Source: Caldilineaceae bacterium (lineage in GTDB: Bacteria; Chloroflexota; Anaerolineae; Caldilineales; Caldilineaceae). From it: a DNA stretch of 64,000 nucleotides. The stretch covers positions 1 through 64,000 of the forward strand of contig JAHDWH010000002.1 in the NCBI GenBank assembly GCA_023384455.1, given 5' to 3'. A program made the translations under genes and the position numbers. Under the pieces are notes generated by a model. It was not told where the DNA came from, did not search any database, and was given only the letters and a program-made list of their open reading frames with translations. Below, in pieces: positions 1 through 64,000 of this stretch. Within the stretch, counting starts at the first letter, position 1; the number at the start of each line of letters is the position of its first letter.

Positions 1-90
1 TCACCCACTTTTGTGTTCTATTTTTCAGGGCAGGCCACACGACCGACAGACACCGGACAACGATGAAAATAGGAATGTAGATTGCGCAGA

Positions 91-147
91 TTTTATCCGT
101 GTGAACCCGTTCTTTCCGTGTTCATCCGTGTTCTATTTTTCAGGGCA
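91..147. repeat. ATCCGTG micro-repeat tract
   Basis: The bases before the first gene carry several degenerate copies of a 'tccgtg' unit and end in 'ctatttttcagggcag'. The same end motif also occurs near position 15-38. Related tracts lie at 15097-15135, 15298-15342, 15779-15817, 15868-15912, 22581-22623 and 62406-62457. They look like non-coding intergenic filler shared across this genome. No function is visible. Confidence 0.6.
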
Positions 148-161
148 GCGGGATAGCTACA

Positions 162-947
162 ATGCACCTTCTCCGTCTCTTCGCAGTTTATCTGCGCCTG
201 GGGCTTCTGGGCGAAATGGAATACCGGGCCAATTTCTGGATCAACCTTTTCCAGTCTTTCCTGGAATTGGCGGTTGCTCTGGGCGGTCTGGCTGTTGTCT
301 TTGACCACACGGATACTCTGGGCGGCTGGCAGCCCGATGAACTGTTGGCCCTGGTGGGCGTCTACTTCCTGATTGCGGGGCTGATGCGCGCGCTGGTTCA
401 GCCCTCGATGCAGTTGTTTATGGAAGACATCCGCAAAGGCACGCTGGATTTCAAACTGACAAAGCCGGAAGATGCCCAATTGCTGGTAAGTATCCAGCGG
501 GTGGAAATCTGGCGGCTGGTGGACGCGGTGGTCGGGGTAATTGTGCTGGGCATCGCCCTTTCCCGGCTGGGCACGCAGATCGGTCTGACTGATGTGCTGA
601 TCTTTGGCATAACCCTGGCCGCGGGTGCGCTGATCGTTTACAGCTTTTATATGATTCTGGCGACCTGCGCCTTCTGGTTTGTGCGGGTGGAGAATATCCT
701 CGTCATCTTCCAGTCTATGTACCAGGCAGGCCGTTGGCCGGTGACTATCTACCCCGGCTGGCTGCGCTGGATTCTCACCTTTCTGGTGCCGGTCGCCTTT
801 GCCACAACCGTGCCCGCCTCGGCCTTCACCGGGCGTATCGAGCCGGGCCTGTTGCTGGGTTCGCTGGGGCTGGCTGTTGCTCTGTTTATTGCGGCCCGTC
901 TTTTCTGGCGCTATGGCATCCGCTTCTACTCTGGCGCTTCGGCGTAG
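162..947 (+). CDS. ABC-2 family transporter permease
   Basis: A 261-residue, very hydrophobic protein with about six predicted membrane segments. It resembles the ABC-2/DUF990-type permeases that pair with a second permease and an ATPase to export drugs, lipids or polysaccharide. Seen: a short cytoplasmic N-terminus (MHLLRLFAVYLRLGLLGEME), a hydrophilic stretch around residues 85-105 (EDIRKGTLDFKLTKP, typical of this family), and a basic-aromatic C-terminus. The length is normal. The ATPase and partner permease are not in the window and would be expected upstream of base 1. The start is the first ATG after a repeat tract, with only a weak ribosome-binding site. The substrate cannot be told from sequence. 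Confidence 0.8.
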   Translation: MHLLRLFAVYLRLGLLGEMEYRANFWINLFQSFLELAVALGGLAVVFDHTDTLGGWQPDELLALVGVYFLIAGLMRALVQPSMQLFMEDIRKGTLDFKLTKPEDAQLLVSIQRVEIWRLVDAVVGVIVLGIALSRLGTQIGLTDVLIFGITLAAGALIVYSFYMILATCAFWFVRVENILVIFQSMYQAGRWPVTIYPGWLRWILTFLVPVAFATTVPASAFTGRIEPGLLLGSLGLAVALFIAARLFWRYGIRFYSGASA

Positions 948-1057
948 AAAAGATGGCGGGATGAGGAGAGGATAGGGGATGCCCCTTCCCGCATCATCCC
1001 CTCACCCCAGATTTGTGCCGATCTATCAATCGACCACCCAACCACCCGGCCAATCCT

Positions 1058-1618
1058 ATGCACATCCTACTCACTTCTGCTGCTACACCTCTGACCCGGG
1101 GACTGGCTGACGCCCTGGCCCCAGCCTATGCCCTCCGTCTGACCGAACGGGCAATGATTTCCTCAACCCACGAATTTGCGCTTTCTGATTTGGGCCACGA
1201 CGCCTCCACCAATCTGCTGGTGCGGGGGATGGATGGGGTTGTACATGTGGACGCAAGGGTTGGGGAAGCCGACACCGGCGCGCTGATCGACCAGTCCACC
1301 CGCTGCACCTACAACCTGCTGCTGGCCGCAGCCGGGGAAGGGGTGAAACGGGTGGTCTATCTGAGTACACTGGCGTTGATGGCAGCCTATGACGGCTACC
1401 TTTACGATACCCGCTGGCGGCCCCACCCTACCACCGACCCCTTCGCCCTGACCAAATTTCTGGGCGAAGCCACCTGCAAGGAGTTTGCCAGGGAGGGAAA
1501 GGTGGCGGTGACGGTTCTGCGGTTGGCAAAAGAGATACCCGCCGCGTCTGTTGCCGCGGCCATCAGCCAGGCTCTGACCACCGACCGCCCGCTCTGGGAT
1601 ATCCAGCACGTGGCATAA
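1058..1618 (+). CDS. Short NAD-dependent epimerase/dehydratase-like protein
   Basis: The start is placed at the internal ATG 1058 (MHILLTSAAT); the upstream part of the ORF lacks coding character. The 186-residue product looks like a shortened SDR/epimerase: an N-terminal beta-alpha unit, then VYLSTLALM where the catalytic Ser/Thr usually sits, and PFALTKFLGE where YxxxK would be expected. Two defining features are degenerate: the glycine-rich NAD loop reads TSAATPLTRG, and the catalytic Tyr is replaced by Phe. It may therefore bind a nucleotide weakly or be non-enzymatic. It lies 60 bp upstream of a more canonical paralogue in the same orientation, so the two are probably co-transcribed. The substrate is unknown. 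Confidence 0.7.
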   Translation: MHILLTSAATPLTRGLADALAPAYALRLTERAMISSTHEFALSDLGHDASTNLLVRGMDGVVHVDARVGEADTGALIDQSTRCTYNLLLAAAGEGVKRVVYLSTLALMAAYDGYLYDTRWRPHPTTDPFALTKFLGEATCKEFAREGKVAVTVLRLAKEIPAASVAAAISQALTTDRPLWDIQHVA

Positions 1619-1678
1619 ATCTCATTTTCTTTTTCCCTTTGTGGTTTCTATTTTTTCGCCTTTCCAGTGGAGCACCCT

Positions 1679-2419
1679 ATGAATGTTCTCATTCTCGGCG
1701 CTGCGGGGATGCTTGGCCCCTACGTCGTCCGCCATCTGGCCCCCCGCTACACGCTGCGTATTTCGGATGTGCAGCCGCCTGGGGACCCCTTGCCCGGTGA
1801 ATTTATACAGGTGGATGTGGTAAACCGGGAGCAGGTGCTGGCCGCGGCCGAGGGGATGGACGCTATCATCAATCTCTCTGTCCTGCGCCAGGATCGCAAA
1901 ATAGCCTTCGATGTCAATACGCTGGGTTGCTATCATATGATGGAGGCGGCGGTCACCCATGGCATCCGTCGAGTGATCAATACCGGCCCCCATTTCACCC
2001 TGGCCGGGCGCAGTTACGAGATGTTCGACTACGACATCGGCCCGGACATTCCGCCCCAACCGGGCACGAATCTCTACGCGCTGAGCAAGTCCCTGGGCCA
2101 CCAGATCAGCCGGGTCTATGCCGAGCAGCACGACCTTTATGTGCAGATGTATCTTTTCTACAACTTCCGCGACCCGACAGATGTGCCTCTGGGCAGCCGC
2201 CACGCGCCCTTCTCAATCTCCTGGGAGAACGCGGCCGAAGTCTTTTCCCTGGGGCTGGAAATCCCCTTCGAGAAGTTGCCCTCCCGCTGCGAGGCGTTCA
2301 ATATCTTTACGGATATGCCCCACGGCAAATTCAGCAACGAAAAGGCCAAACGAATTCTCGGCTTTCAGCCACGCAATGATATTTCGGGTTTGTGGAGAGT
2401 GGATAAAGGGATGATGTGA
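1679..2419 (+). CDS. NAD-dependent epimerase/dehydratase family protein
   Basis: An extended-SDR protein of about 246 residues. It has the N-terminal Rossmann glycine motif GAAGMLG, an acidic residue after beta-2 (RISDVQPPGD) and the YxxxK catalytic pair in NLYALSKSLGH. It probably acts on a nucleotide sugar or related metabolite in the cytoplasm, but the substrate cannot be inferred. ATG 1679 is preferred over the in-frame GTG 1667; both lie just after the previous gene. The C-terminal end overlaps a long perfect hairpin that serves as a terminator. It is shorter than typical UDP-sugar epimerases (about 310 residues), mostly in the substrate-binding half. Confidence 0.8.
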   Translation: MNVLILGAAGMLGPYVVRHLAPRYTLRISDVQPPGDPLPGEFIQVDVVNREQVLAAAEGMDAIINLSVLRQDRKIAFDVNTLGCYHMMEAAVTHGIRRVINTGPHFTLAGRSYEMFDYDIGPDIPPQPGTNLYALSKSLGHQISRVYAEQHDLYVQMYLFYNFRDPTDVPLGSRHAPFSISWENAAEVFSLGLEIPFEKLPSRCEAFNIFTDMPHGKFSNEKAKRILGFQPRNDISGLWRVDKGMM

Positions 2420-2457
2420 TGGTAAAGACGCGTCTTTAACCATCACATCATCCCTTT
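2405..2457. terminator. Long hairpin at the end of the epimerase gene
   Basis: Nearly perfect inverted repeat with arms of about 27 bases, starting AAAGGGATGATGTGATGG and closing over a GACGCGTC apex. It overlaps the epimerase stop codon and ends in CCCTTTA. It is symmetrical, so it could stop transcription from both sides between the epimerase and nuoN, which are convergent. Confidence 0.65.
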
Positions 2458-2483
2458 ACTTGCCCCTATTTCCCAATTTTGAC

Positions 2484-2586
2484 GTAACTGTTCAGCCACC
2501 CCACCCTACCCCTCCCCATTCCAGGGCGGAAACTGGATCGACTCCTCCCCCACAGTGGGGGAGGTAGGGTGGGGGCGAGCAGTTAC
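2484..2586. repeat. 103-bp MITE-like element, copy 1
   Basis: A 103-bp unit with imperfect terminal inverted repeats (GTAACTGTTCAGCC at one end, complement of GCGAGCAGTTAC at the other) and an inner TCCCCCACAGTGGGGGA palindrome. Copies of exactly the same length lie at 59055-59157 (opposite orientation) and 62556-62658. There is no coding capacity and no clear target-site duplication. Confidence 0.75.
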
Positions 2587-2627
2587 AAAAGAGTAGAGAC
2601 ACGGCTTAGCCGTGTCTCTACTCTTTT
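2587..2627. terminator. Hairpin downstream of nuoN (cluster 1)
   Basis: Perfect palindromic hairpin (AAAAGAGTAGAGACACGGC and its complement around a short loop) directly abutting the 103-bp repeat. It has A-rich and T-rich flanks, as expected of a bidirectional intrinsic terminator. It probably ends the minus-strand nuo operon, whose last gene stops at 2660. Confidence 0.65.
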
Positions 2628-2659
2628 GAGTGCTTATTTGGTTGCTCTGCCCGCTACGC

Positions 2660-4153
2660 TTACTGCGCCGCTGCCAGAATCTGCGCCGAGGCTGTATTCA
2701 CCCACTCGATAACGGTGGAGGGATAGACGCCCATCCACAGCGTCGCCACGGTACAGATGACCAGGCTGATTTGGATGCCGATGGGGGCGACTAATGCGGT
2801 TCCCTTTTCGTCGGTGAAGAACATTGTGCGCACGATATTCAGGTAGTAGAAGGCGGCGATACCCGCATTGACCAGACCCGCGGCGGCCAGCCAGAAATAC
2901 TGGTGCTGGATGGCTGCGCCAAAGACGTAGAACTTGCCCAGAAAACCGCCGGTCAGGGGGATACCCGTCAGGCTGAGCAGGAAGATGACGAACATCACCG
3001 CCAGCCCCGGCGCCCGGTGGATCAGCCCGTGGAAGGCGCTGAGTGCTGTGCTGCCAGTGGTCTCTTCCACGGCCATAATCACCAGGAAGGCGCCCACATT
3101 TGTAAAGAGATAGGCAAAGAGATAGAGCAGCACACCGTTCAGCCCGTCCATGCCGCTGGTGGAAAAGGAGGTCACAGCCACCAGCCCCATCAGAATATAG
3201 CCGGCCTGGGCCACAGAGCTATAGGCCAGCATCCGTTTCACATCGGTCTGGCGCAGCGCGGCCAGATTGCCCATTGTCATTGTGAGGATGCTCAGCCCAG
3301 CCAGGATCGGCACCCAATTGACCTGGAAGGGGGCCAGACCGACGATAAAGACCCGGGCCAGCACAGCGAAGGCCGCGGCTTTGGAAGCCGTGGAGAGATA
3401 GATTGCTATCGGTGTGGGCGAGCCTTCGTAAGTGTCGGGAACCCACTGGTAGAAGGGGGCCAGACTGGCTTTGAAGCCCAGACCGGCCAGGGTCAGCACT
3501 GTAGCGGGAATGGCTGCAAAGGCGATGCCGGTCATCTTCTCGTGGCCTTCCATGGCCGCTGCAAAGAAGGTGGCGATGTCGGCCAGATAGAGCGAACCCG
3601 TCGCGCCGTAGAGCAGGCTGATGCCGTAGAGCATCACCGCCGAAGCCACGGAGCCGTAGAGGAAGTATTTCAGGCCCGCCTCGTTGCTGCGTCGATCTTC
3701 CCGCAGGAAGCCAGCCAGCATATAGCTGGTGATGGAGAGGAATTCAATCGCAATGTAAATCAGCACCAGATTGTTGGCGCTGGCCGCCACACACATGGCC
3801 AGGCTGACCATTATGAAGAAGGTCCAGAATTCGCTCTGGTTCTTCGTGCGCTTGTTCATATAGCCGCCGCCAGCAATCGCCACCAGCACCATCCCGGCCA
3901 GGATCGTGACTTTGATGAACATAGCAAAGCTGTCGATGGTCATCATCCCATAGGCCACTTGCGGCTCTGTCACCTTCAGTTGGAGCATGCTGGCGAGCAG
4001 CGCGGCCGCAACGAAAAGGATAGTGAGCGCCATATAGCTTGCGCCCGTGCGCTTGCCCTGTGCTTTGGGATCGCTCGCCACATCCAGGCAGAAGATCAGC
4101 AGCCCGCCGGTGAGGAGTATGATCTCAGGTAAAATCAATCCGAGGTCGTTCAA
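2660..4153 (-). CDS. nuoN: NADH-quinone oxidoreductase subunit N, cluster 1
   Basis: A 497-residue polytopic membrane protein of the Mrp-antiporter/NuoN family, one of the three proton-channel subunits of complex I. Seen: the N-terminal segment LGLILPEIILLTGGLLIF, the central proton-channel region with the broken-helix lysine (LGFKASLAPFYQWVPDTYEG), the quinone-arm motif VKRMLAYSSVAQAGYILMG and about 14 membrane segments. Length is normal. It is the last gene of the minus-strand run nuoA-H-J-K-x-L-M-N. A second nuoN at 32372 is clearly divergent, so this is a paralogous set and not a recent copy. Confidence 0.95.
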   Translation of the reverse strand: MNDLGLILPEIILLTGGLLIFCLDVASDPKAQGKRTGASYMALTILFVAAALLASMLQLKVTEPQVAYGMMTIDSFAMFIKVTILAGMVLVAIAGGGYMNKRTKNQSEFWTFFIMVSLAMCVAASANNLVLIYIAIEFLSITSYMLAGFLREDRRSNEAGLKYFLYGSVASAVMLYGISLLYGATGSLYLADIATFFAAAMEGHEKMTGIAFAAIPATVLTLAGLGFKASLAPFYQWVPDTYEGSPTPIAIYLSTASKAAAFAVLARVFIVGLAPFQVNWVPILAGLSILTMTMGNLAALRQTDVKRMLAYSSVAQAGYILMGLVAVTSFSTSGMDGLNGVLLYLFAYLFTNVGAFLVIMAVEETTGSTALSAFHGLIHRAPGLAVMFVIFLLSLTGIPLTGGFLGKFYVFGAAIQHQYFWLAAAGLVNAGIAAFYYLNIVRTMFFTDEKGTALVAPIGIQISLVICTVATLWMGVYPSTVIEWVNTASAQILAAAQ

Positions 4154-4218
4154 GACAGCACCCCCGTTAGGAAGAATTCAAAAACCGGGTCTTTCTGAAA
4201 AACCCGGCTCTTTGACAA

Positions 4219-5814
<1,596 letters not shown>

Positions 5815-5865
5815 GAAATCTTCTCCTCAGGAACGGACGAGGTGTTACATTCTCAGAAGTCCGAC

Positions 5866-5906
5866 TTTCAGAAGTTCGACTTTTCGCAAAAGTCGAACTT
5901 CTGAAA
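5866..5906. repeat. Perfect 19-bp hairpin between nuoL and nuoM (cluster 1)
   Basis: TTTCAGAAGTTCGACTTTT, a three-base loop CGC, then the exact complement. A partial extra copy (AGAAGTCCGACTT) precedes it. It sits inside the operon between the nuoL stop and the nuoM start, so it could set mRNA processing or attenuate transcription. It could also be one more member of the hairpin repeats in this genome. Confidence 0.6.
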
Positions 5907-5913
5907 ACTTCTT

Positions 5914-8145
<2,232 letters not shown>

Positions 8146-8306
8146 AGACAGACCTCATTGGCGTGCGTTACGACAATTGATATTTCAAATGAGTCAAAAA
8201 GAGGACGCAGATTTTAATGATTTGAATTGATAAACGCTGATTGAGTCCGATAAAATCTGCGAAAATCAGTTGTTTCTGCGTAATCTGCGTTCTAACTCTT
8301 CTACTT

Positions 8307-8672
8307 TCAGCCGGCTTCGGCTGGGGGGCGCAGGCTGTTGAGCAGATTGCCAACCCCATAACCGACGACCAGACCGACAAATCCCAGGGCCAACAGCCAC
8401 AGATCCCCAGAGACACCCAGGGCGGAACCGATGCCGATAAAGAGAATCCCACCGATCAGGGAAATCAGCAGCAGACGGCTCTGCTCCGATTTGCGCTGTT
8501 TGGCAATCGCCAGCAGCGTCACCGCCTCTTGCCGCTCCGGCGCGTGCTTCACCACTTCCTTCAGCGCGTGATAGGCCCCTGTGAAGTTGCCCTCACCCAT
8601 CTTTTCCTGGGCCATTGCGTAGAGGAAATCACACTGTTCCTCCAGTGTACCCGTCAATAGTTGTTTGGGCAT
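8307..8672 (-). CDS. Small protein with TPR-like N-terminus and two membrane helices
   Basis: The start is set at the internal ATG 8672 (MPKQLLTGTLEEQCDFLY) because the upstream ORF part is an intergenic inverted-repeat element. The 121-residue product has a TPR-like helical N-terminus (EKMGEGNFTGAYHALKEVVKHAPERQEAV), a basic linker, then two hydrophobic helices (about residues 63-110), so it is probably membrane anchored with the repeat in the cytoplasm. I do not recognise the family. It sits between nuoK and nuoL in the membrane-arm operon and so could be an assembly factor or accessory subunit; that is inference from position only. Confidence 0.65.
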   Translation of the reverse strand: MPKQLLTGTLEEQCDFLYAMAQEKMGEGNFTGAYHALKEVVKHAPERQEAVTLLAIAKQRKSEQSRLLLISLIGGILFIGIGSALGVSGDLWLLALGFVGLVVGYGVGNLLNSLRPPAEAG

Positions 8673-8680
8673 ACGTCTCT

Positions 8681-8746
8681 GATTCCGGGAATCGGCCAGA
8701 GAATTAGGGAAATCCGAAAGAACCCGTGGCCGATTCCCGGAATCGG
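8681..8746. repeat. GATTCCGGGAATCGGCCA inverted-repeat element, copy 1
   Basis: About 66 bp bounded by GATTCCGGGAATCGGCCA and its near complement, in the gap between nuoK and the small membrane protein gene. Similar elements lie at 11794-11857 and 36523-36587. Its presence shows that this gap is not coding and supports the later start of the downstream gene. Confidence 0.65.
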
Positions 8747-8758
8747 GTTTGCGAAACA

Positions 8759-9070
8759 TTACCCGGCCAGGAGGTTCAACTCCTCCAAATCCACCGTCTT
8801 GCGTTCCCGGTAGACCGAGATAATCAGCGCCAGCCCCACGGCAGCTTCGGCTGCGGCCAGGGCGATGATCAGCACGGCAAAGACCTGCCCGGCCAGATCG
8901 GCCTGGGCCTCGCCGTAGCGCCAGAAGGCCACCAGATTGATGTTGGCCGCGTTGAGCATCAGCTCAATGCTCATCAGCACAGCGATGGCGTTCTTGCGGG
9001 CCAGCGCGCCATAGAGACCCGCGGAGAATAGAAATGCGCCTACCAGTAAATATCCGGTCAATGGAACCAC
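8759..9070 (-). CDS. nuoK: NADH-quinone oxidoreductase subunit K, cluster 1
   Basis: A 103-residue three-helix subunit carrying the conserved glutamates in MSIELMLNAANINLVAF and AAAEAAVGLALIISVYR, both needed for proton pumping in NuoK. The ORF in the track starts too early; a GTG at 9070 (VVPLTGYLLVGAFLF) gives the normal family length, so I place the start there. It is followed by the small TPR-like gene and preceded by nuoJ. Confidence 0.9.
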   Translation of the reverse strand: MVPLTGYLLVGAFLFSAGLYGALARKNAIAVLMSIELMLNAANINLVAFWRYGEAQADLAGQVFAVLIIALAAAEAAVGLALIISVYRERKTVDLEELNLLAG

Positions 9071-9169
9071 GGATGCGTCCTCCTGCGTGCAAAAGTGAGC
9101 AGTTATCAGTAAACAGCCATCAGTGAGCAGCCCGTCCGCCAAACTGATAACTGGTCACTGCTTACTTCT

Positions 9170-9688
9170 TTAGTTATCCCGCGCCAGCATCACCGCGCCC
9201 ACAAGCGCGACCAGCAGCAACAGCCCCAGCACCTCAAATGCAACGACATAGGAAGTGACAAACTGTACGCCCAGCGCTGCAATCATCGACTCGTCGGCCA
9301 ACACAGGCGCGGCGCTGTCGGCCCAGGGAATCGAACCGATGAAGCCGTAGAGGGCCAGGAAGATCAGGACTGCAAAGAGACCGGTCTTGCCCCACTGGCG
9401 GTTGAGCGGCGAAGTCTTGCCATACATCATCGAACGGGTGAGCATAATGGCGAAGACAATGAGCGTGGCAATCGCACCCACATAGACCAGCACCTGACTG
9501 ACGGCCAGAAACTCAGCTTCCAGCATCACATAAAGCCCGGCTACGCCAAAGAGCGTTGCCACCAGGGCCAGCGCGCCGTGGAATAGATTGCGGGCCAACA
9601 CCACACCCAGCGCCGAGGCACAGGTGAAGAGTGCGAAGCCGGTAAAGACCAGTTGGCCGATAGTGGGTAGGGGAGGCAATTCTGGCAT
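9170..9688 (-). CDS. nuoJ: NADH-quinone oxidoreductase subunit J, cluster 1
   Basis: A membrane subunit of about 172 residues starting at the internal ATG 9688 (MPELPPLPTIGQLVF). It shows the NuoJ pattern of early helices ending in a conserved glycine/tyrosine region (VSQVLVYVGAIATLIVFAIMLT), which includes the pi-bulge helix used in conformational coupling. The upstream ORF residues come from a repeat hairpin and are not likely to be translated. It lies between nuoH and nuoK as in many complex I operons, except that nuoI is missing between H and J. Confidence 0.92.
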   Translation of the reverse strand: MPELPPLPTIGQLVFTGFALFTCASALGVVLARNLFHGALALVATLFGVAGLYVMLEAEFLAVSQVLVYVGAIATLIVFAIMLTRSMMYGKTSPLNRQWGKTGLFAVLIFLALYGFIGSIPWADSAAPVLADESMIAALGVQFVTSYVVAFEVLGLLLLVALVGAVMLARDN

Positions 9689-9760
9689 CGAAAAACCTGC
9701 GCTTCCTGCGTGAAATGAGTCAAAAAAATTCTGTACAGATACTGTCTGTCCGTCTGTCAG

Positions 9761-9808
9761 AAACGTGAAACGTGAGATCGTCCGAGTGCTCTCACGTTTC
9801 ACGTATCA
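9761..9808. repeat. ACGTTTCACG hairpin element, nuoJ-nuoH gap
   Basis: Inverted repeat built of GAAACGTGAAACGTGAGATC and a complementary TCTCACGTTTCACG arm. This is the first of six similar hairpins in the window (others at 13167, 32265, 35465, 40325 and 48832), all in gaps between genes. Confidence 0.65.
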
Positions 9809-9818
9809 CTCGCCATCT

Positions 9819-11060
9819 TTAGTACATCGCGTACGTATCGGCCTTTTGCATTGTGCCGATCAGCGAAGTCGGCTCGAAGGAGCGTTTGGTGCCCATTGTG
9901 TCGCTCTTAATGTAGCGTTGCAGAACGGTCGCCACCACCCAAATCACGCCAATATTCGCCAGGAAGATAAGGGCGTAGATGACCGGATCGCGGAAGGGCA
10001 ATTTCTGGACAATCGCCTGTACAATAATCAGACCAACACTGGCCGGAACCAGCACCTTCCAGGCGAAGTACATCATCTGGTCGATGCGGACGCGGGGAAA
10101 TGTGCCGCGCACCCACTGTTGCAAAACGTAGACGGCGTAGCTCTTAATAAAGAAGTAGCCGAGACCCAGAACCGGGCCGATGACGGGCAGACCCACGCCC
10201 GGCCCCTGCCAGCCACCCAGGAAGAGAACGGCCATCAGGGCCGAGAGCACCCAGGCGTTGACAAACTGGGCCAGGAAGAACATAGCGAACTTCATCCCTG
10301 AATATTCGATGTGAAAACCGGCGATCAGTTCCGATTCGGCTTCCAGCAGGTCGAAAGGGGTCAGTTCGGCCTCGGCCAGGGAGCTGATGAAGAAGATGAG
10401 CATCGCGGCCGGCATCATAATACCCAACCAGCCGATGCCCAGATTGAAGCCGCCGATAGTCAGGGATTGAAACTCTGTAATTCTGCCAAAGCTCATTGTG
10501 CCGGTGACCAGCACGACGGTCAGAATGGAGAGTACCATCGGAATTTCGTAGCTGAGCAACTGGGCTACCACCCGAAAACCGGCCAGCAGCGCATATTTGT
10601 TGTTGCTGCCCCAGCCCGCCATCAGCGCCGCCATCACACCAATAGAGCCGAGAGCCACCACAAAGAGCACGCCCACATTCAGGTCCATACCGATCAGACC
10701 GGGGGCGAAAGGCACGACGGCCAGCAGAATCAGTACACCAAAAACCGAGAGGATAGGCGCCGCATTGTAGGCCAGAAAATCGGATTGGCTGGGCGTAATA
10801 ACCTCTTTGGAGATCAGTTTGGCCGCGTCGGCCACCGTCTGAAAGAGACCGTAGGGGCCGAGACGATTGGGACCGAGACGGTCCTGTATCCGGCTGATAG
10901 CCTTGCGGGTGATCCAAATCAGCAGCAGGGCGGAAATCATCCCAAAGTTGACAAGGATAAATGCCCCAATGCCGTAGGCGATACCCAGCGCCAGCATATC
11001 GGGCAGACCCAGCCCGGTCAGCAGCCCGACAATCCCATCACTCCACGTTGAACCTTGCAT
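9819..11060 (-). CDS. nuoH: NADH-quinone oxidoreductase subunit H, cluster 1
   Basis: A 413-residue quinone-pocket subunit. Recognisable NuoH segments are [26 protein letters not shown] (first cytoplasmic loop), [28 protein letters not shown] and [19 protein letters not shown]. It is longer than the plus-strand NuoH (326 residues), with extra sequence at both ends including a polar C-terminal tail ([17 protein letters not shown]). NuoH normally forms the quinone-binding site together with NuoB and NuoD, which this cluster lacks, so any complex built with it must borrow peripheral-arm subunits from elsewhere. Confidence 0.95.
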
Positions 11061-11121
11061 CCGTTTGCCTCCAACCCCAGGGGCGTGCGCAATCGATAAA
11101 TTTCAGAAAGATTCCAGCCAA

Positions 11122-11193
11122 GACCAGCGCCGGTTGAGTAGAAGCCGCTTAAGAAAGCGGGCTTTTTCCAGCCGTATCGAAACCAGGTGGGGT
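11122..11193. repeat. GGTTGAGTAG...CGTATCGAAACC repeat, partial copy
   Basis: Starts ACCAGCGCCGGTTGAGTAG and ends GCCGTATCGAAACCAGG in the gap between nuoH and nuoA of cluster 1. It is a half-copy of the longer hairpin elements at 12399-12536 and 21527-21668. An inner hairpin, AAGCCGCTTAAGAAAGCGGGCTTTTT, resembles a terminator. Confidence 0.6.
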
Positions 11194-11203
11194 CAACCGA
11201 AGC

Positions 11204-11560
11204 TTACTGCCACTCCAAAGCACCTTTGCGCCAGTCGTAGAGCAGACCGACAATGAGCAGCAGCACAAAGAAAATTGTCGCAAAGACGGCGAACATACTC
11301 AATTGGCTGTAGGCGACGGCGATGGGAAAGAGGAAGATCGCCTCCACATCAAAAACCACAAAGACGAGACCAATCAGGTAATACTGGGCACGGAACTGCA
11401 CCCACGTATCGCCGATGGTTTCCACACCGCTCTCGTAGACTGCGTTCTTCACCGGGTCGGGTCGGCGTGGCCCCAAAAGATGGCCCATGACGATAGCCGC
11501 CACCGGCAATATCAGCGCAATCGCTGCCATAATAAGAATGAATGCGTACTGAGACAGCAT
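11204..11560 (-). CDS. nuoA: NADH-quinone oxidoreductase subunit A, cluster 1
   Basis: A 118-residue three-helix subunit starting at ATG 11560 (MLSQYAFILIMAAIALI) behind a GAAGGAG ribosome-binding site. It contains the conserved loop KNAVYESGVETIGD and the acidic helix FVVFDVEAIFLFPIAVAY, both hallmarks of NuoA. It is the first gene of the minus-strand membrane-arm operon and faces a second, only distantly similar nuoA at 11890. The loop between helices 1 and 2 normally contacts NuoD and NuoH. Confidence 0.95.
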   Translation of the reverse strand: MLSQYAFILIMAAIALILPVAAIVMGHLLGPRRPDPVKNAVYESGVETIGDTWVQFRAQYYLIGLVFVVFDVEAIFLFPIAVAYSQLSMFAVFATIFFVLLLIVGLLYDWRKGALEWQ

Positions 11561-11611
11561 ACGTGCCGCTCCTTCAAATTCCGATTGTGTGGAAAAGTAC
11601 AAACGCCTAGC

Positions 11612-11617
11612 AGTATA
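11612..11617 (-). promoter_or_regulatory. Candidate extended -10 for nuo cluster 1
   Basis: On the minus strand, ATGCTATACT gives a TGn extended -10 about 52 bases upstream of nuoA. The -35 region (TTTCCA at 17-base spacing) is weak, as is common with extended -10 promoters. It is back to back with the plus-strand promoter at 11710. Confidence 0.5.
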
Positions 11618-11709
11618 GCATAGCGGTTTTGATTTGGAAAAGTCTGCAAGACAAAGATTGGTGTCTACACTACAACAAAGCTCCAAATTTCACAAAACTG
11701 GATATGGCT

Positions 11710-11738
11710 TTGACAGCCCCTCCCTTCCGTGCTACAAT
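11710..11738 (+). promoter_or_regulatory. Sigma70-type promoter for nuo cluster 2
   Basis: TTGACA, a 17-base spacer, then TACAAT: an almost consensus housekeeping promoter about 150 bases upstream of nuoA (cluster 2). The rest of the 329-base gap between the two nuoA genes holds the cluster 1 promoter and an inverted-repeat element at 11794-11857, which would lie in the 5' leader of this transcript. Confidence 0.7.
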
Positions 11739-11793
11739 GCCCCCGTTCGTGTAAAAATGCACGAACGAATCCCGCCCCAATCTCCGCTAGCAC

Positions 11794-11857
11794 GATTCCG
11801 GGAATCGGCCACAGAGTCTCTCGGCTCTCCCGTCATCATCTGGCTGATTCCGGAATC
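11794..11857. repeat. GATTCCGGGAATCGGCCA inverted-repeat element, copy 2
   Basis: About 64 bp bounded by GATTCCGGGAATCGGCCA and TGGCTGATTCCGGAATC, inside the untranslated leader of the plus-strand nuo operon. It can form a hairpin in the leader RNA. Same family as 8681-8746 and 36523-36587. Confidence 0.65.
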
Positions 11858-11889
11858 AAACCTGCCCGTCGCAGCGAAAGGGACGCACG

Positions 11890-12246
11890 ATGGCAATTGA
11901 TTATTTGCCTCTGCTGATTATGATTGTGCTTGGCGTCGGTTTTGGCGCGATTGTCTTGATTCTGCCGGCCATTCTGGGGCCAAAAGAGACAAACTCGCAG
12001 AAACTGGAACCCTACGAATCGGGCATCATTCCTTTCTCCGATGCCCGCCGCCGCTTCCCAGTCAAGTACTATCTGGTGGCGATGCTCTTTCTCATCTTTG
12101 ACATTGAAGTCATCTTCCTCTACCCCTGGGCCGCGGTTCTGCGTGACCTGCGGGTCTTTGCGCTGGTGGCAATGGCCCCCTTCCTGCTGATTCTCATCGT
12201 CGGCTTTATCTACGAATGGAAAAAGGGCGCGCTGAAGTGGGGGTAG
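11890..12246 (+). CDS. nuoA: NADH-quinone oxidoreductase subunit A, cluster 2
   Basis: A 118-residue NuoA with the motifs QKLEPYESGI and LIFDIEVIFLYPWAAV and a C-terminal YEWKKGALKWG. It opens the complete plus-strand complex I operon. It is the same length as the cluster 1 NuoA but shares mostly only family-wide residues with it, so the two sets are old paralogues. A 356-bp gap packed with two repeat elements separates it from nuoB. Confidence 0.95.
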   Translation: MAIDYLPLLIMIVLGVGFGAIVLILPAILGPKETNSQKLEPYESGIIPFSDARRRFPVKYYLVAMLFLIFDIEVIFLYPWAAVLRDLRVFALVAMAPFLLILIVGFIYEWKKGALKWG

Positions 12247-12258
12247 GGCAGCAGGTGA

Positions 12259-12403
12259 CTAGTACACCCCGGCGTAAATAGACCAATAGTTCCTGCTCCC
12301 CGCTGGCCCATGACCAGCGACAGTTCCCCTCTTGGCAGCACCGGGTTCGTGACCCGGCGGGAGCAGTCATAGGTATTGGTCTATTTACGCCGCCGTGTAC
12401 TAG
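12259..12403. repeat. 145-bp palindromic-ended element between nuoA and nuoB
   Basis: The ends are inverted repeats: CTAGTACAC followed by a shared GGCGTAAATAGACCAATA tract on the left, with the complement on the right ending GTGTACTAG. The inside carries further hairpins (CTGGCCCATGACCAG and CCGGGTTCGTGACCCGG). It looks like a small non-autonomous mobile element; only this one copy is in the window. Confidence 0.6.
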
Positions 12404-12536
12404 CGCCGGTTGAGTAGCCGAGTCTTCGAGGCGTATCGAAACCAAGCGGGTCAGCGGAGAATTCTTGTAGACCCGTTCGCTTGGTTTCGATACGCCCTCC
12501 GCAGACTCCGGGCTACTCAACCAGCGCTCACTGGTC
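12399..12536. repeat. GGTTGAGTAG...CGTATCGAAACC long hairpin repeat, full copy 1
   Basis: Abuts the 145-bp element. The left arm reads GCGCCGGTTGAGTAG...GCGTATCGAAACCAAGCG; the right arm is the approximate complement (CGCTTGGTTTCGATACGCC...GGCTACTCAACCAGCGC). Similar 'GGTTGAGTAG-CGTATCGAAACC' palindromes are known from intergenic regions of many high-GC bacteria. Together with the 145-bp element it fills the gap before nuoB, where I see no gene. Confidence 0.7.
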
Positions 12537-12602
12537 AACGAAATACACAATACGCAATTGTTGTAGGTGGCAAGTTCACGCACCACGCACTACGAGGCAT
12601 TT

Positions 12603-13133
12603 ATGGGTATTGAACAAAAAGCACCCGACGGTATAGTAACAACCACACTGGACAGTCTGATCAACTGGGGCCGCGCCAACAGCACCTGGCCGCTCCTCTT
12701 CGGTCTGGCCTGCTGCGCCATTGAGATGATCGCCACGGGCACAGCTCGCCACGACATCGCCCGCTACGGCTCGGAACTCTTTCGGGCCAGCCCCCGTCAG
12801 GCAGACCTGATGATTGTCTCTGGTCGGGTGAGCAACAAAATGGCCCCGGTCATCAAGCGTATCTACGACCAGATGTCCGCACCCAAGTGGGTAATTGCGA
12901 TGGGCATCTGCGCCAGCGCGGGTGGTCCCTTCAACAACTACGCCATCATTCAGGGCGTGGACAAAATTATTCCGGTGGATGTCTATATTCCCGGCTGCCC
13001 GCCTCGCCCCGAAGCGCTCCTTTTTGCGCTGGAGAAGTTGCGGGAGAAGCAGGGCCGGGAGAGCATCGACGACTGGCGCAAGCCCAAGCAGATTGCGCCG
13101 ACGGTGGACGAGATTCTGCCGTTGGGAGCGTAG
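12603..13133 (+). CDS. nuoB: NADH-quinone oxidoreductase subunit B
   Basis: A 176-residue subunit that carries cluster N2, the last iron-sulfur centre before quinone. Seen: the tandem cysteines in [10 protein letters not shown], the later cysteine in [15 protein letters not shown], and [15 protein letters not shown]. The start is ATG 12603 ([10 protein letters not shown]); the earlier in-frame start in the ORF track has no support. Only one nuoB is present in the window, so it must serve either this membrane arm or both. Confidence 0.96.
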
Positions 13134-13166
13134 ACCAGAAATGGCGACTGTCCGAATTTAGCCGTC

Positions 13167-13228
13167 GAAGCGTGAAACGTGAAACGTGAGAGCATTCGAT
13201 GAAATTCACGTTTCACGCGTCACGCTTC
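13167..13228. repeat. ACGTTTCACG hairpin element, nuoB-nuoCD gap
   Basis: GAAGCGTGAAACGTGAAACG faces TTCACGTTTCACGCGTCACGC across a short loop. It fills most of the gap between nuoB and nuoCD and lies just upstream of the nuoCD start. Confidence 0.65.
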
Positions 13229-13248
13229 TCAAGCGGAGTTCCTAGAAT

Positions 13249-15087
13249 ATGCCGTTGAACACTTCCCCCCGCGTCCGTCCCTACGAAACCCTGCCCAGTC
13301 TGAACGTGCCGGGGATTCCTGCCGTGGCCCCTATGCCCAGCGGCGAAAGCGCCGACACCACCCGCGTGGCCGAGCGCTTCGGCGGGGATGTGCTGGCCGC
13401 GGGGATGCACAACGGCAATCAGGTGCTATACGTCAAGCCGGAAAAGCTGGTGGAGGTTGCCCAGTTTCTCAAGAGCGATCCCCAACTGCGCTACGAGTCG
13501 CTGATCGACGTGACCGGCCTGGACCGCAAGGAACTGCCCATCGGCGGGGGCGCGGCCCGTTTTCAGTCTGTGGCCCAGTTGCGCTCCTACAGCCGCAAGC
13601 AGCACATCACACTGGTGGCCGACTGCACCGGCGGCGACAAACCCAGTATCCCCAGCCTGACCGCCGCCTATCAGGGCGCGGAGTGGCCGGAGCGGGAGTG
13701 CGCCGACCTGATGGGCATCAGCTACACCGGTCACCCGGACCCCCGTCGCATTTTGATGCCCAAGGGTTGGCCCAATCATCCCCTGCAAAAGCATATCCCT
13801 GTAGGCGGCGAGGAAGTCCCCTTTTCCCTGACCTGGGACGACCCGGAGTTTGAGACCCTGGGCACGCAGATTCTCCCGTCCATTAGCCACGCCCCCGATA
13901 TGCCTCCCGGTATGAACCGGGAAAATATGGTGATCAATATGGGTCCCCACCACCCCAGCACCCACGGCGTGCTGCGGCTGGTGGTGGAGTTGGACGGCGA
14001 GCGGGTGGTGAGCATCGACCCGGATTTGGGCTATCTGCACAGCGGCTTTGAGAAGACCGGCGAAAGCAAACGCTACAAAGATTTTGTCTACTACACCGAC
14101 CGGATGGACTATCTCTCCGGGATGAACAACAATCTGGCCTATGTCCTGACTGTGGAGCATATGCTGGGCGTCGAGATTCCCGAACGGGCGCAGGTCATCC
14201 GGGTGATTATGGGTGAGTTGCAGCGCATCTCCTCCCATCTCTTCTGGCTCTCCACCCACGTGCTGGACGTTTCTGGCACAGGTATGTCCTTATTAATGTA
14301 TGCCACCCGGGAACGGGAACGAATTCTCGACCTCTTCGAGATGGTCTGTGGCGCACGGCTGACTGTCAGTTATATTCGTGTGGGCGGCGTCTGGGCGGAT
14401 TTGCCCGAAGCCTTCCTCGCCCATTTGCAGGACTTTGTGCGGGTGATGCCCGGCAAAATCGACGACTACGAGCGGATGCTCACCGAGCAGCGGGTCTGGA
14501 ACGACCGCTTGCGGGGCATCGGCGTTCTCAGTCGGGAGCAGGTGATGGAGATGGGGCTGACCGGCCCGATGCTGCGGGGCAGCGGCGTGGACTGGGATCT
14601 GCGCCGGGATATGCCCTACGGCGGCTACGAAAATTATGATTTCAAAGTGCCGGTGCAGACCGACGGCGACGGCTACGCCCGCTATCTGGTGCGCATGGAA
14701 GAGATGCGCCAGAGTCTGCGTATCATTGGGCAAGCGATCAAAAACCTGCCCGACGGTCTCTACAAGACCGACAACCGCAAAGTCACCCCGCCGCCCCGAG
14801 CCGAGCTGGACCTGAGTATGGAATCCCTCATCCATCACTTCAAACTGATGACCGAAGGTTTCCACGTCAATCCCGGCTTCTACTATCACGGCATCGAAGG
14901 CAGCAAAGGCGAACTGGGCTTCTATCTCTACAGCGACGGCTCGCCCCGGCCCTACCGCCTGCACATCCACGGGCCGAGTTTCAATAACCTTTACGCCATC
15001 GACACAATGAGCCGGGGCGAGATGCTCTCGGATATTGTGACGAATATTGGCTCGATCGATATTGTGCTGGGGGAAGTGGACAGGTAG
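13249..15087 (+). CDS. nuoCD: Fused NADH-quinone oxidoreductase subunits C and D
   Basis: A 612-residue fusion. Residues about 40-190 are NuoC (30-kDa subunit; signature ERECADLMGISYTGHPDPRR). From about residue 222 it is NuoD (49-kDa subunit), with GPHHPSTHGVLRL (the quinone-site histidine loop), DLGYLHSGFEK and the C-terminal SIDIVLGEVDR. The join is seamless, without an internal stop or frameshift. NuoCD fusions are known from enterobacteria and some other groups. The first 40 residues are proline-rich and not part of either family. It forms the peripheral-arm base next to NuoB and is followed by a GxxExxY gene and not directly by nuoE. Confidence 0.97.
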   Translation: MPLNTSPRVRPYETLPSLNVPGIPAVAPMPSGESADTTRVAERFGGDVLAAGMHNGNQVLYVKPEKLVEVAQFLKSDPQLRYESLIDVTGLDRKELPIGGGAARFQSVAQLRSYSRKQHITLVADCTGGDKPSIPSLTAAYQGAEWPERECADLMGISYTGHPDPRRILMPKGWPNHPLQKHIPVGGEEVPFSLTWDDPEFETLGTQILPSISHAPDMPPGMNRENMVINMGPHHPSTHGVLRLVVELDGERVVSIDPDLGYLHSGFEKTGESKRYKDFVYYTDRMDYLSGMNNNLAYVLTVEHMLGVEIPERAQVIRVIMGELQRISSHLFWLSTHVLDVSGTGMSLLMYATRERERILDLFEMVCGARLTVSYIRVGGVWADLPEAFLAHLQDFVRVMPGKIDDYERMLTEQRVWNDRLRGIGVLSREQVMEMGLTGPMLRGSGVDWDLRRDMPYGGYENYDFKVPVQTDGDGYARYLVRMEEMRQSLRIIGQAIKNLPDGLYKTDNRKVTPPPRAELDLSMESLIHHFKLMTEGFHVNPGFYYHGIEGSKGELGFYLYSDGSPRPYRLHIHGPSFNNLYAIDTMSRGEMLSDIVTNIGSIDIVLGEVDR

Positions 15088-15147
15088 CAGAAGTACACGG
15101 ATTTTCACGGATAGGATGGATTTTCACGGATTTTTTTCTTTATAGAG

Positions 15148-15267
15148 AACAGTTCCCCATGCGACGGGTTGCGCCACGGGGGATGAAAATGTAGGTCGGA
15201 CTGTTAGTCCGACGGGCCTGCAACGTCGCTGGTCGGTCCGACGTACGAATGGCTATTTTCAGGGCAG
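15148..15267. repeat. 120-bp GTCGGACTGTTAGTCCGAC repeat, copy A
   Basis: Starts AACAGTTC and ends TATTTTCAGGGCAG. It matches 63073-63200 almost base for base, except that 8 bases (ACTAACAG) are missing here, removing part of one hairpin arm. It is flanked on both sides by ATCCGTG-type tracts. The 292-base gap between nuoCD and the next gene holds nothing else. Confidence 0.75.
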
Positions 15268-15379
15268 TTTTGCTTGTAGGATTGAGGTGGAGAAGTACAA
15301 TACACGGATTTTCACGGATAGGATAGATTTTCACGGATTTTCGGAGACGGCTTTGGCACGTTTCTTGAAGGAGGGAAAT

Positions 15380-15778
15380 GTGAAACATTCAGAGTTGACC
15401 GGGCAAATTCATAATGCTTTCTATAAAGTCTACAATGCGTTGGGGTATGGCTTTATGGAGAAGGTTTACGAGAATGCGATGCTGGTGGAGCTTCGTCGCC
15501 GTGGATTGAAGGCTGACAGCCAGCGCCCGATTACGGTCTATTACGAAGGCATATCGGTTGGCGACTATTACGCTGACATCGTTGTCGAAAACCTGATCAT
15601 TCTGGAATTGAAGTCTGCCGACAAAATCCACGACAATCACTTGGCGCAACTGGTCAATTATTTACGGGCCACGGACTGTGAGGTAGGACTCCTCCTCAAC
15701 TTTGGCCCTGAACCTGAGACCAAACGTCGAATTCTTGACAACCCATTGAAACCCGGAAATAGACCACCGGCAAAGTAA
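15380..15778 (+). CDS. GxxExxY family protein
   Basis: The start is chosen at GTG 15380 because it follows a strong GAAGGAGGG ribosome-binding site; the longer ORF reads through repeat sequence. The 132-residue product shows the GxxExxY signature (GYGFMEKVYENAM) and the PD-(D/E)XK-like core typical of this family (DIVVENLIILELKSAD). GxxExxY proteins are frequent, poorly characterised and often lie near operon boundaries; nuclease activity is suspected from the fold but not established. It interrupts the nuo operon between nuoCD and nuoEF in the same orientation, so it is probably co-transcribed. Confidence 0.85.
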   Translation: MKHSELTGQIHNAFYKVYNALGYGFMEKVYENAMLVELRRRGLKADSQRPITVYYEGISVGDYYADIVVENLIILELKSADKIHDNHLAQLVNYLRATDCEVGLLLNFGPEPETKRRILDNPLKPGNRPPAK

Positions 15779-15923
15779 TCCGTGCAAATCTGTTTCATCC
15801 GTGTAAATCCGTGTCCATTGATTGCTGAACCAGCAACGAAAACACCTGAATTATTCAGTTCTTAAGAAATCCGTGAAAATCCTTTTCATCCGTGGCAATC
15901 CGTGTCCTATTCCTCAGGATTGA

Positions 15924-17903
15924 ATGATAATGATTACAGCTTCTATGCGTTCAGAAATCGACGAAATTATGACCCGCTACCCTGCCGGACGGCAGCGGTC
16001 GGCGGTGCTGCCCGCGCTCTATGTGATCCAGCGGGAGTTCGGTTATTGCCCGGTGGAGGCGCAGAACGAACTGGCCGCCATCCTGGGCATTGCCCCGGTG
16101 GAGGTCTCGGCGGTCGTCGGTTTCTACAATATGTTCCACGAAGAGCCGAAGGGCGAATATCACGTGGAGGTCTGCACGAACGTCCCCTGTATGTTGCGGG
16201 GCGGCGGCAAGTGTATGCACCACTTTGAAGAGACTCTGGGCGTCCATCACGGCCAGAAGACCGAAGATGGCCAGTTTGGCCTGGACCACATGGAATGTCT
16301 CGGCTCCTGCGGCACCGCGCCGATGGCGGCTGTCACCGACCAGAAGACCGGCCAGATTCGCTACTTCGAGAATCTGGACTCGGCGGAGGATGTGGAAAAG
16401 GTCGTTGATCTGCTCAAAGCGGGCAAGGGCTTCACGACTTTAGAGCGCTGGACACCCGAAGGCGACCCGGAAAGCGCGGGCGTCACCGCTGGTCCCTACA
16501 ACCACGGCGGGATGGAAACGCTCTATCTGCTCTCCCGCGTCAAGACGCCGGACAGCCACACCCTGGCCAGCTACGAAGCCGACGGCGGCTATGCTACGGC
16601 CAAGCGGGTGTTGAGCGAGATGGCATCCCAGGCGGTCATCGAGCAGATCAAAGCCAGCGGCATTCGCGGGCGGGGTGGTGCGGGCTTTCCCACCGGCGTC
16701 AAATGGGGCTTTCTGCCCAAAGGCGTCTTTCCCCGCTATCTGGTGGTCAACGCCGACGAGTCCGAGCCGGGCACTTTCAAAGACCGGATGATTATGGAAT
16801 ACGACCCCCACCAACTGTTGGAGGGGATTATTATGAGCGCCTTCGCCATCGAGGCGGAGCAGGCATACGTCTATATTCGGGGCGAATACTACTTCGCGTA
16901 TACCCGGATGCAGGCGGCCATTGCCGAAGCCAAAGCCGCGGGCTATCTGGGCGACAACTGCTTCGGTACAGGCAAGAAACTGGAAGTGGTAATGCACCGG
17001 GGCGCGGGCGCCTACGAGTGTGGCGAAGAGACCGCCCAGCTTTCCTCGCTGGAAGGCTACCGTGGCCAGCCGCGACTGAAGCCGCCGTTTCCTGCGGTGG
17101 AGGGCCTCTACGCCAAGCCCACAATCGTCAACAATGTGGAATCCATCGCCAACGTCACCCACGTCATGCGCCACGGTGTCGAGTGGTATCGGGGCTTCGG
17201 CACAGAGCAGAGCGCGGGGATGCGTATCTTCTGTCTCAGCGGCAATGTGAAGCGGCCCGGTCTCTACGAACTCCCCCACGCCACCACCCTGCGCGATCTG
17301 ATCTACAAATACGGCGGCGGGCCGGAGTTGGACGATGTGCCTATCAAAGCGATTGTCCCTGGCGGCCTGTCGATGAAGCTGCTCACGCCCGACCAGATGG
17401 ACACGCCCCTGGACTACGAATCTGTGGCCGCGGCCGGTTCCCTCCTCGGCTCTGCCGGTGTGATTGTCATCGACGAGCGTTTCTCGATGGTGGAGATCGC
17501 CCGGCGCACCCTCTCCTTCTACCGGGAGGAAAGCTGCGGCAAATGTACCCCCTGCCGGGAAGGGGGCGCGTGGCTGGAAAAAATTATGCTGCGTATCGAA
17601 GAGGGCCAGGGCCGGGAGAAGGACCTGGACCTGCTGGAATATATCGCCCGCAACATTGCGGGCAAGAGCTTCTGTCCCTTTGGCGAGGCTTCCGTGTGGG
17701 GAATGCAGAGCAATCTGGCCAAGTTCCGCCACGAGTTCCTGGCCCACATTGCGGCGACAAACCCGTCCAACATCGGCCCGGATATTCCCATCCGGCCCAT
17801 CTACCGGCCCGATACCCACACGCCCAGCGGTCTGCACCAGAACGCGCAGAAGCCCCAGGGCGAGCGGATTGTGTTGCACGACGAGTTTGTGCCAGGGGAC
17901 TGA
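15924..17903 (+). CDS. nuoEF: Fused NADH-quinone oxidoreductase subunits E and F
   Basis: A 659-residue fusion of the two NADH-module flavoprotein subunits. The NuoE part (about residues 1-165) has the [2Fe-2S] cysteines in CTNVPCMLRGG (near 83) and ECLGSCG (near 124). The NuoF part has the FMN/NADH motifs RGRGGAGFPTGVKWGF and GAGAYECGEET, and the N3 cluster ligands in ESCGKCTPCREG (near 540). The start ATG 15924 follows an AGGA motif; later in-frame ATGs are possible. This is the only NADH-input module in the window, so cluster 1 has none of its own. Confidence 0.96.
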   Translation: MIMITASMRSEIDEIMTRYPAGRQRSAVLPALYVIQREFGYCPVEAQNELAAILGIAPVEVSAVVGFYNMFHEEPKGEYHVEVCTNVPCMLRGGGKCMHHFEETLGVHHGQKTEDGQFGLDHMECLGSCGTAPMAAVTDQKTGQIRYFENLDSAEDVEKVVDLLKAGKGFTTLERWTPEGDPESAGVTAGPYNHGGMETLYLLSRVKTPDSHTLASYEADGGYATAKRVLSEMASQAVIEQIKASGIRGRGGAGFPTGVKWGFLPKGVFPRYLVVNADESEPGTFKDRMIMEYDPHQLLEGIIMSAFAIEAEQAYVYIRGEYYFAYTRMQAAIAEAKAAGYLGDNCFGTGKKLEVVMHRGAGAYECGEETAQLSSLEGYRGQPRLKPPFPAVEGLYAKPTIVNNVESIANVTHVMRHGVEWYRGFGTEQSAGMRIFCLSGNVKRPGLYELPHATTLRDLIYKYGGGPELDDVPIKAIVPGGLSMKLLTPDQMDTPLDYESVAAAGSLLGSAGVIVIDERFSMVEIARRTLSFYREESCGKCTPCREGGAWLEKIMLRIEEGQGREKDLDLLEYIARNIAGKSFCPFGEASVWGMQSNLAKFRHEFLAHIAATNPSNIGPDIPIRPIYRPDTHTPSGLHQNAQKPQGERIVLHDEFVPGD

Positions 17904-17941
17904 CGTAAAACGTAATGCGTGATTCGTGAACAGCAAACCGG

Positions 17942-18006
17942 ACTAGTGAGCGCTGGCTGAGTAGCCCGGAGTCTGCGGAGGGCGTATCGAAGCCCAGCGA
18001 ACGGGT
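17942..18006. repeat. GGTTGAGTAG...CGTATCGAAACC repeat, partial copy
   Basis: Reads GTGAGCGCTGGCTGAGTAGC then GCGTATCGAAGCCCAGCGAA, equal to one arm of the full hairpins at 12399 and 21527. It occupies the short gap between nuoEF and the Uma2 gene. Confidence 0.6.
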
Positions 18007-18074
18007 ACTCACAAGAACTTTGTTGGCAGAGTACAGAGTGAGGAGACAAACGACTCCGGACAGGGAAATAAACG

Positions 18075-18902
18075 ATGACAGTCGTCCTGCCAACCGTACA
18101 ACGCAGACGCGTCCAGCCGGAAATTATCCCCGACGAAGGATTGGTATCGGGCGGCGTTCGGCTGCATCGATTCACACTCGACGAATATCACAAGCTGATC
18201 GAAACTGGCTTTCTCCATTCCGACGAACATCTCGAACTGATCGAAGGGCTGCTGGTTCTGAAGGCAGATTGGTTCTCTGAGGAAGAACTCCAGCAGGAGA
18301 ATGAGTTTCTTCTAAAGACCAAATATCCGTTGCGTCGTTTTTCGGTGGAAGAATATCACCGGCTGATTGAGTTGGGTCTGCTGGAAGGGATGCCCCGGAT
18401 CGAATTGTTGGATGGGTTGCTGATTGAAATGAGCGCATTTACCGCCTATCACCGCACCTGTGTTCATCAACTTTACGACTATTTCAACGAGCGAATTGGT
18501 CGGCGTGCCCAAGTCTTTATGCAATCGCCGATTACCCTAACCGAGCAGCGGACCGAACCGGAACCGGATTTGGTCATCGCCCGCAGCAGGCAGGACAAAT
18601 ATGCTCGTCGCCACCCTTACCCGGATGAAGTGTTGCTGGTGGCGGAAGTAGCCTACAGCACACTGGACTCGGATCAGACTATCAAAGGCTCCACCTACGC
18701 CAGCGCGGGAATCCCCGAATACTGGCTGTGGAACTTGCAGGATTGGCAGTTGGAAGTCTATCGTGAGCCGATGACGCTGGCGGTGGGTCACGCCGGTTAT
18801 CGGGTACGCACAGTCTATTTGGCAGACGAAACCATAGCGCCATTGGCATTCCCCGACTGCACTGTGCGAGTCGGTGACATCCTTTCGGCGCGGCTGAAGT
18901 AA
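18075..18902 (+). CDS. Uma2 family (DUF820) putative nuclease with duplicated N-terminus
   Basis: A 275-residue protein. Residues from about 95 on match Uma2/DUF820, a PD-(D/E)XK-like restriction-endonuclease fold: PEPDLVIARS, VLLVAEVAYSTLDSD and ASAGIPEYWLWNL. The N-terminal unit is duplicated: HRFTLDEYHKLIETGFL...LELIEG near residue 30 and RRFSVEEYHRLIELGLL...IELLDG near residue 92. No cellular role is established for the family, which is abundant in Chloroflexota and Cyanobacteria. It stands between nuoEF and nuoG, 16 bases upstream of nuoG, so it shares the transcript. Confidence 0.85.
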   Translation: MTVVLPTVQRRRVQPEIIPDEGLVSGGVRLHRFTLDEYHKLIETGFLHSDEHLELIEGLLVLKADWFSEEELQQENEFLLKTKYPLRRFSVEEYHRLIELGLLEGMPRIELLDGLLIEMSAFTAYHRTCVHQLYDYFNERIGRRAQVFMQSPITLTEQRTEPEPDLVIARSRQDKYARRHPYPDEVLLVAEVAYSTLDSDQTIKGSTYASAGIPEYWLWNLQDWQLEVYREPMTLAVGHAGYRVRTVYLADETIAPLAFPDCTVRVGDILSARLK

Positions 18903-18918
18903 TAGGAACGACTATTTT

Positions 18919-21480
18919 ATGGCTGACAACGTAACCCTGACAATCGACGGCAAGCAGATCTCCGTGGCCCCCAACACACTGCTGGTGGACGCCGCGGAGA
19001 CGGCCAATATCGAAATCCCCGTCTTCTGCTCCCACCCCAAGCTGGACCCGGTGGGCTGCTGCCGGATGTGTATGGTGGAGATCGAAGGCCCGCGCGGTTC
19101 GCGATTGATGACCGCCTGCACTACACCCGTGGCCGAAGGAATGATCGTCCATACCAAATCCGCTCAGGTGCAGGAAGTGCAGGAGGCCAATCTGGGCTTT
19201 TTACTGCTCAACCACCCCCTGGACTGCCCTATCTGCGACAAAGGCGGCGAATGCCCCTTGCAGGACCAGACCCTGCGTTTCGGGCCGGGCATCAGCCAAC
19301 TGGTGGAGCCGAAACGACTTGCACACAAAAACTACGACATCTCGGATATGATTGTTCTGGACCAGGAGCGCTGCGTGCTCTGCTGGCGCTGCATCCGCTA
19401 TCTGGAAGAGTGGGAAGACAAACCCCAATTGGGTCTGCACAACCGGGGCAACGAGACGGTCATCGACATCCAGGACGGGCAACCCGTAGACGCCAAGACC
19501 AGCGGCAATATCATCGACATCTGCCCGGTGGGCGCGCTGACCAACCGTATTTCCCGTTTCTCCTACCGGCCCTGGGAAGTCGAGCGCACGGCCAGCGTTT
19601 GCAACCACTGCTCCGTCGGCTGCAACATTCGGGTGGACACCCGCACCCACACCGTCCGCCGCATCATTGGCCGGGAAAATATGCAGGTCAACGACCAGTG
19701 GATCTGCGACAAAGGCCGCTTTGCCCACGCCTGGGTCAACGGCGAGAACCGGCTGGAGACACCCCTTCTGCGCAAGAACGGCGAACTCGTCCCCGTCCAA
19801 TGGAGCGAAGCCCTGGACTTTATCGCCGGGAAATTGCAGGCGGTGAAACAGCAGCACGGCGCAACCGCCATCGGAGCCATCGGCAGCGCCAAAATCGGCA
19901 ACGAAAGCAACTACGCGCTGCAACGGCTCTTCCGCAGCGTCATCGGCACAAACAACATCGACCACCGGGACGGCGCAGATGTGGCCGGTCTCCCGACCGG
20001 TCTGCCCTCCCTGGCCGCGGTGATGAAGCCCCAGTACGGACCGAATCCCCAGGTGGACACGATTTTCCTCTTTGGCATCGACCCCAGCGAGGAACTGCCG
20101 ATTCTGGACCTGCATCTGAAGCGGGCGGTGAAGAAGGGCGGCGCAAAGCTGATTATCGCCCACCCCCGCCGCATTGAACTGACCCGCTACAACGGCCCCT
20201 ATCTGGCCTACGAGCCGGGAACCGAAGCGACGCTGCTCAACGGGCTGCTGCGGGCCGCGGCCGGGCAAAAAGAGAGGCTGAACAGCGCGGCGGTCACCCA
20301 TCTGGCCGATGTGAAAAAGTGGACCGCCGAGGCCGACGACCGGGCATTGACCGATCTCTGCCGCACAGACCCGGCGGCTGTCAAAGCGGCTGCGGCGATG
20401 CTGGCCAAGAGCGAGAAGGCGCTGATTATCTACGGTCCCCAGGCGGCCCGGGGCAGCGACGGCCCGGCCATCCGCGACGGGCTGGCGAATCTGGCCTTCC
20501 TCACCGGCCACGCCGACCGGCTGGCCTTTGTGGGGCTGGACGCCAACAGTCAGGGCGCACGGGATATGGGCGTACTGCCCGACCGTCTGCCCGGCCACGC
20601 CAGTTTGAGCAACAAAGATGCGGTCAAGCGGCTGGAAAATCTGTGGGAGTGCAAGCTACCCACCGCAGCGGGCAAGAGCTATAAGCAGATGCTGGACGGC
20701 GGCGTCAAGGCCCTCTATGTGATGGGCGCGGACCCGGCCAGCGAGCGTCCCGATTGGGCGGAGAAGTTGGATGGACTGGACCTGCTCGTCGTCCAGGAAC
20801 TCTATTTGACCGAGACGGCGAAACGGGCCGATGTGGTCCTGCCCGCCCTGGGCTGGGCGGAGACAGACGCCACATTCACGAATTTGGAACGCCGGGTGCA
20901 ACGTGCGCCCAAAGCCGTTGCCCTGCCCCAGAGCAGGGCCGCGGCCGACTGGGCGATTTTGAGCCATCTGGCCCAAAAGTTGGGGGCCAAGTGGCACTTC
21001 GCCGACGCCAAAGCACTGGAAGCCGAGATCGGCAAAGCCGCTCCCATCTACCGGGGTCTGACCTGGGAAGCGCTGGGCGACCAGGGCTTGCAGTGGGACG
21101 CCGCGGCTCTGCGCAGCAAACCGGAACTAAAGGAAGTGCGCCAGAAGATGGCGAAGGGCAGCAAAGAGTACCCGCTCACCCTCGTCACCGGCACCGTCCT
21201 TTTCGACGGCGGCACGCTTTTCAGCGTCACCGAGAAATTGGGTGGCGTAACAGTCGGCCCAGTCGTCGGTCTCAGCCCGGCGGATGCCACAAAGCTGGGT
21301 CTGGCCGAAGGCGCAGCCGTCGCCGCCAGCAGCCCGGAGGGGTCACTGGCCTTGACCGTCCACGTCAGCCCGCAAGTCCAGCCCGGCAGCGCGTGGATTC
21401 CCGAAAGCCTGCCCGGCGCGCCGGTGGGGGCGTTGTTGAATGGGAGTGTGGTGCAGAGAGTCAAAGTCGAGAAGGCGTAG
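18919..21480 (+). CDS. nuoG: NADH-quinone oxidoreductase subunit G
   Basis: An 853-residue iron-sulfur subunit of the NADH module. Ligands seen are the [2Fe-2S] set (CSHPKLDPVGCCRMC, near residue 37, and CPICDKGGECPLQD near 104), the following 4Fe-4S set (CVLCWRCIRY ... CPVGAL), and the N7-type motif CNHCSVGCN ... WICDKGRF near 228. The presence of N7 groups it with Thermus/E. coli-type NuoG. The remainder is the molybdopterin-oxidoreductase-like domain without an evident cofactor site. The length is within the usual range. Confidence 0.96.
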   Translation: MADNVTLTIDGKQISVAPNTLLVDAAETANIEIPVFCSHPKLDPVGCCRMCMVEIEGPRGSRLMTACTTPVAEGMIVHTKSAQVQEVQEANLGFLLLNHPLDCPICDKGGECPLQDQTLRFGPGISQLVEPKRLAHKNYDISDMIVLDQERCVLCWRCIRYLEEWEDKPQLGLHNRGNETVIDIQDGQPVDAKTSGNIIDICPVGALTNRISRFSYRPWEVERTASVCNHCSVGCNIRVDTRTHTVRRIIGRENMQVNDQWICDKGRFAHAWVNGENRLETPLLRKNGELVPVQWSEALDFIAGKLQAVKQQHGATAIGAIGSAKIGNESNYALQRLFRSVIGTNNIDHRDGADVAGLPTGLPSLAAVMKPQYGPNPQVDTIFLFGIDPSEELPILDLHLKRAVKKGGAKLIIAHPRRIELTRYNGPYLAYEPGTEATLLNGLLRAAAGQKERLNSAAVTHLADVKKWTAEADDRALTDLCRTDPAAVKAAAAMLAKSEKALIIYGPQAARGSDGPAIRDGLANLAFLTGHADRLAFVGLDANSQGARDMGVLPDRLPGHASLSNKDAVKRLENLWECKLPTAAGKSYKQMLDGGVKALYVMGADPASERPDWAEKLDGLDLLVVQELYLTETAKRADVVLPALGWAETDATFTNLERRVQRAPKAVALPQSRAAADWAILSHLAQKLGAKWHFADAKALEAEIGKAAPIYRGLTWEALGDQGLQWDAAALRSKPELKEVRQKMAKGSKEYPLTLVTGTVLFDGGTLFSVTEKLGGVTVGPVVGLSPADATKLGLAEGAAVAASSPEGSLALTVHVSPQVQPGSAWIPESLPGAPVGALLNGSVVQRVKVEKA

Positions 21481-21526
21481 TGCGTATTTCGTATTGCGTA
21501 AGCAGTGGCGTTGGACGCGTATCAGA

Positions 21527-21668
21527 CTAGCGCCGGTTGAGTAGGCGGGTGCTGTTTCCCGCCGTATCGAAACCAAGCGGGTAGACACGAAATGACTCGT
21601 AGACCCGTTCGCTTGATTTCGATACGCCCTCCGCAGACTCCGGGCTACTCAATCAGCGCTCACTGATC
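21527..21668. repeat. GGTTGAGTAG...CGTATCGAAACC long hairpin repeat, full copy 2
   Basis: Full-length member of the family at 12399-12536, with a different tip and inner segment. A further half-copy follows at 21691-21745. Together they take up most of the 321-base gap between nuoG and the HicB-like gene, where I see no other feature. Confidence 0.7.
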
Positions 21669-21690
21669 AAGGCAGCAGACGCGTTCACAA

Positions 21691-21745
21691 GACCAGCGCC
21701 GGTTGAGTAGCCGAGTCTTCGAGGCGTATCGAAACCAAACGGGTT
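21691..21745. repeat. GGTTGAGTAG...CGTATCGAAACC repeat, half copy
   Basis: GACCAGCGCCGGTTGAGTAG to GCGTATCGAAACCAAACGGG; one arm only, in direct orientation to the full copy just before it. Confidence 0.6.
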
Positions 21746-21801
21746 GGATGCACCATTTGTAAGTCCGGCTTGCAGCCGGACGGGGTGGCGGGAGAGCGAG
21801 A

Positions 21802-22260
21802 ATGTCCAAAATCGTTCAGGTATTTCACACGGACGCGATTATTGAACCAAACGGTGAGTTGCGTTTAAGTATGCTGCCTTATCAGCCCGGCGATCTGGTG
21901 GAGGTAATTGTACTTCCGCGATTGCCAGTGAGCTATGCGACAGGCGACGACATTTTTGGCGATCACCAGTTGAAAGATAACGTCTTGCGCTATGACGATA
22001 CGATTGAACCGGAAACGATTGCTGACTGGGAAACACTCCAAACTTTCAAAATTATTGTTGAACAGCATTCGGACGGCTATGTTGCTTACCCAGTTGGGTT
22101 GAAGGGGGCAGTCGTCGGTGAGGGTGATAGTTACGAGGAAGCTCTAGCAGATGTTCGTTCGGCCATTCAGTTTCATATCGAAACCTTCGGTCCTGAAGTG
22201 ATTGAAGACGAGGATATTGCGCAGGAAGTCTTTATTGCTGAAGCGGGTGTGCCTGTCTGA
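21802..22260 (+). CDS. hicB: HicB-like antitoxin with extra N-terminal domain
   Basis: A 152-residue protein. The C-terminal half (from about residue 75) matches the HicB fold: FKIIVEQHSDGYVAYPVGL, then EALADVRSAIQFHIE. The N-terminal half (IIEPNGELRLSMLPYQPGDLVEVIVLP) resembles the short AbrB/antitoxin-like segments that precede HicB in some systems and could be a DNA-binding or dimerisation part. It overlaps the toxin gene hicA by one base (TGATG). Antitoxin is thus encoded before toxin, the reverse of the classical E. coli hicAB order. Its location inside the nuo operon, between nuoG and nuoH, is unusual. Confidence 0.8.
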   Translation: MSKIVQVFHTDAIIEPNGELRLSMLPYQPGDLVEVIVLPRLPVSYATGDDIFGDHQLKDNVLRYDDTIEPETIADWETLQTFKIIVEQHSDGYVAYPVGLKGAVVGEGDSYEEALADVRSAIQFHIETFGPEVIEDEDIAQEVFIAEAGVPV

Positions 22261-22499
22261 TGCCGAGCTTTCCATCCGACGCACCGAAGGCTGATGTGTT
22301 GCGGGCGCTTGAACGACTTGGATTCCAAATCGTCTGTGAAGGAAATCACATTGCGCTTGCTCGTGTTAATAAAGATGGTTCAAAAACGCCGATAACGCTC
22401 CCAAATCATCGACGGATCAAAGGTTCGACATTACGCAACGCGCTGCGTCAGGCACAACTTTCCAGAGACGAGTTTCTGAGCGCTTATTTTGGCGACTGA
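22260..22499 (+). CDS. hicA: HicA-like mRNA interferase toxin
   Basis: A 79-residue double-stranded-RNA-binding-like protein of the HicA family: LRALERLGFQIVCEGNHIAL, then NHRRIKGSTLRNALRQAQLS. The catalytic histidine expected in HicA toxins is present in GNHIAL. HicA toxins cleave mRNA and are neutralised by the adjacent HicB. The start overlaps the hicB stop, so the two are translationally coupled. With nuoH 167 bases downstream, the pair lies in the transcription unit of complex I. Confidence 0.85.
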   Translation: MPSFPSDAPKADVLRALERLGFQIVCEGNHIALARVNKDGSKTPITLPNHRRIKGSTLRNALRQAQLSRDEFLSAYFGD

Positions 22500-22665
22500 G
22501 ATATTTGAATAATCCGTAGTAGCCAGATGATGCGGCAGACGTGTAAACGCAGTTTGTCACACCAAATGTTTGACCTACAGAATCCGTGGTAATCCAGACA
22601 ATCCGTGCAAATCCGTGTCCTTTTGTTTGACGCCGATTCGAGAAATTTCATTCTGAGGAAGCCGT

Positions 22666-23646
22666 ATGGACTGGCTCAATTTGGTAGTATTTCCGGTAAT
22701 CCGCATAGCCGTGCTTTTTGTGGTGCTGCTGACGGGCTTTGCCTATCTGACCCTGCTGGAGCGCAAGTTGCTGGGGCGCTTTCAGGTGCGCTACGGCCCC
22801 AACCGGGCGGGCAAGTTTGGCCTGATGCAGCCGTTGGCCGATGCGGTCAAGGCGCTCTTCAAAGAAGAGATTATCCCCAACCACGTGGACAAGCCGATTT
22901 ACGTCATCGCGCCTGCCCTGGCGCTGGTTCCCGCCCTGCTCATCTGGGCGGTGATTCCGATTGCTTCCGGGATGCCCGCGGTGGCAGATGTGAGCATCGG
23001 TTTCCTGTGGATTCTGGCGATTGCGGGCGTGGAAGGCTACGGCATTATCCTGGCCGGGTGGAGCAGCAACAACAACTATTCGCTCCTGGGCGCACTGCGC
23101 TCGGCGGCCCAGATGGTCTCCTATGAGCTGCCGATGGGGATGTTCCTGGTCAGCATTCTGATTCTGGCCGGGGATTTCAGTCTGGTCGCGCTGGTGGACA
23201 ACGCCCGGCCCTGGTGGGAGTGGATTTGGCTCTGGCTGGCCTTCCCCTTCTTCTTCATCTGCATTCTGGCCGAGACCAACCGCAGCCCCTTCGACCTGCC
23301 GGAGACCGAAAACGAACTGGTGGCCGGTTTTCAGACCGAATACGGCGGTATGAAATTCGCCCTCTTTATGATGGCCGAATATACCAGTATGATTACCACC
23401 AGCGCGATTATGGCCACGCTTTTCTTCGGCGGCTGGCGGGGACCCTTTGCCGAGGAGATCGTCTGGCTCGGCCCGGTCTATCTGGCGCTGAAAGTTTTCG
23501 TGCTGCTCTGTGTCTTCATTTGGGTGCGGGCCAGCGTCAGCCGCCCCCGCTACGACCAGTTGATGACCTTCTGCTGGCAGTTTCTCCTGCCGTTGAGCAT
23601 CGGGTATATGGTGATTTCGGCGCTGTTGGCGGTATTTTTGAAATAG
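22666..23646 (+). CDS. nuoH: NADH-quinone oxidoreductase subunit H, cluster 2
   Basis: A 326-residue quinone-pocket subunit. Motifs: RYGPNRAGKFGLMQPLADAVK, CILAETNRSPFDLPETENEL with the functionally important acidic loop, VAGFQTEYGGMKFALFMMAEY and VSRPRYDQLMTFCWQ. Eight or nine membrane helices; normal length. A short hairpin with repeated CGAATCTC units separates it from nuoI. Confidence 0.96.
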   Translation: MDWLNLVVFPVIRIAVLFVVLLTGFAYLTLLERKLLGRFQVRYGPNRAGKFGLMQPLADAVKALFKEEIIPNHVDKPIYVIAPALALVPALLIWAVIPIASGMPAVADVSIGFLWILAIAGVEGYGIILAGWSSNNNYSLLGALRSAAQMVSYELPMGMFLVSILILAGDFSLVALVDNARPWWEWIWLWLAFPFFFICILAETNRSPFDLPETENELVAGFQTEYGGMKFALFMMAEYTSMITTSAIMATLFFGGWRGPFAEEIVWLGPVYLALKVFVLLCVFIWVRASVSRPRYDQLMTFCWQFLLPLSIGYMVISALLAVFLK

Positions 23647-23647
23647 A

Positions 23648-23707
23648 AGAGATTGAGAGATTGGAGATTGTGTACCGAATCTCCGAATCTCCGAATCTCC
23701 TAATCTC
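23648..23707. repeat. Hairpin with CGAATCTC tandem units, nuoH-nuoI gap
   Basis: GAGATTGAGAGATTGGAGATT faces a tract made of three GAATCTCC-type units. It can pair over a GTGTACCG loop. This is another intergenic hairpin inside the operon. Confidence 0.5.
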
Positions 23708-23721
23708 AAGGGCTTTCACTT

Positions 23722-24192
23722 ATGGCATTAGGCGACTACATCAAAGGCGCAATCGACATCGGCAAGGCGATGGGTGTGACGTTGAAGCACCTGGCCGAAA
23801 AGCCGGTTACAACGGAATACCCCCGGGATTCGGTGCCGATGTACCCCCGTTTCCGGGGCAAGCACGAACTGCGGCGCTACGCCAACGGGATGGAGCGCTG
23901 CATCGGCTGTATGCTTTGCGAGGCGGCCTGCCCCACAGGTGCGATTTATGTGGAGGCAGACGAGAACGATCTGGAAAATCCGACCTCTCCCGGCGAGCGC
24001 TACGCAAAAGTCTATGAAGTCAACCTGCTGCGCTGCGTCTTCTGCGGCGACTGCGAGGAAGCCTGCCCGGTGGAAGCGATTGTGTTGGGCCACGAATTCG
24101 CCATGGCCAACTACGAGCGCAAGGATTTTGTCCTGACCAAAGAGCAACTGCTCAATCCCGGCGAACCCAACGTCATCATCCGCCCGGAGTAA
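23722..24192 (+). CDS. nuoI: NADH-quinone oxidoreductase subunit I
   Basis: A 156-residue ferredoxin-like subunit carrying clusters N6a and N6b: CIGCMLCEAACPTGAI and CVFCGDCEEACPVEAI. The N-terminal amphipathic helix and RFRGKHELRRYANG are typical. It connects NuoG to NuoB electronically. Only this copy exists in the window; cluster 1 lacks nuoI. nuoJ follows without a gap. Confidence 0.96.
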   Translation: MALGDYIKGAIDIGKAMGVTLKHLAEKPVTTEYPRDSVPMYPRFRGKHELRRYANGMERCIGCMLCEAACPTGAIYVEADENDLENPTSPGERYAKVYEVNLLRCVFCGDCEEACPVEAIVLGHEFAMANYERKDFVLTKEQLLNPGEPNVIIRPE

Positions 24193-24198
24193 GTGGCT

Positions 24199-24747
24199 AT
24201 GAGTCTATCCGTACTCTTTTTTCTGGTGATCGGGGCGGTCTCTCTGGCCGCGGCTTTTGGTGTGGTGGTCAGTCGCCAGCCGGTCCACAGCGCGCTCTTT
24301 CTGCTGGTAAATTTTGCCAGCCTGGCCGTGCTCTACGTGACCCTGGACGCCCAGTTTCTGGCCGCGGCCCAGGTCATCATTTATGCCGGCGGCATCGTCA
24401 TTCTCATCCTCTTTGTGATTATGCTCATCGGGGGCGAGACGAATGACTTCAGCGCGGCCCAGCGTATGTGGAGCCGTCTGGTGGGGCTGGGGCTGGGGTT
24501 GATTCTGCTGGTGGGGCTGGGCTACAGCGCGGTGCAGAAGCTGTTGCCTCTGCCTGCGGACCCCAACGCTGCCCTGCAAGGCGGCGCACCCAAAGCCGTG
24601 GGTCTGGAACTCTTTACCAACTACATCCTGCCCTTTGAACTGGTGGGCGTCCTGCTGCTGGTAGCGCTGCTCGGCGCGCTGGTGATGGGCCGCCCGCCGG
24701 AAGGCGCGGGCGAAGGCATTGCTTCGTTGAAAGCGAGCGACCGATGA
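24199..24747 (+). CDS. nuoJ: NADH-quinone oxidoreductase subunit J, cluster 2
   Basis: A membrane subunit of about 182 residues with five helices and the NuoJ hallmark [24 protein letters not shown]. The ATG at 24199 is preferred; a GTG two codons earlier (24193) is an alternative. The stop overlaps the nuoK start by four bases (ATGA), so translation is coupled. Confidence 0.94.
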
Positions 24748-25046
24748 TTCCGACCAGCTATTATCTGATTCTGGCTGCCCTGATCTTCGCCATCGGCGCG
24801 ACAGGTGTGCTGGTGCGCCGCAACGCGCTGATTATCTTTATGTGTGTGGAGTTGATGCTCAACAGCGTCAATCTGACCCTCATTGCGCTCAGCCGCCAGT
24901 GGGGCAATCTCAACGGTCAGATTTTTGTCTTCATAATTATGGCCGTGGCCGCGGCCGAAGTGGCCGTGGGGCTGGCGATTCTGATTGCCAATACCCGGCA
25001 TCGGAAGAGTATCAATATCGACGAGATTAATTTGCTGAAGTGGTGA
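24744..25046 (+). CDS. nuoK: NADH-quinone oxidoreductase subunit K, cluster 2
   Basis: A 100-residue three-helix subunit with the two functional glutamates in [18 protein letters not shown] and [15 protein letters not shown]. Start and stop are unambiguous from the ATGA overlap with nuoJ. It ends in [11 protein letters not shown], closely matching the C-terminus of the cluster 1 NuoK (VDLEELNLLAG). Confidence 0.95.
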
Positions 25047-25048
25047 CA

Positions 25049-25110
25049 GGATGATGAGATAATGAGATGATGGAGTACCGGTAGCAGTATCTCATCATCC
25101 CATCATCCCC
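25049..25110. repeat. Hairpin in the nuoK-nuoL gap
   Basis: GGATGATGAGATAATGAGATG faces ATCTCATCATCCCATCATCC. It is another A/T-rich hairpin lying between genes of the operon. Confidence 0.5.
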
Positions 25111-25153
25111 TAACCGTTGCTTGCCACACCTCCACCTCGGAGAGACCTGACTT

Positions 25154-27046
25154 ATGCTCGACTACGCCTGGCTTATCTTCGCCTTCCCTGCTGCGGGCGC
25201 GCTGATCAATCTATTCTTCGGCCCCCGACTGAGCAAAAACGCCATCGGCTGGATCGCATCCGGCGCGGTGATCGGTGCCTTCGCCGTGGCTGTGGGGCTG
25301 CTCTTCAGCCTGCTGGGGATGGACCCCCACCACCGGCAAGCTACCGTCCATCTGTGGGACTGGATCGACATCGGCAACTTCCACGCACCGGCCGCGATGC
25401 TCATCGACAGCCTGAGCGTGACAATGGCCCTGGTCGTTACCGGCGTGGGCGCGTTGATTCATCTCTACGCCACGGGCTATATGCAACACGAGGAACGCTT
25501 CCAGCGCTTCTTCGTCTACCTGAATTTCTTCGTCTTCGCGATGCTGATTTTGATCCTCAGCGACAACTTCCTGGGGATGTTCGTGGGCTGGGAAGGGGTC
25601 GGTCTGGCCTCCTACCTGCTCATCGGCTTCTACTTTGACAAAGAGGACAGCACCTACGGCTCCTATGCGGATGCGGGCAAGAAGGCTTTTATCGTCAACC
25701 GCATCGGCGACTTTGGGATGATGCTGGCGATGATGGCTCTCTGGACAAGCCTGGGCACGATTACTTTCGAAGGTGTATTTGCCAACGCAAGCCAACTGAG
25801 CGCGGGGGTTGCGACTGGGGTTACGCTGCTGCTGCTTTTGGCGGCCACAGGCAAAAGCGCGCAACTGCCCCTCTTCGTCTGGCTGCCCGATGCGATGGCT
25901 GGCCCGACGCCGGTCTCTGCCCTGATCCACGCGGCCACAATGGTTACAGCGGGCGTCTATATGATTGCCCGTACCCACGTCCTCTTTGCCCTGGCCCCCA
26001 ATGTGATGGCGACGACGGCCTGGGTGGGCGTGCTGACTGCCTTACTGGGCGCGTCGATTGCCCTGGTGCAGACCGACCTGAAGAAGATTCTCGCCTACTC
26101 CACCATCTCCCAGTTGGGCTATATGATTCTGGGTGTGGGCGTGGGCGCGTATGCCTTTGCCATCTTCCATCTGGTCACCCACGCCTTCTTCAAGGCCCTG
26201 CTCTTCCTGAGCGCGGGCAATGTGATGCACGGGTTGCCCGGCGGGGAGCTGAACATTAACAAAATGGGCAACCTGCGGGAGAAGATGCCGACGACCTACA
26301 AATTGTTCGCCATCGGCGCTCTGGCCCTGGCCGGTTTCCCGCTGACCTCCGGCTTCTTTTCCAAGGATGCCATTCTGCTTTCGACCTTTGACAGCAATCT
26401 GCTACTCTATATTCTGGGGCTGTTCACCGCACTGCTCACGGCTTTCTACAGTTTCCGGGCGGTCTTTGTGGCCTTCTGGGGCAAGCAGCGGGACAAGCAC
26501 GTCTTCGACCACGCCCACGAGAGCCACGGGGTGATGACGACGCCCCTGTGGATTCTGGCCGGTCTGGCGCTGATCGGCGGTCTGCTCAATCTGCCCTTTG
26601 TCCTCACGCTGGAACACTGGCTGGAAGAAGCGGTCGGCCCGGCCACATTCCACCCGTCGGTGGGCTTGGAAATTGGCCTGTTGCTGGTGAGCGCGTTGGT
26701 TTCGGTCGCCGGTATTGGTCTGGCCTATGGCCGCTACGTGCAGGACGCGGCCTGGGCCAAGCGCATCACGAATGTCTTCAAGCCCCTGGAATCCCTGGCC
26801 CAACACAAGTGGTATATCGACGAATTGTATATGGCTGCCATCGTCGAACCCCTGCGCGTCCTGGCCGCCTTCTTCGCCGGGATCATCGACCAGCGGGCTA
26901 TCGACGGCTCGGTCAATCTGCTGGGCACAGCCCACCTGGCCGCGGGCAATCTGCTGCGCCGGGTCCACAACGGGCTGGTTCCGACGTATGCGCTGAGTCT
27001 TTTTGTGGGTGTGGTGGCGGTGCTGTTGTATTTTGTGTTTGTGTAA
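25154..27046 (+). CDS. nuoL: NADH-quinone oxidoreductase subunit L, cluster 2
   Basis: A 630-residue antiporter-like subunit with MFVGWEGVGLASYLLIGFYF, GKSAQLPLFVWLPDAMAGP and [19 protein letters not shown] and the lateral-helix C-terminus. Compared with the cluster 1 NuoL it lacks the histidine-rich loop and is of standard length. Its last 14 codons plus stop (27002-27046) recur at 29624-29668 with three silent changes, on the far side of two inserted genes. Directly after the stop there is a short MRP... reading frame that resembles the start of the HEPN gene at 29677. Confidence 0.96.
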   Translation: MLDYAWLIFAFPAAGALINLFFGPRLSKNAIGWIASGAVIGAFAVAVGLLFSLLGMDPHHRQATVHLWDWIDIGNFHAPAAMLIDSLSVTMALVVTGVGALIHLYATGYMQHEERFQRFFVYLNFFVFAMLILILSDNFLGMFVGWEGVGLASYLLIGFYFDKEDSTYGSYADAGKKAFIVNRIGDFGMMLAMMALWTSLGTITFEGVFANASQLSAGVATGVTLLLLLAATGKSAQLPLFVWLPDAMAGPTPVSALIHAATMVTAGVYMIARTHVLFALAPNVMATTAWVGVLTALLGASIALVQTDLKKILAYSTISQLGYMILGVGVGAYAFAIFHLVTHAFFKALLFLSAGNVMHGLPGGELNINKMGNLREKMPTTYKLFAIGALALAGFPLTSGFFSKDAILLSTFDSNLLLYILGLFTALLTAFYSFRAVFVAFWGKQRDKHVFDHAHESHGVMTTPLWILAGLALIGGLLNLPFVLTLEHWLEEAVGPATFHPSVGLEIGLLLVSALVSVAGIGLAYGRYVQDAAWAKRITNVFKPLESLAQHKWYIDELYMAAIVEPLRVLAAFFAGIIDQRAIDGSVNLLGTAHLAAGNLLRRVHNGLVPTYALSLFVGVVAVLLYFVFV

Positions 27047-27048
27047 CG

Positions 27049-27096
27049 ATGCGTCCGTCTGTGAATGACCTGTTGCCAGCGCGGGATGTGAGGTGA
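27049..27096 (+). pseudogene. Short remnant resembling the start of the HEPN gene
   Basis: Directly after nuoL a 15-codon frame begins ATGCGTCC and reads MRPSVNDLLPARDVR. The gene that follows the second nuoL 3' end begins ATGCGTCC and reads MRPDTESWLRQARHDL. The shared start and the spaced L..AR pattern suggest that this is the stub of the same gene left behind when the block at 27.1-29.6 kb was inserted. The match is short, so this is tentative. Confidence 0.4.
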
Positions 27097-27181
27097 TATG
27101 AAACGGGTTATAAATGCTGCAATCGGGATGCTCGGCGTGACACTGTTCAGTATAATGGAACGTTTGGTTCTGAAAATAGCT

Positions 27182-28342
27182 ATGGGACGGGTTCTTTTGC
27201 TGATTGCCGTGGCTGTTGTCTTAGCCGCTTGTGGGCCAGCAATCACATCTGATGTGAGAACCAAATCTTCCCCAACAGCGGTGCTTCTACCTGCCCTGTC
27301 AGAAGCGCCAGCCTTACACTCTCCTCTGCCCACACCATCACCGCTCGGTGCGGAGAATCTGGTGGTTGTCTCGGAGACCCAACTCACCACCGACGGGAGT
27401 GTGATGGGAGGCGTGGCCGTTTCGCCGGGAGGTGACCGCATCGCCTTCTTAAAGTGGAGTGACCAAATTCTGGAACTCTCCCCCCAGCAGCGGCGCGTGA
27501 TCGCCCCTTTGTGGGTGATGGATCGTGATGGCCGCAATGCAGTCCAAGTTACAGAGGATGCTCAGTGGCCAGCTTGGGAACCGACTGGGGGCCAGAGGTC
27601 ACCTCGCATCGCCTACGTGCGCGAGATTCAACCAGGATGGGCCAGGGCCTATCTCGTCAACGTGCAGGCAAAGCAGAGCCGTGAACTGGGCGAGATGCCG
27701 TGGCAACGCCTGTTCTGGGATGGGCCAGAGCGAGTTGCCTTCGTCGCCGAACGACATCTCCGAGTCTGGCACAATGGGCAAGTGGCGCGACAGTCTGCAT
27801 TGGAACTGCCGGATGATGTGGTGTCCTACCAGATATATCCTTCCCCGGACCGGCAGAAGTTGTTTTTTGCCCGCAATCAGGAACTCTGGCTGGCAGACGT
27901 GCAGACAGGAGCAATGCAGCAGGTTGCCGATGGATTCTCACCATCCGTAAACGGAGTGGCCTGGTCGCCTGCAAGCCACCAAGTTGCATTCCCTCTCCAG
28001 CACAGTGGGCTTTGGGTGATGGATTTGACAACGGGTGAACAGCGGAGGATTTCTGATCTCAGCGTGACTGGGGTGACCTGGTCGCCGCGTGGGGACATCC
28101 TGGCATTTACGGGCAAGATAACCAGTGGACCCGGCACTTCCACACTCACGGAAATTTTCCTGATCAACGCCGATGGCACAGACGTCCGGCAGTTAACCTA
28201 TAATGAGGTGCCTGATTACATCATTGCGTGGATGCCTGATAGTCTAGATCTACTGATCGGCCGCGCTGATGAAAACGCTCAAAACACGGATATATGGCTG
28301 CTGTCTGTTTCTACACCAGCCACACAACCAGCGGCAAATTGA
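27182..28342 (+). CDS. Lipoprotein with TolB/WD40-like beta-propeller
   Basis: Starting at ATG 27182 the product has a clear lipoprotein signal: MGRVLLLIAVAVVLAACG with lipobox LAAC. The mature part, about 360 residues, contains propeller-type repeats: VSPGGDRIAFLKW, GVAWSPASHQVAFPL, GVTWSPRGDILAFTG and a late AWMPDSLDLLIGR. Such TolB-like exported propellers are common in Chloroflexota and mostly uncharacterised. A longer start at 27098 is possible but would bury the signal peptide. It is encoded 8 bases ahead of a SpoIID-like gene, in an insertion that splits nuoL from nuoM. Confidence 0.8.
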   Translation: MGRVLLLIAVAVVLAACGPAITSDVRTKSSPTAVLLPALSEAPALHSPLPTPSPLGAENLVVVSETQLTTDGSVMGGVAVSPGGDRIAFLKWSDQILELSPQQRRVIAPLWVMDRDGRNAVQVTEDAQWPAWEPTGGQRSPRIAYVREIQPGWARAYLVNVQAKQSRELGEMPWQRLFWDGPERVAFVAERHLRVWHNGQVARQSALELPDDVVSYQIYPSPDRQKLFFARNQELWLADVQTGAMQQVADGFSPSVNGVAWSPASHQVAFPLQHSGLWVMDLTTGEQRRISDLSVTGVTWSPRGDILAFTGKITSGPGTSTLTEIFLINADGTDVRQLTYNEVPDYIIAWMPDSLDLLIGRADENAQNTDIWLLSVSTPATQPAAN

Positions 28343-28350
28343 GGTAAACG

Positions 28351-29611
28351 ATGAAGATTAACAGGGCAAAGCCCTGGTTGTTGACCATTGCCATCGTTTG
28401 TGCGATTTTCATGACGACTGCTTTGGATCTATCGGCCACACCCATCGGGCAATCATCGCCGCTTGCCCAACCGTTGCCCAATCCCAACACTGTGACCGTT
28501 AACGTCCGTCACGATTGCCCGGGTGATCCGCTCAATGGTACAGCCGATCATACTAACATTCCCTTGGAAACCTATGTGAAGCGGGTACTTCCCAATGAAT
28601 GGGCATCCTACTGGAACGCCGAGGCACTTGCTGCAGGCGCAGTCTCGGTCCGTTCCTGGGCGCTGGCCCCGCCGCCCCGAAGCAATTGTAGATACCCCTA
28701 CGGGAATGGGGTATGTTATTACCTTGCTTGGGACTGTGGACAACATTACGTTCCTGGCAGCGAATTACCTTCAACGAACACAGCCGTCGATCAAACCCGC
28801 TACCAATTTTTGAGCTATGAAGACTCAGGTTTCCCAGTGGAAGTCGTCAATACCCAATATCGACAAGACACAGGGAATCCTTCCCTTTCTTGGGAATTCG
28901 AGGCTTCCAGCTATCCATATCTAAAGAGCGTAGTCGAGCCGGTCACAACCCATTCAACCATCGGTCCAGGCGCTTCTCAAAATGGATCCCAGAGATGGAT
29001 GAGCGGTGAGAACCTGGAAATCGGCGCGGAACTTAGTGTTCGCTGGTCAAATTATAAGCAGATTTTGACACACTATTTTTCGGGCGTCCATCTCCGGGAT
29101 GGCAACAATGCAAACACGATCTTGACACCTCAATATCGATGGGTTCCTCTATGGCTATCTCGCTACCCATCGAATGGACAGCCGATGACCATCTGCAGCG
29201 GAGCATCCCATCAAATAACCGTACGCATCCAGAATAGTGGCACATTAACCTGGACACCAGCCGCCAGTTTTGATCTGGGCGTGCGCACGCCGTGGAATGG
29301 CGTTTCTGCTGCCAGCTTTTCCTCTCCCCAGGGATTGCCAGCCGAAGTGGCGGTAGGCAAGGATATAACAAAAACAAACAGTCAACATTCAGGTGCCAGC
29401 CGGTACTGCGCCGAGCACATACACCGTCCAACTGGATATGGCCCATTTGCCCAACGGGTCGCCGGAAAACCCGGTCTGGTTCAGCACGCGGGAGCCGACT
29501 CGCCCCTGGCCTACCTATGATCTTTCTGTGAAAGTCACCGGCGCTTGTCGTTATCTCTACGCGCCAGCTATACTATCGACAGGGGTTACCGGGGCATCTT
29601 CTGGGCCTTAG
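28351..29611 (+). pseudogene. SpoIID/LytB-like exported protein, frameshifted
   Basis: The N-terminus has a signal peptide (LLTIAIVCAIFMTTALDLSA). Residues about 65-240 match the SpoIID/LytB domain, a peptidoglycan glycan-strand lytic enzyme: TYVKRVLPNEWASYWNAEAL with the catalytic-type glutamate, then AGAVSVRSWAL. A beta-sandwich like the NBR1 central domain follows (VRIQNSGTLTWTPAASFDLG). Near 29372-29379 the four bases AAAC occur twice; removing one copy joins the frame to the ORF at 29393-29611 (VPAGTAPSTYTVQLDMAHLP), which continues the domain. So the gene is broken by a 4-base duplication, and the intact frame would end at 29611. The unshifted frame stops at 29520. Confidence 0.7.
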
Positions 29612-29623
29612 TTTTTAACCGGA

Positions 29624-29668
29624 TTTGTAGGTGTGGTGGCAGTGCTGTTGTATTTTGTGTTTGTGTAG
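29624..29668 (+). repeat. Second copy of the nuoL 3' end
   Basis: Fourteen codons plus stop, FVGVVAVLLYFVFV, identical in protein to the end of nuoL at 27002-27046. Three bases differ (GTG/GTA, GCG/GCA and TAA/TAG), all silent. It has no start of its own. It is followed after eight bases by the HEPN gene start, with AGGGGA as ribosome-binding site. Confidence 0.85.
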
Positions 29669-29676
29669 GGGAATCG

Positions 29677-30447
29677 ATGCGTCCCGATACCGAATCCTGG
29701 CTGCGACAAGCGCGACACGATTTGCAGGTTGCAGAGAAGAATCTGAGCCTGCAACTGTACGACGTTGTGCTGGTATACTGTCAGCAGGCAGTGGAGAAGG
29801 CGCTCAAAGGTCTGTATATTGAGCAAACCGGTAATCTGCCGCCCCGGACTCACTCTCTGGATAAACTGAGCGACATTACCGATTCGCTTACCACTTCTCG
29901 ACAAGCATTGCTGATTCTGGAGGACTACTACTTTCGGCTGCGCTATCCAAGCGCAGGCGACAGCGAGCCGCCCTATCTCGGCGTCGGCGAAGTAGAGGCG
30001 ATGGACGGGTTGACGCTGTCTCGTGAAGCGAAGATGAGATTGAGGATGTCTCTCAAGCTGAATCTGAAGATGCTTCCGGAGAAGGCCAAACGAAAAGTTG
30101 AGCGTGTCAATGAAGCGATTGGCAGTGTCGTAGATGAATTATACGCTCCTGATGCGCTTATTCTCTTTGGCTCCTACGCTCACGGCCAACCGGATGAATG
30201 GAGTGACGTCGATCTGCTCATTGTTTCGAATGCGTTTCGGACAATTCCCAAATTGCGCCGCCGTTCCCAGTTTTTGATCAACACTGGCGCGTATTTACAC
30301 AGTGGCCTGCACATCGAACCTCTCTGCCTGACACCGGACGAATTTCTCTACGGCATTCAGTGGGCGACGATTGAGCGGGAGGCGCTGGAAACGGGTTTTG
30401 TACTCCTGGACCGAACCGGCGTCACGCAAGAGCGAGAAGCGGCGTAG
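29677..30447 (+). CDS. HEPN domain fused to MNT-type nucleotidyltransferase
   Basis: The start is ATG 29677 (MRPDTESWLRQARHDL) after an AGGGGA site; the longer ORF is spurious. Residues about 1-120 are a HEPN domain (VVLVYCQQAVEKALKGLYI, PPRTHSLDKL, YYFRLRYP). Residues about 140-256 are a minimal nucleotidyltransferase with GSYAHG...SDVDLLIV. HEPN and MNT are usually separate partners of a toxin-antitoxin pair, in which the MNT protein AMPylates the HEPN RNase. Here both are in one chain, with HEPN first, and the RNase motif Rx4-6H is not evident in HEPN. It lies between nuoL and nuoM, so it is probably co-transcribed with complex I. Confidence 0.8.
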   Translation: MRPDTESWLRQARHDLQVAEKNLSLQLYDVVLVYCQQAVEKALKGLYIEQTGNLPPRTHSLDKLSDITDSLTTSRQALLILEDYYFRLRYPSAGDSEPPYLGVGEVEAMDGLTLSREAKMRLRMSLKLNLKMLPEKAKRKVERVNEAIGSVVDELYAPDALILFGSYAHGQPDEWSDVDLLIVSNAFRTIPKLRRRSQFLINTGAYLHSGLHIEPLCLTPDEFLYGIQWATIEREALETGFVLLDRTGVTQEREAA

Positions 30448-30449
30448 CG

Positions 30450-30728
30450 ATGATGACACGAGAAGAATTCGACGCAACGATTGTCAAACTACGGGCAGCG
30501 GGTCAGGACGACGAGAAGCGGCGGCTGATTCTGAAAGACATTCCGCTGATGGAGCGCCCGGCGTTGCTATTGGCCGAAGGACATACAATGGTGAATGAGT
30601 TGATTCCGCCGTTTCAGGCCAAATACCCGGACCGGCCCAAGCACGAAATTATTCTGATGGTCCACAAACATCTGGACCGATACAGCAATCGCGAGTTGAC
30701 CTACGAACAACTCTTTGAAACGATTTGA
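30450..30728 (+). CDS. Small hypothetical protein after HEPN-MNT
   Basis: A 92-residue soluble, mostly helical protein (MMTREEFDATIVKLRAAG ... KHLDRYSNRELTYEQLFETI), starting two bases after the stop of the HEPN-MNT gene and 38 bases before nuoM. I do not recognise the family. The tight spacing suggests that it belongs functionally to the HEPN-MNT protein, perhaps as a partner. Confidence 0.65.
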   Translation: MMTREEFDATIVKLRAAGQDDEKRRLILKDIPLMERPALLLAEGHTMVNELIPPFQAKYPDRPKHEIILMVHKHLDRYSNRELTYEQLFETI

Positions 30729-30765
30729 ACAACAACAACTCTCCGCTATGGAGTGACGTGACCCA

Positions 30766-32253
30766 ATGAACTTCTTACTTTCAATCATTACATTCCTCCC
30801 CCTCCTCGGCGCGCTGATTCTCTTGGCTGCGCCCGGCGACGGGGCCAAAAAGAACATCGCCCTGGGCACAACCCTCGTCACCTTTCTGGTCAGCCTGCTG
30901 TTGCTGGTCAACTGGCCCGACGGCGCGGCCGGGATGGTGCTACAGGAGAAGTATGCCTGGATCCCCGATCTGGACATCTTTTACCACCTGGGCATCGACG
31001 GGATCAGCCTATGGCTGGTGCTGCTCACCACCTTCCTGATGCCCATCGCCATCGCCTTCAGCAACCAGCACATCAAAGAGAATGTGGGCGGCTATATGGC
31101 CCTGATGCTCCTGATGCAGACGGCGATGATCGGCGTCTTTCTGGCCCTGGATTTGGTGCTCTTCTACGTCTTCTGGGAGTTCAGCCTGATCCCGATGTAT
31201 TTCCTCATCGGCAAATGGGGCAGCCAGAACCGGGTCTACGCCGCGCTCAAATTCTTCCTGTATACGTTGGCCGGCTCGGCGCTGATGCTGGTGGCGATTC
31301 TGCTCGTCTACTTCAACACCGGCACGTTCAATGTGCTGGAACTGCAAAACGCCAACCTGCCGGTGACGATCCAGCAGTTCGCTTTCCTGGCCTTTGCCCT
31401 GGGCTTCGCTATCAAAGTGCCGCTGTTCCCCTTGCACACCTGGCTGCCCGATGCCCACGTCCAGGCTCCGACCGCCGGTTCGGTGATTCTGGCCGGTGTG
31501 CTGCTGAAGATGGGAACCTACGGCTTTGTGCGCTTTGCCCTGCCGATTTTCCCGGAAGCGGCCGTGAGCTACGGCGGCCTTTTCGCTTGGCTGGCGATTG
31601 TGGGCATCCTCTACGGCGCGCTGGTGGCCCTGGTGCAGAAGGACATCAAATCTCTGGTCGCCTACAGTTCTGTGGCCCATCTGGGCTTTGTGATGCTGGG
31701 CATCTTCGCCTTCAACCAGCAGGGGATGAGCGGCGCGGTACTGCAAATGGTCAACCACGGCCTGAGCACCGGGGCGCTCTTTCTGATGGTGGGAATGCTT
31801 TACGAACGCCGCCACACCCGGCTGCTATCCGAGTTTGGCGGTCTGTGGAAGAGCGTGCCCGTCTTCTGCTTCTTCTTTCTGGTGGTGGCGATGAGCAGCG
31901 CGGGGCTGCCCGGTCTCAACGGCTTTGTGGGCGAGTTCACGATTCTGCTGGGGGCCTATGCCCACAACCCGCTCTACGCTGTGCTGGGCACAGCCGGGAT
32001 TATCCTGGCCGCCTGGTATCTGCTGGTCGCTTTTCGCAAAATAGCACAAGGCCCGCTGACCAATCCGAAGAATGAGGCCAGCGTCCTGCCCGATCTCAAC
32101 CGGCGGGAACTGGCCCTGCTGATTCCGCTGGTCGTGCTTTTCTTCGTCATCGGTCTCTTCCCCAATCTCTTCCTGGACAAGATCAACCCGGCGGTGGAAG
32201 CGATGCAGGTATTGCAGCAGGGGACGACAGCGGTCGTACAGTTGAGACATTAA
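30766..32253 (+). CDS. nuoM: NADH-quinone oxidoreductase subunit M, cluster 2
   Basis: A 495-residue antiporter-like subunit: YHLGIDGISLWLVLLTTF, LFYVFWEFSLIPMYFLIG with the key glutamate, FAIKVPLFPLHTWLPDAHVQ and KDIKSLVAYSSVAHLGFVM. Length is standard. It resumes the nuo operon after the accessory genes. Confidence 0.96.
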   Translation: MNFLLSIITFLPLLGALILLAAPGDGAKKNIALGTTLVTFLVSLLLLVNWPDGAAGMVLQEKYAWIPDLDIFYHLGIDGISLWLVLLTTFLMPIAIAFSNQHIKENVGGYMALMLLMQTAMIGVFLALDLVLFYVFWEFSLIPMYFLIGKWGSQNRVYAALKFFLYTLAGSALMLVAILLVYFNTGTFNVLELQNANLPVTIQQFAFLAFALGFAIKVPLFPLHTWLPDAHVQAPTAGSVILAGVLLKMGTYGFVRFALPIFPEAAVSYGGLFAWLAIVGILYGALVALVQKDIKSLVAYSSVAHLGFVMLGIFAFNQQGMSGAVLQMVNHGLSTGALFLMVGMLYERRHTRLLSEFGGLWKSVPVFCFFFLVVAMSSAGLPGLNGFVGEFTILLGAYAHNPLYAVLGTAGIILAAWYLLVAFRKIAQGPLTNPKNEASVLPDLNRRELALLIPLVVLFFVIGLFPNLFLDKINPAVEAMQVLQQGTTAVVQLRH

Positions 32254-32264
32254 TTTTGCAAGCG

Positions 32265-32326
32265 GAAGCGTGAAACGTAAAACGTGAGATCGTCCAGTGT
32301 TCTCACGTTTTACGCCTCACGTTTCT
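32265..32326. repeat. ACGTTTCACG hairpin element, nuoM-nuoN gap
   Basis: GAAGCGTGAAACGTAAAACGTG faces TCTCACGTTTTACGCCTCACG. It fills the 118-base gap between nuoM and nuoN. Confidence 0.65.
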
Positions 32327-32371
32327 ACTGGTACGAAACTCTTCGATTTCAGATCGTATTTTGGAGTAGGA

Positions 32372-33808
32372 ATGAATACGTCCGCACTCTTTGAAAACCT
32401 TTCCGTCCTTCTGCCCGAAATCGTCCTGATTGTGGGCGCGATGATTGTGATGATGGCCGACATTGCCCGGCGCAAGCAGAACGACCCGGGCATTCTGCCC
32501 GGTCTCTCTCTGGTCACGCTGCTGGTGAGTCTGGGCGCGGCTGTCTACATCTGGAATCAGCCCACCGCCGAGTATATGGCCGGCGCAACCTCCGACGCCT
32601 TTTCCCTGGGCGTGCGGCTGGTGGTGGGGATTGCGGCTATCTTTGGCGTACTCCTCAGCGGCGACTATCTGCCCATCATCCGCAAACAGAGCGGCGAGTA
32701 CTACTCCCTGCTGTTGCTGGCCGCCAGCGGGATGATGCTGATGGGCAGCGCCACGGACCTGATTGTCCTCTTCATTGCGCTGGAAATCTTCTCCCTGGGC
32801 CTCTACATTCTCAGCGGCTTCTACCGGGAGAACCCCCGCAGCACCGAAGCGGCGATGAAGTATTTTCTGCTGGGGGCCTTTGCCAGCAGCTTCTTTGTCT
32901 ACGGCGCGGCCCTGCTCTACGGCGCGGGGGGCAGCACGAACTACGCGGCCATCGGCGCGGCGCTGAGCAGCGGCGCGGGCAATCTCGGCCTGGCCCTGCC
33001 CGGTATCGCCCTGCTGGTGGTGGGTTTCGGCTTCAAAGTCAGCCTCGTCCCCTTCCATATGTGGACGCCGGACGTCTACCAGGGCGCGCCCACACCGGTC
33101 ACGGCTTTTATGAGTGTGGGCACAAAGGCAGCGGCCTTTGCCGGTTTTATCCGGGTGTTGCTGATTGCCCTGCCCAGCCTGCAACCCCAGTGGGGAATAG
33201 CCCTGGCCGTGCTGGCTGTTGTCACAATGACGGTGGGCAATTTGACCGCCCTGCGCCAGACGAGCATCAAACGGATGCTGGCCTATTCCAGCGTAGCCCA
33301 CGCCGGTTATCTGCTGGTGGGGATTGTCCCCGGTACGACGGAAGGCAGCAGTGCGGCTCTCTTCTATCTCTTTGCCTATGCTTTTATGAATATCGGCGCT
33401 TTCGCGGTGGCGATTGCGATGGAGAAGGCGGGCGAGGGCGACGTTGACCAGAGCCGTCTGGCCGGTGTGTCAGCCCGCTATCCGATGCTGGCCCTGGCAA
33501 TGGCGATTTTTATGCTCAGCCTGGCAGGTATCCCACCCCTGGCCGGTTTCTTCGGCAAGTTCTTCCTCTTCAAAGCCGCGGTGGATGGGGGCTGGGCCTG
33601 GCTGGTGGCTGTGGGCGTGCTCAACAGCGCCATCAGCGCCTACTACTACCTGCGGGTGACGGTCACAATGTACTTCAGCGACGCCACCGAAGTGGTCGAG
33701 CGGCGGGTCTGGGCAGGCCTCAACGCCAGCGTCGTCATCGCCGCGGTGGCGACGGTCGTCATCGGCCTCTATCCCAGCGTGTGGACGGGGCTGCTGGGTG
33801 GGTTGTAG
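32372..33808 (+). CDS. nuoN: NADH-quinone oxidoreductase subunit N, cluster 2
   Basis: The start is ATG 32372 (MNTSALFENLSVLLPEIV); the longer ORF reads through the hairpin repeat. The 478-residue protein shows GFGFKVSLVPFHMWTPDVYQG and TSIKRMLAYSSVAHAGYLL. It is the last complex I gene of the operon and ends before a strong terminator. Its final 37 codons plus stop (33695-33808) occur a second time at 34721-34834. Confidence 0.95.
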   Translation: MNTSALFENLSVLLPEIVLIVGAMIVMMADIARRKQNDPGILPGLSLVTLLVSLGAAVYIWNQPTAEYMAGATSDAFSLGVRLVVGIAAIFGVLLSGDYLPIIRKQSGEYYSLLLLAASGMMLMGSATDLIVLFIALEIFSLGLYILSGFYRENPRSTEAAMKYFLLGAFASSFFVYGAALLYGAGGSTNYAAIGAALSSGAGNLGLALPGIALLVVGFGFKVSLVPFHMWTPDVYQGAPTPVTAFMSVGTKAAAFAGFIRVLLIALPSLQPQWGIALAVLAVVTMTVGNLTALRQTSIKRMLAYSSVAHAGYLLVGIVPGTTEGSSAALFYLFAYAFMNIGAFAVAIAMEKAGEGDVDQSRLAGVSARYPMLALAMAIFMLSLAGIPPLAGFFGKFFLFKAAVDGGWAWLVAVGVLNSAISAYYYLRVTVTMYFSDATEVVERRVWAGLNASVVIAAVATVVIGLYPSVWTGLLGGL

Positions 33809-33827
33809 ACTCCCCTCGTCTGCCGAA

Positions 33828-33870
33828 AGAAAGGGCCACCGGTCTTTGACCGGTGGCCCTTTCTTTTTAT
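33828..33870 (+). terminator. Intrinsic terminator after nuoN
   Basis: Stem AAAGAAAGGGCCACCGGTC, loop TTT, perfect complement, then a run of T. A textbook rho-independent terminator 20 bases after the nuoN stop. It also serves the convergent YgiT-type gene. Confidence 0.9.
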
Positions 33871-33912
33871 CTCAACTCCATTGCTTTTGGTCGCGATAGG
33901 TGGGAGTCGGCT

Positions 33913-34158
33913 TCAGTTCAATGCTGGATTTGCCTGCGCGGGTCGAAAAAGTGGAGCGGAAAAGTGACCTGCTGGCTCGACTAGACCACTGAGTACTTTC
34001 TCCACAGTACGAGCCGAGCTTAGGGGCATCGACTCACAGCCACATTCGGGGCAGATATTCATCAGCAGATCGCGTATCACAATCGGCGCGCCTTGCCGGT
34101 AAAAGATGCGTTCCACATAAACTGATTTCATTTCGACAGAACAACCATTTGGGCACAT
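33913..34158 (-). CDS. YgiT-type zinc-finger (MqsA-like) protein
   Basis: The start is at ATG 34158 (MCPNGCSVEMKSVYV) because GTAGGAG precedes it at the right distance. The 81-residue protein has a zinc-finger-like set, a CxxxC variant (CPNGC) and CPECGCES, as in the N-terminal half of MqsA/YgiT-type antitoxins. No helix-turn-helix domain follows. It is encoded just downstream of a DUF4258 protein, giving a toxin-antitoxin-like pair between nuoN and the second nuoN 3' end. Confidence 0.75.
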   Translation of the reverse strand: MCPNGCSVEMKSVYVERIFYRQGAPIVIRDLLMNICPECGCESMPLSSARTVEKVLSGLVEPAGHFSAPLFRPAQANPALN

Positions 34159-34178
34159 TTTCTCAACTCCTACAGCGC

Positions 34179-34436
34179 TCATCTCCGATTGGCCGTAATA
34201 ATAAAGGCCGGGGAACAATCTTTCACAGTCACTGTGATCCGCCGCCTCCGAAGCGTGTACTTGCTGTACCTGCCGCCTGAGCGAGGGTCGGATTCTTTCT
34301 TCGTTACTGTTCCGTGCAGAATCACGTCGAGCACCTGGTCAATCGAAATGCCATTCTCAAACATACGCTCCACAAGATGTGGTCCGAAAGAGATCGACTC
34401 CGAATAGACATCGCTTCGAATCTGTTCAATGGACAT
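34179..34436 (-). CDS. DUF4258 family, RelE-like putative toxin
   Basis: An 85-residue protein: FGPHLVERMFENGISIDQVLDVI, then a basic, arginine-rich beta region (GGRYSKYTLRRRRITVTVKD). DUF4258 proteins are small RelE/ParE-fold-like proteins that commonly pair with a YgiT-type zinc-finger gene, as here. A promoter (TTGAAC, 18 bases, TACAAT) lies just upstream, so the pair runs opposite to the nuo operon and has its own control. Confidence 0.75.
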   Translation of the reverse strand: MSIEQIRSDVYSESISFGPHLVERMFENGISIDQVLDVILHGTVTKKESDPRSGGRYSKYTLRRRRITVTVKDCSPAFIITANRR

Positions 34437-34476
34437 AGAGTGAGTCCGTTGAGGGCTTTCTGAGTTGTCGAGGATA

Positions 34477-34506
34477 ATTGTACTACATCTATATTTCCGA
34501 GTTCAA
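34477..34506 (-). promoter_or_regulatory. Promoter of the DUF4258/YgiT pair
   Basis: On the minus strand TTGAAC at 34501-34506, an 18-base spacer and TACAAT at 34477-34482; the DUF4258 start codon is about 40 bases downstream. The remaining part of the 460-base gap to the right holds a 42-codon frame beginning at 34512 that I cannot assign, and the nuoN 3' copy. Confidence 0.6.
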
Positions 34507-34720
34507 GCTGGATGGCTACCGAACGGCTGCTGTTTATTGCCTATAGCCCGGAATTTGGAACGTTGACTACCGGCTTTCGTATCACAGATCGGCAAAATGT
34601 GATCGACGCCAATTGGACAGCAGTAGTTCGACAACGTTAGCTGCTCTGGTCGGTGTTGAGATGCATCCCTTACCTGCATAAAAGACTAGCACGGCTGTTG
34701 CGCGCAAAGCCTGCCAGCCG

Positions 34721-34834
34721 GTCGAGCGCCGGATCTGGACAGGGCTGAACGCCAGCGTCGTCATCGCCGCGGTGGCGACGGTCGTCATCGGGCTGTACCC
34801 CAGCGTGTGGACGGGTCTGCTGGGCGGGTTGTAA
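34721..34834 (+). pseudogene. Second copy of the nuoN 3' end
   Basis: A total of 37 codons plus stop that match nuoN 33695-33808: ASVVIAAVATVVIGLYPSVW is identical. By eye 11 of 114 bases differ, 8 of them silent within codons, one in the stop (TAG/TAA), and two that change an amino acid (V to I, A to T). It has no start codon or upstream part and is followed by its own strong terminator at 34857. The excess of silent changes shows that this stretch diverged while it was still part of a working nuoN. Confidence 0.85.
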
Positions 34835-34856
34835 AGGGTAGCTACTTTCTTAAAAC

Positions 34857-34898
34857 AAAAGACCTGCCAGGTTTTCCGAAACCTGGCAGGTCTTTTTT
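34857..34898. terminator. Intrinsic terminator after the nuoN 3' copy
   Basis: AAAAGACCTGCCAGGTTT, loop TCCG, complement, run of T. It is symmetrical and also serves the convergent HD-domain gene. It was probably the original terminator of the nuo operon before the DUF4258 block was inserted. Confidence 0.85.
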
Positions 34899-35430
34899 AT
34901 CTCCCATACCCCCCAATCTTCCCCCCCAGCCGCGCCGCCAGCCAGCCATCCGCCTCGCCCAGGCTGGACAGAATCACCTGCGCCTCGGCCCCATAGGCGG
35001 CGATTTTGGCCGGGTCCCAATCGTGGGGCGGCGGCTGCAAGTTTGTGATGCGATCCGCCAGTTTCACCATCCACACTTCCCGCGGCTGCTGGCGGATGCG
35101 GGCCAGGCTGTCGGCCATCTGTGCGGATTTGCTGGGCAGCGTCGTATCTTTCGTCAGCGCCAGCACCCCATCCGCCACCGCTACACCGAACCGCTCCGCC
35201 ACATCCCCATAGCTGGCGGGCGTATCCTCGATAACGTCGTGGAGCAGCGCACACTGCACGGCCAGGTTCGGGTCAGCCACCCGGCTACTCTGGGCCAGGG
35301 CCGTCATCACTTCCATCGCCACCGCGCCGATGTGTGTCAAATACGGTAATTCCGTGCCCGGCACTTTCTGGCTGCCGTGCATCGCCGCCGCATAGTGCCA
35401 CGCGGCCAGATAAAGATCGGGTGACCACAT
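34897..35430 (-). CDS. HD-domain protein, MESH1/SpoT-hydrolase-like
   Basis: A 177-residue single-domain protein with HD-type metal ligands: H in YLTHIG, the HD pair in CALLHDVIEDT, and a later aspartate in MVKLADRITNLQPP. This pattern is that of the (p)ppGpp hydrolase domain of RelA/SpoT and of small alarmone hydrolases. No synthetase domain is present. ATG 35430 is preferred, five bases after GGAGG. It could degrade (p)ppGpp or NADPH-like metabolites; activity is inferred from the motif only. Confidence 0.75.
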   Translation of the reverse strand: MWSPDLYLAAWHYAAAMHGSQKVPGTELPYLTHIGAVAMEVMTALAQSSRVADPNLAVQCALLHDVIEDTPASYGDVAERFGVAVADGVLALTKDTTLPSKSAQMADSLARIRQQPREVWMVKLADRITNLQPPPHDWDPAKIAAYGAEAQVILSSLGEADGWLAARLGGKIGGYGR

Positions 35431-35464
35431 ACACACCTCCGCCGGATTGCCGATTTGTCGGGCA

Positions 35465-35519
35465 GAAACGTGAAACGTGAGATCATTCGGATCCTCTCAC
35501 GTTTCACGCCTCACATTTC
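35465..35519. repeat. ACGTTTCACG hairpin element, HD gene - isomerase gap
   Basis: GAAACGTGAAACGTGAGATC faces TCTCACGTTTCACGCCTCAC. Fourth of six copies. Confidence 0.65.
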
Positions 35520-35547
35520 GCAAACGATTGCCGCTCCTCTTTACCCG

Positions 35548-36417
35548 CTAACACCCCGTCAGAAACTTCGCCCCCTGCACAATCCCCAACTGCTCGGCCT
35601 CGGCGATTTTGTGGAAGTTGGCATCCTCCAGTTCAATCGAGACCGCGCCGGCGTAGCCGTTCTCGGCCAGAATGCCCAGACCGGTGGTCCAGCGGAAGAT
35701 GCCGTGGCCGGGGATGGTGTAACGCCAGGCATGGCTGCCGTAGGCAATCGGGCTGGCAAAGGTAGCAGGCTGCTCGTAGCCGTATTCGTACTGCCCTTCG
35801 ACAATCAGTTCCGTGTCCTTGCCGTGGACGTGATAGACCCGATCCACAAATTCCCGCAAGAAACGCATGGGGTCGATGCCCTGGCGGATCAGGTGGGAGG
35901 GGTCGTAGTTGACGCCCATCGCCTTCGACGGCAGCTCCCGGAAGGCGGCCCGGTAGCCCTCCGGTGTGCAGCAGAGCGCGCCGGGGCCAGGCCAGCCTTC
36001 GATCACCAGCCGGGCGTCGTTGGCTTCCAGCACAGGCAGCAGTTCGCCAAAGCTCTCCACCAGATAGCCGAAGTTCTCCCGGCGGGGCAGGGCCGGGTTT
36101 TCCGGCAGCATCGCCAGAAAGTGGTTGACCGGGCCGTGGGCCGCGCACGCTTTAATGTGTTCGCTGTTGCGGGCAATGGCCTCGGCCCGGCGGCCGCTGT
36201 CCGCCGCAATCATTCCTTTGTTGTCGGGCAGGTCCACGGAGCCGACGGCCAGCCCCGCGGCGATGACTGTGCCCATCTCCGCCGCGGCGTTGCGGGTCAG
36301 GTCGATGACGCCCAGATCTTTGGCTTTGGCCCAGTCGATCAGCTTCGGCAAATCCTTCTGCCATTCACCTCCGCCCCGCCGAAAGCCGATAGGAAAGTTG
36401 CCAGTTCGTGTTTGCAT
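35548..36417 (-). CDS. Sugar phosphate isomerase/epimerase (AP endonuclease 2 fold)
   Basis: A 289-residue TIM-barrel protein starting at ATG 36417 (MQTRTGNFPIGFRRGG) after GGAGA. Metal-site residues of the xylose-isomerase-like superfamily are visible: E in VIEGWPGPG, D and H in GVNYDPSHLIRQG, H in VYHVHGKDTEL, and E in GAVSIELEDANF. It probably isomerises or epimerises a sugar or inositol derivative in the cytoplasm. The neighbours do not identify the substrate. Confidence 0.85.
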   Translation of the reverse strand: MQTRTGNFPIGFRRGGGEWQKDLPKLIDWAKAKDLGVIDLTRNAAAEMGTVIAAGLAVGSVDLPDNKGMIAADSGRRAEAIARNSEHIKACAAHGPVNHFLAMLPENPALPRRENFGYLVESFGELLPVLEANDARLVIEGWPGPGALCCTPEGYRAAFRELPSKAMGVNYDPSHLIRQGIDPMRFLREFVDRVYHVHGKDTELIVEGQYEYGYEQPATFASPIAYGSHAWRYTIPGHGIFRWTTGLGILAENGYAGAVSIELEDANFHKIAEAEQLGIVQGAKFLTGC

Positions 36418-36522
36418 TGAAAAGTCTCCGTTGAGTGGTTGATTGACTTTCTCGTTCCCATCGCTCCTGGGTGGGAACGCTCCCCCGACGCTCCGCGTCA
36501 CCGTTCTCCGTCGGACGGGTTT

Positions 36523-36587
36523 GACTCCGGGAATCGGCCACAACCGACTTGGGCATTCCCTGCATCATCTGGCCGATTCCCGGAATC
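36523..36587. repeat. GATTCCGGGAATCGGCCA inverted-repeat element, copy 3
   Basis: About 65 bp from ACTCCGGGAATCGGCCA to TGGCCGATTCCCGGAATC, in the gap upstream of the isomerase gene and downstream of the BTAD regulator. It could double as a transcription stop. Confidence 0.65.
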
Positions 36588-36604
36588 GTGTCCGTGAGGT
36601 TATC

Positions 36605-39600
36605 TTACCCCCTATGCGGCACAAAGCCCAGAATCCCGGCCAGCAGATCGCTGCGCTGGGGTATCTCCGCCGGTCGTGCTTTGGGGTTGCCCGGCTGCTC
36701 GCTCAGCAACGCCCGGGCCTGTTCCTGCGCGGGAGGGCTGCTCTCCGCGTTCTCGGCCACAAAGCGCAGAATCGGCAGGGCCGGGGCTGTCTCGCCCTGG
36801 GCCAGGAGCAGACGCGCCCACTCCAGCAGCCCGTCTGCCAGCACCCCGTCCGCGCCGATCTCCGCGGCTCTGGTCAGGGCCGGGCGCAGATAGGCTTGCG
36901 CCCCCGGGTAGTCCAGACTGGCCAGGGCCGCGCTGCCCGCCATCACCTGGCAATGGGCGCTGTCCAGCCAATTGCCAAATTCCTCATTGATGGCCCTGGC
37001 CTCGTCAAACTGCTCCTCTGCCTCCCGGTATTTGCCCTGGGCCAGGGAAATATCCCCCAGCGCCGAATAAGCATTCGCCATCCCGCCCCGATAATTGAGC
37101 TTCTGCGCCAGTTCCAGACTCTCCCGGTGATAGGCCTGGGCCGCCGCGTACTCCTGAAGATGGGCGCTGACCGTCGCCATCCGATAGGCGTTGTGGCTTT
37201 GCAGATAGGCGTTGCGGCTCGACTGGCCTCTGGTATAGGAGTTGGAGGCAAAGGCCCGCGCCTCGTCCATCTGGCGCAGGGCCAGGTAGACCTCGGCCTG
37301 ATTGCCCAGCGCGGTGGAGACGCCCCAATCGGAACCAGCCCGGCTGTAGGCCTCCCCGGCCGCGGCAAAGGCAGCCAGGGAGGCCGCATAGTCCCCCAGG
37401 CCGTAGTGGGCTGCGCCCAGAAAGACGTAGACGTGGCCCAGGGTAAAGGGGGGCGCATTGTGGCGCAGCAACTCATCGAGCGCCTGGCGGGGATAGTCGT
37501 GCGCCCGGTCAAACTGGCCCAGGCGGAAGCTGAAGATGCCTTCGTGGGCCAGGAGTTGGGCCAGCACAAGCGACTCTGCGGGCAGACCGCTGGTCTGCTT
37601 GGCCAATTGCTGGCGGGCGTCGTGGAGAAGCTGCTGAGCCTCTTGGGAGAGGGAATTGATGTCAAAGACCAGCAGCAGGGCATCCACCGCCTGGGCAAAA
37701 AAGGCGAAATGGCCCCTGGCCCCGGCTTCCCGCCAGGCCTGACGGATGTTGTCCAGATTCTGATTGACAGTCTGCAAGGCGGCAGGCAACTTCTCGCCGT
37801 AGATATCCGGCAGCAGATCGGCCAACTGCTGGCCGAACCAGCGGATGTGGCGGTCGTGCATCTCGTCCCAGCGGGCGGGCTGCTCGCCCAGCTTTTCCAG
37901 CGCGTACTGGTGCAGCAACGGGTGCAGGCTGTAGCGGTCGGCTGCCTCGTGGCGGATGAGGGATTTGTCCACCAGCCCGGTCAGTTCGACGGCCCGACTG
38001 GCCGTGACCCAGCCAGCGGCTGGGCTGTCAAAGCCGCCCCGAAAGACGGCCAGCCGGGCAAAGGCTTCCCGCTCGGCCTCGGCCAGCCGCTGCCAGGAAG
38101 CGTCGAAGACGGCCCGCTGGCTGCGGTGGCGGTCGCTGGCGTCTGTGCTGGGGTCGGCCAAAAAGTCCAGGCTGGCCTCGATTTCAGCCACAATCTGCTG
38201 GGGGGAGAGGCTGCGCACCCAGGCCGCGGCCATCTCCAGGGCCAGGGGCACGCCGTGGAGCAGACGGCAGATATGGGCAACAGCTTTGCGATTTGTCTCG
38301 TCCAGTGCAAAGCTGTTGCGTAGCCGCCGTGCCCGCTGGACGAAAAGCTGCATAGCGTCCGTGTCTGTCCCTGTCGTATTATTCTCGTCGGGATAGGCCA
38401 GGCCGCGCAGGTCCAGCAGCCACTCGGCACGCAGGTTGAGCCGCTCCCGGGAGGTCGCCAGAATTTTCACCTCCGGCGCGTCCTGCAGCAGACGGCCCAG
38501 CCAGCCGCTCTGCCCGATCAGGTGGTCCAGATTGTCCAGCACCAGCAGCAGTTCCTTGCGGCGCAGAAAGTCGCTAATCTGCTGTTGGGGTGTAGCGGGA
38601 CCGGAGAGGGGGAGGTGCAGGGCGTCGGCCAGGGCCAGGGGGATGGCGTCGGGCTGGGCCGGGTTGAGGTCGGCCAGGGGCGCATACCAGACGCCGTTGA
38701 GAAAGCCCGGGCCCATCTGTCCGGCTGCTTCCAGGGCCAGGCGGCTCTTGCCCACCCCGCCCGGCCCCACCAGTGTCAACAGACGGCAGGTGGGGTCCGT
38801 GAGCAAACGGCGGATTTCGTCCAGTTCATCCGCCCGCCCGATCAGTTCGCTGGCGGGCGTGGGCAGATTGGCGCGAGACCCCCGTCGTGCGCCCCGGATG
38901 CGCTCGTAGAGTTCCGTCGTCTCCGGTGACGGCTCCGCGCCAAAGACCTCCTGCAGAATGCGCCGGCAGTTTTCGTATTGGGCCAGGGCCGCGCTGTGCT
39001 GGCCGGTGCGGGCCAGGGCCAGCATCAGCGCCCGGTGGGCCTCCTCCCGCCAGGAGTCCAGGGCCAGCAGGCGGGTGGCGCTGTGGATGGCCCCGGCGTA
39101 GTCGCCCTGGGCCATCCGCAGCTCCACCAGTTCGTGCATAGCCTGGAGCGCCATCTCCCGGTAGCGGGCGCGCTGGGCCAGCACCCAATCCTCAAATTCG
39201 GGTGCGTCCCGCAGCATCACCCCTTCCAGAAAGTCGCCCCGGTAGAGCTCCACCGCGGCGCGCAGACTCTCGATGCGCTGGGCCGGGGGCTGCTCCGCCG
39301 TCTGTTCCACCGCGCTGGCAAAGGCTTCCACGTCCAGAGAATAGGGGGTGTCCGTGCGAAAGGTGACGGTCTGGCGGGTGATGGTGAGGTGGTTGTCGGC
39401 CAGGGCGCGCAGATTGGAGAGGCTCTGGCGCAGATTGTTGGCCGCGTCGCTCTCGGCCAGCTCGCCCCAAAAGAGACCGGCCAGGCTCTCCCGCTGATGG
39501 AGCCGGGGGTGCAGGGCCAGCCAGGCCAGGAGTGCGGCCACTTTGCCCGAACGAAAGCCGTCCAGCAGGTGGCCGTTTTGGTGGAATTCCAGACCGCCAA

Positions 39601-39628
39601 AGAGATGAATTTCTAGCCGATCATCCAA
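36605..39628 (-). CDS. AfsR/SARP-type regulator: BTAD, NTPase and TPR domains
   Basis: About 1007 residues. The order is an OmpR/PhoB-like winged helix (LEIHLFGGLEFHQNGHLLDG), the BTAD domain (ESDAANNLRQSLSNLRALAD onward), an STAND-type NTPase with Walker A GPGGVGKS and Walker B LLLVLDNLD, then a long helical region with TPR-like repeats (e.g. YSALGDISLAQGKYREAEEQF). Such proteins activate genes after ligand or partner binding. The start is uncertain: the ORF can begin at 39802, but the first 58 codons cross a 22-bp inverted repeat and are not conserved-looking, so a TTG near 39628 is assumed. The target genes are unknown; the adjacent isomerase is a candidate. Confidence 0.85.
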   Translation of the reverse strand: MDDRLEIHLFGGLEFHQNGHLLDGFRSGKVAALLAWLALHPRLHQRESLAGLFWGELAESDAANNLRQSLSNLRALADNHLTITRQTVTFRTDTPYSLDVEAFASAVEQTAEQPPAQRIESLRAAVELYRGDFLEGVMLRDAPEFEDWVLAQRARYREMALQAMHELVELRMAQGDYAGAIHSATRLLALDSWREEAHRALMLALARTGQHSAALAQYENCRRILQEVFGAEPSPETTELYERIRGARRGSRANLPTPASELIGRADELDEIRRLLTDPTCRLLTLVGPGGVGKSRLALEAAGQMGPGFLNGVWYAPLADLNPAQPDAIPLALADALHLPLSGPATPQQQISDFLRRKELLLVLDNLDHLIGQSGWLGRLLQDAPEVKILATSRERLNLRAEWLLDLRGLAYPDENNTTGTDTDAMQLFVQRARRLRNSFALDETNRKAVAHICRLLHGVPLALEMAAAWVRSLSPQQIVAEIEASLDFLADPSTDASDRHRSQRAVFDASWQRLAEAEREAFARLAVFRGGFDSPAAGWVTASRAVELTGLVDKSLIRHEAADRYSLHPLLHQYALEKLGEQPARWDEMHDRHIRWFGQQLADLLPDIYGEKLPAALQTVNQNLDNIRQAWREAGARGHFAFFAQAVDALLLVFDINSLSQEAQQLLHDARQQLAKQTSGLPAESLVLAQLLAHEGIFSFRLGQFDRAHDYPRQALDELLRHNAPPFTLGHVYVFLGAAHYGLGDYAASLAAFAAAGEAYSRAGSDWGVSTALGNQAEVYLALRQMDEARAFASNSYTRGQSSRNAYLQSHNAYRMATVSAHLQEYAAAQAYHRESLELAQKLNYRGGMANAYSALGDISLAQGKYREAEEQFDEARAINEEFGNWLDSAHCQVMAGSAALASLDYPGAQAYLRPALTRAAEIGADGVLADGLLEWARLLLAQGETAPALPILRFVAENAESSPPAQEQARALLSEQPGNPKARPAEIPQRSDLLAGILGFVPHRG

Positions 39629-39668
39629 AAGAGTGTCCAGGGGAAAGGGGGATCGTTTCCGGTTGCTA

Positions 39669-39739
39669 TTCCGGTGGGACGCACTCGCCACAGAATCCTT
39701 GCCAGCGAATGGAGATCTGGCGAGTGCGTCCCACCGGAA
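39669..39739. repeat. Perfect 22-bp inverted repeat upstream of the BTAD regulator
   Basis: Arms 39669-39690 (beginning TTCCGGTGGGACGCACTCG) and 39718-39739 are exact complements separated by 27 bases. They lie just upstream of the assumed start of the BTAD gene, so they may be an operator, a leader hairpin or simply an intergenic repeat. Confidence 0.6.
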
Positions 39740-39792
39740 GTCTGCGTATCCACCAGAAATTTTAGCACAGGTGCGAAGGGCCACCAATCCTG

Positions 39793-40296
39793 TCACCCCC
39801 ATTCGTCGGGATTCCGTCGCGATTCCTGCTGGTTGGCCTGTTCAGCCTGCCGTATCATTGTGGGAAGATTGCGGGGATGGCGTACCAGCGAAGTGGGCGG
39901 GTTGTAATGGGCAGGCAGTGGGGTCGGGTTGGGATTGTATATGTCGTTGAAGCAGGGCTGGTGGCGCTGAATGAGCATCTGTTCCGCCCGGTTCAGATTG
40001 TTTTCTACAACCGCGAAACGGTCAGCCTGGGAGTGATGCAGTTCCACCACAAAATGCAGGGCACGCGGCCAGTTCATCAACACAAAGCGGCCCACCAGCG
40101 AGCGCCCCTTCCAGCCGTCGTAGATGTGACTCCACGCCCGGTTGAAAGCTGTGTAGGATTGGCCCACATAAAAGACGACCTCCTCGTCCCGGAAGAGGTA
40201 GAGATCGAAGTGCTGCCATTCGGCTGGGCACTGCTCCACCACCAGAAAGCGGCGCAGGGGGAAGATGAGTGAGGGAAGGGGAGGCGAAGGTATCAT
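39793..40296 (-). CDS. GIY-YIG-like nuclease-domain protein
   Basis: A 167-residue protein. FDLYLFRDEEVVFYVGQSYTA, followed by NRAWSHIYDG and, near residue 110, AEQMLIQRHQPCFND, matches the layout of a divergent GIY-YIG endonuclease (strand-loop-strand, an arginine helix, a glutamate and a terminal P-x-x-N). The classical GIY is replaced by DLY. The C-terminal 50 residues are proline- and asparagine-rich. No partner gene is evident; the cellular role is unknown. Confidence 0.6.
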   Translation of the reverse strand: MIPSPPLPSLIFPLRRFLVVEQCPAEWQHFDLYLFRDEEVVFYVGQSYTAFNRAWSHIYDGWKGRSLVGRFVLMNWPRALHFVVELHHSQADRFAVVENNLNRAEQMLIQRHQPCFNDIYNPNPTPLPAHYNPPTSLVRHPRNLPTMIRQAEQANQQESRRNPDEWG

Positions 40297-40324
40297 CGGT
40301 AGCCGATTCTATTTCTTCCGGGCG

Positions 40325-40383
40325 GAAACGGGAGGCGTGATTCGTGAGATCGCCCGGCCTTTTTCACGTTTCACGTTTCACGT
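40325..40383. repeat. ACGTTTCACG hairpin element, GIY-YIG - MFS gap
   Basis: GGCGTGATTCGTGAGATCGCC then TTTTCACGTTTCACGTTTCACG. Fifth of six copies; it lies just past the MFS stop codon. Confidence 0.6.
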
Positions 40384-41544
40384 CTTCTGAACAACCCACC
40401 CCATCACCGCCACCGCGGGCAGAAAGGCGGCGAGCATTGCGGCGGTCAACCCGATGGACTGGGCCAGCAGGCCAAAGAGCAGGGGTAAAGGGATTAATCC
40501 CAAGAGCGAACTGACCGCGGTCACCGCGCCGGCCCGTCCCGGCGCGGCGGTGAGCAGCCGGGCTTTGCTGATGGGCCAGAACATCGCAAAGAAGAAGGTG
40601 AGAGGAATCATCAGCACAAAGCGGCTGGCTATGCCTGGCACGAGCAGCCAGAGCGGAAAGAGGACTGCCACTGCCCCCGTCACCACCCGCAGGACGTGGC
40701 CCGTCTCGGCCCGGGTCCGCCAGCGGTCCAGCACGAGCAGACTGACGACGCCCACCCCCATCTGCGCGGCCACATAGACGCCCACCAGGGCCTGGGACAT
40801 CCCCACTTCCTGGGCCAGCCAGACGGTTTTCAGCACAAAAGGGGTTTCCAGCAGCTCGAAGAAAAAGAGGAAGATCAGCCAGCGCCGGGCCTCCGGGCTG
40901 GCGAGGACCTCCCGCACATTGCCCCGCAGGGTCTGCCAGAGGAGACTTTCCCCGGCTGATTCTGTGTGGGGTGAGGGTGGAAAGCCTGTGCGCAAAATCA
41001 AAACCGCATAGACCAGCGCGCAGCCACCGATTCCCACCAGCAGCCAGCGCCAATCCAACCCCAGCCAGAAGACCAGCGCCACCAGCAGAGGTGCCAGGGC
41101 CGCGCCGATTGTATCGAAGAGGACCGAGCGGGTATAGGCCCGGTCCGGTGCTGTGGGATAGGCTTCCACCACCAGTACATCGCCGGTGTGGGTGAGGGGT
41201 CCGCCCGCCGCGCCGTAGAGGGCGTAGGCCAGAAGCAGCAGCCCGAAGGTGGGGGCCAGCCCGATGAGCAGAATGGAGAGTCCCGCGCCGGCCGCACCCA
41301 GCCCCATCAGCCAGCGGCGATCCCACACATCCAGCAGCAGCCCGTGGACTGGGTCGATCACCTGGCTGACCCACTCCATCACCTGGCGCAGCAGGGCAAT
41401 CTGGGCCAGATTCAGCCCCAACGCACGCTGAATCGTCGGCATCAGCACATCGGGCAGGCCACTCAGCAACTCATCGCTGAAGCGCCCGCCATAGGCCAGG
41501 ATGATTTGGCGAAGGGAAAAGCGGGGATTGCGCGGGAGGTGCAT
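40378..41544 (-). CDS. Major facilitator superfamily transporter
   Basis: A 388-residue protein with about 12 hydrophobic segments and an MFS-like A-motif region (DPVHGLLLDVWDRRWLMGLG) between helices 2 and 3. Conserved positions are otherwise weak, so it belongs to one of the less characterised MFS branches. The substrate is unknown. It is transcribed in the same direction as the DUF362 gene upstream (50-base gap), so they may share a transcript. Confidence 0.85.
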   Translation of the reverse strand: MHLPRNPRFSLRQIILAYGGRFSDELLSGLPDVLMPTIQRALGLNLAQIALLRQVMEWVSQVIDPVHGLLLDVWDRRWLMGLGAAGAGLSILLIGLAPTFGLLLLAYALYGAAGGPLTHTGDVLVVEAYPTAPDRAYTRSVLFDTIGAALAPLLVALVFWLGLDWRWLLVGIGGCALVYAVLILRTGFPPSPHTESAGESLLWQTLRGNVREVLASPEARRWLIFLFFFELLETPFVLKTVWLAQEVGMSQALVGVYVAAQMGVGVVSLLVLDRWRTRAETGHVLRVVTGAVAVLFPLWLLVPGIASRFVLMIPLTFFFAMFWPISKARLLTAAPGRAGAVTAVSSLLGLIPLPLLFGLLAQSIGLTAAMLAAFLPAVAVMGWVVQKT

Positions 41545-41594
41545 GGGACTGGGGAATGGGGAATGGGTATCGCCCAGTCCCCATTCCCTTTTCT

Positions 41595-42872
41595 CTATGC
41601 CAGGACCGGCTCGTAGTTTTTCAGCCGTTCCAGCGTCTGTTCGTAGATTTCAAAGTGCTCGCCTTCGTTCTCCTCCGGGTCTACATATTTGAACCACATA
41701 GCCTGTTCCGGATTTTCGCCAGAGAGCAGACGGCGGCTCTCCCGCACCCGGCCTTCCGGGCTGTGCCACTTCACTTCGCCCTGCTGCAGAAGGATAAACT
41801 CGCCGGCGTAGGCGTTGTGGAAGAGCTTCTGGTTGTCCCGGTAGTAGAGGGCCTGTTCGCACATTGTATAGAGCCAGGAGTAGCACATCTCCGGGCTGTC
41901 GGTCTGAATGGAGTAGAAGCTGCCTTCCGGCTCCCGTTCGATCTCGCTTTGGAAGTCGATTTTGCTCAAATCCACCGTGCCATAGCCCCCATCCGCGGCC
42001 ATCTTCACCGAATTGCGGTCCCGGTGGAAGGGGGGGGTGGGCCAGTCGGAGGCTGGGTCGTGGCCCATTGTGTGCATCAGACAGGCGTCGGTGGCGATGA
42101 CGTGATCCCCCGCCATCAGCCCGTTGACCACCCGGCCCTGATGTACGCCGGTTTTGGCGTCCACGCCGCTGTGCCATTCCTGGCCGGCCTGACCCACCAG
42201 CGCATCCACAATCGAGAGCGCGGGGTCGAAGAGCTTGCCCAGATCGGCCAGGTGGTAGGGCATACGCACCAGGTGGTGGTAGTAGGTGCGGGGGCGTCCG
42301 CCGTGAAATTCGCCGGGCATCAGGCCGAAAAGATTCTTCAGACAGCCGGTGACACCCATAAAGGCGTGGTTTTTGATGAGGGCTACGGAGATCAGTTCGT
42401 CGGCCTCGGCGCAGGCTTCCATCACCTGATATTTGTCGAACATCAGGCCGCCGCCAGGGGTCTCCACCCAGCGGAAGGGGGGCTTTGTGCCGTCGAAGTA
42501 TTTCACATCGAACTCTTTGAGCAAGGGGGCGATTTGGGTCGTATCCTCAATCGTCTCGCCGTTGTACATTGTGTAGAAGCTGACGTCCACGCACTGTAAC
42601 TCGGCGGTCGTCTTTTCGCGCAGCAGACGCAGGGTGGCCCGCACCACCGGATCGCTCACCAGTTGTTGCCGGTGGCGCTCGTTGTACATCACTACATTTC
42701 GTGTAGCCTTGTCCTGGTTGAATTTGATGGCGATGGTCTTGGCGGCGCGCAGCCGCTCCCAGGAGCGGTGCAGGGGCGCAGTCGCCTGCTTCAGCGCCTG
42801 GTAGACGGTCTCATCGTCGGCCATAAAGTCGCAGTGGACGCCGCGCACAGTGTACTCTTTGGGGGTAGACAT
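41595..42872 (-). CDS. DUF362 domain-containing protein
   Basis: A 425-residue protein matching DUF362: KTIAIKFNQDKATRNV near the start, then ISVALIKNHAFMGVTGCLKN and LSIVDALVGQAGQEW. DUF362 proteins are often annotated as iron-sulfur or ferredoxin-like maturation factors, but this one shows no cysteine cluster. The function is unknown. A 23-bp tandem duplication lies just upstream of the start. Confidence 0.8.
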   Translation of the reverse strand: MSTPKEYTVRGVHCDFMADDETVYQALKQATAPLHRSWERLRAAKTIAIKFNQDKATRNVVMYNERHRQQLVSDPVVRATLRLLREKTTAELQCVDVSFYTMYNGETIEDTTQIAPLLKEFDVKYFDGTKPPFRWVETPGGGLMFDKYQVMEACAEADELISVALIKNHAFMGVTGCLKNLFGLMPGEFHGGRPRTYYHHLVRMPYHLADLGKLFDPALSIVDALVGQAGQEWHSGVDAKTGVHQGRVVNGLMAGDHVIATDACLMHTMGHDPASDWPTPPFHRDRNSVKMAADGGYGTVDLSKIDFQSEIEREPEGSFYSIQTDSPEMCYSWLYTMCEQALYYRDNQKLFHNAYAGEFILLQQGEVKWHSPEGRVRESRRLLSGENPEQAMWFKYVDPEENEGEHFEIYEQTLERLKNYEPVLA

Positions 42873-42892
42873 TCGGTGAACTCCTCATTATT

Positions 42893-42938
42893 GGATGATC
42901 GGTGTCGATGGGTATGGATGATCGGTGTCGATGGGTAT
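42893..42938. repeat. Two tandem 23-bp units upstream of DUF362
   Basis: The unit beginning GGATGATCGGTGTCGATGGG occurs twice in a row, about 20 bases upstream of the DUF362 start codon. It is a recent-looking duplication within the presumed leader or promoter. Confidence 0.8.
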
Positions 42939-42976
42939 GTATGATACAGTATCGGGAAAGACTTTTCAAACGGCGA

Positions 42977-43024
42977 AATGAAAACGGACAGACACGCACG
43001 AAAGCGCACCTGTCCGTTTTCATT
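42977..43024 (-). terminator. Terminator after the PPIase gene
   Basis: Perfect 15-bp inverted repeat (AATGAAAACGGACAG) around an 18-base loop, ending CCGTTTTCATT on the minus strand. It lies 19 bases downstream of the PPIase stop. Confidence 0.65.
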
Positions 43025-43042
43025 CTCGTATATTCCAGCCGC

Positions 43043-44467
43043 TTATTGACCCAACCCCGCGGGCAATTTGGAGAGCAGATTTTCTGGCCGTTCGATCTTT
43101 GTAGCCAGAATCCGCTCCTGTAGCCAGGTCTGGAATGCTTGGGACTTCTCCTGAGCCAGGGTGTTTTCGTCTTTGGCCCGGTTTTCGTCCCGCTCGATGA
43201 CCTGGATGATGTGATAGCCAAACTGGGTTTTAACCAGTTCGCTGGTATCACCGATGGGGAGGGTGAAGACGGTTTCGTCGAATTCGGGCACGTAGGCACC
43301 CCGGCGCGCCCAGCCCAGATCACCGCCGTTGGCACCGCTGCCCGGGTCGTCGCTATACTCTGCGGCCAGGGCCGCAAAATCTTCGCCGTCCAGAATGCGC
43401 TGGCGAATCTGTGTAGCCAGGGCCAGAGCTTCCGCTTCGCTCATAATGGCGTCATCTTCCAGGGCCACTGTATCAGTAAGGGCTGCGCTGGCCGTCGCTT
43501 CGGGTGCGCTCTCCACCGTGCCGGTCAGTTCGCCGGAGCTATCGAGAGAAGAGGTCTCGTCTACTGCGGGCGGGTCGATGCGGATCAGAATATGGCGGGC
43601 GTGTACCTGTTCTTCGGTTGCGGTGACCCGCTCATCGCCGATGGCGTCCTGCATCTTCTCCCGCAATAGCTGGGCACGGAGCACCTCTCGGTAGTCAGCC
43701 ACACTCATACCGGCTTTTTTCAACTGGTCGGAACGGGCCGTCAGTCCTTCGTTGTAGAGCGTGTCGTCCAGGATGGTAGGCGGTTCGGGGGTTGGCGCTT
43801 CTACTGTCGGGATCGGCTCGGCTGGGGTGGTCTCCGTCACACCTTCGCTGGCTGCCACGGTAGGTTGGGCAGTGGCGGTCGGTGTGGGCGGCAGGGAAGC
43901 CGCCGTCGCCGTCGCCTCCACCCCGGCTTCCGCGGTCGCCGTGGCCTGGGGTACGGTCAACGCGCCCTGACGGGCTGCGATCTCTTCGCGCAAGGCGTCG
44001 TCGATCTCTGCTTCGCTTACGCTCACGCCCATCTCCGCAGCGGCCAGATTGATGACCTCTTCATCGATCATCGCGTTGATTACCTGTGTGCCGAGTGAAA
44101 TGGGGCTGGCCAGGGTGGCCTGGAGTTGGGAAATTTGGGAGGCAAAGAAATCCTGACCGCCAAACTGCTGGGAGAAGAGCTGGTATTGGAACAACTGCTC
44201 CTGTAGCTGGGTTTCCTGCAGCCGGGCGCGCTTCCAAAAGTCCCGGGTGACAATCGTCTTTTCTTCTACTTTGGCCAAAACACTGCCCGGTTTGATGAGA
44301 AGCTCATTGACCGCGCCGCCCAAGACCAGCAACAGAGCCAGCGCCACCGCGGGCACCACATAAGTTAGTATCTGTTTGTTGCGCTCCCAGTCCCGGGCGC
44401 GCAGGCGAACCTCTTTGGGAGTTTCGGCCTTTGGAGCTTCCTGTTGATTCTTCCTGCGTTTCGCCAT
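43043..44467 (-). CDS. Membrane-anchored parvulin-type peptidyl-prolyl isomerase
   Basis: A 474-residue protein with one N-terminal membrane helix (ILTYVVPAVALALLLVLGG) after a basic cytoplasmic tail, so it folds or chaperones proteins outside the membrane (SurA/PrsA-like). A SurA-N-like helical region follows. The parvulin domain starts at QVHARHILIRI and continues with FAALAAEYSDDPGSGANGGDLGW and FGYHIIQV. It is unusual in two ways: a low-complexity Ala/Thr/Pro/Glu linker at about residues 175-240, and a second acidic/Thr-rich insert of about 45 residues splitting the parvulin domain just after HARHILIRI. Confidence 0.88.
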   Translation of the reverse strand: MAKRRKNQQEAPKAETPKEVRLRARDWERNKQILTYVVPAVALALLLVLGGAVNELLIKPGSVLAKVEEKTIVTRDFWKRARLQETQLQEQLFQYQLFSQQFGGQDFFASQISQLQATLASPISLGTQVINAMIDEEVINLAAAEMGVSVSEAEIDDALREEIAARQGALTVPQATATAEAGVEATATAASLPPTPTATAQPTVAASEGVTETTPAEPIPTVEAPTPEPPTILDDTLYNEGLTARSDQLKKAGMSVADYREVLRAQLLREKMQDAIGDERVTATEEQVHARHILIRIDPPAVDETSSLDSSGELTGTVESAPEATASAALTDTVALEDDAIMSEAEALALATQIRQRILDGEDFAALAAEYSDDPGSGANGGDLGWARRGAYVPEFDETVFTLPIGDTSELVKTQFGYHIIQVIERDENRAKDENTLAQEKSQAFQTWLQERILATKIERPENLLSKLPAGLGQ

Positions 44468-44556
44468 AGAAACGAGTCCCCTTAAATGTTACCAGGCCGC
44501 ACAGTGGGCCACAGTTGGTAGGGATGGTGAGGAAAGGGTCGGACGTAGATGGAAAA

Positions 44557-44585
44557 TAGGGGCGTGGATCGAGTCCGCGCCCCTA
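44557..44585. terminator. Hairpin between rpsR and the PPIase gene
   Basis: TAGGGGCG and its complement CGCCCCTA over an AT-poor loop, 35 bases downstream of the rpsR stop. Suggestive as a terminator, but without a strong T-run. Confidence 0.45.
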
Positions 44586-44619
44586 CAGTTCCCTCTTTGG
44601 GTTGCCCAAAAACAGCCGG

Positions 44620-45066
44620 TTATGCGCCCCGTTTGCGGGTGATGCGCACGTGTTCGCCGGTGTAGGGCATCAGGGCCAGGTGACGGGCGCGCTTGATAGC
44701 CGTGGTGACTTTGCGCTGCATCTTGGCGCTGACCCGGGTCTTGCGCCTCGAGTAGATGCGCCCCCGGTTGTCCACGAAGCGGCTCAGGATTGTGACTTTT
44801 TTGTAGTCGATGTCATCCAGCTTGACTTCGTTGCCCACATGCCGGGGGTTGCGCCGTCGGCCATCTTTGGTGCGGGCAAAAACAGCCGGGCCGTCGGAGT
44901 AGCTTGTGCTATCGTCATCGTCCCCGCCATCATCCACATCATCGATATCATCCACTTCGTCGTCATCGTCGATCTGGGGGCGGCCAGCCGGTCGTCCAGT
45001 GCGCTGAGGAGCACGGCTTAACGGGCGGCGGACCTCTTCTTCTTCGTCACGAGTTCGCTCTGCCAT
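44620..45066 (-). CDS. rpsR: 30S ribosomal protein S18 with acidic N-terminal extension
   Basis: The C-terminal 70 residues are ordinary S18: [20 protein letters not shown] (with an extra residue), [20 protein letters not shown] and [11 protein letters not shown]18 is normally 75-90 residues, whereas this one has about 75 additional N-terminal residues, basic first and then extremely acidic (about 25 residues of mostly Asp/Glu), ending [13 protein letters not shown]. It starts 4 bases after rpsF, so it is co-translated. The usual ssb gene between rpsF and rpsR is absent. Confidence 0.92.
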
Positions 45067-45069
45067 TGG

Positions 45070-45387
45070 TTATTCCTCCCCGCCTTCGTCGTCTTTGCGC
45101 ACAACCAGAAACCGAATCACATCTTCGTTGAGACGGAGTATCCGCTCCACTTCAGCCACCCCACCAGGCGGCATCTGCACATTTTGCAGAATATAGTAGC
45201 CCAGAAAGTGGTTGTTGATGGGGTAGGCGAGCTTGCGCTGTCCCCAGACTTCCGTGCTGACTACCTGGCCGTTTTGCCCGGCAATCGCCTGCGTCACCCG
45301 TTCATTGACGCCATTGATCCCATCTTCGTCCAGTTTGGGCTGGATGATGTAGATCATCTCATAGGAATTCGTTGCCTGTTCGTTCAT
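45070..45387 (-). CDS. rpsF: 30S ribosomal protein S6
   Basis: A 105-residue protein: YEMIYIIQPKLDEDGINGV, GQRKLAYPINNHFLGYYIL and VERILRLNEDVIRFLVV are standard S6 strands and helices. S6 binds S18 on the 30S platform. A candidate minus-strand -10 (GCTAAAAT) lies about 125 bases upstream, followed by a hairpin (AGCGAGGGA/TCTCTCGCT) in the leader, which could mediate control by the S6-S18 pair; I cannot see the published S6:S18 motif clearly. Confidence 0.95.
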   Translation of the reverse strand: MNEQATNSYEMIYIIQPKLDEDGINGVNERVTQAIAGQNGQVVSTEVWGQRKLAYPINNHFLGYYILQNVQMPPGGVAEVERILRLNEDVIRFLVVRKDDEGGEE

Positions 45388-45590
45388 AACCCGCTCAGTT
45401 TCTCCTTTCGCGGCTTTCCTTGGGATTGCCCACAGCTCAATTGCTGTGAACAGAAAGAGCGAGAGACCACTTTCTACAGTGCTCCCTCGCTGCAGGCCGG
45501 AACGATTTTAGCACAAATGCAGCCCGGTGGCAAAAAATGGGAGGGGGGCAGGCGTTATGAATTAGGAAATGCACCCCGGATGGCTGAGAT

Positions 45591-45619
45591 TTGGCAAAGT
45601 AGAACGATGAGGGTATACT
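45591..45619 (+). promoter_or_regulatory. Promoter of the tRNA-Pro gene
   Basis: TTGGCA, a 17-base spacer and TATACT, the last base 10 bases before the mature tRNA 5' end. Good match to the sigma70 consensus. Confidence 0.75.
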
Positions 45620-45629
45620 GAGAGGACGG

Positions 45630-45706
<77 letters not shown>

Positions 45707-45708
45707 AC

Positions 45709-45742
45709 AAAAACCGGGTTTCTGACAGAAATCCGGTTTTTT
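45709..45742 (+). terminator. Terminator after tRNA-Pro
   Basis: AAAACCGGGTTTCTG, short loop, CAGAAATCCGGTTTTTT directly behind the tRNA CCA end, ending in a T-run. A similar hairpin motif occurs at 4180-4212. Confidence 0.8.
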
Positions 45743-45943
45743 GCGTCTTCCGTTAAAAAGAAGCAGACGGCCCAACGCCACAGCCTCCTGGCTGGTGGGC
45801 GTGCTGCCAGGCTGGCGACAGGGCACCCAAGACGACAAAGCCGCCAGCCAGCAAGAGAGAGAAGAATATACGCGAAGCCCATCTGAACCAGTGCAATGAT
45901 CAAAGCCTCAAAAGTGAGTTGCAAAAATGGATGGTATCTGCAT

Positions 45944-45982
45944 TATAATCAATAGAGCGCGCGTTTGGTTCTGCGCTCTATT
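45944..45982 (+). promoter_or_regulatory. Candidate -10 and leader hairpin of the BON-like gene
   Basis: TATAAT at 45944-45949 with TTGCAA-like sequence about 19 bases earlier. Directly downstream is an exact 10-bp inverted repeat (AATAGAGCGC ... GCGCTCTATT, 45951-45982), which would lie at the very start of the transcript or act as an operator. The 5' leader is about 90 bases long. Before this, 45750-45940 contains no recognisable gene. Confidence 0.45.
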
Positions 45983-46041
45983 GGGTGTCTGCTGGCAATG
46001 TTTTGTCTATTTCAATCTGATTAAACATCAGGAGGGGCACA

Positions 46042-46293
46042 GTGGCTACACTATTCAAGCAGAAGTACGATGATGGCAAACTGGGCGAAGTCGTGGAGAA
46101 GGCGCTGAACGACGATCCATCGGTCTACATAACCGGTCTGGTCGTTGTCAGCAGTAAGGGGGTTGTTCGGCTGGCGGGCAACGCCAGGGACAGTCTCTCC
46201 AAACGTCATGCAGTTGAAACCGCGCACCGCTCGATAGAGCGGGCAAAGCTGACTTTTCAGCGCATCGAAGATGAGATACTTTTGATGAGCTAA
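46042..46293 (+). CDS. Small BON-domain-like protein
   Basis: Starts at GTG 46042 behind CAGGAGGGG. The 83-residue product (KLGEVVEKALNDDPSVYITGL, VVRLAGNARDSLSKRHAVE) follows the BON domain pattern of strand-helix repeats, a fold thought to contact phospholipid or other ligands in osmotic-stress and pore proteins. There is no signal peptide, so it is probably cytoplasmic. The function is unknown. Confidence 0.65.
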   Translation: MATLFKQKYDDGKLGEVVEKALNDDPSVYITGLVVVSSKGVVRLAGNARDSLSKRHAVETAHRSIERAKLTFQRIEDEILLMS

Positions 46294-46316
46294 TCCCGTA
46301 TTCTGTTGCATGCAAA

Positions 46317-46420
46317 ATAGGGATAGGGGGGAGCCGTAAGGCTCCTCCCCTCCCACACCACCGGACATGTGGATCCCCATCCGGCGATTCGACTGTGTGA
46401 TGGCGACAGTGAAATGTCGC
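46317..46420 (-). mobile_element. 3' remnant of a group II intron (domains V-VI)
   Basis: On the minus strand the sequence has the arrangement of group II intron domain V, GAATCGCCGGATGGGGATCC then ACATGTCCGGTGGTGTGGGA, with CCGGA pairing TCCGG. A domain-VI-like GC-rich hairpin (AGGAGCCTTACGGCTCCT) follows, and a 3' end reading CCCTAT. Related bacterial introns have GAACCGCCGTATAC..., from memory. No intact reverse transcriptase is present. The remaining sequence to about 46690 is coding-poor and may be further degenerate intron. It ends before narX, so the intron is a fragment. Confidence 0.55.
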
Positions 46421-46763
46421 GTTGTACCATTTCTTTATTCAGTTACAGCGAATTCAGTTACATCGATAACGCCTCCTCCGTGGACGCGTATCCCCGGCCT
46501 TCAGCCTACTCTCCCTGTCCAGCCTGCCCCTGCCCTCCTTCGACAGATGTCGGTTGCCTACGTTATCCCGCCTCTTTCCTCTCAACTCCTCAGCTATTTG
46601 ACCCTTCGCCCTGTAGCAGGCTTTCATCCCCCGTCCCGGATGGTCGTAACTCCATCGACTCCTATGGCCTCTGCTGATGACGCGGAAAGAGATAATTGCC
46701 GCTTGCAATCGGGGTATGGTTGTAAGCATGACGGCAGTACAGCAGACAGAATTGAGCGATTTC

Positions 46764-46789
46764 ATTATAGGCCCGGACGGGCCTATAAT
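46764..46789. promoter_or_regulatory. Perfect 12-bp palindrome upstream of the NarX-like kinase
   Basis: ATTATAGGCCCG, two bases (GA), CGGGCCTATAAT. The right half includes a TATAAT at 46784-46789, about 47 bases ahead of the narX start, so it may be an operator over a -10, or an intrinsic hairpin. No good -35 is visible at the proper distance. Confidence 0.5.
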
Positions 46790-46835
46790 GGGGTTGAAAC
46801 CATTTCCCATGGGCTTCTTGCATCGGAGTTGCGAT

Positions 46836-48833
46836 ATGAGATATCTATCCGTGAGTATCGCCACCCTGCGGGGAAGGTTGGCTATCCTCTTCCTCGCCTT
46901 TGCGCTGCTGGTCAACATCTCGGTTGTCGCCACCTTCCGGGCGCTCGAAGCGCAGAGGCAAGACGCGCTCATCGTCAATCTGGCCGGTCGCCAGCGTATG
47001 TTGATCCAATTGATGGACCGGTTGGCGCTGCAGAGCGCGCCCACCGACAGCCATCTGACCGATCTGCGCCAGGCCGAATCCACCTTTGCGGCCACCCTCA
47101 GCGCCCTGCGCGACGGCGGCGACGCGCCCGACCTGCATAATCGGCGCGTAATACTCCCCCCAACCCGCGACCCGATTATCACGGCTGAATTGGACCTTAT
47201 GAGCGCTATGTGGGCCGACTTTCAGCCCGGGCTGGAACGCCTTGCCAACGACACGCTCCCCAGCCCCGAGCTATCCGCTGCCCTGCAAAATGTCGAGACA
47301 CAGGCCGCGTCTCTGGCCCAACAGGCCGATACCCTCGTCCGCCTGTACGAGGCCAGCGCCACACAAAAGATCATCTGGCCGCGTCGCCTGCAAATTGGGT
47401 TTTTCGCTTGCGCCATCCTTCTGCTGGCGTTGGGCGCGTGGATGACCTACGCCTCCGTCCTCCGGCCACTGGTCGCATTGCAGGCGGTCGCCCAGCGCAT
47501 GGGCGCCGGCGACCTGGACACGCCAGTCCAGGTGTCCGGACCCCAGGAGATCGATACGCTGGTGCAGGCCTTTGACGCCATGCGCGGCCAACTGCTGGCT
47601 TCCCGGCGCGAGCTGACCCAGTGGGCGGAGACCCTGGAACAGCGGGTGGCGCAGCGCACAGGCGCGCTTGACGCGCTCTACGAGGTCAGCCAGGAGATTT
47701 CTGCACGCCTCGAACTTTCCCAGGTGCTGCGGCTGATCACCGAGAAGGCACGCCAACTGCTCGGGGCCGAAGTGGCTACACTCTGTCTGCTGCAGGGCGA
47801 CGGCCAGACCCTGGCCCTGGGCGCACACAGCGGGACGGCTCAGGCCGTCGTCGAGCGTGAGACCGGGGCGCGCAGCGAACCGGTGCGCCAGGTGCTGGCC
47901 CGCCGCGAGGCCCTGCTCTGCGACGCGGAACAGTGCAGCCAGTTCTGCGGCATTTTGTCCGCCTCCCATCGCGTCAGCCACATGGCCGCGCCGCTGCGGG
48001 CCGGCGGGCGGGTCATCGGCGCGCTGTGCGTCGGCAGTTCCCAGTCCCTGGCCTTTACGCCCGAAGGCGGACGCCTGTTGACCAAGCTGGCGAACTCCGC
48101 GGCTGTGGCGCTGGAGAACGCGCGCCTGTACGCCCAGGCCGAGCGCGTGGCCACCCTGGAAGAGCGCCAGCGCATCGCCGCGGATATGCACGACGGGCTG
48201 GCGCAGACCCTGAGCTATCTTGTCCACCGGGTCGAGCAGGCGACGGAACTGGCCGAGGCCCGGCAGAGCGAGGAAGTCGCCCAAGCGCTGAAATCCACGA
48301 GCGCCACCCTGTGCCAGGCCTCCCGAGAGGTCCGCCAATCCATCGCCCGGCTGGAAGGCGCGCCATCGCGCCGGCCTCTGGAATCCCGGTTGAGTGAGAT
48401 GGTGGACGAATTTCAAAAGGACGACGGGCCGCCGGTGGGGCTGGAAGTAGGACTGACAGCGCCGCTGTTCGCGCCGCCAGAGGAGGCAGAACAGGCGCTG
48501 CGCGTGGTGCGCGAGGCGCTGTTGAACGCCCAGCGCCACGCCCAGGCCCAGCGTATCGTCGTCCGGCTGGAGCAGGAGGATGGGGAGGTGAGGGCGAGTG
48601 TGCAGGACGACGGGCGGGGTTTCGATCCACAATCCTTGCCGGCAGACAACGGCCACTTTGGTCTGAGCATTATGCGGGCCCGGGCGGCCCGACTTGGCGG
48701 CCAGCTCGCCATTCATTCGGCGGCCGGCCAGGGGACACGGGTGACGCTGGCGTGGCCCGTGCGCGGGGGGACTACTACTCCCTACCAGCCAGGAACTAAC
48801 GCACATACGTTAGTCGGTCGGCCAACCAACTGA
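46836..48833 (+). CDS. narX: NarX-like sensor histidine kinase
   Basis: The start is ATG 46836 (MRYLSVSIATLRGRL) after GGAGTTGCG; the longer ORF lies in the repeat-rich leader. The 665-residue product has a first helix (LAILFLAFALLVNISVVATF), a periplasmic sensor with the P-box-like VNLAGRQRMLIQ seen in NarX/NarQ, a second helix (IGFFACAILLLALGAWMTYA) followed by HAMP, a GAF-like domain, a HisKA_3 phospho-acceptor (RQRIAADMHDGLAQTLSYL) and a HATPase (REALLNAQRHAQ, DDGRGFDP). It probably senses nitrate/nitrite and phosphorylates the NarL-like protein encoded next to it. Confidence 0.88.
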   Translation: MRYLSVSIATLRGRLAILFLAFALLVNISVVATFRALEAQRQDALIVNLAGRQRMLIQLMDRLALQSAPTDSHLTDLRQAESTFAATLSALRDGGDAPDLHNRRVILPPTRDPIITAELDLMSAMWADFQPGLERLANDTLPSPELSAALQNVETQAASLAQQADTLVRLYEASATQKIIWPRRLQIGFFACAILLLALGAWMTYASVLRPLVALQAVAQRMGAGDLDTPVQVSGPQEIDTLVQAFDAMRGQLLASRRELTQWAETLEQRVAQRTGALDALYEVSQEISARLELSQVLRLITEKARQLLGAEVATLCLLQGDGQTLALGAHSGTAQAVVERETGARSEPVRQVLARREALLCDAEQCSQFCGILSASHRVSHMAAPLRAGGRVIGALCVGSSQSLAFTPEGGRLLTKLANSAAVALENARLYAQAERVATLEERQRIAADMHDGLAQTLSYLVHRVEQATELAEARQSEEVAQALKSTSATLCQASREVRQSIARLEGAPSRRPLESRLSEMVDEFQKDDGPPVGLEVGLTAPLFAPPEEAEQALRVVREALLNAQRHAQAQRIVVRLEQEDGEVRASVQDDGRGFDPQSLPADNGHFGLSIMRARAARLGGQLAIHSAAGQGTRVTLAWPVRGGTTTPYQPGTNAHTLVGRPTN

Positions 48834-48888
48834 AACGTGAAGCGTGAAGTGTCGTCACGTGATCTCACGTTTCACGTCTTCACGTTTC
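48832..48888. repeat. ACGTTTCACG hairpin element, narX-narL gap
   Basis: GAAACGTGAAGCGTGAAGTG then GATCTCACGTTTCACGTC. Sixth copy; it begins inside the last codon of narX. Confidence 0.6.
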
Positions 48889-48948
48889 CGCACGCAAATC
48901 GTGACTCCGTCACCTTACGGGGTGAACAATACGGGGGGGGGGATAGTG

Positions 48949-49611
48949 GTGAATAATAGGGAGCGGATTCGCGTGTTGCTGGCCGACGACCACAGCCTGT
49001 TCCGCGAGGGGCTGGCCGGCATCCTGAATGCCCAGCCGGATTTCGAGGTGGTCGGCGAGGCGAGTGACGGCCTGGAGGCGCTGGTCAAGGCCCGCAGCCT
49101 TATCCCCGATCTGGTGCTGATGGACATCGGCATGCCCGGCGGTGACGGGCTGGAGGCCACGTGGCGGGTCAAGCAGGAGCTGCCCGGGGTTACCATCGTC
49201 GTCCTGACCGTGCGGGACGACGAGGAAAAACTCTTCGCGGCCATCAAGGCCGGCGCCCAGGGGTATCTGCTGAAGGACATTCACGCCCGAACAATGGTGG
49301 AAATGCTGCGGGGCGCGGTGCGCGGGGAGGCCGCCATCACCCCTGGGCTGGCCGGCTGCCTGCTGGAAGAGTTCCGGCGGTTGAGCCAGCACACGCCCGC
49401 TGCTCCCGAAAAAGAGGCGACGGGTCTGACACACCGGGAGCAGGAGGTTCTCTGCTTGGTCGCTGAAGGTGATTTCGACAAGGTCATCGCTGAAAAGCTG
49501 TACCTGAGCGTGTACACGGTCAAGGGCCATATGCGCAACATCCTGGCCAAACTCCACGCCCGCAACCGCCACGACGCGGCGCGCCTGGCCCGGGATAGGG
49601 GGTTGTTGTAG
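48949..49611 (+). CDS. narL: NarL-family response regulator
   Basis: A 220-residue two-domain regulator. The receiver has the acidic pair in VLLADDHSLFREG and the phosphoaspartate in DLVLMDIGMPGGDG. The C-terminal LuxR-type helix-turn-helix reads LTHREQEVLCLVAEGD ... VKGHMRNILAKLHARNRHDA. GTG 48949 is chosen because it begins the conserved fold; upstream codons run through an all-G stretch. It lies next to a NarX-like kinase and ahead of nar genes, so it probably activates them under nitrate. Confidence 0.9.
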   Translation: MNNRERIRVLLADDHSLFREGLAGILNAQPDFEVVGEASDGLEALVKARSLIPDLVLMDIGMPGGDGLEATWRVKQELPGVTIVVLTVRDDEEKLFAAIKAGAQGYLLKDIHARTMVEMLRGAVRGEAAITPGLAGCLLEEFRRLSQHTPAAPEKEATGLTHREQEVLCLVAEGDFDKVIAEKLYLSVYTVKGHMRNILAKLHARNRHDAARLARDRGLL

Positions 49612-49623
49612 GCCGAGTTATAT

Positions 49624-49735
49624 TTGACAGGGTGACATTTTCGCCCTATCACCCTGTCACCCGCTCACCCCGTCACCTTGTCAAGTATAGAACCGGTTCT
49701 TCTGCTTGAGAGTGGTCAAAAGACCGCTCTTTTTT
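49624..49735 (+). terminator. Hairpins after narL
   Basis: Two stem-loops: TGACAGGGTGA with its complement TCACCCTGTCA (49625-49662), and AGAGTGGTC-AAAA-GACCGCTCT followed by TTTTTT (49709-49735), a good intrinsic terminator. Between them lies a 12-base palindrome (AGAACCGGTTCT). The narXL transcript therefore probably ends here. Confidence 0.65.
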
Positions 49736-49885
49736 AGTTCCTCCGAGAGTTCCCCGAGGGGTTGGCAGGGCGGGTTGCCTGGCGTATCATAGCTCTAGCC
49801 TCGCTGCCGCAACTGCGGACGGACCTTCGATTTTTTCTCCGCCGCTGTGATCGACTTCTGGTGCGGCCAGAACAAATACAAAACT

Positions 49886-50275
49886 ATGAATCTCCCAAAG
49901 CGCGTCCTACTTCTATGTGGTCAATCGCTCCTGGCCGAGGCCCTGAAAAATATTTTAGAACCGTTGCAGGGTGTGAAACTGGTTGGTCCGTGGACGACTG
50001 AGAGCGCCACTCTGAAACGGATCAGGCAAGACGAGGCAGGAGGCGTGTTCGATCTGATTCTGATTGCTGATAGCCGGGGTGAGTCCGAGGCAACGCTGGT
50101 AGGTCAGATTATGGAAGATTATCCCGATTTGCCCGTCGCACGGATCGGCCTGGACGACAACGAGATTCACCTGTATACCTCTCGTGCGCTGCCCGCCCGC
50201 CGCGCCGACCTGATTGAACTCATAGAGAGCCTGCCCGTCCGCCAGCGCCCACGACAAAGCGAAAGTTCATCCTGA
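49886..50275 (+). CDS. Receiver-like protein upstream of narC
   Basis: The start is ATG 49886 (MNLPKRVLLLCGQSLL). The 129-residue protein follows the REC fold: RVLLLCG as beta-1, FDLILIADSRGES near the phospho-acceptor position, then PVARIGLDDNE and a C-terminal helix. The acidic pair expected at the end of beta-1 is missing (CGQ), so phosphorylation is doubtful and it may be a pseudo-receiver. It ends 18 bases before the NarC-like cytochrome gene and may share its transcript. Confidence 0.6.
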   Translation: MNLPKRVLLLCGQSLLAEALKNILEPLQGVKLVGPWTTESATLKRIRQDEAGGVFDLILIADSRGESEATLVGQIMEDYPDLPVARIGLDDNEIHLYTSRALPARRADLIELIESLPVRQRPRQSESSS

Positions 50276-50293
50276 AACGATGGAGGTCAGCAC

Positions 50294-51193
50294 ATGCAAT
50301 TCATCGATCTTTTCGGTTTCTGGCGTAAAGTGGGCGCGCTGTGCGTGGCGGGGCTGCTCGTGGCAGGGGTGGCCGCTGTCGTCAACGCCGCGCCCCTGGC
50401 CCAGTCGGCAAGTGACGGCGAGGCGCTCTTCAAAGCCCAGTGTGTCGCCTGCCACACCATCGGCGGCGGCAATCTGGTGGGACCGGACCTGCAAGGCGTG
50501 ACCGGGCGGCAGGAGCGGGCCTGGTTGGAACGCTGGATCCGGGAGCCAGACAAGATGCTGGCCGAAGGCGACCCCATCGCCACCCAACTCCTGCAAGAAT
50601 CCAACAACGTGCCTATGCCGAACCTGGGGCTGACGGAGACGCAGGTCGCTTCCCTGCTTGCCTATCTGGAAAGCCAGGCAGGAGGTGCCACAGCCCCAGA
50701 ATCAGCCCCACAATCAGCCCCACAATCAGCCCCAGATCAGGCTCAGGTCACCCTTCCCGTGGGCGCCCCGGCTATTGGCCGGTCCCTCTTCACCGGCAGT
50801 ATGCGCTTTGCCAACGGCGGCCCGCCCTGTATGGGCTGTCACAGCATCGCCGGGCTGGGCGCATTGGGCGGCGGCGCACTGGGACCAGATTTAACTCCGG
50901 CCTTCAACAAATTTGGCGAAACGGGCCTGGCAAACTTTTTGGCCACGTCACCCACGTTGACGATGAACGCCGTGTGGACCCGTCAACCACTCACTCCCGA
51001 CGAACAGGCCAGCATATGGTCTTTCCTGCGCCAGGCTTCTGTGACGGAGCGACCCATCCAGGCCCTGGGCCAACTGTCCGCGTTGGCCATCGTCGGTGCC
51101 GCTGTTCTGATCTTCCTGGCACATCTCTACTGGCGCAAGCGTCTGGTTGCCGTGCGGCGGCCACTCGTCGAGCGGGCGCGTATCTCTGCATGA
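50294..51193 (+). CDS. narC: Membrane-anchored diheme cytochrome c, NarC-like
   Basis: A 299-residue protein. N-terminal signal helix (VGALCVAGLLVAGVAAVVNA), heme site CVACH near residue 50, a short linker with repeated QSAP units (12-base tandem repeats in the DNA), heme site CMGCH near 177 and a C-terminal membrane helix (SALAIVGAAVLIFLAHLYW) with a basic tail. In Thermus a diheme cytochrome c, NarC, is encoded just ahead of narG and connects NarGHI to its donors; that organisation is reproduced here. Similar cytochromes also accompany nitrite oxidoreductases. The protein is longer than Thermus NarC. Confidence 0.8.
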   Translation: MQFIDLFGFWRKVGALCVAGLLVAGVAAVVNAAPLAQSASDGEALFKAQCVACHTIGGGNLVGPDLQGVTGRQERAWLERWIREPDKMLAEGDPIATQLLQESNNVPMPNLGLTETQVASLLAYLESQAGGATAPESAPQSAPQSAPDQAQVTLPVGAPAIGRSLFTGSMRFANGGPPCMGCHSIAGLGALGGGALGPDLTPAFNKFGETGLANFLATSPTLTMNAVWTRQPLTPDEQASIWSFLRQASVTERPIQALGQLSALAIVGAAVLIFLAHLYWRKRLVAVRRPLVERARISA

Positions 51194-51214
51194 CCACTTT
51201 GGGAGGATATTGAC

Positions 51215-54200
51215 ATGGGCTGGATTCAGGACATCATTAATCCAAAGGCACGCGAGTGGGAGGAATTCTATCGCAACCGCTGGCAGCACGACAACGTCAT
51301 CCGCTCGACCCACGGCGTCAACTGCACCGGTGGCTGCTCGTGGGCCATCTACGTCAAGGACGGCATCATCACCTGGGAGATGCAGCAGATCGACTATCCC
51401 CTGCTGGAAACCGGACTGCCGCCCTACGAGCCTCGGGGCTGTCAGCGGGGCATCTCGGCTTCGTGGTATGTCTATAGCCCCATCCGCGTCAAGTACCCCT
51501 ATGCCCGGGGCGCGCTGATCGATCTGTGGCGCGATGCCAAGACCGACTACGCCAACCCGATTGAGGCCTGGGCTTCGATTGTCGAGGACGAGAGCAAGCG
51601 CGCCCGCTTTCAGAAGGCCCGGGGCAAAGGCGGCTTCCGTCGGGTGGCGTGGGAGGAGGTGCAGGAGCTGATCTCGGCCTCCTGTCTCTACACCGCCAAG
51701 AAGTGGGGGCCGGACCGCGTCTTCGGCTTCTCGCCCATCCCGGCCATGTCCTATCTCTCCTACGCCGCGGGGTCCCGCTTCCTGCAGCTCTTCGGCGGCG
51801 TCAATATGAGTTTCTACGACTGGTACGCGGACCTGCCCAACGCCTTCCCTGAAATCTGGGGTGACCAGACCGATGTGTGCGAGAGCGCCGATTGGTACAA
51901 CGCCAAGTATATCGTGGCCATGGGATCCAACCCCAACATGACACGCACACCGGACGTGCATTTCATCGCCGAGGCCCGGCACCAGGGCACGAAGTTTGTG
52001 GTCATCGCCCCGGATCTAAATCAGGCGGCCAAGTATTCCGATTGGTGGATTCCGGTGAAGCCCGGCACCGACACCGCCCTGTGGATGGCGATCAACCACG
52101 TCATCCTCAAAGAGTTCTACGTGGATCGCCAGGTTCCCTATTTCGAGGACTACGTCACCCGCTACACCGACGGCCCCTTCCTCGTGGAACTCCAGCCCAA
52201 CGGAGACGGCAGCTACCAGGCCGACCAGTTGTTGCGCGCCAACCGCCTGGAACGTTACGAGAAGGAGGACAACGGCGATTGGAAGCTGCTGATGCTGGAC
52301 AAGCAGAGCGGCCAGCCCAAGATGCCCAAGGGCACGGTTGGCTTCCGCTGGAAGACGGAGAAGGGCAACTGGAACCTCAAGTTGGAAGATGGCCTGGACA
52401 ACAGCCCCATCGATCCGACCCTCTCCTTTTTCGATCAACACGACGAAGTGCTGCAAGTTGCCTACCACGAATTTGCCGAGGACGCAACCCACCTGCGGGG
52501 TATTCCCGTGCGCTACATCGAAACAAAAGAGGGGCGCGTGCCGGTGGCCACGGCCTTCGATCTGTTGATGGCCCAGTTCGGCGTGGGACGCGGCCTGCCC
52601 GGCGACTACGTGACCAGCTACGACGACCTCGGCCCCTACACCCCGGCCTGGCAGGAGCAGTACACGGGCATCGGGCGGGACACGGCCATCCGCCTGGCCC
52701 GGGAGTTTGCCAACAACGCCGAAGTCACCAATGGCCGCTCTATGATTATCATCGGCGCCAGCATCAACCACTGGTACAACAACAACCTGGCCTACCGCGC
52801 CCCCATCACCTCGCTCATCCTGTGTGGCTGCTGCGGGCGCAACGGCGGCGGTATGAACCACTATGTGGGCCAGGAAAAGCTGACCCTGGTGGCACCGTGG
52901 AGCAGTCTGGCCTTTGCCAGAGATTGGGGCAGCGTGCCGCGTCTCCAGCAGTCCCCCACCTGGCATTACGTCAACAGCGACCAGTGGCGCTACGAAGGCG
53001 ACTTCACCGACTACGCGCCCGTGCCGCCCAAGACCAGGTGGGCCAAAGGCCACGCTATGGACCTGGAAACTATGGCCGTGCGTCTGGGCTGGATGCCCTA
53101 CTACCCCCAGTTCAACCGCAACCCGATGGAGGTGCTGGCCGAAGCCGAGGCTTCCGGCGCCAAGACGGGCGCCGAGATTTCGGACTACACGGCGCAGCAG
53201 CTCAAGGACGGCGACCTGCACTTCGCGGTGGACGACCCGGACGCACAGGAGAATTGGCCCCGGGTCTGGTTCATCTGGCGCGGCAATGCCATGGCCTCCA
53301 GCGCCAAGGGCGCCGAGTTCTTCCAGCGCCACTATCTGGGCACCCACGACAACATCGTGGCCGAGGAACACGCCAAGGGCAAGGTCAAGAGCGTCACCTT
53401 CCGCGAGCCGGCCCCCCGGGGCAAGTTCGATCTGGTGGTGGACCTCAACTTCCGTATGGACACTTCGGCCCTCTACTCCGACATCGTCCTGCCGGCCGCC
53501 TTCTGGTACGAGAAAAACGACCTCAACAGCACTGATCTACACTCCTTTGTCCACCCGTTGGGCCAGGCGGTGCCGCCGGTGTGGGAGGCCAAGACCGACT
53601 ACGAAATTTTTAAGGGTTTCGCCAAGAAGGTCAGCGAGATGTCGCCCCTCGCCTTCCCGCAGCCGGTGCGGGATCTGGTGGCCGTGCCCTTGATGCACGA
53701 CACCCCCGACGAGCTGGCCCAGACCGCGCCGCTGGACTGGGCCAAAGGCGAGTGCGAGGCCATTCCCGGCAAGACTATGCCCCATTTCCGCGTGGTGGAG
53801 CGGGACTACGCCAACCTCTACAACCGCTTCATCTCCCTGGGCCCGAAGGTGCGCGAGGACGGCTTCAGCGGCAACGGCGTGCATATCCCGGCCAAAGAGT
53901 TCTACGACGAACTGCTGCAGAACCCAGTGGGCGGCTCGCCGGATCCCCGCCATCTGCGCTGTGTGGAATGGGGCGGCAAGAAGTACCCCAGCCTGGAAGA
54001 TGCCCTGGACGCGGCCAACGCCCTCCTGCACCTGGCGCCTGAGACCAACGGCGCCGTCTCGTACGCCGCCTTCAAGCACGAGGAGGAGGTGACGGGCGTG
54101 CCCCTGGTCGATCTGGCCGAGGGTGTGCGGGATGTGCGCATGACCTTCTTCGACCTGACCCGACAGGTGCGGCGCACGCTGATCAGCCCGTGCTGGTCGG

Positions 54201-54862
54201 GCAACGTCAACGACGGGCGGGCCTATGCGGCCTGGTGCATGAATGTGGAACGGCTCATCCCGTGGCGCACCCTGACCGGGCGGCAGCAGTTCTACGTGGA
54301 CCACCCATACTACATCGACTTTGGCGAACACCTGCCGACCTTCAAGCCCCGACTCAACCCCCGCAACACCGGCGACATCGTCAGCAGCCCGGTGGACGAC
54401 AAGAGCCTGGTGCTCAACTACATCACGCCCCACGGCAAGTGGAACATCCATTCCACGTACAAGGACAACCACCGCATGCTCACCCTTTCCCGGGGCATGG
54501 ATCCGATCTGGATCAACGACAAGGACGCCGAGAGGGTGGGGCTGAACGACAACGACTGGGTGGAGGTCTACAACGACAACGGGGTGGTCGTCACCCGGGT
54601 CAACGTCAGCGCCCGGGTGCAGTCGGGTATGTGTCTGTACTACCACGCGGTGGAGCGCACGATCTACATCCCCAAGTCCCAGGTGCGCGGCGGCAAACGG
54701 GCGGGCGGCCACAATAGCCTCACCCGCACCCGCATCAACCCGGTGCAACTGGCCGGCGGCTACGCACAGTTCACCTACGCCTTCAACTACTGGGGCCCCA
54801 TCGGCATCTTCACCCGGGATACGTACTGCGTGGTGCGCAAACTCGAAAAGCTGGAGTGGTAA
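51215..54862 (+). CDS. narG: Respiratory nitrate reductase alpha subunit
   Basis: A 1215-residue molybdopterin oxidoreductase. N-terminus [20 protein letters not shown] holds the H-x3-C-x3-C ligands of the FS0 cluster, followed by the further cysteine in EPRGCQRG. The conserved [20 protein letters not shown] lies near the molybdenum site. No twin-arginine signal is present, so this is a cytoplasm-facing NarG, as in E. coli and Thermus. Cytoplasmic-type nitrite oxidoreductases of the Nitrobacter/Nitrolancea group belong to the same family, so direction cannot be told from sequence. Context (narXL, narHJI) favours nitrate reduction. Confidence 0.95.
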
Positions 54863-54964
54863 CACTGCCCTCACCCCTACCTCCATCCCTACCTCTCTCC
54901 CCACCTCTCTCCCCACATTTGGGGCAAAGGGCAGGGGTGAGAGCCACGTAAGGAGCCAATACCT

Positions 54965-56479
54965 ATGGATATTCGCGCACAAGTATCGATGGTTTTCCAC
55001 CTGGACAAGTGCATCGGTTGCCACACGTGCAGTGTGGCCTGCAAAAACATTTGGACCGACCGCAAGGGCACCGAGTATATGTGGTGGAACAACGTGGAGA
55101 CCAAGCCGGGCACCGGCTACCCCACGGTGTGGGAAGACCAGGACAAGTATAAAGGCGGCTGGGAGCGCAGAGAGGGCACGGGCGAGATCCACCTGCGTCT
55201 GCACGAGCGCAGTGGTGGGCTGGCCAACATCTTTTTCAACCCCTATCTGCCCACGGTGGACGACTACTACGAGCCGTGGACCTACGACTACGAGGATCTT
55301 TTCACTGCCCCGGAAGGCGATGACCAGCCCACGGCCCGGGCCGTCTCGCTGATCACCGGCAAGCATATGGAGATCGAGGCCGGGCCGAACTGGGACGACG
55401 ACTACGGCGGCTCACCGGTCTACGCGGAAAACGACCCCAACCTGGAGGCGCTGACCGACGAGGAGCGGGAGCAGTTGACCGAGATGGAGCGTGTCGTCTT
55501 CTTCTATCTGCCGCGCATCTGCAACCACTGCCTCAACCCCGGTTGTGTGGCCGCCTGCCCGGCCGGGGCCATCTACAAGCGCGGCGAGGACGGCGTTGTC
55601 CTCATCAGCCAGGAAAAGTGCCGGGGCTGGCGCATGTGCATCTCCGGCTGTCCCTACAAGAAGACCTACTACAACTGGTCCACGGGCAAATCCGAGAAGT
55701 GCATCCTCTGCTACCCGCGTCTTGAGAGCGGCCAGGCCCCGGCCTGTTTCCATTCCTGCGTGGGCCGCATCCGTTACCTGGGCGTACTGCTCTACGACGC
55801 CGACCGAATTCAGTCCTCCGCCTCTGTGCCCAATGCCGATCTCGTGGAGGCCCACCGTACGATCATTCAAGACCCCTTCGATCCCGGGGTTATCGCCGCT
55901 GCCAAAGCCAACGGCATCTCGGACGCCCTGATCGATTCGGCCCAGCATTCGCCGGTCTATAAGTTCGTGAAGCAGTGGAAGCTGGCCCTGCCCTTGCACC
56001 CCGAATTTCGCACCCTGCCCATGCTCTTCTATGTGCCCCCTATGCTGCCCGTGCTGGCCAAGGTGAAAGACGGTCTGTACGACAACGCCGACGCGGCCAG
56101 CGCCAGCCTGGCGCCCTTGCTGAGCTCGCTGGAACGGGCGCGTATGCCCATCCACTACATGGCGCGCCTGTTTGCGGCGGGGAACGACGAGATCGTGACC
56201 GCCTCCTACCGCAAGCTGATCGCGGTGCGCATCTATATGCGGGCCAAGACCGTCAAGGACGTCCCTGAAGCGGAGGTGCAGGAGGCGCTGCGGGTGGGCG
56301 GCACGACCGCCGAGGAGGTGGAGGCCATCTACCGCCTGACGGCCCTGCCCACCTACGAGGAGCGTTTCGTCGTCCCGCCCCTGGCCCGGGAGGTTGCCGT
56401 GGAGCAGACACGAGATCCCTTCACCCAGAAGCGGGAAGGCGGCTTCGGCTTCCGCAAAGCCCCGGTCCGAGGAGCATAA
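54965..56479 (+). CDS. narH: Respiratory nitrate reductase beta subunit
   Basis: A 504-residue iron-sulfur protein with four Cys groups: CIGCHTCSVACKN, CNHCLNPGCVAACP, CRGWRMCISGCP (tryptophan in place of one cysteine, giving the [3Fe-4S] centre of NarH) and CILCYPRLESGQAPACFHSC. It transfers electrons from NarI heme b to NarG. Length and motifs are standard. It follows narG after 102 bases that carry short CCTACCTC repeats. Confidence 0.95.
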   Translation: MDIRAQVSMVFHLDKCIGCHTCSVACKNIWTDRKGTEYMWWNNVETKPGTGYPTVWEDQDKYKGGWERREGTGEIHLRLHERSGGLANIFFNPYLPTVDDYYEPWTYDYEDLFTAPEGDDQPTARAVSLITGKHMEIEAGPNWDDDYGGSPVYAENDPNLEALTDEEREQLTEMERVVFFYLPRICNHCLNPGCVAACPAGAIYKRGEDGVVLISQEKCRGWRMCISGCPYKKTYYNWSTGKSEKCILCYPRLESGQAPACFHSCVGRIRYLGVLLYDADRIQSSASVPNADLVEAHRTIIQDPFDPGVIAAAKANGISDALIDSAQHSPVYKFVKQWKLALPLHPEFRTLPMLFYVPPMLPVLAKVKDGLYDNADAASASLAPLLSSLERARMPIHYMARLFAAGNDEIVTASYRKLIAVRIYMRAKTVKDVPEAEVQEALRVGGTTAEEVEAIYRLTALPTYEERFVVPPLAREVAVEQTRDPFTQKREGGFGFRKAPVRGA

Positions 56480-56481
56480 CG

Positions 56482-57102
56482 ATGAATGGCGAACCTATGG
56501 CTGGACGTGTCTTTCAACTTTTTGCCACCCTGTTGGACTATCCCCGGATGCCCCTGACCGGCGTGGCTGGGGAGTGCGCTGCCCTCGTCCGTGGGCGCAG
56601 CCCGGAGGCGGCGTCACGCCTGCGCCAGTTTGAATCCTTCGCAGAAAAGACTGCGCTGACCCGACTGGAGGAAATCTACACCGGCGTCTTTGAGCTTGAC
56701 GCCACCTGCCACCCGTATGCCGGCTATCATCTGTTCGGCGAGTCGTACAAGCGCAGCGCCTTTCTGCTGGAGTTGAAGGAGCGCTACCGGCTCTACAACA
56801 TCCGGTGCGGAAGCGAGCTGCCGGATCATCTGGCGGTGATGCTGCGCTTTCTGGCCGTAAACGAGGACCTGACGGACAGCGAGGAGATCATCCGCGAGGC
56901 CTTGCACCCCACCCTGCGCAAGATGCTGAAGAACAAAGACGATGAGCCGCCCGACCCCGACATCCCCAAGCCGCCGGCCCGGGGCGACGAATACCGCAGC
57001 GTGCTGCAGGCCCTGCGTTCGGTGTTGCTCACGATAACGGCGGACGACGCCCTGCCGGCAGTCGAGGCGGCGAACGACGAATTGGTGCTGATGGCCGCCT
57101 AG
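56482..57102 (+). CDS. narJ: Nitrate reductase chaperone NarJ
   Basis: A 206-residue all-helical protein of the NarJ/TorD chaperone family: FQLFATLLDYPRMPL at the start, YTGVFELDATCHPYAGYHLFGES as the family's central signature, and an acidic region ahead of PPDPDIPKPP. It delivers the cofactor and assembles NarGH before membrane attachment and is not part of the final enzyme. It is encoded 2 bases after narH. Confidence 0.92.
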   Translation: MNGEPMAGRVFQLFATLLDYPRMPLTGVAGECAALVRGRSPEAASRLRQFESFAEKTALTRLEEIYTGVFELDATCHPYAGYHLFGESYKRSAFLLELKERYRLYNIRCGSELPDHLAVMLRFLAVNEDLTDSEEIIREALHPTLRKMLKNKDDEPPDPDIPKPPARGDEYRSVLQALRSVLLTITADDALPAVEAANDELVLMAA

Positions 57103-57173
57103 CGCCCATACTGGTTGGGCTGGCGTGGGCCAAAGGGTTCTCAAAGCCTCAAGTCTGTCAGGAGGAAACGACA

Positions 57174-57872
57174 ATGATCGATTGGAAGATATTTGATACG
57201 GTACTCTTTGTGGCCTTCCCCTACGTGGCGGTGGTGGTCGCCATCCTGGTGGGGATTCTCCGCTATACCAGCGACCGCTTCTCCTACTCCAGCCTCTCGT
57301 CCCAGTTTCTGGAGAACCGCACGCTCTTCTGGGGTTCGGTGCCGTGGCACTACGGCGTGGTCCTGGTACTGTCCGCCCACCTGCTGGCCCTGACCTTCCC
57401 GGCCTGGTGGGGTGACCTGATCTCGGATCAGATACGCCTCTACGTGCTGGAAGTGAGCGGGCTGGCGCTGGCGTTGATGGCGGTCGTCGGTCTGACCTTG
57501 CTGGTTGTGCGCCGCATCCAGAACCCCCGGGCCCTCGTCGTCACCTCGCCTATGGATTGGGTTCTGCTGATCACGCTGCTGACCCAGGTCGGGCTGGGCT
57601 TCTGGGTTGCGCTGGTCTACCGCTGGGGATCGGACTGGTATCTGCACACTGCGGTGCCGTGGATGGTCTCGCTGCTGGTGTTCAATCCCCAGATTCAGTA
57701 CGTCACCGCCCTGCCCTGGCTGGCCAAGCTGCATATGCTGGGCGGCTTTTTTATCATTTTGCTCTTCCCCTTCACCCGGCTGGTGCATGTCTTCACCTTC
57801 CCCATCACCTACCTGTGGCGGCCCATTCAGGTGGTGATCTGGAACTGGCGTCCCCAGCGACCGGCGCAATGA
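57174..57872 (+). CDS. narI: Respiratory nitrate reductase gamma subunit (cytochrome b)
   Basis: A 232-residue membrane protein with five helices. The four histidines that bind the two b hemes are recognisable in SVPWHYGVV, LSAHLLAL, KLHMLGGF and RLVHVFTF. It oxidises quinol at the membrane and passes electrons to NarH. Translation starts at ATG 57174 after GGAGGAAACG. Confidence 0.94.
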   Translation: MIDWKIFDTVLFVAFPYVAVVVAILVGILRYTSDRFSYSSLSSQFLENRTLFWGSVPWHYGVVLVLSAHLLALTFPAWWGDLISDQIRLYVLEVSGLALALMAVVGLTLLVVRRIQNPRALVVTSPMDWVLLITLLTQVGLGFWVALVYRWGSDWYLHTAVPWMVSLLVFNPQIQYVTALPWLAKLHMLGGFFIILLFPFTRLVHVFTFPITYLWRPIQVVIWNWRPQRPAQ

Positions 57873-57955
57873 TGCCGGGCTTGCTCTTCCACCACTGGAG
57901 AGGCGAACGACCGTGCCTGTCTGTTGCGGAGCGTCTGGTGTGAGGAGGGATCGGG

Positions 57956-59017
57956 GTGAGGGATATGAGGCGGACGATTGAGCAGGGTATTGCCAATCTG
58001 TACCCTGGCTACTTTGCCCTGGTGATGGCCACCGGCATTGTCTCCATCGCCGCCTATCTGGATGGAATGGAGACGATCGCCTGGGTTCTCTTCGTGATCA
58101 GTATCACGACCTACGGCTTTCTGTGGCTCATCACCCTGGCCCGCCTCCTGCGAAATTTGTCAAACGTGATTGGCGATCTGACCAGCCACACCCGGGGACA
58201 CGGATTCTTCACCATAGTCGCCGGGACGTGCGTGTTGGCGCGGCAATTTCAAATCATCGCCAAGGAACCCACCCCGGCCCTTCTGCTCTGGTTTCTGGGC
58301 GGTCTGCTGTGGGTGGTCCTGATGTACACCTTCTTCACGGCGGTGACAGTGCGGGAGCCAAAGCCCACCCTGGAGAGCGGAGTGAGCGGCGGCTGGTTGC
58401 TGGTGGTCGTGTCCACCCAATCCATCTCCGTAACGGGTTCACGAATTGCCGACAACTTTGACGGCGTCTGGCAGGAGGCGATTCTGTTTGTGACGCTGGC
58501 CATGTTTTTGCTGGGCTGTATGCTCTATATCCTCATCATCTCGCTCATCTTCTCCCGTTTTATCTTCTTCAGCCTGACCCCCCAGGCGCTTACCCCGCCC
58601 TACTGGATCAATATGGGCGCGGTCGCCATCACCACCCTGGCCGGATCGACGCTTATCTTAGAAGCGAAGTATTGGACGTTCGTCCAGGACATCCTGCCTT
58701 TTTTGAAAGGGTTTACGCTCTTCTTCTGGGTGACGGCCACGTGGTGGATTCCCCTGCTCTTCATCCTCGGCCTCTGGCGGCACGGGGTCAAGCGCCTCCC
58801 GTTCGCATATGACCCTTCGTACTGGGGTATAGTCTTTCCCCTGGGCATGTACACCGCCTGCACCTTTCAACTGGCGGTGGCCATGGACCTGCCCTTTCTG
58901 CGCATCATCCCCCGCTATTTTGTGTACGTGGCGCTGTTGGCCTGGGCCATTGTGTTTGTGGGGATGATTCGTGGATGGGCACACAATCTGATTTCCGCCT
59001 CGGCGGTAGCGCGGTGA
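57956..59017 (+). CDS. TehA/SLAC1-family anion channel or C4-dicarboxylate transporter
   Basis: A 353-residue protein with about ten membrane helices. It matches the voltage-dependent anion channel/TehA/Mae1 family: [20 protein letters not shown] and [26 protein letters not shown] are typical. A GTG at 57956 or ATG 57965 is the start. It follows narI by 83 bases in the same direction, at the place where narK nitrate/nitrite transporters are normally found. In plants SLAC1-type channels conduct nitrate, so this protein may move nitrate or nitrite here; that is inference. Confidence 0.85.
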
Positions 59018-59054
59018 CAGGGAAAAGACAAAGGCGATGAGCCATCAGATCGAG

Positions 59055-59157
59055 GTAACTGCTCACCCCCTCCCAACCTCCCCCACTGTGGGGGAGAAGT
59101 CGAGCCACTTCCCTCCCTGGGATGGGGAGGGCTAGGGCGGGGTGGCTGAACAGTTAC
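59055..59157. repeat. 103-bp MITE-like element, copy 2 (reverse orientation)
   Basis: Reverse complement of the 2484-2586 element, exactly 103 bp, GTAACTGCTCACCCC to GGCTGAACAGTTAC. It lies upstream of a broken flavodoxin gene. The 265-base gap from 59018 holds nothing else except low-complexity C-rich sequence. Confidence 0.75.
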
Positions 59158-59283
59158 ATCGCCGAGGACCTGCCCCCACCCAATCCTCCCCCGGGGTATA
59201 GACGCGGCCCCACATTTCTTCGTCCGAGTTGTTTGCGCCAGAACAAAGAACGTTGCCAGAATATTCTCTATACTCGATTGTGT

Positions 59284-59592
59284 GATATTGCGCTGGCGGG
59301 GAAAATGGTGGCTCTCTATGGGATGGGGGATCAATACGGCTAACCCGACAGCTATGTGGATGCGATGGAAACGCTGGGGGCAAAGGTGATGGAGCGTGGC
59401 GGCGAACCGGCTGGCTTTTGGCTGGTGGACGACAGCTACGAATTCGAGTATTCCAAGTCCGTGATCGACGGTGTCTTTGTGGGTCTGGCCCTGGACGACG
59501 ACAACCAAAGCCATCTCACCGAGGAACGGGTGCAGATGTGGGTGGAGATTGTGCTGGAAGACTTTGGCCTGATGGTGCCTGTCCCGGCCTGA
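59284..59592 (+). pseudogene. Flavodoxin remnant: lost N-terminus and in-frame stop
   Basis: In one reading frame the sequence gives DIALAGKMVALYGMGDQYG, then a TAA (59341-59343), then PDSYVDAMETLGAKVMERGG and the rest to 59592 (VDDSYEFEYSKSVIDGVFVG). This is the C-terminal half of a long-chain flavodoxin, where GDQxGYPDxFVDAM is the usual motif; the stop sits on the codon where that motif usually has tyrosine. The FMN-phosphate loop and the first 80 or so residues are missing. A short protein could still start at 59356, but it would lack cofactor contacts, so I treat the gene as dead. Confidence 0.75.
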
Positions 59593-59615
59593 GCAGAGAG
59601 AAAGGATGTGCAGGT

Positions 59616-59837
59616 ATGGCCGAAACGATCATTACCAGCGGTATGACTGTGGCTGAAGTTCTGCAAAGTGTGCCCGACGCGGTCCGGCTCTTTCAGGCCC
59701 ACGGCGTCAATCCGCTCGCCGACTGTGGCCCGAACATCCATTTTCTGCAAATGGAGGAGGCCCAGGGCCGCTGCCAAATTGAGAGATGGGAGGAGTTACT
59801 CACCGATCTTAACCGGGCCGCGGCCGCAGTTTTGTAG
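59616..59837 (+). CDS. DUF1858-type small protein
   Basis: A 73-residue protein starting at ATG 59616 after GAAAGGA: ITSGMTVAEVLQSVPDAVRLFQAHGVNPLADCG matches DUF1858, the small domain that also begins RIC/ScdA proteins and hybrid-cluster-protein partners. The usual terminal Cys pair is reduced to a single Cys. It probably takes part in redox or NO-related chemistry together with the neighbouring RIC gene. Confidence 0.7.
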   Translation: MAETIITSGMTVAEVLQSVPDAVRLFQAHGVNPLADCGPNIHFLQMEEAQGRCQIERWEELLTDLNRAAAAVL

Positions 59838-59940
59838 CCACTTCCCAGACAAACCGGCAGAATTTCTTGTGCCGCTGTTTGCGCCAGCGCAAAGACGACA
59901 CGCTCCTCCGCCTGTATGCTGGGCAGCGAAGGAGGAACTG

Positions 59941-60078
59941 ATGGAGTATTTGATTCGAGCCGAGCTCACTGTGGCCGAAACATTAGAGCGCTGGCCGCAG
60001 ACAATTATTTATCGAGTTATCGAGAAGATACTTTTGACTTTGCGTAAAGAGAGCGAAGAACTGTGTCGTGAAAGTTAA
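59941..60078 (+). CDS. Short DUF1858-like N-terminal fragment
   Basis: ATG 59941 after AAGGAGGA: MEYLIRAELTVAETLERWPQ resembles the first half of DUF1858, but the sequence then diverges (TIIYRVIEKILLTLRKESEE) and stops at 45 residues, with none of the Cys-containing part. It may be a truncated duplicate of the gene before it or a real micro-protein. The ribosome-binding site is good. Confidence 0.45.
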   Translation: MEYLIRAELTVAETLERWPQTIIYRVIEKILLTLRKESEELCRES

Positions 60079-60097
60079 TAAGTGCCAAGGAGTCCCT

Positions 60098-60556
60098 ATG
60101 ATACCCAGAATCAAATATGCGACAGTTGCACCAGGCGCGCTAAAGGCAATGGGGGCGCTGGAAGCGTATGTAGGCCAGAGCGGTCTGGAACGGACCCTCG
60201 TCGAGTTGGTAAAGCTGCGAGCATCGCAGATCAACGGGTGTGCCTACTGTATTGACATGCACACAAAGGATGCCCGCGCCGCCGGTGAGAGCGAGCAACG
60301 GCTGTACGGCCTCACCGCCTGGCGGGAGACGCCGTTCTACACCGACCGCGAGCGGGCTGCTCTGGCCTGGACCGAGGCTGTCACCCAGGTGGCGGATGGA
60401 CACGTACCAGACGACGTCTTCGAGCAGGCGCGCGAGCAATTCGGCGAAAAAGAGCTTGTGGATTTGACTACGGCAATTGTTGCCATCAACGGGTGGAATC
60501 GATTGGCCATCAGCTTTCGAAGTGTGCCTGGCACATACCAACCGGCCCAGAAGTGA
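60098..60556 (+). CDS. AhpD-like carboxymuconolactone decarboxylase family protein
   Basis: A 152-residue protein starting at ATG 60098 (MIPRIKYATVAPGALKAMG) after AAGGAG. The core CAYCIDMHTKDARAAGE carries the CxxC and downstream histidine of AhpD-type peroxidase partners. The family reduces peroxides through the CxxC pair, usually with a reductase partner. It belongs to a run of genes that deal with nitrosative or oxidative stress downstream of nar. Confidence 0.85.
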   Translation: MIPRIKYATVAPGALKAMGALEAYVGQSGLERTLVELVKLRASQINGCAYCIDMHTKDARAAGESEQRLYGLTAWRETPFYTDRERAALAWTEAVTQVADGHVPDDVFEQAREQFGEKELVDLTTAIVAINGWNRLAISFRSVPGTYQPAQK

Positions 60557-60637
60557 TAGCCCACACAGGGCTGGCACACGGCGTATAGAGAAAACCAGAG
60601 AAAACCGGGCATACATCCGGCAAGGAGATGGATTAGA

Positions 60638-61603
60638 ATGGAAGTCCAAATTGACAAGAAGACAGTGGGCGAGATCGTTGCGGCTGATTATCGCGCCGCT
60701 GGGGTGTTCGAAAAGCACGGGATCGACTTCTGCTGCGGCGGCCAGATACCGTTGAGGGCCGCCTGCGCTGAAAAGGGTGTCGACGCAGAGGAGGTGTTGC
60801 AGGAACTGGAGCAGGTGGCTCAGTCGGCTGGCGATCCTTCCGAGCGCTATGACCAGTGGGAGTTGGACTTTCTGGCCGACTACATCGTGAACCAGCACCA
60901 TGCGTACACCAAATCGATGATTCCCCGGCTGAAAGAGTTCGCGGCCACGGTCGCCGATGTCCACGGGGACAGCCACCCGGAGACACGAACAGTGGCGCAG
61001 CTCTGGGACGAACTTAGCGGGGAATTTATCATGCACATGCAGAAGGAAGAGCTGATGCTGTTCCCCTACATCAAGCGCCTTGTGCGCAGTAAGGCGGACG
61101 GGGAGCTACCGGCCAAACCGCGCTTTGGTTCGGCGCACGATCTGATCCAGGATATGGAGGCCGATCACGAGTCGGCCGGCGATCATCTGGCCCAGATCGA
61201 AGCGCTGAGCCAAGGGTTCACGCCGCCCCAGGATGTCTGCAACACGTATCGAGCGCTGTACGCCTACCTGGCAGAGTTCGACGCCAGCACCAAAAAGCAT
61301 GTTCATTTAGAAAACAATATCCTTTTTCCAAAAGCGATCCGACTAGAGACACACATGAGGAAACCTGACGTGGAAACAAAGACAATCGATGTGCGTACAA
61401 TTCCGCCGCCACAGCGCCACCCGCTCATCTTCCAAATGTTCGACGCGCTGGAGCCGGAGCAGAGCTTCCTGCTGCTCAACGATCACGACCCCAAGCCCCT
61501 GTACTATCAGTTCCGCTTCGAGCGGGAGAGCCAGTTTACCTGGGAGTATTTGGAAGATGGTCCGGCAGTCTGGCGGGTGCGCATTGGCCGGTCACTTTCT
61601 TGA
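60638..61603 (+). CDS. ric: RIC/ScdA-like iron-sulfur repair protein with DUF2249 C-terminus
   Basis: A 321-residue protein. Residues 1-60 are the ScdA_N domain (YRAAGVFEKHGIDFCCGGQI). Residues about 85-235 are a hemerythrin-like di-iron domain with ligands in NQHHAYTKSMIPRL, HMQKEELMLFPYI, DHESAGDHL and HVHLENNILFP. From about 250, TIDVRTIPPPQRHPLIFQMF to the end matches DUF2249, which is usually a separate protein. RIC repairs iron-sulfur clusters damaged by NO. NarGHI and complex I, both rich in clusters, are encoded in the same window. A clear case of domain fusion. Confidence 0.88.
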   Translation: MEVQIDKKTVGEIVAADYRAAGVFEKHGIDFCCGGQIPLRAACAEKGVDAEEVLQELEQVAQSAGDPSERYDQWELDFLADYIVNQHHAYTKSMIPRLKEFAATVADVHGDSHPETRTVAQLWDELSGEFIMHMQKEELMLFPYIKRLVRSKADGELPAKPRFGSAHDLIQDMEADHESAGDHLAQIEALSQGFTPPQDVCNTYRALYAYLAEFDASTKKHVHLENNILFPKAIRLETHMRKPDVETKTIDVRTIPPPQRHPLIFQMFDALEPEQSFLLLNDHDPKPLYYQFRFERESQFTWEYLEDGPAVWRVRIGRSLS

Positions 61604-61620
61604 GTATTCGGAGGTAAACG

Positions 61621-61920
61621 ATGGCCTACGTTATTACCAGTCTGTGCGTGCGCGACGGTGCCTGTGTCGAGGTCTGCCCGGTCGAGTGTATTGTACCCGG
61701 CTCCAAGGAGGAAGGGGAGTGGCCCATCTTCTACATAGACCCGGACACCTGCATCGATTGCGGTGCCTGTGTGCCCGAATGTCCTGTGGATGCCATCTTC
61801 CCGGAGGAAGATGTGCCCGATGAATTTACCGACGATATCGAACTGAACGCGTTCTACTTCAGCGATGGCCCCGGTTATTGGGATTTCGACCTGGAAAAAG
61901 AGCGGGTGCAGACAGAGTAG
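61621..61920 (+). CDS. Seven-iron-type ferredoxin
   Basis: A 99-residue FdxA-like ferredoxin. First site CVRDGACVEVCPVECI, second CIDCGACVPECPVDAI, then an acidic C-terminal tail. The first site (C-x6-C-x3-C-x3-CP-like spacing) suggests a [3Fe-4S] centre alongside one [4Fe-4S]. It starts 17 bases after the RIC gene and may supply electrons to it or to AhpD-like chemistry. Confidence 0.88.
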   Translation: MAYVITSLCVRDGACVEVCPVECIVPGSKEEGEWPIFYIDPDTCIDCGACVPECPVDAIFPEEDVPDEFTDDIELNAFYFSDGPGYWDFDLEKERVQTE

Positions 61921-61966
61921 GACGGGCCGTATCCACAATATTCTCCCAACAAAAGAAGGAAAGCAT

Positions 61967-62332
61967 ATGTGGTCTTTTCCCTTGACAAAAGATGTAGAAT
62001 TTCACGATGCACGCCCCTATTCCCAGCCGCTGCTGGTGTCGGACTGGGGTCGGGTGCTGCGTTTCAGCCTGAACCCAGGCCAGTCCATTGGTGAGCACGA
62101 GACACCTCATTCCCCCTTCTTCGCCATCGTGCTGGAAGGCGAAGGTATGTTTGCTGGCGAGGATGGGCAGGAGCAGCGCTTCGGCCCCCAGTCGCTTCTG
62201 ATCTTCGCCCCAGGTGAACCTCACACCGTACGCGCCTTGGACCAGAAGCTGGTCTTTGTGGGCTTCTTGCAGGGTGTGGCAGGCACGGAAGCGGGCAGCC
62301 TTTCCGGTGAGATTATACGCAGGCTCGGTTGA
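61967..62332 (+). CDS. Cupin-domain protein 1
   Basis: A 121-residue single cupin starting at ATG 61967 (MWSFPLTKDVEFHDARPY). Metal-site pattern: GQSIGEHETPHSPFFAIVLEGEG and FAPGEPHTVRALDQKLVF. Small cupins of this type bind metal and may sense or dispose of small molecules. It is in the same direction as the ferredoxin gene, 46 bases downstream. Confidence 0.8.
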   Translation: MWSFPLTKDVEFHDARPYSQPLLVSDWGRVLRFSLNPGQSIGEHETPHSPFFAIVLEGEGMFAGEDGQEQRFGPQSLLIFAPGEPHTVRALDQKLVFVGFLQGVAGTEAGSLSGEIIRRLG

Positions 62333-62481
62333 AGCCAGTGTTCATGCCCTTGGGGGCACAATGAACAATGAAAATAGGGACGCAGATTTACGCAGAGAAA
62401 CGCAGATTGTATCCGTGTGAATCCGGCCTTTCCGTGTCATCCGTGTTCTATTTTCAGATTGTCTTTTGGCAGGAGAAAGCA

Positions 62482-62520
62482 GCCTCAGCCGCTTGGGATC
62501 AGGTCGCTGAGGCCGTTTTC
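62482..62520 (+). terminator. Candidate terminator after cupin 1
   Basis: GCCTCAGC, a 16-base loop, GCTGAGGC, then CGTTTTC. It lies within a 358-base gap (62333-62690) that otherwise holds an ATCCGTG-type tract (62406-62457) and the 103-bp repeat copy 3. Confidence 0.45.
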
Positions 62521-62555
62521 CCCTGTTAACCGCGAGTTTTCAATCTGCCTGAAAC

Positions 62556-62658
62556 GTAACTACTCAGCCACCCCACCCTAGCCCTCCCCAGATTAGGGAG
62601 GGAACTGGATCGACTCCTCCCCCAGTCTGGGGGAGGTTGGGTGGGGGTGAGCAGTTAC
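62556..62658. repeat. 103-bp MITE-like element, copy 3
   Basis: Direct orientation relative to copy 1 and exactly 103 bp: GTAACTACTCAGCCACCCCA to GTGAGCAGTTAC, with an inner TCCCCCAGTCTGGGGGA palindrome. It ends 33 bases before the cupin 2 start. Confidence 0.75.
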
Positions 62659-62690
62659 CCTGAAACTACCCAATAAAAAGAGAGTATTGC

Positions 62691-63059
62691 ATGAGCGTCT
62701 ATATTGAAAACTTTGCCGATCAGATAGCCTTTCAGCCGGGGCGTTTCAACCCGGTGGTGCTGGCCGAAACCGAATACACGAAAGTAATTCTGGTCTGTCT
62801 TGAACCGGGCCAGTTCATCCCAGTGCATCGCCCTGGCGTGGACCTGACGCTGGTCGTGATGGAGGGCAAAGGCCAGATTGTGGCCGGCGAAGATGAGCAG
62901 AGCGTCGAACCCGGCGCGGTGGCCTTTGTGCCGGCCGGCGAAGCCCGGGGCATCAAGGCCGAAACCCGGCTGGTGCTTATGCATGTGGTCACGCCGCCGC
63001 CGACCGACGAAGATCACGTCCAGGTGATGGCCGGTCTGAAACGTGGGGCATGGCGGTGA
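62691..63059 (+). CDS. Cupin-domain protein 2
   Basis: A 122-residue single cupin: VCLEPGQFIPVHRPGVDLTLVVM, GKGQIVAGEDEQSVEPGAVAF and VPAGEARGIKA. Only one histidine remains in the first motif. It is a distant relative of cupin 1 and probably an old duplicate. It may belong to the region's redox-stress set. Confidence 0.78.
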   Translation: MSVYIENFADQIAFQPGRFNPVVLAETEYTKVILVCLEPGQFIPVHRPGVDLTLVVMEGKGQIVAGEDEQSVEPGAVAFVPAGEARGIKAETRLVLMHVVTPPPTDEDHVQVMAGLKRGAWR

Positions 63060-63072
63060 ACATCTATTTCCC

Positions 63073-63200
63073 AACAGTTCTTCATGCGACGGGTTGCGCC
63101 ACGGGGGATGAAAATGTAGGTCGGACTGTTAGTCCGACGGGCCTGCACCGTCGCTGGTCGGACTAACAGTCCGACGTACGAAGGGCTATTTTCAGGGCAG
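63073..63200. repeat. 128-bp GTCGGACTGTTAGTCCGAC repeat, copy B
   Basis: Same repeat as 15148-15267 with 8 more bases. In this copy GTCGGACTGTTAGTCCGAC and GTCGGACTAACAGTCCGAC are exact complements, so it folds as a long hairpin. It ends in ATTTTCAGGGCAG, 22 bases before the DUF488 gene. Confidence 0.75.
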
Positions 63201-63222
63201 TGAGCCGAGAGAAAGCAGAGCG

Positions 63223-63597
63223 ATGATCCGGATCAAGCGAGCGTATGATCCGCCCGATTCTGGCGACGGGCCGCGGTTTTTGGTGGATCGCCTGTGGCCG
63301 CGAGGGATACGGAAAGAGGACCTGCGTTTGGATGGATGGCTGAAGGACGTCGCGCCCAGCCAGGAACTGCGGCGTTGGTTCGACCACGACCCGGCCAAAT
63401 GGGAGGCTTTCCAACAGCGCTACTGGGCCGAGCTGGATGGGAGTCCCCAGGTCTGGCCGCCCCTGTTGAAAGCAGCAGGCCAGGGCGACATCACCCTGGT
63501 CTATGGGGCGCGGGATTCACAGCACAACAATGCGGCAGCTTTGAAGGCATACCTGGAACGCAAACTATCTGAGCAGGAGGCCAGCAATGGCTCGTGA
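63223..63597 (+). CDS. DUF488 family protein
   Basis: A 124-residue protein with the DUF488 pattern [51 protein letters not shown] and [14 protein letters not shown]. Members of this family are widespread and uncharacterised, often beside redox or nitrate genes. Its end overlaps the NDH-2-like gene by 11 bases, so they are translated together. Confidence 0.85.
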
Positions 63598-64000
63598 ATC
63601 CCCGCGGGTTGTCATTGTCGGGGCCGGTTTTGCCGGACTGTGGGCCGCCCGCGGTCTGGCTGGCGCGCCGGTGCAGGTGTTGCTGGTGGATCGCAATAAC
63701 TTCCATACGTTTCTGCCCCTGCTCTATCAGGTGGCGGCTGCCGAGTTGGAGCCGGAGGCCATCGCCTATCCCGTGCGCAGTATCCTGCGCCGGATGCCCA
63801 ATGTGGATTTCCTCCTGGCAGAGGTAGACGGACTCGATCTGGCAGGACAGCAGATTCAGACATCAGCAGGCACAATCCCCTACGACTTTCTCCTCCTGGC
63901 CGCCGGCAGCACCAACCACTTTTTCGGTGTACCCGGTGGGCGGGAACACGCCTTTCCCCTGAAAACAATGGCGGACGCGGTTGCTTTACGCAGCCAGATA
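63587..64000 (+). CDS. ndh: Type II NADH dehydrogenase-like FAD oxidoreductase (cut at window end)
   Basis: Not in the ORF track because it runs off the window. From ATG 63587 the frame gives [19 protein letters not shown] (FAD-binding GxGxxG), [20 protein letters not shown] and [16 protein letters not shown], all typical of NDH-2, a one-protein, non-pumping NADH:quinone oxidoreductase. Only the first 138 codons are in view. With NarGHI it could form a short, non-pumping electron path from NADH to nitrate. Confidence 0.85.

Follow-up and report, generated by a model that had tools for sequence, protein, structure and literature searches.

A high-copy 103-bp repeat with IS66-type ends, very probably a non-autonomous element (MITE), in a Caldilineaceae genome

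In this study, we analysed three 103-bp repeats in the window (the whole 64,000-nt stretch of DNA, contig C441 of the host genome G000, a 6.77-Mb MAG of 448 contigs). They are very probably copies of a non-autonomous element (MITE) with IS66-type ends that would be moved by an IS66 transposase encoded elsewhere. The MITE was one of the alternatives offered by the earlier note on this DNA, and it is supported by 8-bp target-site duplications (TSDs), conserved ends, a high copy number, the near-absence of one copy in the relative G005 and the presence of IS66 elements with matching ends in relatives. The element is short (too short for a transposase gene), has no coding capacity, carries the terminal inverted repeats GTAACTGTTCAGCC / GTAACTGCTCACCC and constant 8-bp TSDs, and occurs as dispersed copies.

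Each of the three window copies was exactly 103 bp in length at the coordinates first given for it, and the three aligned without gaps once copy 2 was reverse-complemented (Table 1). Identity to the consensus was 96%, 93% and 90%. All three shared the ends GTAACT...AGTTAC, with the consensus GTAACT[GA][CT]TCAG on the left and GTAACTGCTC[AG]C on the right. The central TCCCCCAC-type palindrome that had been described is present as one of a pair of hairpins inside the element, CTCCCCATTCCAGGGAGGG and CCTCCCCCACAGTGGGGGAGG.

Table 1. Positions of the three repeat copies and of the parts of copy 3 in the window
Feature	Position	Strand	Remarks
Putative MITE copy 1, 103 bp	2484..2586	+	GTAACTGTTCAGCC...GCGAGCAGTTAC; no TSD
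Putative MITE copy 2, 103 bp	59055..59157	-	no recognisable TSD
Putative MITE copy 3, 103 bp	62556..62658	+	intact 8-bp TSD
Left target-site duplication of copy 3, CCTGAAAC	62548..62555	.	
Right target-site duplication of copy 3, CCTGAAAC	62659..62666	.	
Left IS66-type terminal repeat of copy 3, GTAACTACTCAGCC	62556..62569	+	cf. IS66 ends GTAACTACTCAG / GTAACTACTAAGCC / GTGACTATTCAGGC
Right IS66-type terminal repeat of copy 3, inward GTAACTGCTCACCC	62645..62658	-	cf. remnant end GTAACTGCTTACCCC (L209)
C/G-rich double-hairpin core of copy 3	62570..62644	+	repeat found elsewhere without IS66 ends

The earlier note had proposed a search for target-site duplications; these were found and were exactly 8 bp in length. 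Among the 43 full-length copies in a 1.14-Mb sample, the 8-bp TSD was perfect in 19 and had at most one mismatch in 27, while none of the 43 swapped-flank controls matched with three mismatches or fewer. Exact flanking repeats of 6, 7, 9 and 10 bp numbered 0, 1, 0 and 0, respectively, and a partly overlapping set of copies gave a perfect 8-bp TSD in 28 of 56. At the locus of copy 3 in G005, a genome of the same genus, the flanks are 95–98% identical and the element itself is almost entirely absent, an insertion polymorphism that leaves a scar, GTAACTACTCA, identical to the left end of the element. We infer from this scar that the G005 site arose by deletion after insertion, via the short repeat AACTACTCA / AACTACCCA, and is not a virgin site. 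Taken together, the 8-bp TSDs and the near-absence in G005 demonstrate insertion.

The lack of a TSD at copies 1 and 2 weighs against an IS66-type MITE. The flanks of copy 1 (ATTTTGAC / AAAAGAGT) do not match each other, and in four genomes of the same genus the sequence on its left and that on its right fall on different contigs; this junction arose either because copies recombined or because the assembly was wrongly joined at the repeat. Copy 2 is common to the host and G005. Copy 1 lies between an epimerase-like gene and a Proton_antipo_M gene, copy 2 follows a SLAC1-type gene, and copy 3 is flanked by two small cupin genes. An ORF-length test for intergenic bias showed that long ORFs span most sites anyway in this GC-rich genome.

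Two further inverted repeats adjoin copy 1. Just upstream is AAAGGGATGATGTGATGGT...ACCATCACATCATCCCTTT (2404–2460), and directly 3′ is a 41-bp near-perfect palindrome (2587–2627, AAAAGAGTAGAGACACGGC/GCCGTGTCTCTACTCTTTT), which relatives have conserved next to their copy of the Proton_antipo_M gene and which is probably a terminator-like hairpin with a GTAG-type motif. The idea that this palindrome splits a TSD of copy 1 was rejected because the matching sequence of the relatives begins only past the MITE and the palindrome is conserved there.

A strict left-end pattern had 220 matches in the host genome (reversed-pattern control, 0), whereas the 297 other genomes of the class together gave just one, in a member of the host's genus. 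These counts show that the IS66-type MITE has multiplied in a burst at the level of the species. Elements of this kind are already known, but the burst is notable. A profile search of the 1.14-Mb sample gave 79 non-overlapping matches, including the 43 of full length, which extrapolate to about 250 copies of full length in the genome and to a total of about 470, the latter figure being partly inflated because partial copies at contig ends were counted. The covariance-model search that had been suggested detected the family in every one of the seven genomes of the genus (10–65 matches per genome; no more than 65 candidates were scored in each, so that the figure for the host's own genome is a lower bound), and in a few other genera it found C-rich relatives that were more diverged. 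Scanning named genome contigs for the exact pattern gave no match, and the element had none in plasmid and phage records. Many copies lie at contig ends; the repeats break MAG assemblies, and the copies may mark points of rearrangement or mis-joining.

The constant length of 103 bp that had been claimed proved to be strongly modal (31 of the 43 full-length copies) rather than fixed, the full range being 79–104 bp. A single master element that transposed as one unit accounts for this near-constancy. One C-rich copy measures 270 bp and contains other repeats inserted internally.

IS66 elements in Ktedonobacteria and in several genera of Caldilineaceae also bear ends of the form GTAACT[AG][CT]T[CA]AG, with 8-bp TSDs. 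These elements have a single ORF, are 1.5–1.7 kb in length and mostly carry exact 8-bp TSDs; Pfam searches of those in relatives confirmed IS66 transposases with the domains DUF6444, zf-IS66 and DDE_Tnp_IS66. Those of Caldilineaceae end in GTAACTACTAAGCC, GTAACTGTTCAGG, GTAACCGTTCAGATGG and GTGACTATTCAGGC, the last two being from the host's genus, and those of Dictyobacter in GTAACTACTCAG/GTAACTGCTCAG. The same-genus IS66 elements are different elements whose ends are closely similar to those of the MITE, and the IS66 protein of G033, from the host's family, has a 100% identical counterpart in OY282376.1 (Caldilineaceae bacterium), which places the host in Caldilineaceae, Chloroflexota. The MITE ends (GTAACT[GA][CT]TCAGCC on the left, GTAACTGCTCACCC on the right) match the IS66 ends of the relatives and of a remnant in the host over 11–16 bp; that the similarity is limited to about this length weighs against an IS66 origin.

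The search for a transposase with matching ends, also proposed earlier, succeeded in relatives, but no intact one was present in the host assembly. The host genome gave no PF03050 match and so has no Pfam-detectable IS66 catalytic domain. The remnant (L209), found only with a profile built from the aligned transposases of relatives, is a degenerate N-terminal fragment followed by an internal deletion and then ...GGGGTAAGCAGTTAC, that is, the end GTAACTGCTTACCCC, nearly identical to an end of the MITE; we take it as the trace of a former transposase source or its sibling. The absence of an intact IS66 is weak evidence because the host is a MAG of 448 contigs, and MAG assemblies often drop multi-copy transposons. 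As to derivation from IS66, the 8-bp TSDs and matching ends were found and an intact parent transposase in the genome was not; such a parent is expected for an active MITE but is not strictly defining.

The absence of an intact IS66 from the assembly is what favours descent of the MITE from a different DDE family that likewise duplicates 8 bp, the IS66-like ends then being a coincidence. We consider this very unlikely, given that IS66 elements with matching ends and 8-bp TSDs occur in several genera of Caldilineaceae and in Ktedonobacteria, and that an interior-blind search of the 1.14 Mb found no other long element with such ends. In the IS66 reading, an IS66-family DDE transposase (single-ORF, DUF6444 + zf-IS66 + DDE_Tnp_IS66) encoded elsewhere would recognise terminal repeats of about 11–14 bp, GTAACT[AG][CT]TCAG, and move the 103-bp unit with duplication of 8 bp of target; its source has presumably since disappeared from the genome, or else is missing from the assembly.

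The earlier note had also raised a small structured element under selection, and a fold-selected sRNA, terminator or protein-binding site held at 103 bp would account for the strongly modal length and for the very stable hairpins, since each window copy folds far better than its dinucleotide shuffles (z about -5.5). Nevertheless, among 53 copies the covariation term was 0.01 kcal/mol, and double-sided change of any sort was seen at only 2 of 29 pairs; this near-lack of compensatory changes gives no support for a structured RNA or for selection on an RNA fold, and the strong palindrome is due to the core. No Rfam family reached its gathering score over the elements, and matches obtained at relaxed thresholds (eukaryotic microRNAs and the like) were rejected, all being below the gathering score. 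With the 8-bp TSDs and the near-absence in a relative marking insertion as well, we regard this alternative as highly improbable.

The interior-blind search (GTA...TAC, an exact 8-bp TSD and terminal repeats) recovered the C-rich 103-bp family and three more MITE families with the same ends and unrelated interiors: a second of 92–93 bp (core GTGCGACGCAC / GTGCGACGCACTCGCC), a third of 114–133 bp (core ACCACGGAA) and a fourth of 109–141 bp (core GACGCAGATTTTC). In same-genus genomes, the C-rich core is also found free of IS66 ends. At L263 (G002:C641), three tandem 90-bp C-rich core units lie in frame in a predicted membrane protein gene, which is matched in the host genome (L161, L179), and in all three loci the in-frame core reads EPHPNPPHSGEGTEST...WGRLGGG. 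Some core copies of the other three families likewise lack the ends. These end-less cores give the MITEs a chimeric look, and we infer that IS66 termini came to flank pre-existing palindromic repeats, the core having come first and the ends later; decayed ends could be a partial explanation for the core copies without them. We suggest, tentatively, that palindromic repeats already present in this lineage, and unrelated to one another, have been captured time and again by IS66-type termini, with at least four cores. If capture is recurrent, it would offer REP-like palindromes a route to mobility through a DDE transposase, and the ends, TSDs and several cores make a clean system for asking how MITEs are assembled.

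A GC-rich double-hairpin core resembling REP arrangements, and found also without IS66 ends, might suggest that a single-strand transposase of the RAYT/IS200 type moved a REP/BIME-like palindrome, but this is hardly credible for the amplified units, which carry 8-bp TSDs (Y1/RAYT elements are not known to make these) and ends that match IS66. For the core copies without ends, a REP/RAYT origin is possible.

Other repeats were seen in passing. A fourth-family core without IS66 ends (GGACGCAGATTTTAATGATTTGAATTGAT) lies at 8203–8242 of the window. An 89-bp direct repeat, 97% identical between its copies and with a GTCGGACTGTTAGTCCGAC palindrome (15148–15236 and 63073–63161), is another dispersed element, and a palindrome family of about 58 bp is made up of AACGTGAAACGTGAGA...TCACGTTTCACG (9752–9809, 13166–13223, 35457–35514 and 40324–40381). 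A CCACGGAA-type core with another palindromic pair, CAGGCTCTTGATCTG...AGAGCCTG, occurs at L155 13124–13200, L182 10350–10422 and L129 2944–2977 and is perhaps a further MITE family.

The single-ORF IS66 elements of the relatives, which from this layout we take to be ISBst12-like, share with the MITE the GTAA start, the 8-bp TSDs and similar terminal 11–14 bp, whereas the 103-bp element has no gene and its interior has no IS66 homology. Repeats of 8 bp are also published for IS66 elements (PMC3281130, PMC11946415), whose classical ends start GTAAGCG (PMC11946415), unlike the GTAACTR found here, so that only the GTAA start is common; this difference, too, weighs against an IS66 origin. Searches of the open-access literature found no IS66 MITE in Chloroflexota. 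The phyla with reported REP or GTAG-tagged palindromes include Chloroflexi (PMC3733652). Both they and the present element are high-copy GC-rich palindromes; however, a REP is a 20–40-bp palindrome with a GTAG/CGTC tag and no TSD, and the 103-bp element, with its 8-bp TSD, does not fit that description. REPs are not known to carry 8-bp TSDs or IS66 ends. Another parallel is MITEPsy1, which is 100 bp in length and probably derived from ISPsy2 (PMC3189936): like the 103-bp element it is of about 100 bp, with terminal inverted repeats, no coding capacity, TSDs and ends that match an insertion sequence, but its parent belongs to another family, its TSD is 4 bp rather than 8 bp, and it is present in a handful of copies, whereas the 103-bp family numbers hundreds and shares its ends with several unrelated cores.

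Follow-up and report, generated by a model that had tools for sequence, protein, structure and literature searches.

Replacement of a gene's 3' end by an incoming one, with the old end left downstream and mostly silent differences between the two, is familiar from prophage e14 at the icd gene of Escherichia coli, where integration proceeds by an integrase and a fixed core. In homology-facilitated illegitimate recombination (HFIR), homology joins the incoming DNA at one end only and insertions lie near conserved anchors; it has been described in Acinetobacter baylyi, Streptococcus pneumoniae and Pseudomonas stutzeri (PMC3240628, PMC2884548). In competent species HFIR surpasses purely illegitimate recombination in efficiency by a factor of 100 to 100,000 (PMC2884548); in E. 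coli conjugation it is rare, at 3e-10 per recipient (PMC3240628). For the arrays of orphan immunity genes of the Vibrio type VI secretion system (T6SS), HFIR with an upstream anchor has been proposed by the authors; the conserved upstream anchor is kept, new cargo is placed beside it and older material is displaced downstream (PMC5361080).

What, then, is seen at the nuoN locus of the 64,000-nucleotide stretch of a Caldilineaceae genome analysed here (the window)? Its scar, in which a nuoN end recurs behind a small block of foreign cargo, is like the HFIR products in being joined by homology at one end only, beside a conserved anchor, and like the Vibrio arrays in its upstream anchor, adjacent new cargo and displaced older material. 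While HFIR is known mainly from experiments (PMC3240628, PMC2884548), the window case is read from a natural scar that retains both gene ends, in an uncultured member of the Chloroflexota. The Vibrio arrays displace mainly immunity genes that may still be protective, whereas the window displaces a useless gene end, and its anchor, unlike theirs, is a gene of respiration that has no relation to the cargo (PMC5361080). We read the locus as an insertion hotspot, bounded by nuoN and an HD-domain gene, in which two haplotypes were joined by HFIR anchored in nuoN, plausibly after natural transformation, and assign this reading a probability of roughly two in three.

The repeated nuoN end

The window genome (G000) is a 6.77-Mb assembly in 448 contigs. 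It was compared with six congeners (G001 to G006), five of which provided a close nuoN; among named relatives, those nearest to it are metagenome-assembled genomes entered under Caldilineaceae, Anaerolineae or Litorilinea aerophila. The features of the locus, in window coordinates, are the following.

32373..33808, plus strand: nuoN, NADH-quinone oxidoreductase subunit N, intact (open reading frame; start at 32373 read from the sequence)
33695..33808, plus strand: copy 1, the nuoN 3' end in use (114-bp repeat, 91% identical to 34721-34834)
33826..33867, plus strand: terminator t1, 19-bp perfect stem and T-run (-35.6 kcal/mol; unlike the nuoN 3' region of relatives)
33913..34158, minus strand: YgiT/MqsA-type zinc-finger ORF, putative antitoxin (two CxxC-like motifs and neighbour pattern; exact start inferred)
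34179..34436, minus strand: DUF4258 protein of 85 aa, putative toxin of the RelE/ParE superfamily (PF14076, 33.8 bits, cut-off 25; alignment)
34512..34640, plus strand: decayed 3' end of gene X, last 42 codons (74-78% amino acid identity to the X C-terminus; 80.5% nucleotide identity over 118 bp)
34641..34681, plus strand: probable decayed 3' end of gene Y (AALVGVEMHPLPA, then stop; order and frame as in the Y end of G004, AVLAGVEFRPQPG, then stop)
34720..34721, no strand: junction of the two haplotypes (nuoN homology begins here; up to 7 bp, GGTCGAG, common with the intact nuoN context)
34721..34834, plus strand: copy 2, displaced nuoN 3' end without a start (repeat; downstream contiguity as in the G005 empty site)
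34857..34898, plus strand: terminator t2, perfect hairpin and T-run (-29.8 kcal/mol; resembles the nuoN terminators of G004 and G005)
34897..35436, minus strand: HD-domain gene (PF13328, 43.2 bits; boundary of the interval in every congener readable there, five genomes)

A sequence-only reading of the window had reported that the end of nuoN recurs with 11 differences, nine of them silent, that the second copy has no start and that each copy is followed by its own terminator, and our analysis agrees on all of these points. The 114-bp alignment of the copies is gapless; the silent differences include the stop codon (TAG versus TAA), V to I and A to T are the only replacements, and the similarity breaks off sharply at both borders. 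The repeat was also found independently, and when 3' ends are scanned against the 8 kb downstream of them it has an E-value of about 2e-43. In the alignment of the window, copy 2 is preceded by no nuoN sequence and by no start of its own, and both t1 and t2 are perfect hairpins followed by T-runs, although these plus-strand hairpins are missing from the list of a simple scanner. On the left side of the block nuoN is continuous, its C-terminal 169 residues sharing 88-99% protein identity with nuoN of five congeners; on the right, the cargo abuts the interior of nuoN with homology of no more than about 7 bp. As a separate observation, the t2 hairpin has about 30 near-identical copies across the genome and is possibly a dispersed repeat serving as a terminator; another dispersed repeat, with GAAACGTGA...TCACGTTTC palindromes, lies between genes at 9752-9809, 13166-13223, 35457-35514 and 40324-40381.

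With 11 differences, the two copies have diverged about as much as the nuoN ends of separate species in the genus, pairs of which, excluding the more distant G003, differ at 10-20 of 114 positions. Under neutral change, nine or more silent differences among 11 would be expected with P = 6e-4. Two shorter scars at nuoL, described below, differ at silent positions only, and pooling all three yields 15 of 17 silent (P = 1.4e-6). This bias lends good support to the earlier proposal that both nuoN ends evolved under coding constraint before they were joined. At the two residues replaced in copy 2 the changed base is shared with the working nuoN of G005, so these replacements need not represent decay. 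A separate ancestry of the copies had also been suggested, and in a free tree of the 114-bp ends they do separate; an AU test, however, is compatible with their grouping (p = 0.14), and as 114 bp are too few, the tree does not assign them to lineages. The sliding identity of nuoN to the congeners is flat, and since all of these are about equally distant, no boundary of a donor tract is visible within the gene.

A variable interval between nuoN and the HD gene

In G005, nuoN, terminator and HD gene are contiguous with a gap of 67 bp, and window positions 34722-35431, comprising copy 2, t2 and the HD gene, align to it unbroken. This is the empty site that the sequence-only reading had suggested looking for in relatives. 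All five genomes that show the interval have nuoN and the HD gene on its flanks and a different content in between: the gap measures 67 bp in G005, 1095 bp in the window, 1106 bp in G006, 1152 bp in G004 and 11174 bp in G001. The cargo is a HEPN/nucleotidyltransferase pair in G006 (the frame of its HEPN gene, L042:1344-1734, is broken by an in-frame TAG) and genes X and Y in G004, where no repeat of the nuoN end is present. The right-hand joint differs as well, lying inside nuoN in G000, inside the terminator in G004, and between the nuoN stop and the terminator in G006. The nuoN-HD interval is an insertion hotspot in this genus; in ten other genomes of the family that we examined, no HD gene was found near nuoN.

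The window joins two haplotypes of this interval, with nuoN (copy 1), terminator, DUF4258/YgiT pair and the remains of X and Y on the left, and copy 2, terminator and HD gene on the right. The block had previously been taken for an import that brought the second nuoN end with it. Import from another lineage remains our view, but as copy 2, t2 and HD match the empty layout of G005, the second end looks more like the displaced resident one, and the block would have come with copy 1, a choice of donor side that we infer from this match.

The pair itself is putatively a toxin-antitoxin system with the toxin gene first. Its second ORF, with the motifs CPNGC and CPECG, has no match in Pfam, NCBIfam or PADLOC; its motifs, and the fact that 12 of the 20 other DUF4258 loci examined in G000 and congeners have a zinc-finger neighbour of like kind, point to a putative YgiT/MqsA type. 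Some of these loci lack the zinc-finger partner. The toxin-antitoxin-like pair noted by the sequence-only reading thus shows the PF14076 match and the adjacent zinc-finger motifs of such a putative system. The promoter of its own that it was given comes down to a weak match to -35 and -10 elements upstream of the pair (9 of 12 positions, minus strand 34506-34477), which is no evidence for a working promoter. DUF4258-MqsA systems of the RelE/ParE superfamily, fusions of the two included, have been listed, with the toxin preceding the zinc-finger antitoxin as in the window, although the usual DUF4258 order in the same table is antitoxin first; in contrast to those systems, the window pair concerns us as cargo only, and its DUF4258 copy is divergent (PMC11980606). 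It shares 9-27% identity with other DUF4258 proteins, and 60 relatives contain no close copy, while DUF4258 as such has 13 matches in G000, far above most of the family. Solved structures gave no meaningful match for either protein of the pair, and plasmids no close DNA or protein match to the block DNA, DUF4258 or X; viral contigs held no close match to X.

Between the pair and copy 2 lie the remains of two plus-strand genes that the earlier note overlooked. Gene X, whole in G004 between nuoN and the HD gene (L040:1655-2155), is found among 61 genomes only there and as the window relic, both times between nuoN and HD; some other Chloroflexota genomes contain several distant relatives of it, about 30% identical. 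The stretch that follows it is probably the end of gene Y: its alignment score to the Y end of G004 is 35, a value attained by 2 of 500 shuffles. X and Y (L040:1655-2596 in G004) belong to no family in Pfam, NCBIfam or PADLOC, and could together be an undescribed two-gene module. Outward from nuoN, the order is thus the toxin pair with t1, cut X, cut Y, the old nuoN end, t2 and HD, and the position of the X and Y relics between pair and copy 2 suggests at least two layers of insertion.

Scars at nuoL and the origin of the junction

Two further scars were found at nuoL, which belongs to the same operon as nuoN. In the window, the last 44 bp of the gene (27003-27046) recur at 29625-29668 after a cassette with a SpoIID domain; in G005, about 42 bp are repeated around a hairpin-rich insert of 107 bp in the nuoL-nuoM spacer (L045/L041, G005:C14), a site that is empty in G001, where nuoL directly adjoins nuoM. 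The copies differ at three positions in each case, all silent and including the stop codon, and the starting points of the two scars lie no more than about 5 bp apart. Both window copies of the nuoL end precede CGATGCGTCC, which on the right opens a HEPN gene and on the left is perhaps a remnant of one. In a survey of 969 ORF ends in 1.17 Mb, a sample of this genome and its relatives, these and the nuoN scar were the only three real cases, all in nuo genes, so that no genome-wide habit of such scars was seen in this sample. The remaining matches, as far as inspected, came from tandem paralogues or from dispersed repeats overlain by spurious ORFs. Neither is the scar a property of the toxin-antitoxin pair, as none of 20 other DUF4258 loci shows a comparable flanking repeat of a gene end; it belongs to the nuoN-HD locus. 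The three scars have three different starts, in nuoN and nuoL, and no core motif in common at them.

HFIR, the best-supported mechanism, would account for this arrangement as follows. A related lineage would have supplied DNA with a nuoN end, terminator, DUF4258/YgiT pair, X and Y; this DNA would have paired with the resident chromosome through nuoN, and illegitimate recombination would have joined its other end at a point 114 bp ahead of the resident nuoN stop. In this process nuoN would have stayed intact because the incoming DNA supplied its end, while the resident end, together with its terminator and the HD gene, was moved downstream to be left as copy 2, t2 and HD. The layering suggests that X and Y arrived first and the toxin pair later, cutting X; this number of events we infer from it. 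The differing right-hand joints of G000, G004 and G006 are expected under HFIR, because homology fixes the left side only. As to the route of entry, all five genomes tested contain ComEC, and four of them give a full-strength match to DprA; in G000 no good DprA match was found, perhaps owing to an assembly gap, and none of the five has Ku. Judged from these genes, uptake by transformation is plausible. Counting against HFIR, besides its rarity in E. coli conjugation, the tree that leaves the copies unassigned, the flat identity profile of nuoN and the DprA result in G000, are two further points: conspecific strains are absent, so that neither parent haplotype is seen whole, and the close starts of the nuoL scars in G000 and G005 are not what random joints would predict.

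The best surviving alternative, though an unlikely one, is that a circular molecule, for instance a donor fragment with nuoN end and cargo that had recircularised, was integrated by a single (Campbell) crossover. It yields the identical order of hybrid nuoN end, cargo, second nuoN end and resident downstream DNA, and for linear DNA in E. coli, ligation followed by single-crossover integration is commoner than HFIR (PMC3240628). However, the homology available would be only the 114 bp of nuoN, or about 42-44 bp at nuoL, at 5-9% divergence, which makes poor RecA substrates, whereas HFIR can anchor in the whole upstream gene; and the presence of X and Y in G004 with a different right-hand joint would be left unexplained.

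Considerably less probable is a site-specific element that replaces the 3' end of its target gene in the manner of e14, its integrase having been lost or acting in trans. The architecture is indeed alike, with a hybrid gene end, cargo and a displaced end differing mostly at silent positions, and the neighbouring starts of the nuoL scars speak for it. Yet e14 has an integrase and a fixed core, neither of which was found in the window scars: in ORF listing and profile searches no ORF of the block matches a recombinase or integrase, and the starts lack a common core. Also opposed to it are the unrelated cargo of the three scars, the presence of X and Y between nuoN and HD in G004, where no repeat accompanies them, and the lack of repeats at the other DUF4258 loci. 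We consider an assembly chimera of two metagenome strains just as improbable. It draws some credit from the fragmented assembly with an estimated contamination of 6%, from the metagenomic origin of the named congeners, and from the two sides, which do resemble two haplotypes; but the roughly 7 bp common at the joint are too short for a k-mer join, the X and Y relics show real decay, and like scars occur in the separate assembly of G005 and twice in the window contig. Fainter still is the prospect of an unrecognised integration system that acts in trans and inserts small unrelated cargo at nuo 3' ends, each with a replacement gene end. Finally, the idea that the nuoN end was duplicated locally and the copies then diverged, for which their 1-kb distance and common strand might speak, can practically be dismissed, as a silent relic should have gained replacement changes rather than nine silent ones among 11, copy 2 carries alleles of working genes of other species, and the 3' regions of the two copies differ.

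A legible scar of probable one-sided insertion

The window scar reveals no new principle, but it clearly illustrates, in a natural setting, a form of recombination that was already known. Bacteria are believed to owe a large share of their small variable DNA to one-sided homologous insertion, the products of which are not easily identified. At this locus they are readable through the almost exclusively silent differences between the gene ends, the empty site of a relative and the layered cargo. This provides a search signature, the last 40-150 bp of a gene repeated downstream with silent differences, that could be counted in any set of genomes. The locus also suggests that toxin-antitoxin pairs can enter conserved operons without carrying a recombinase of their own.
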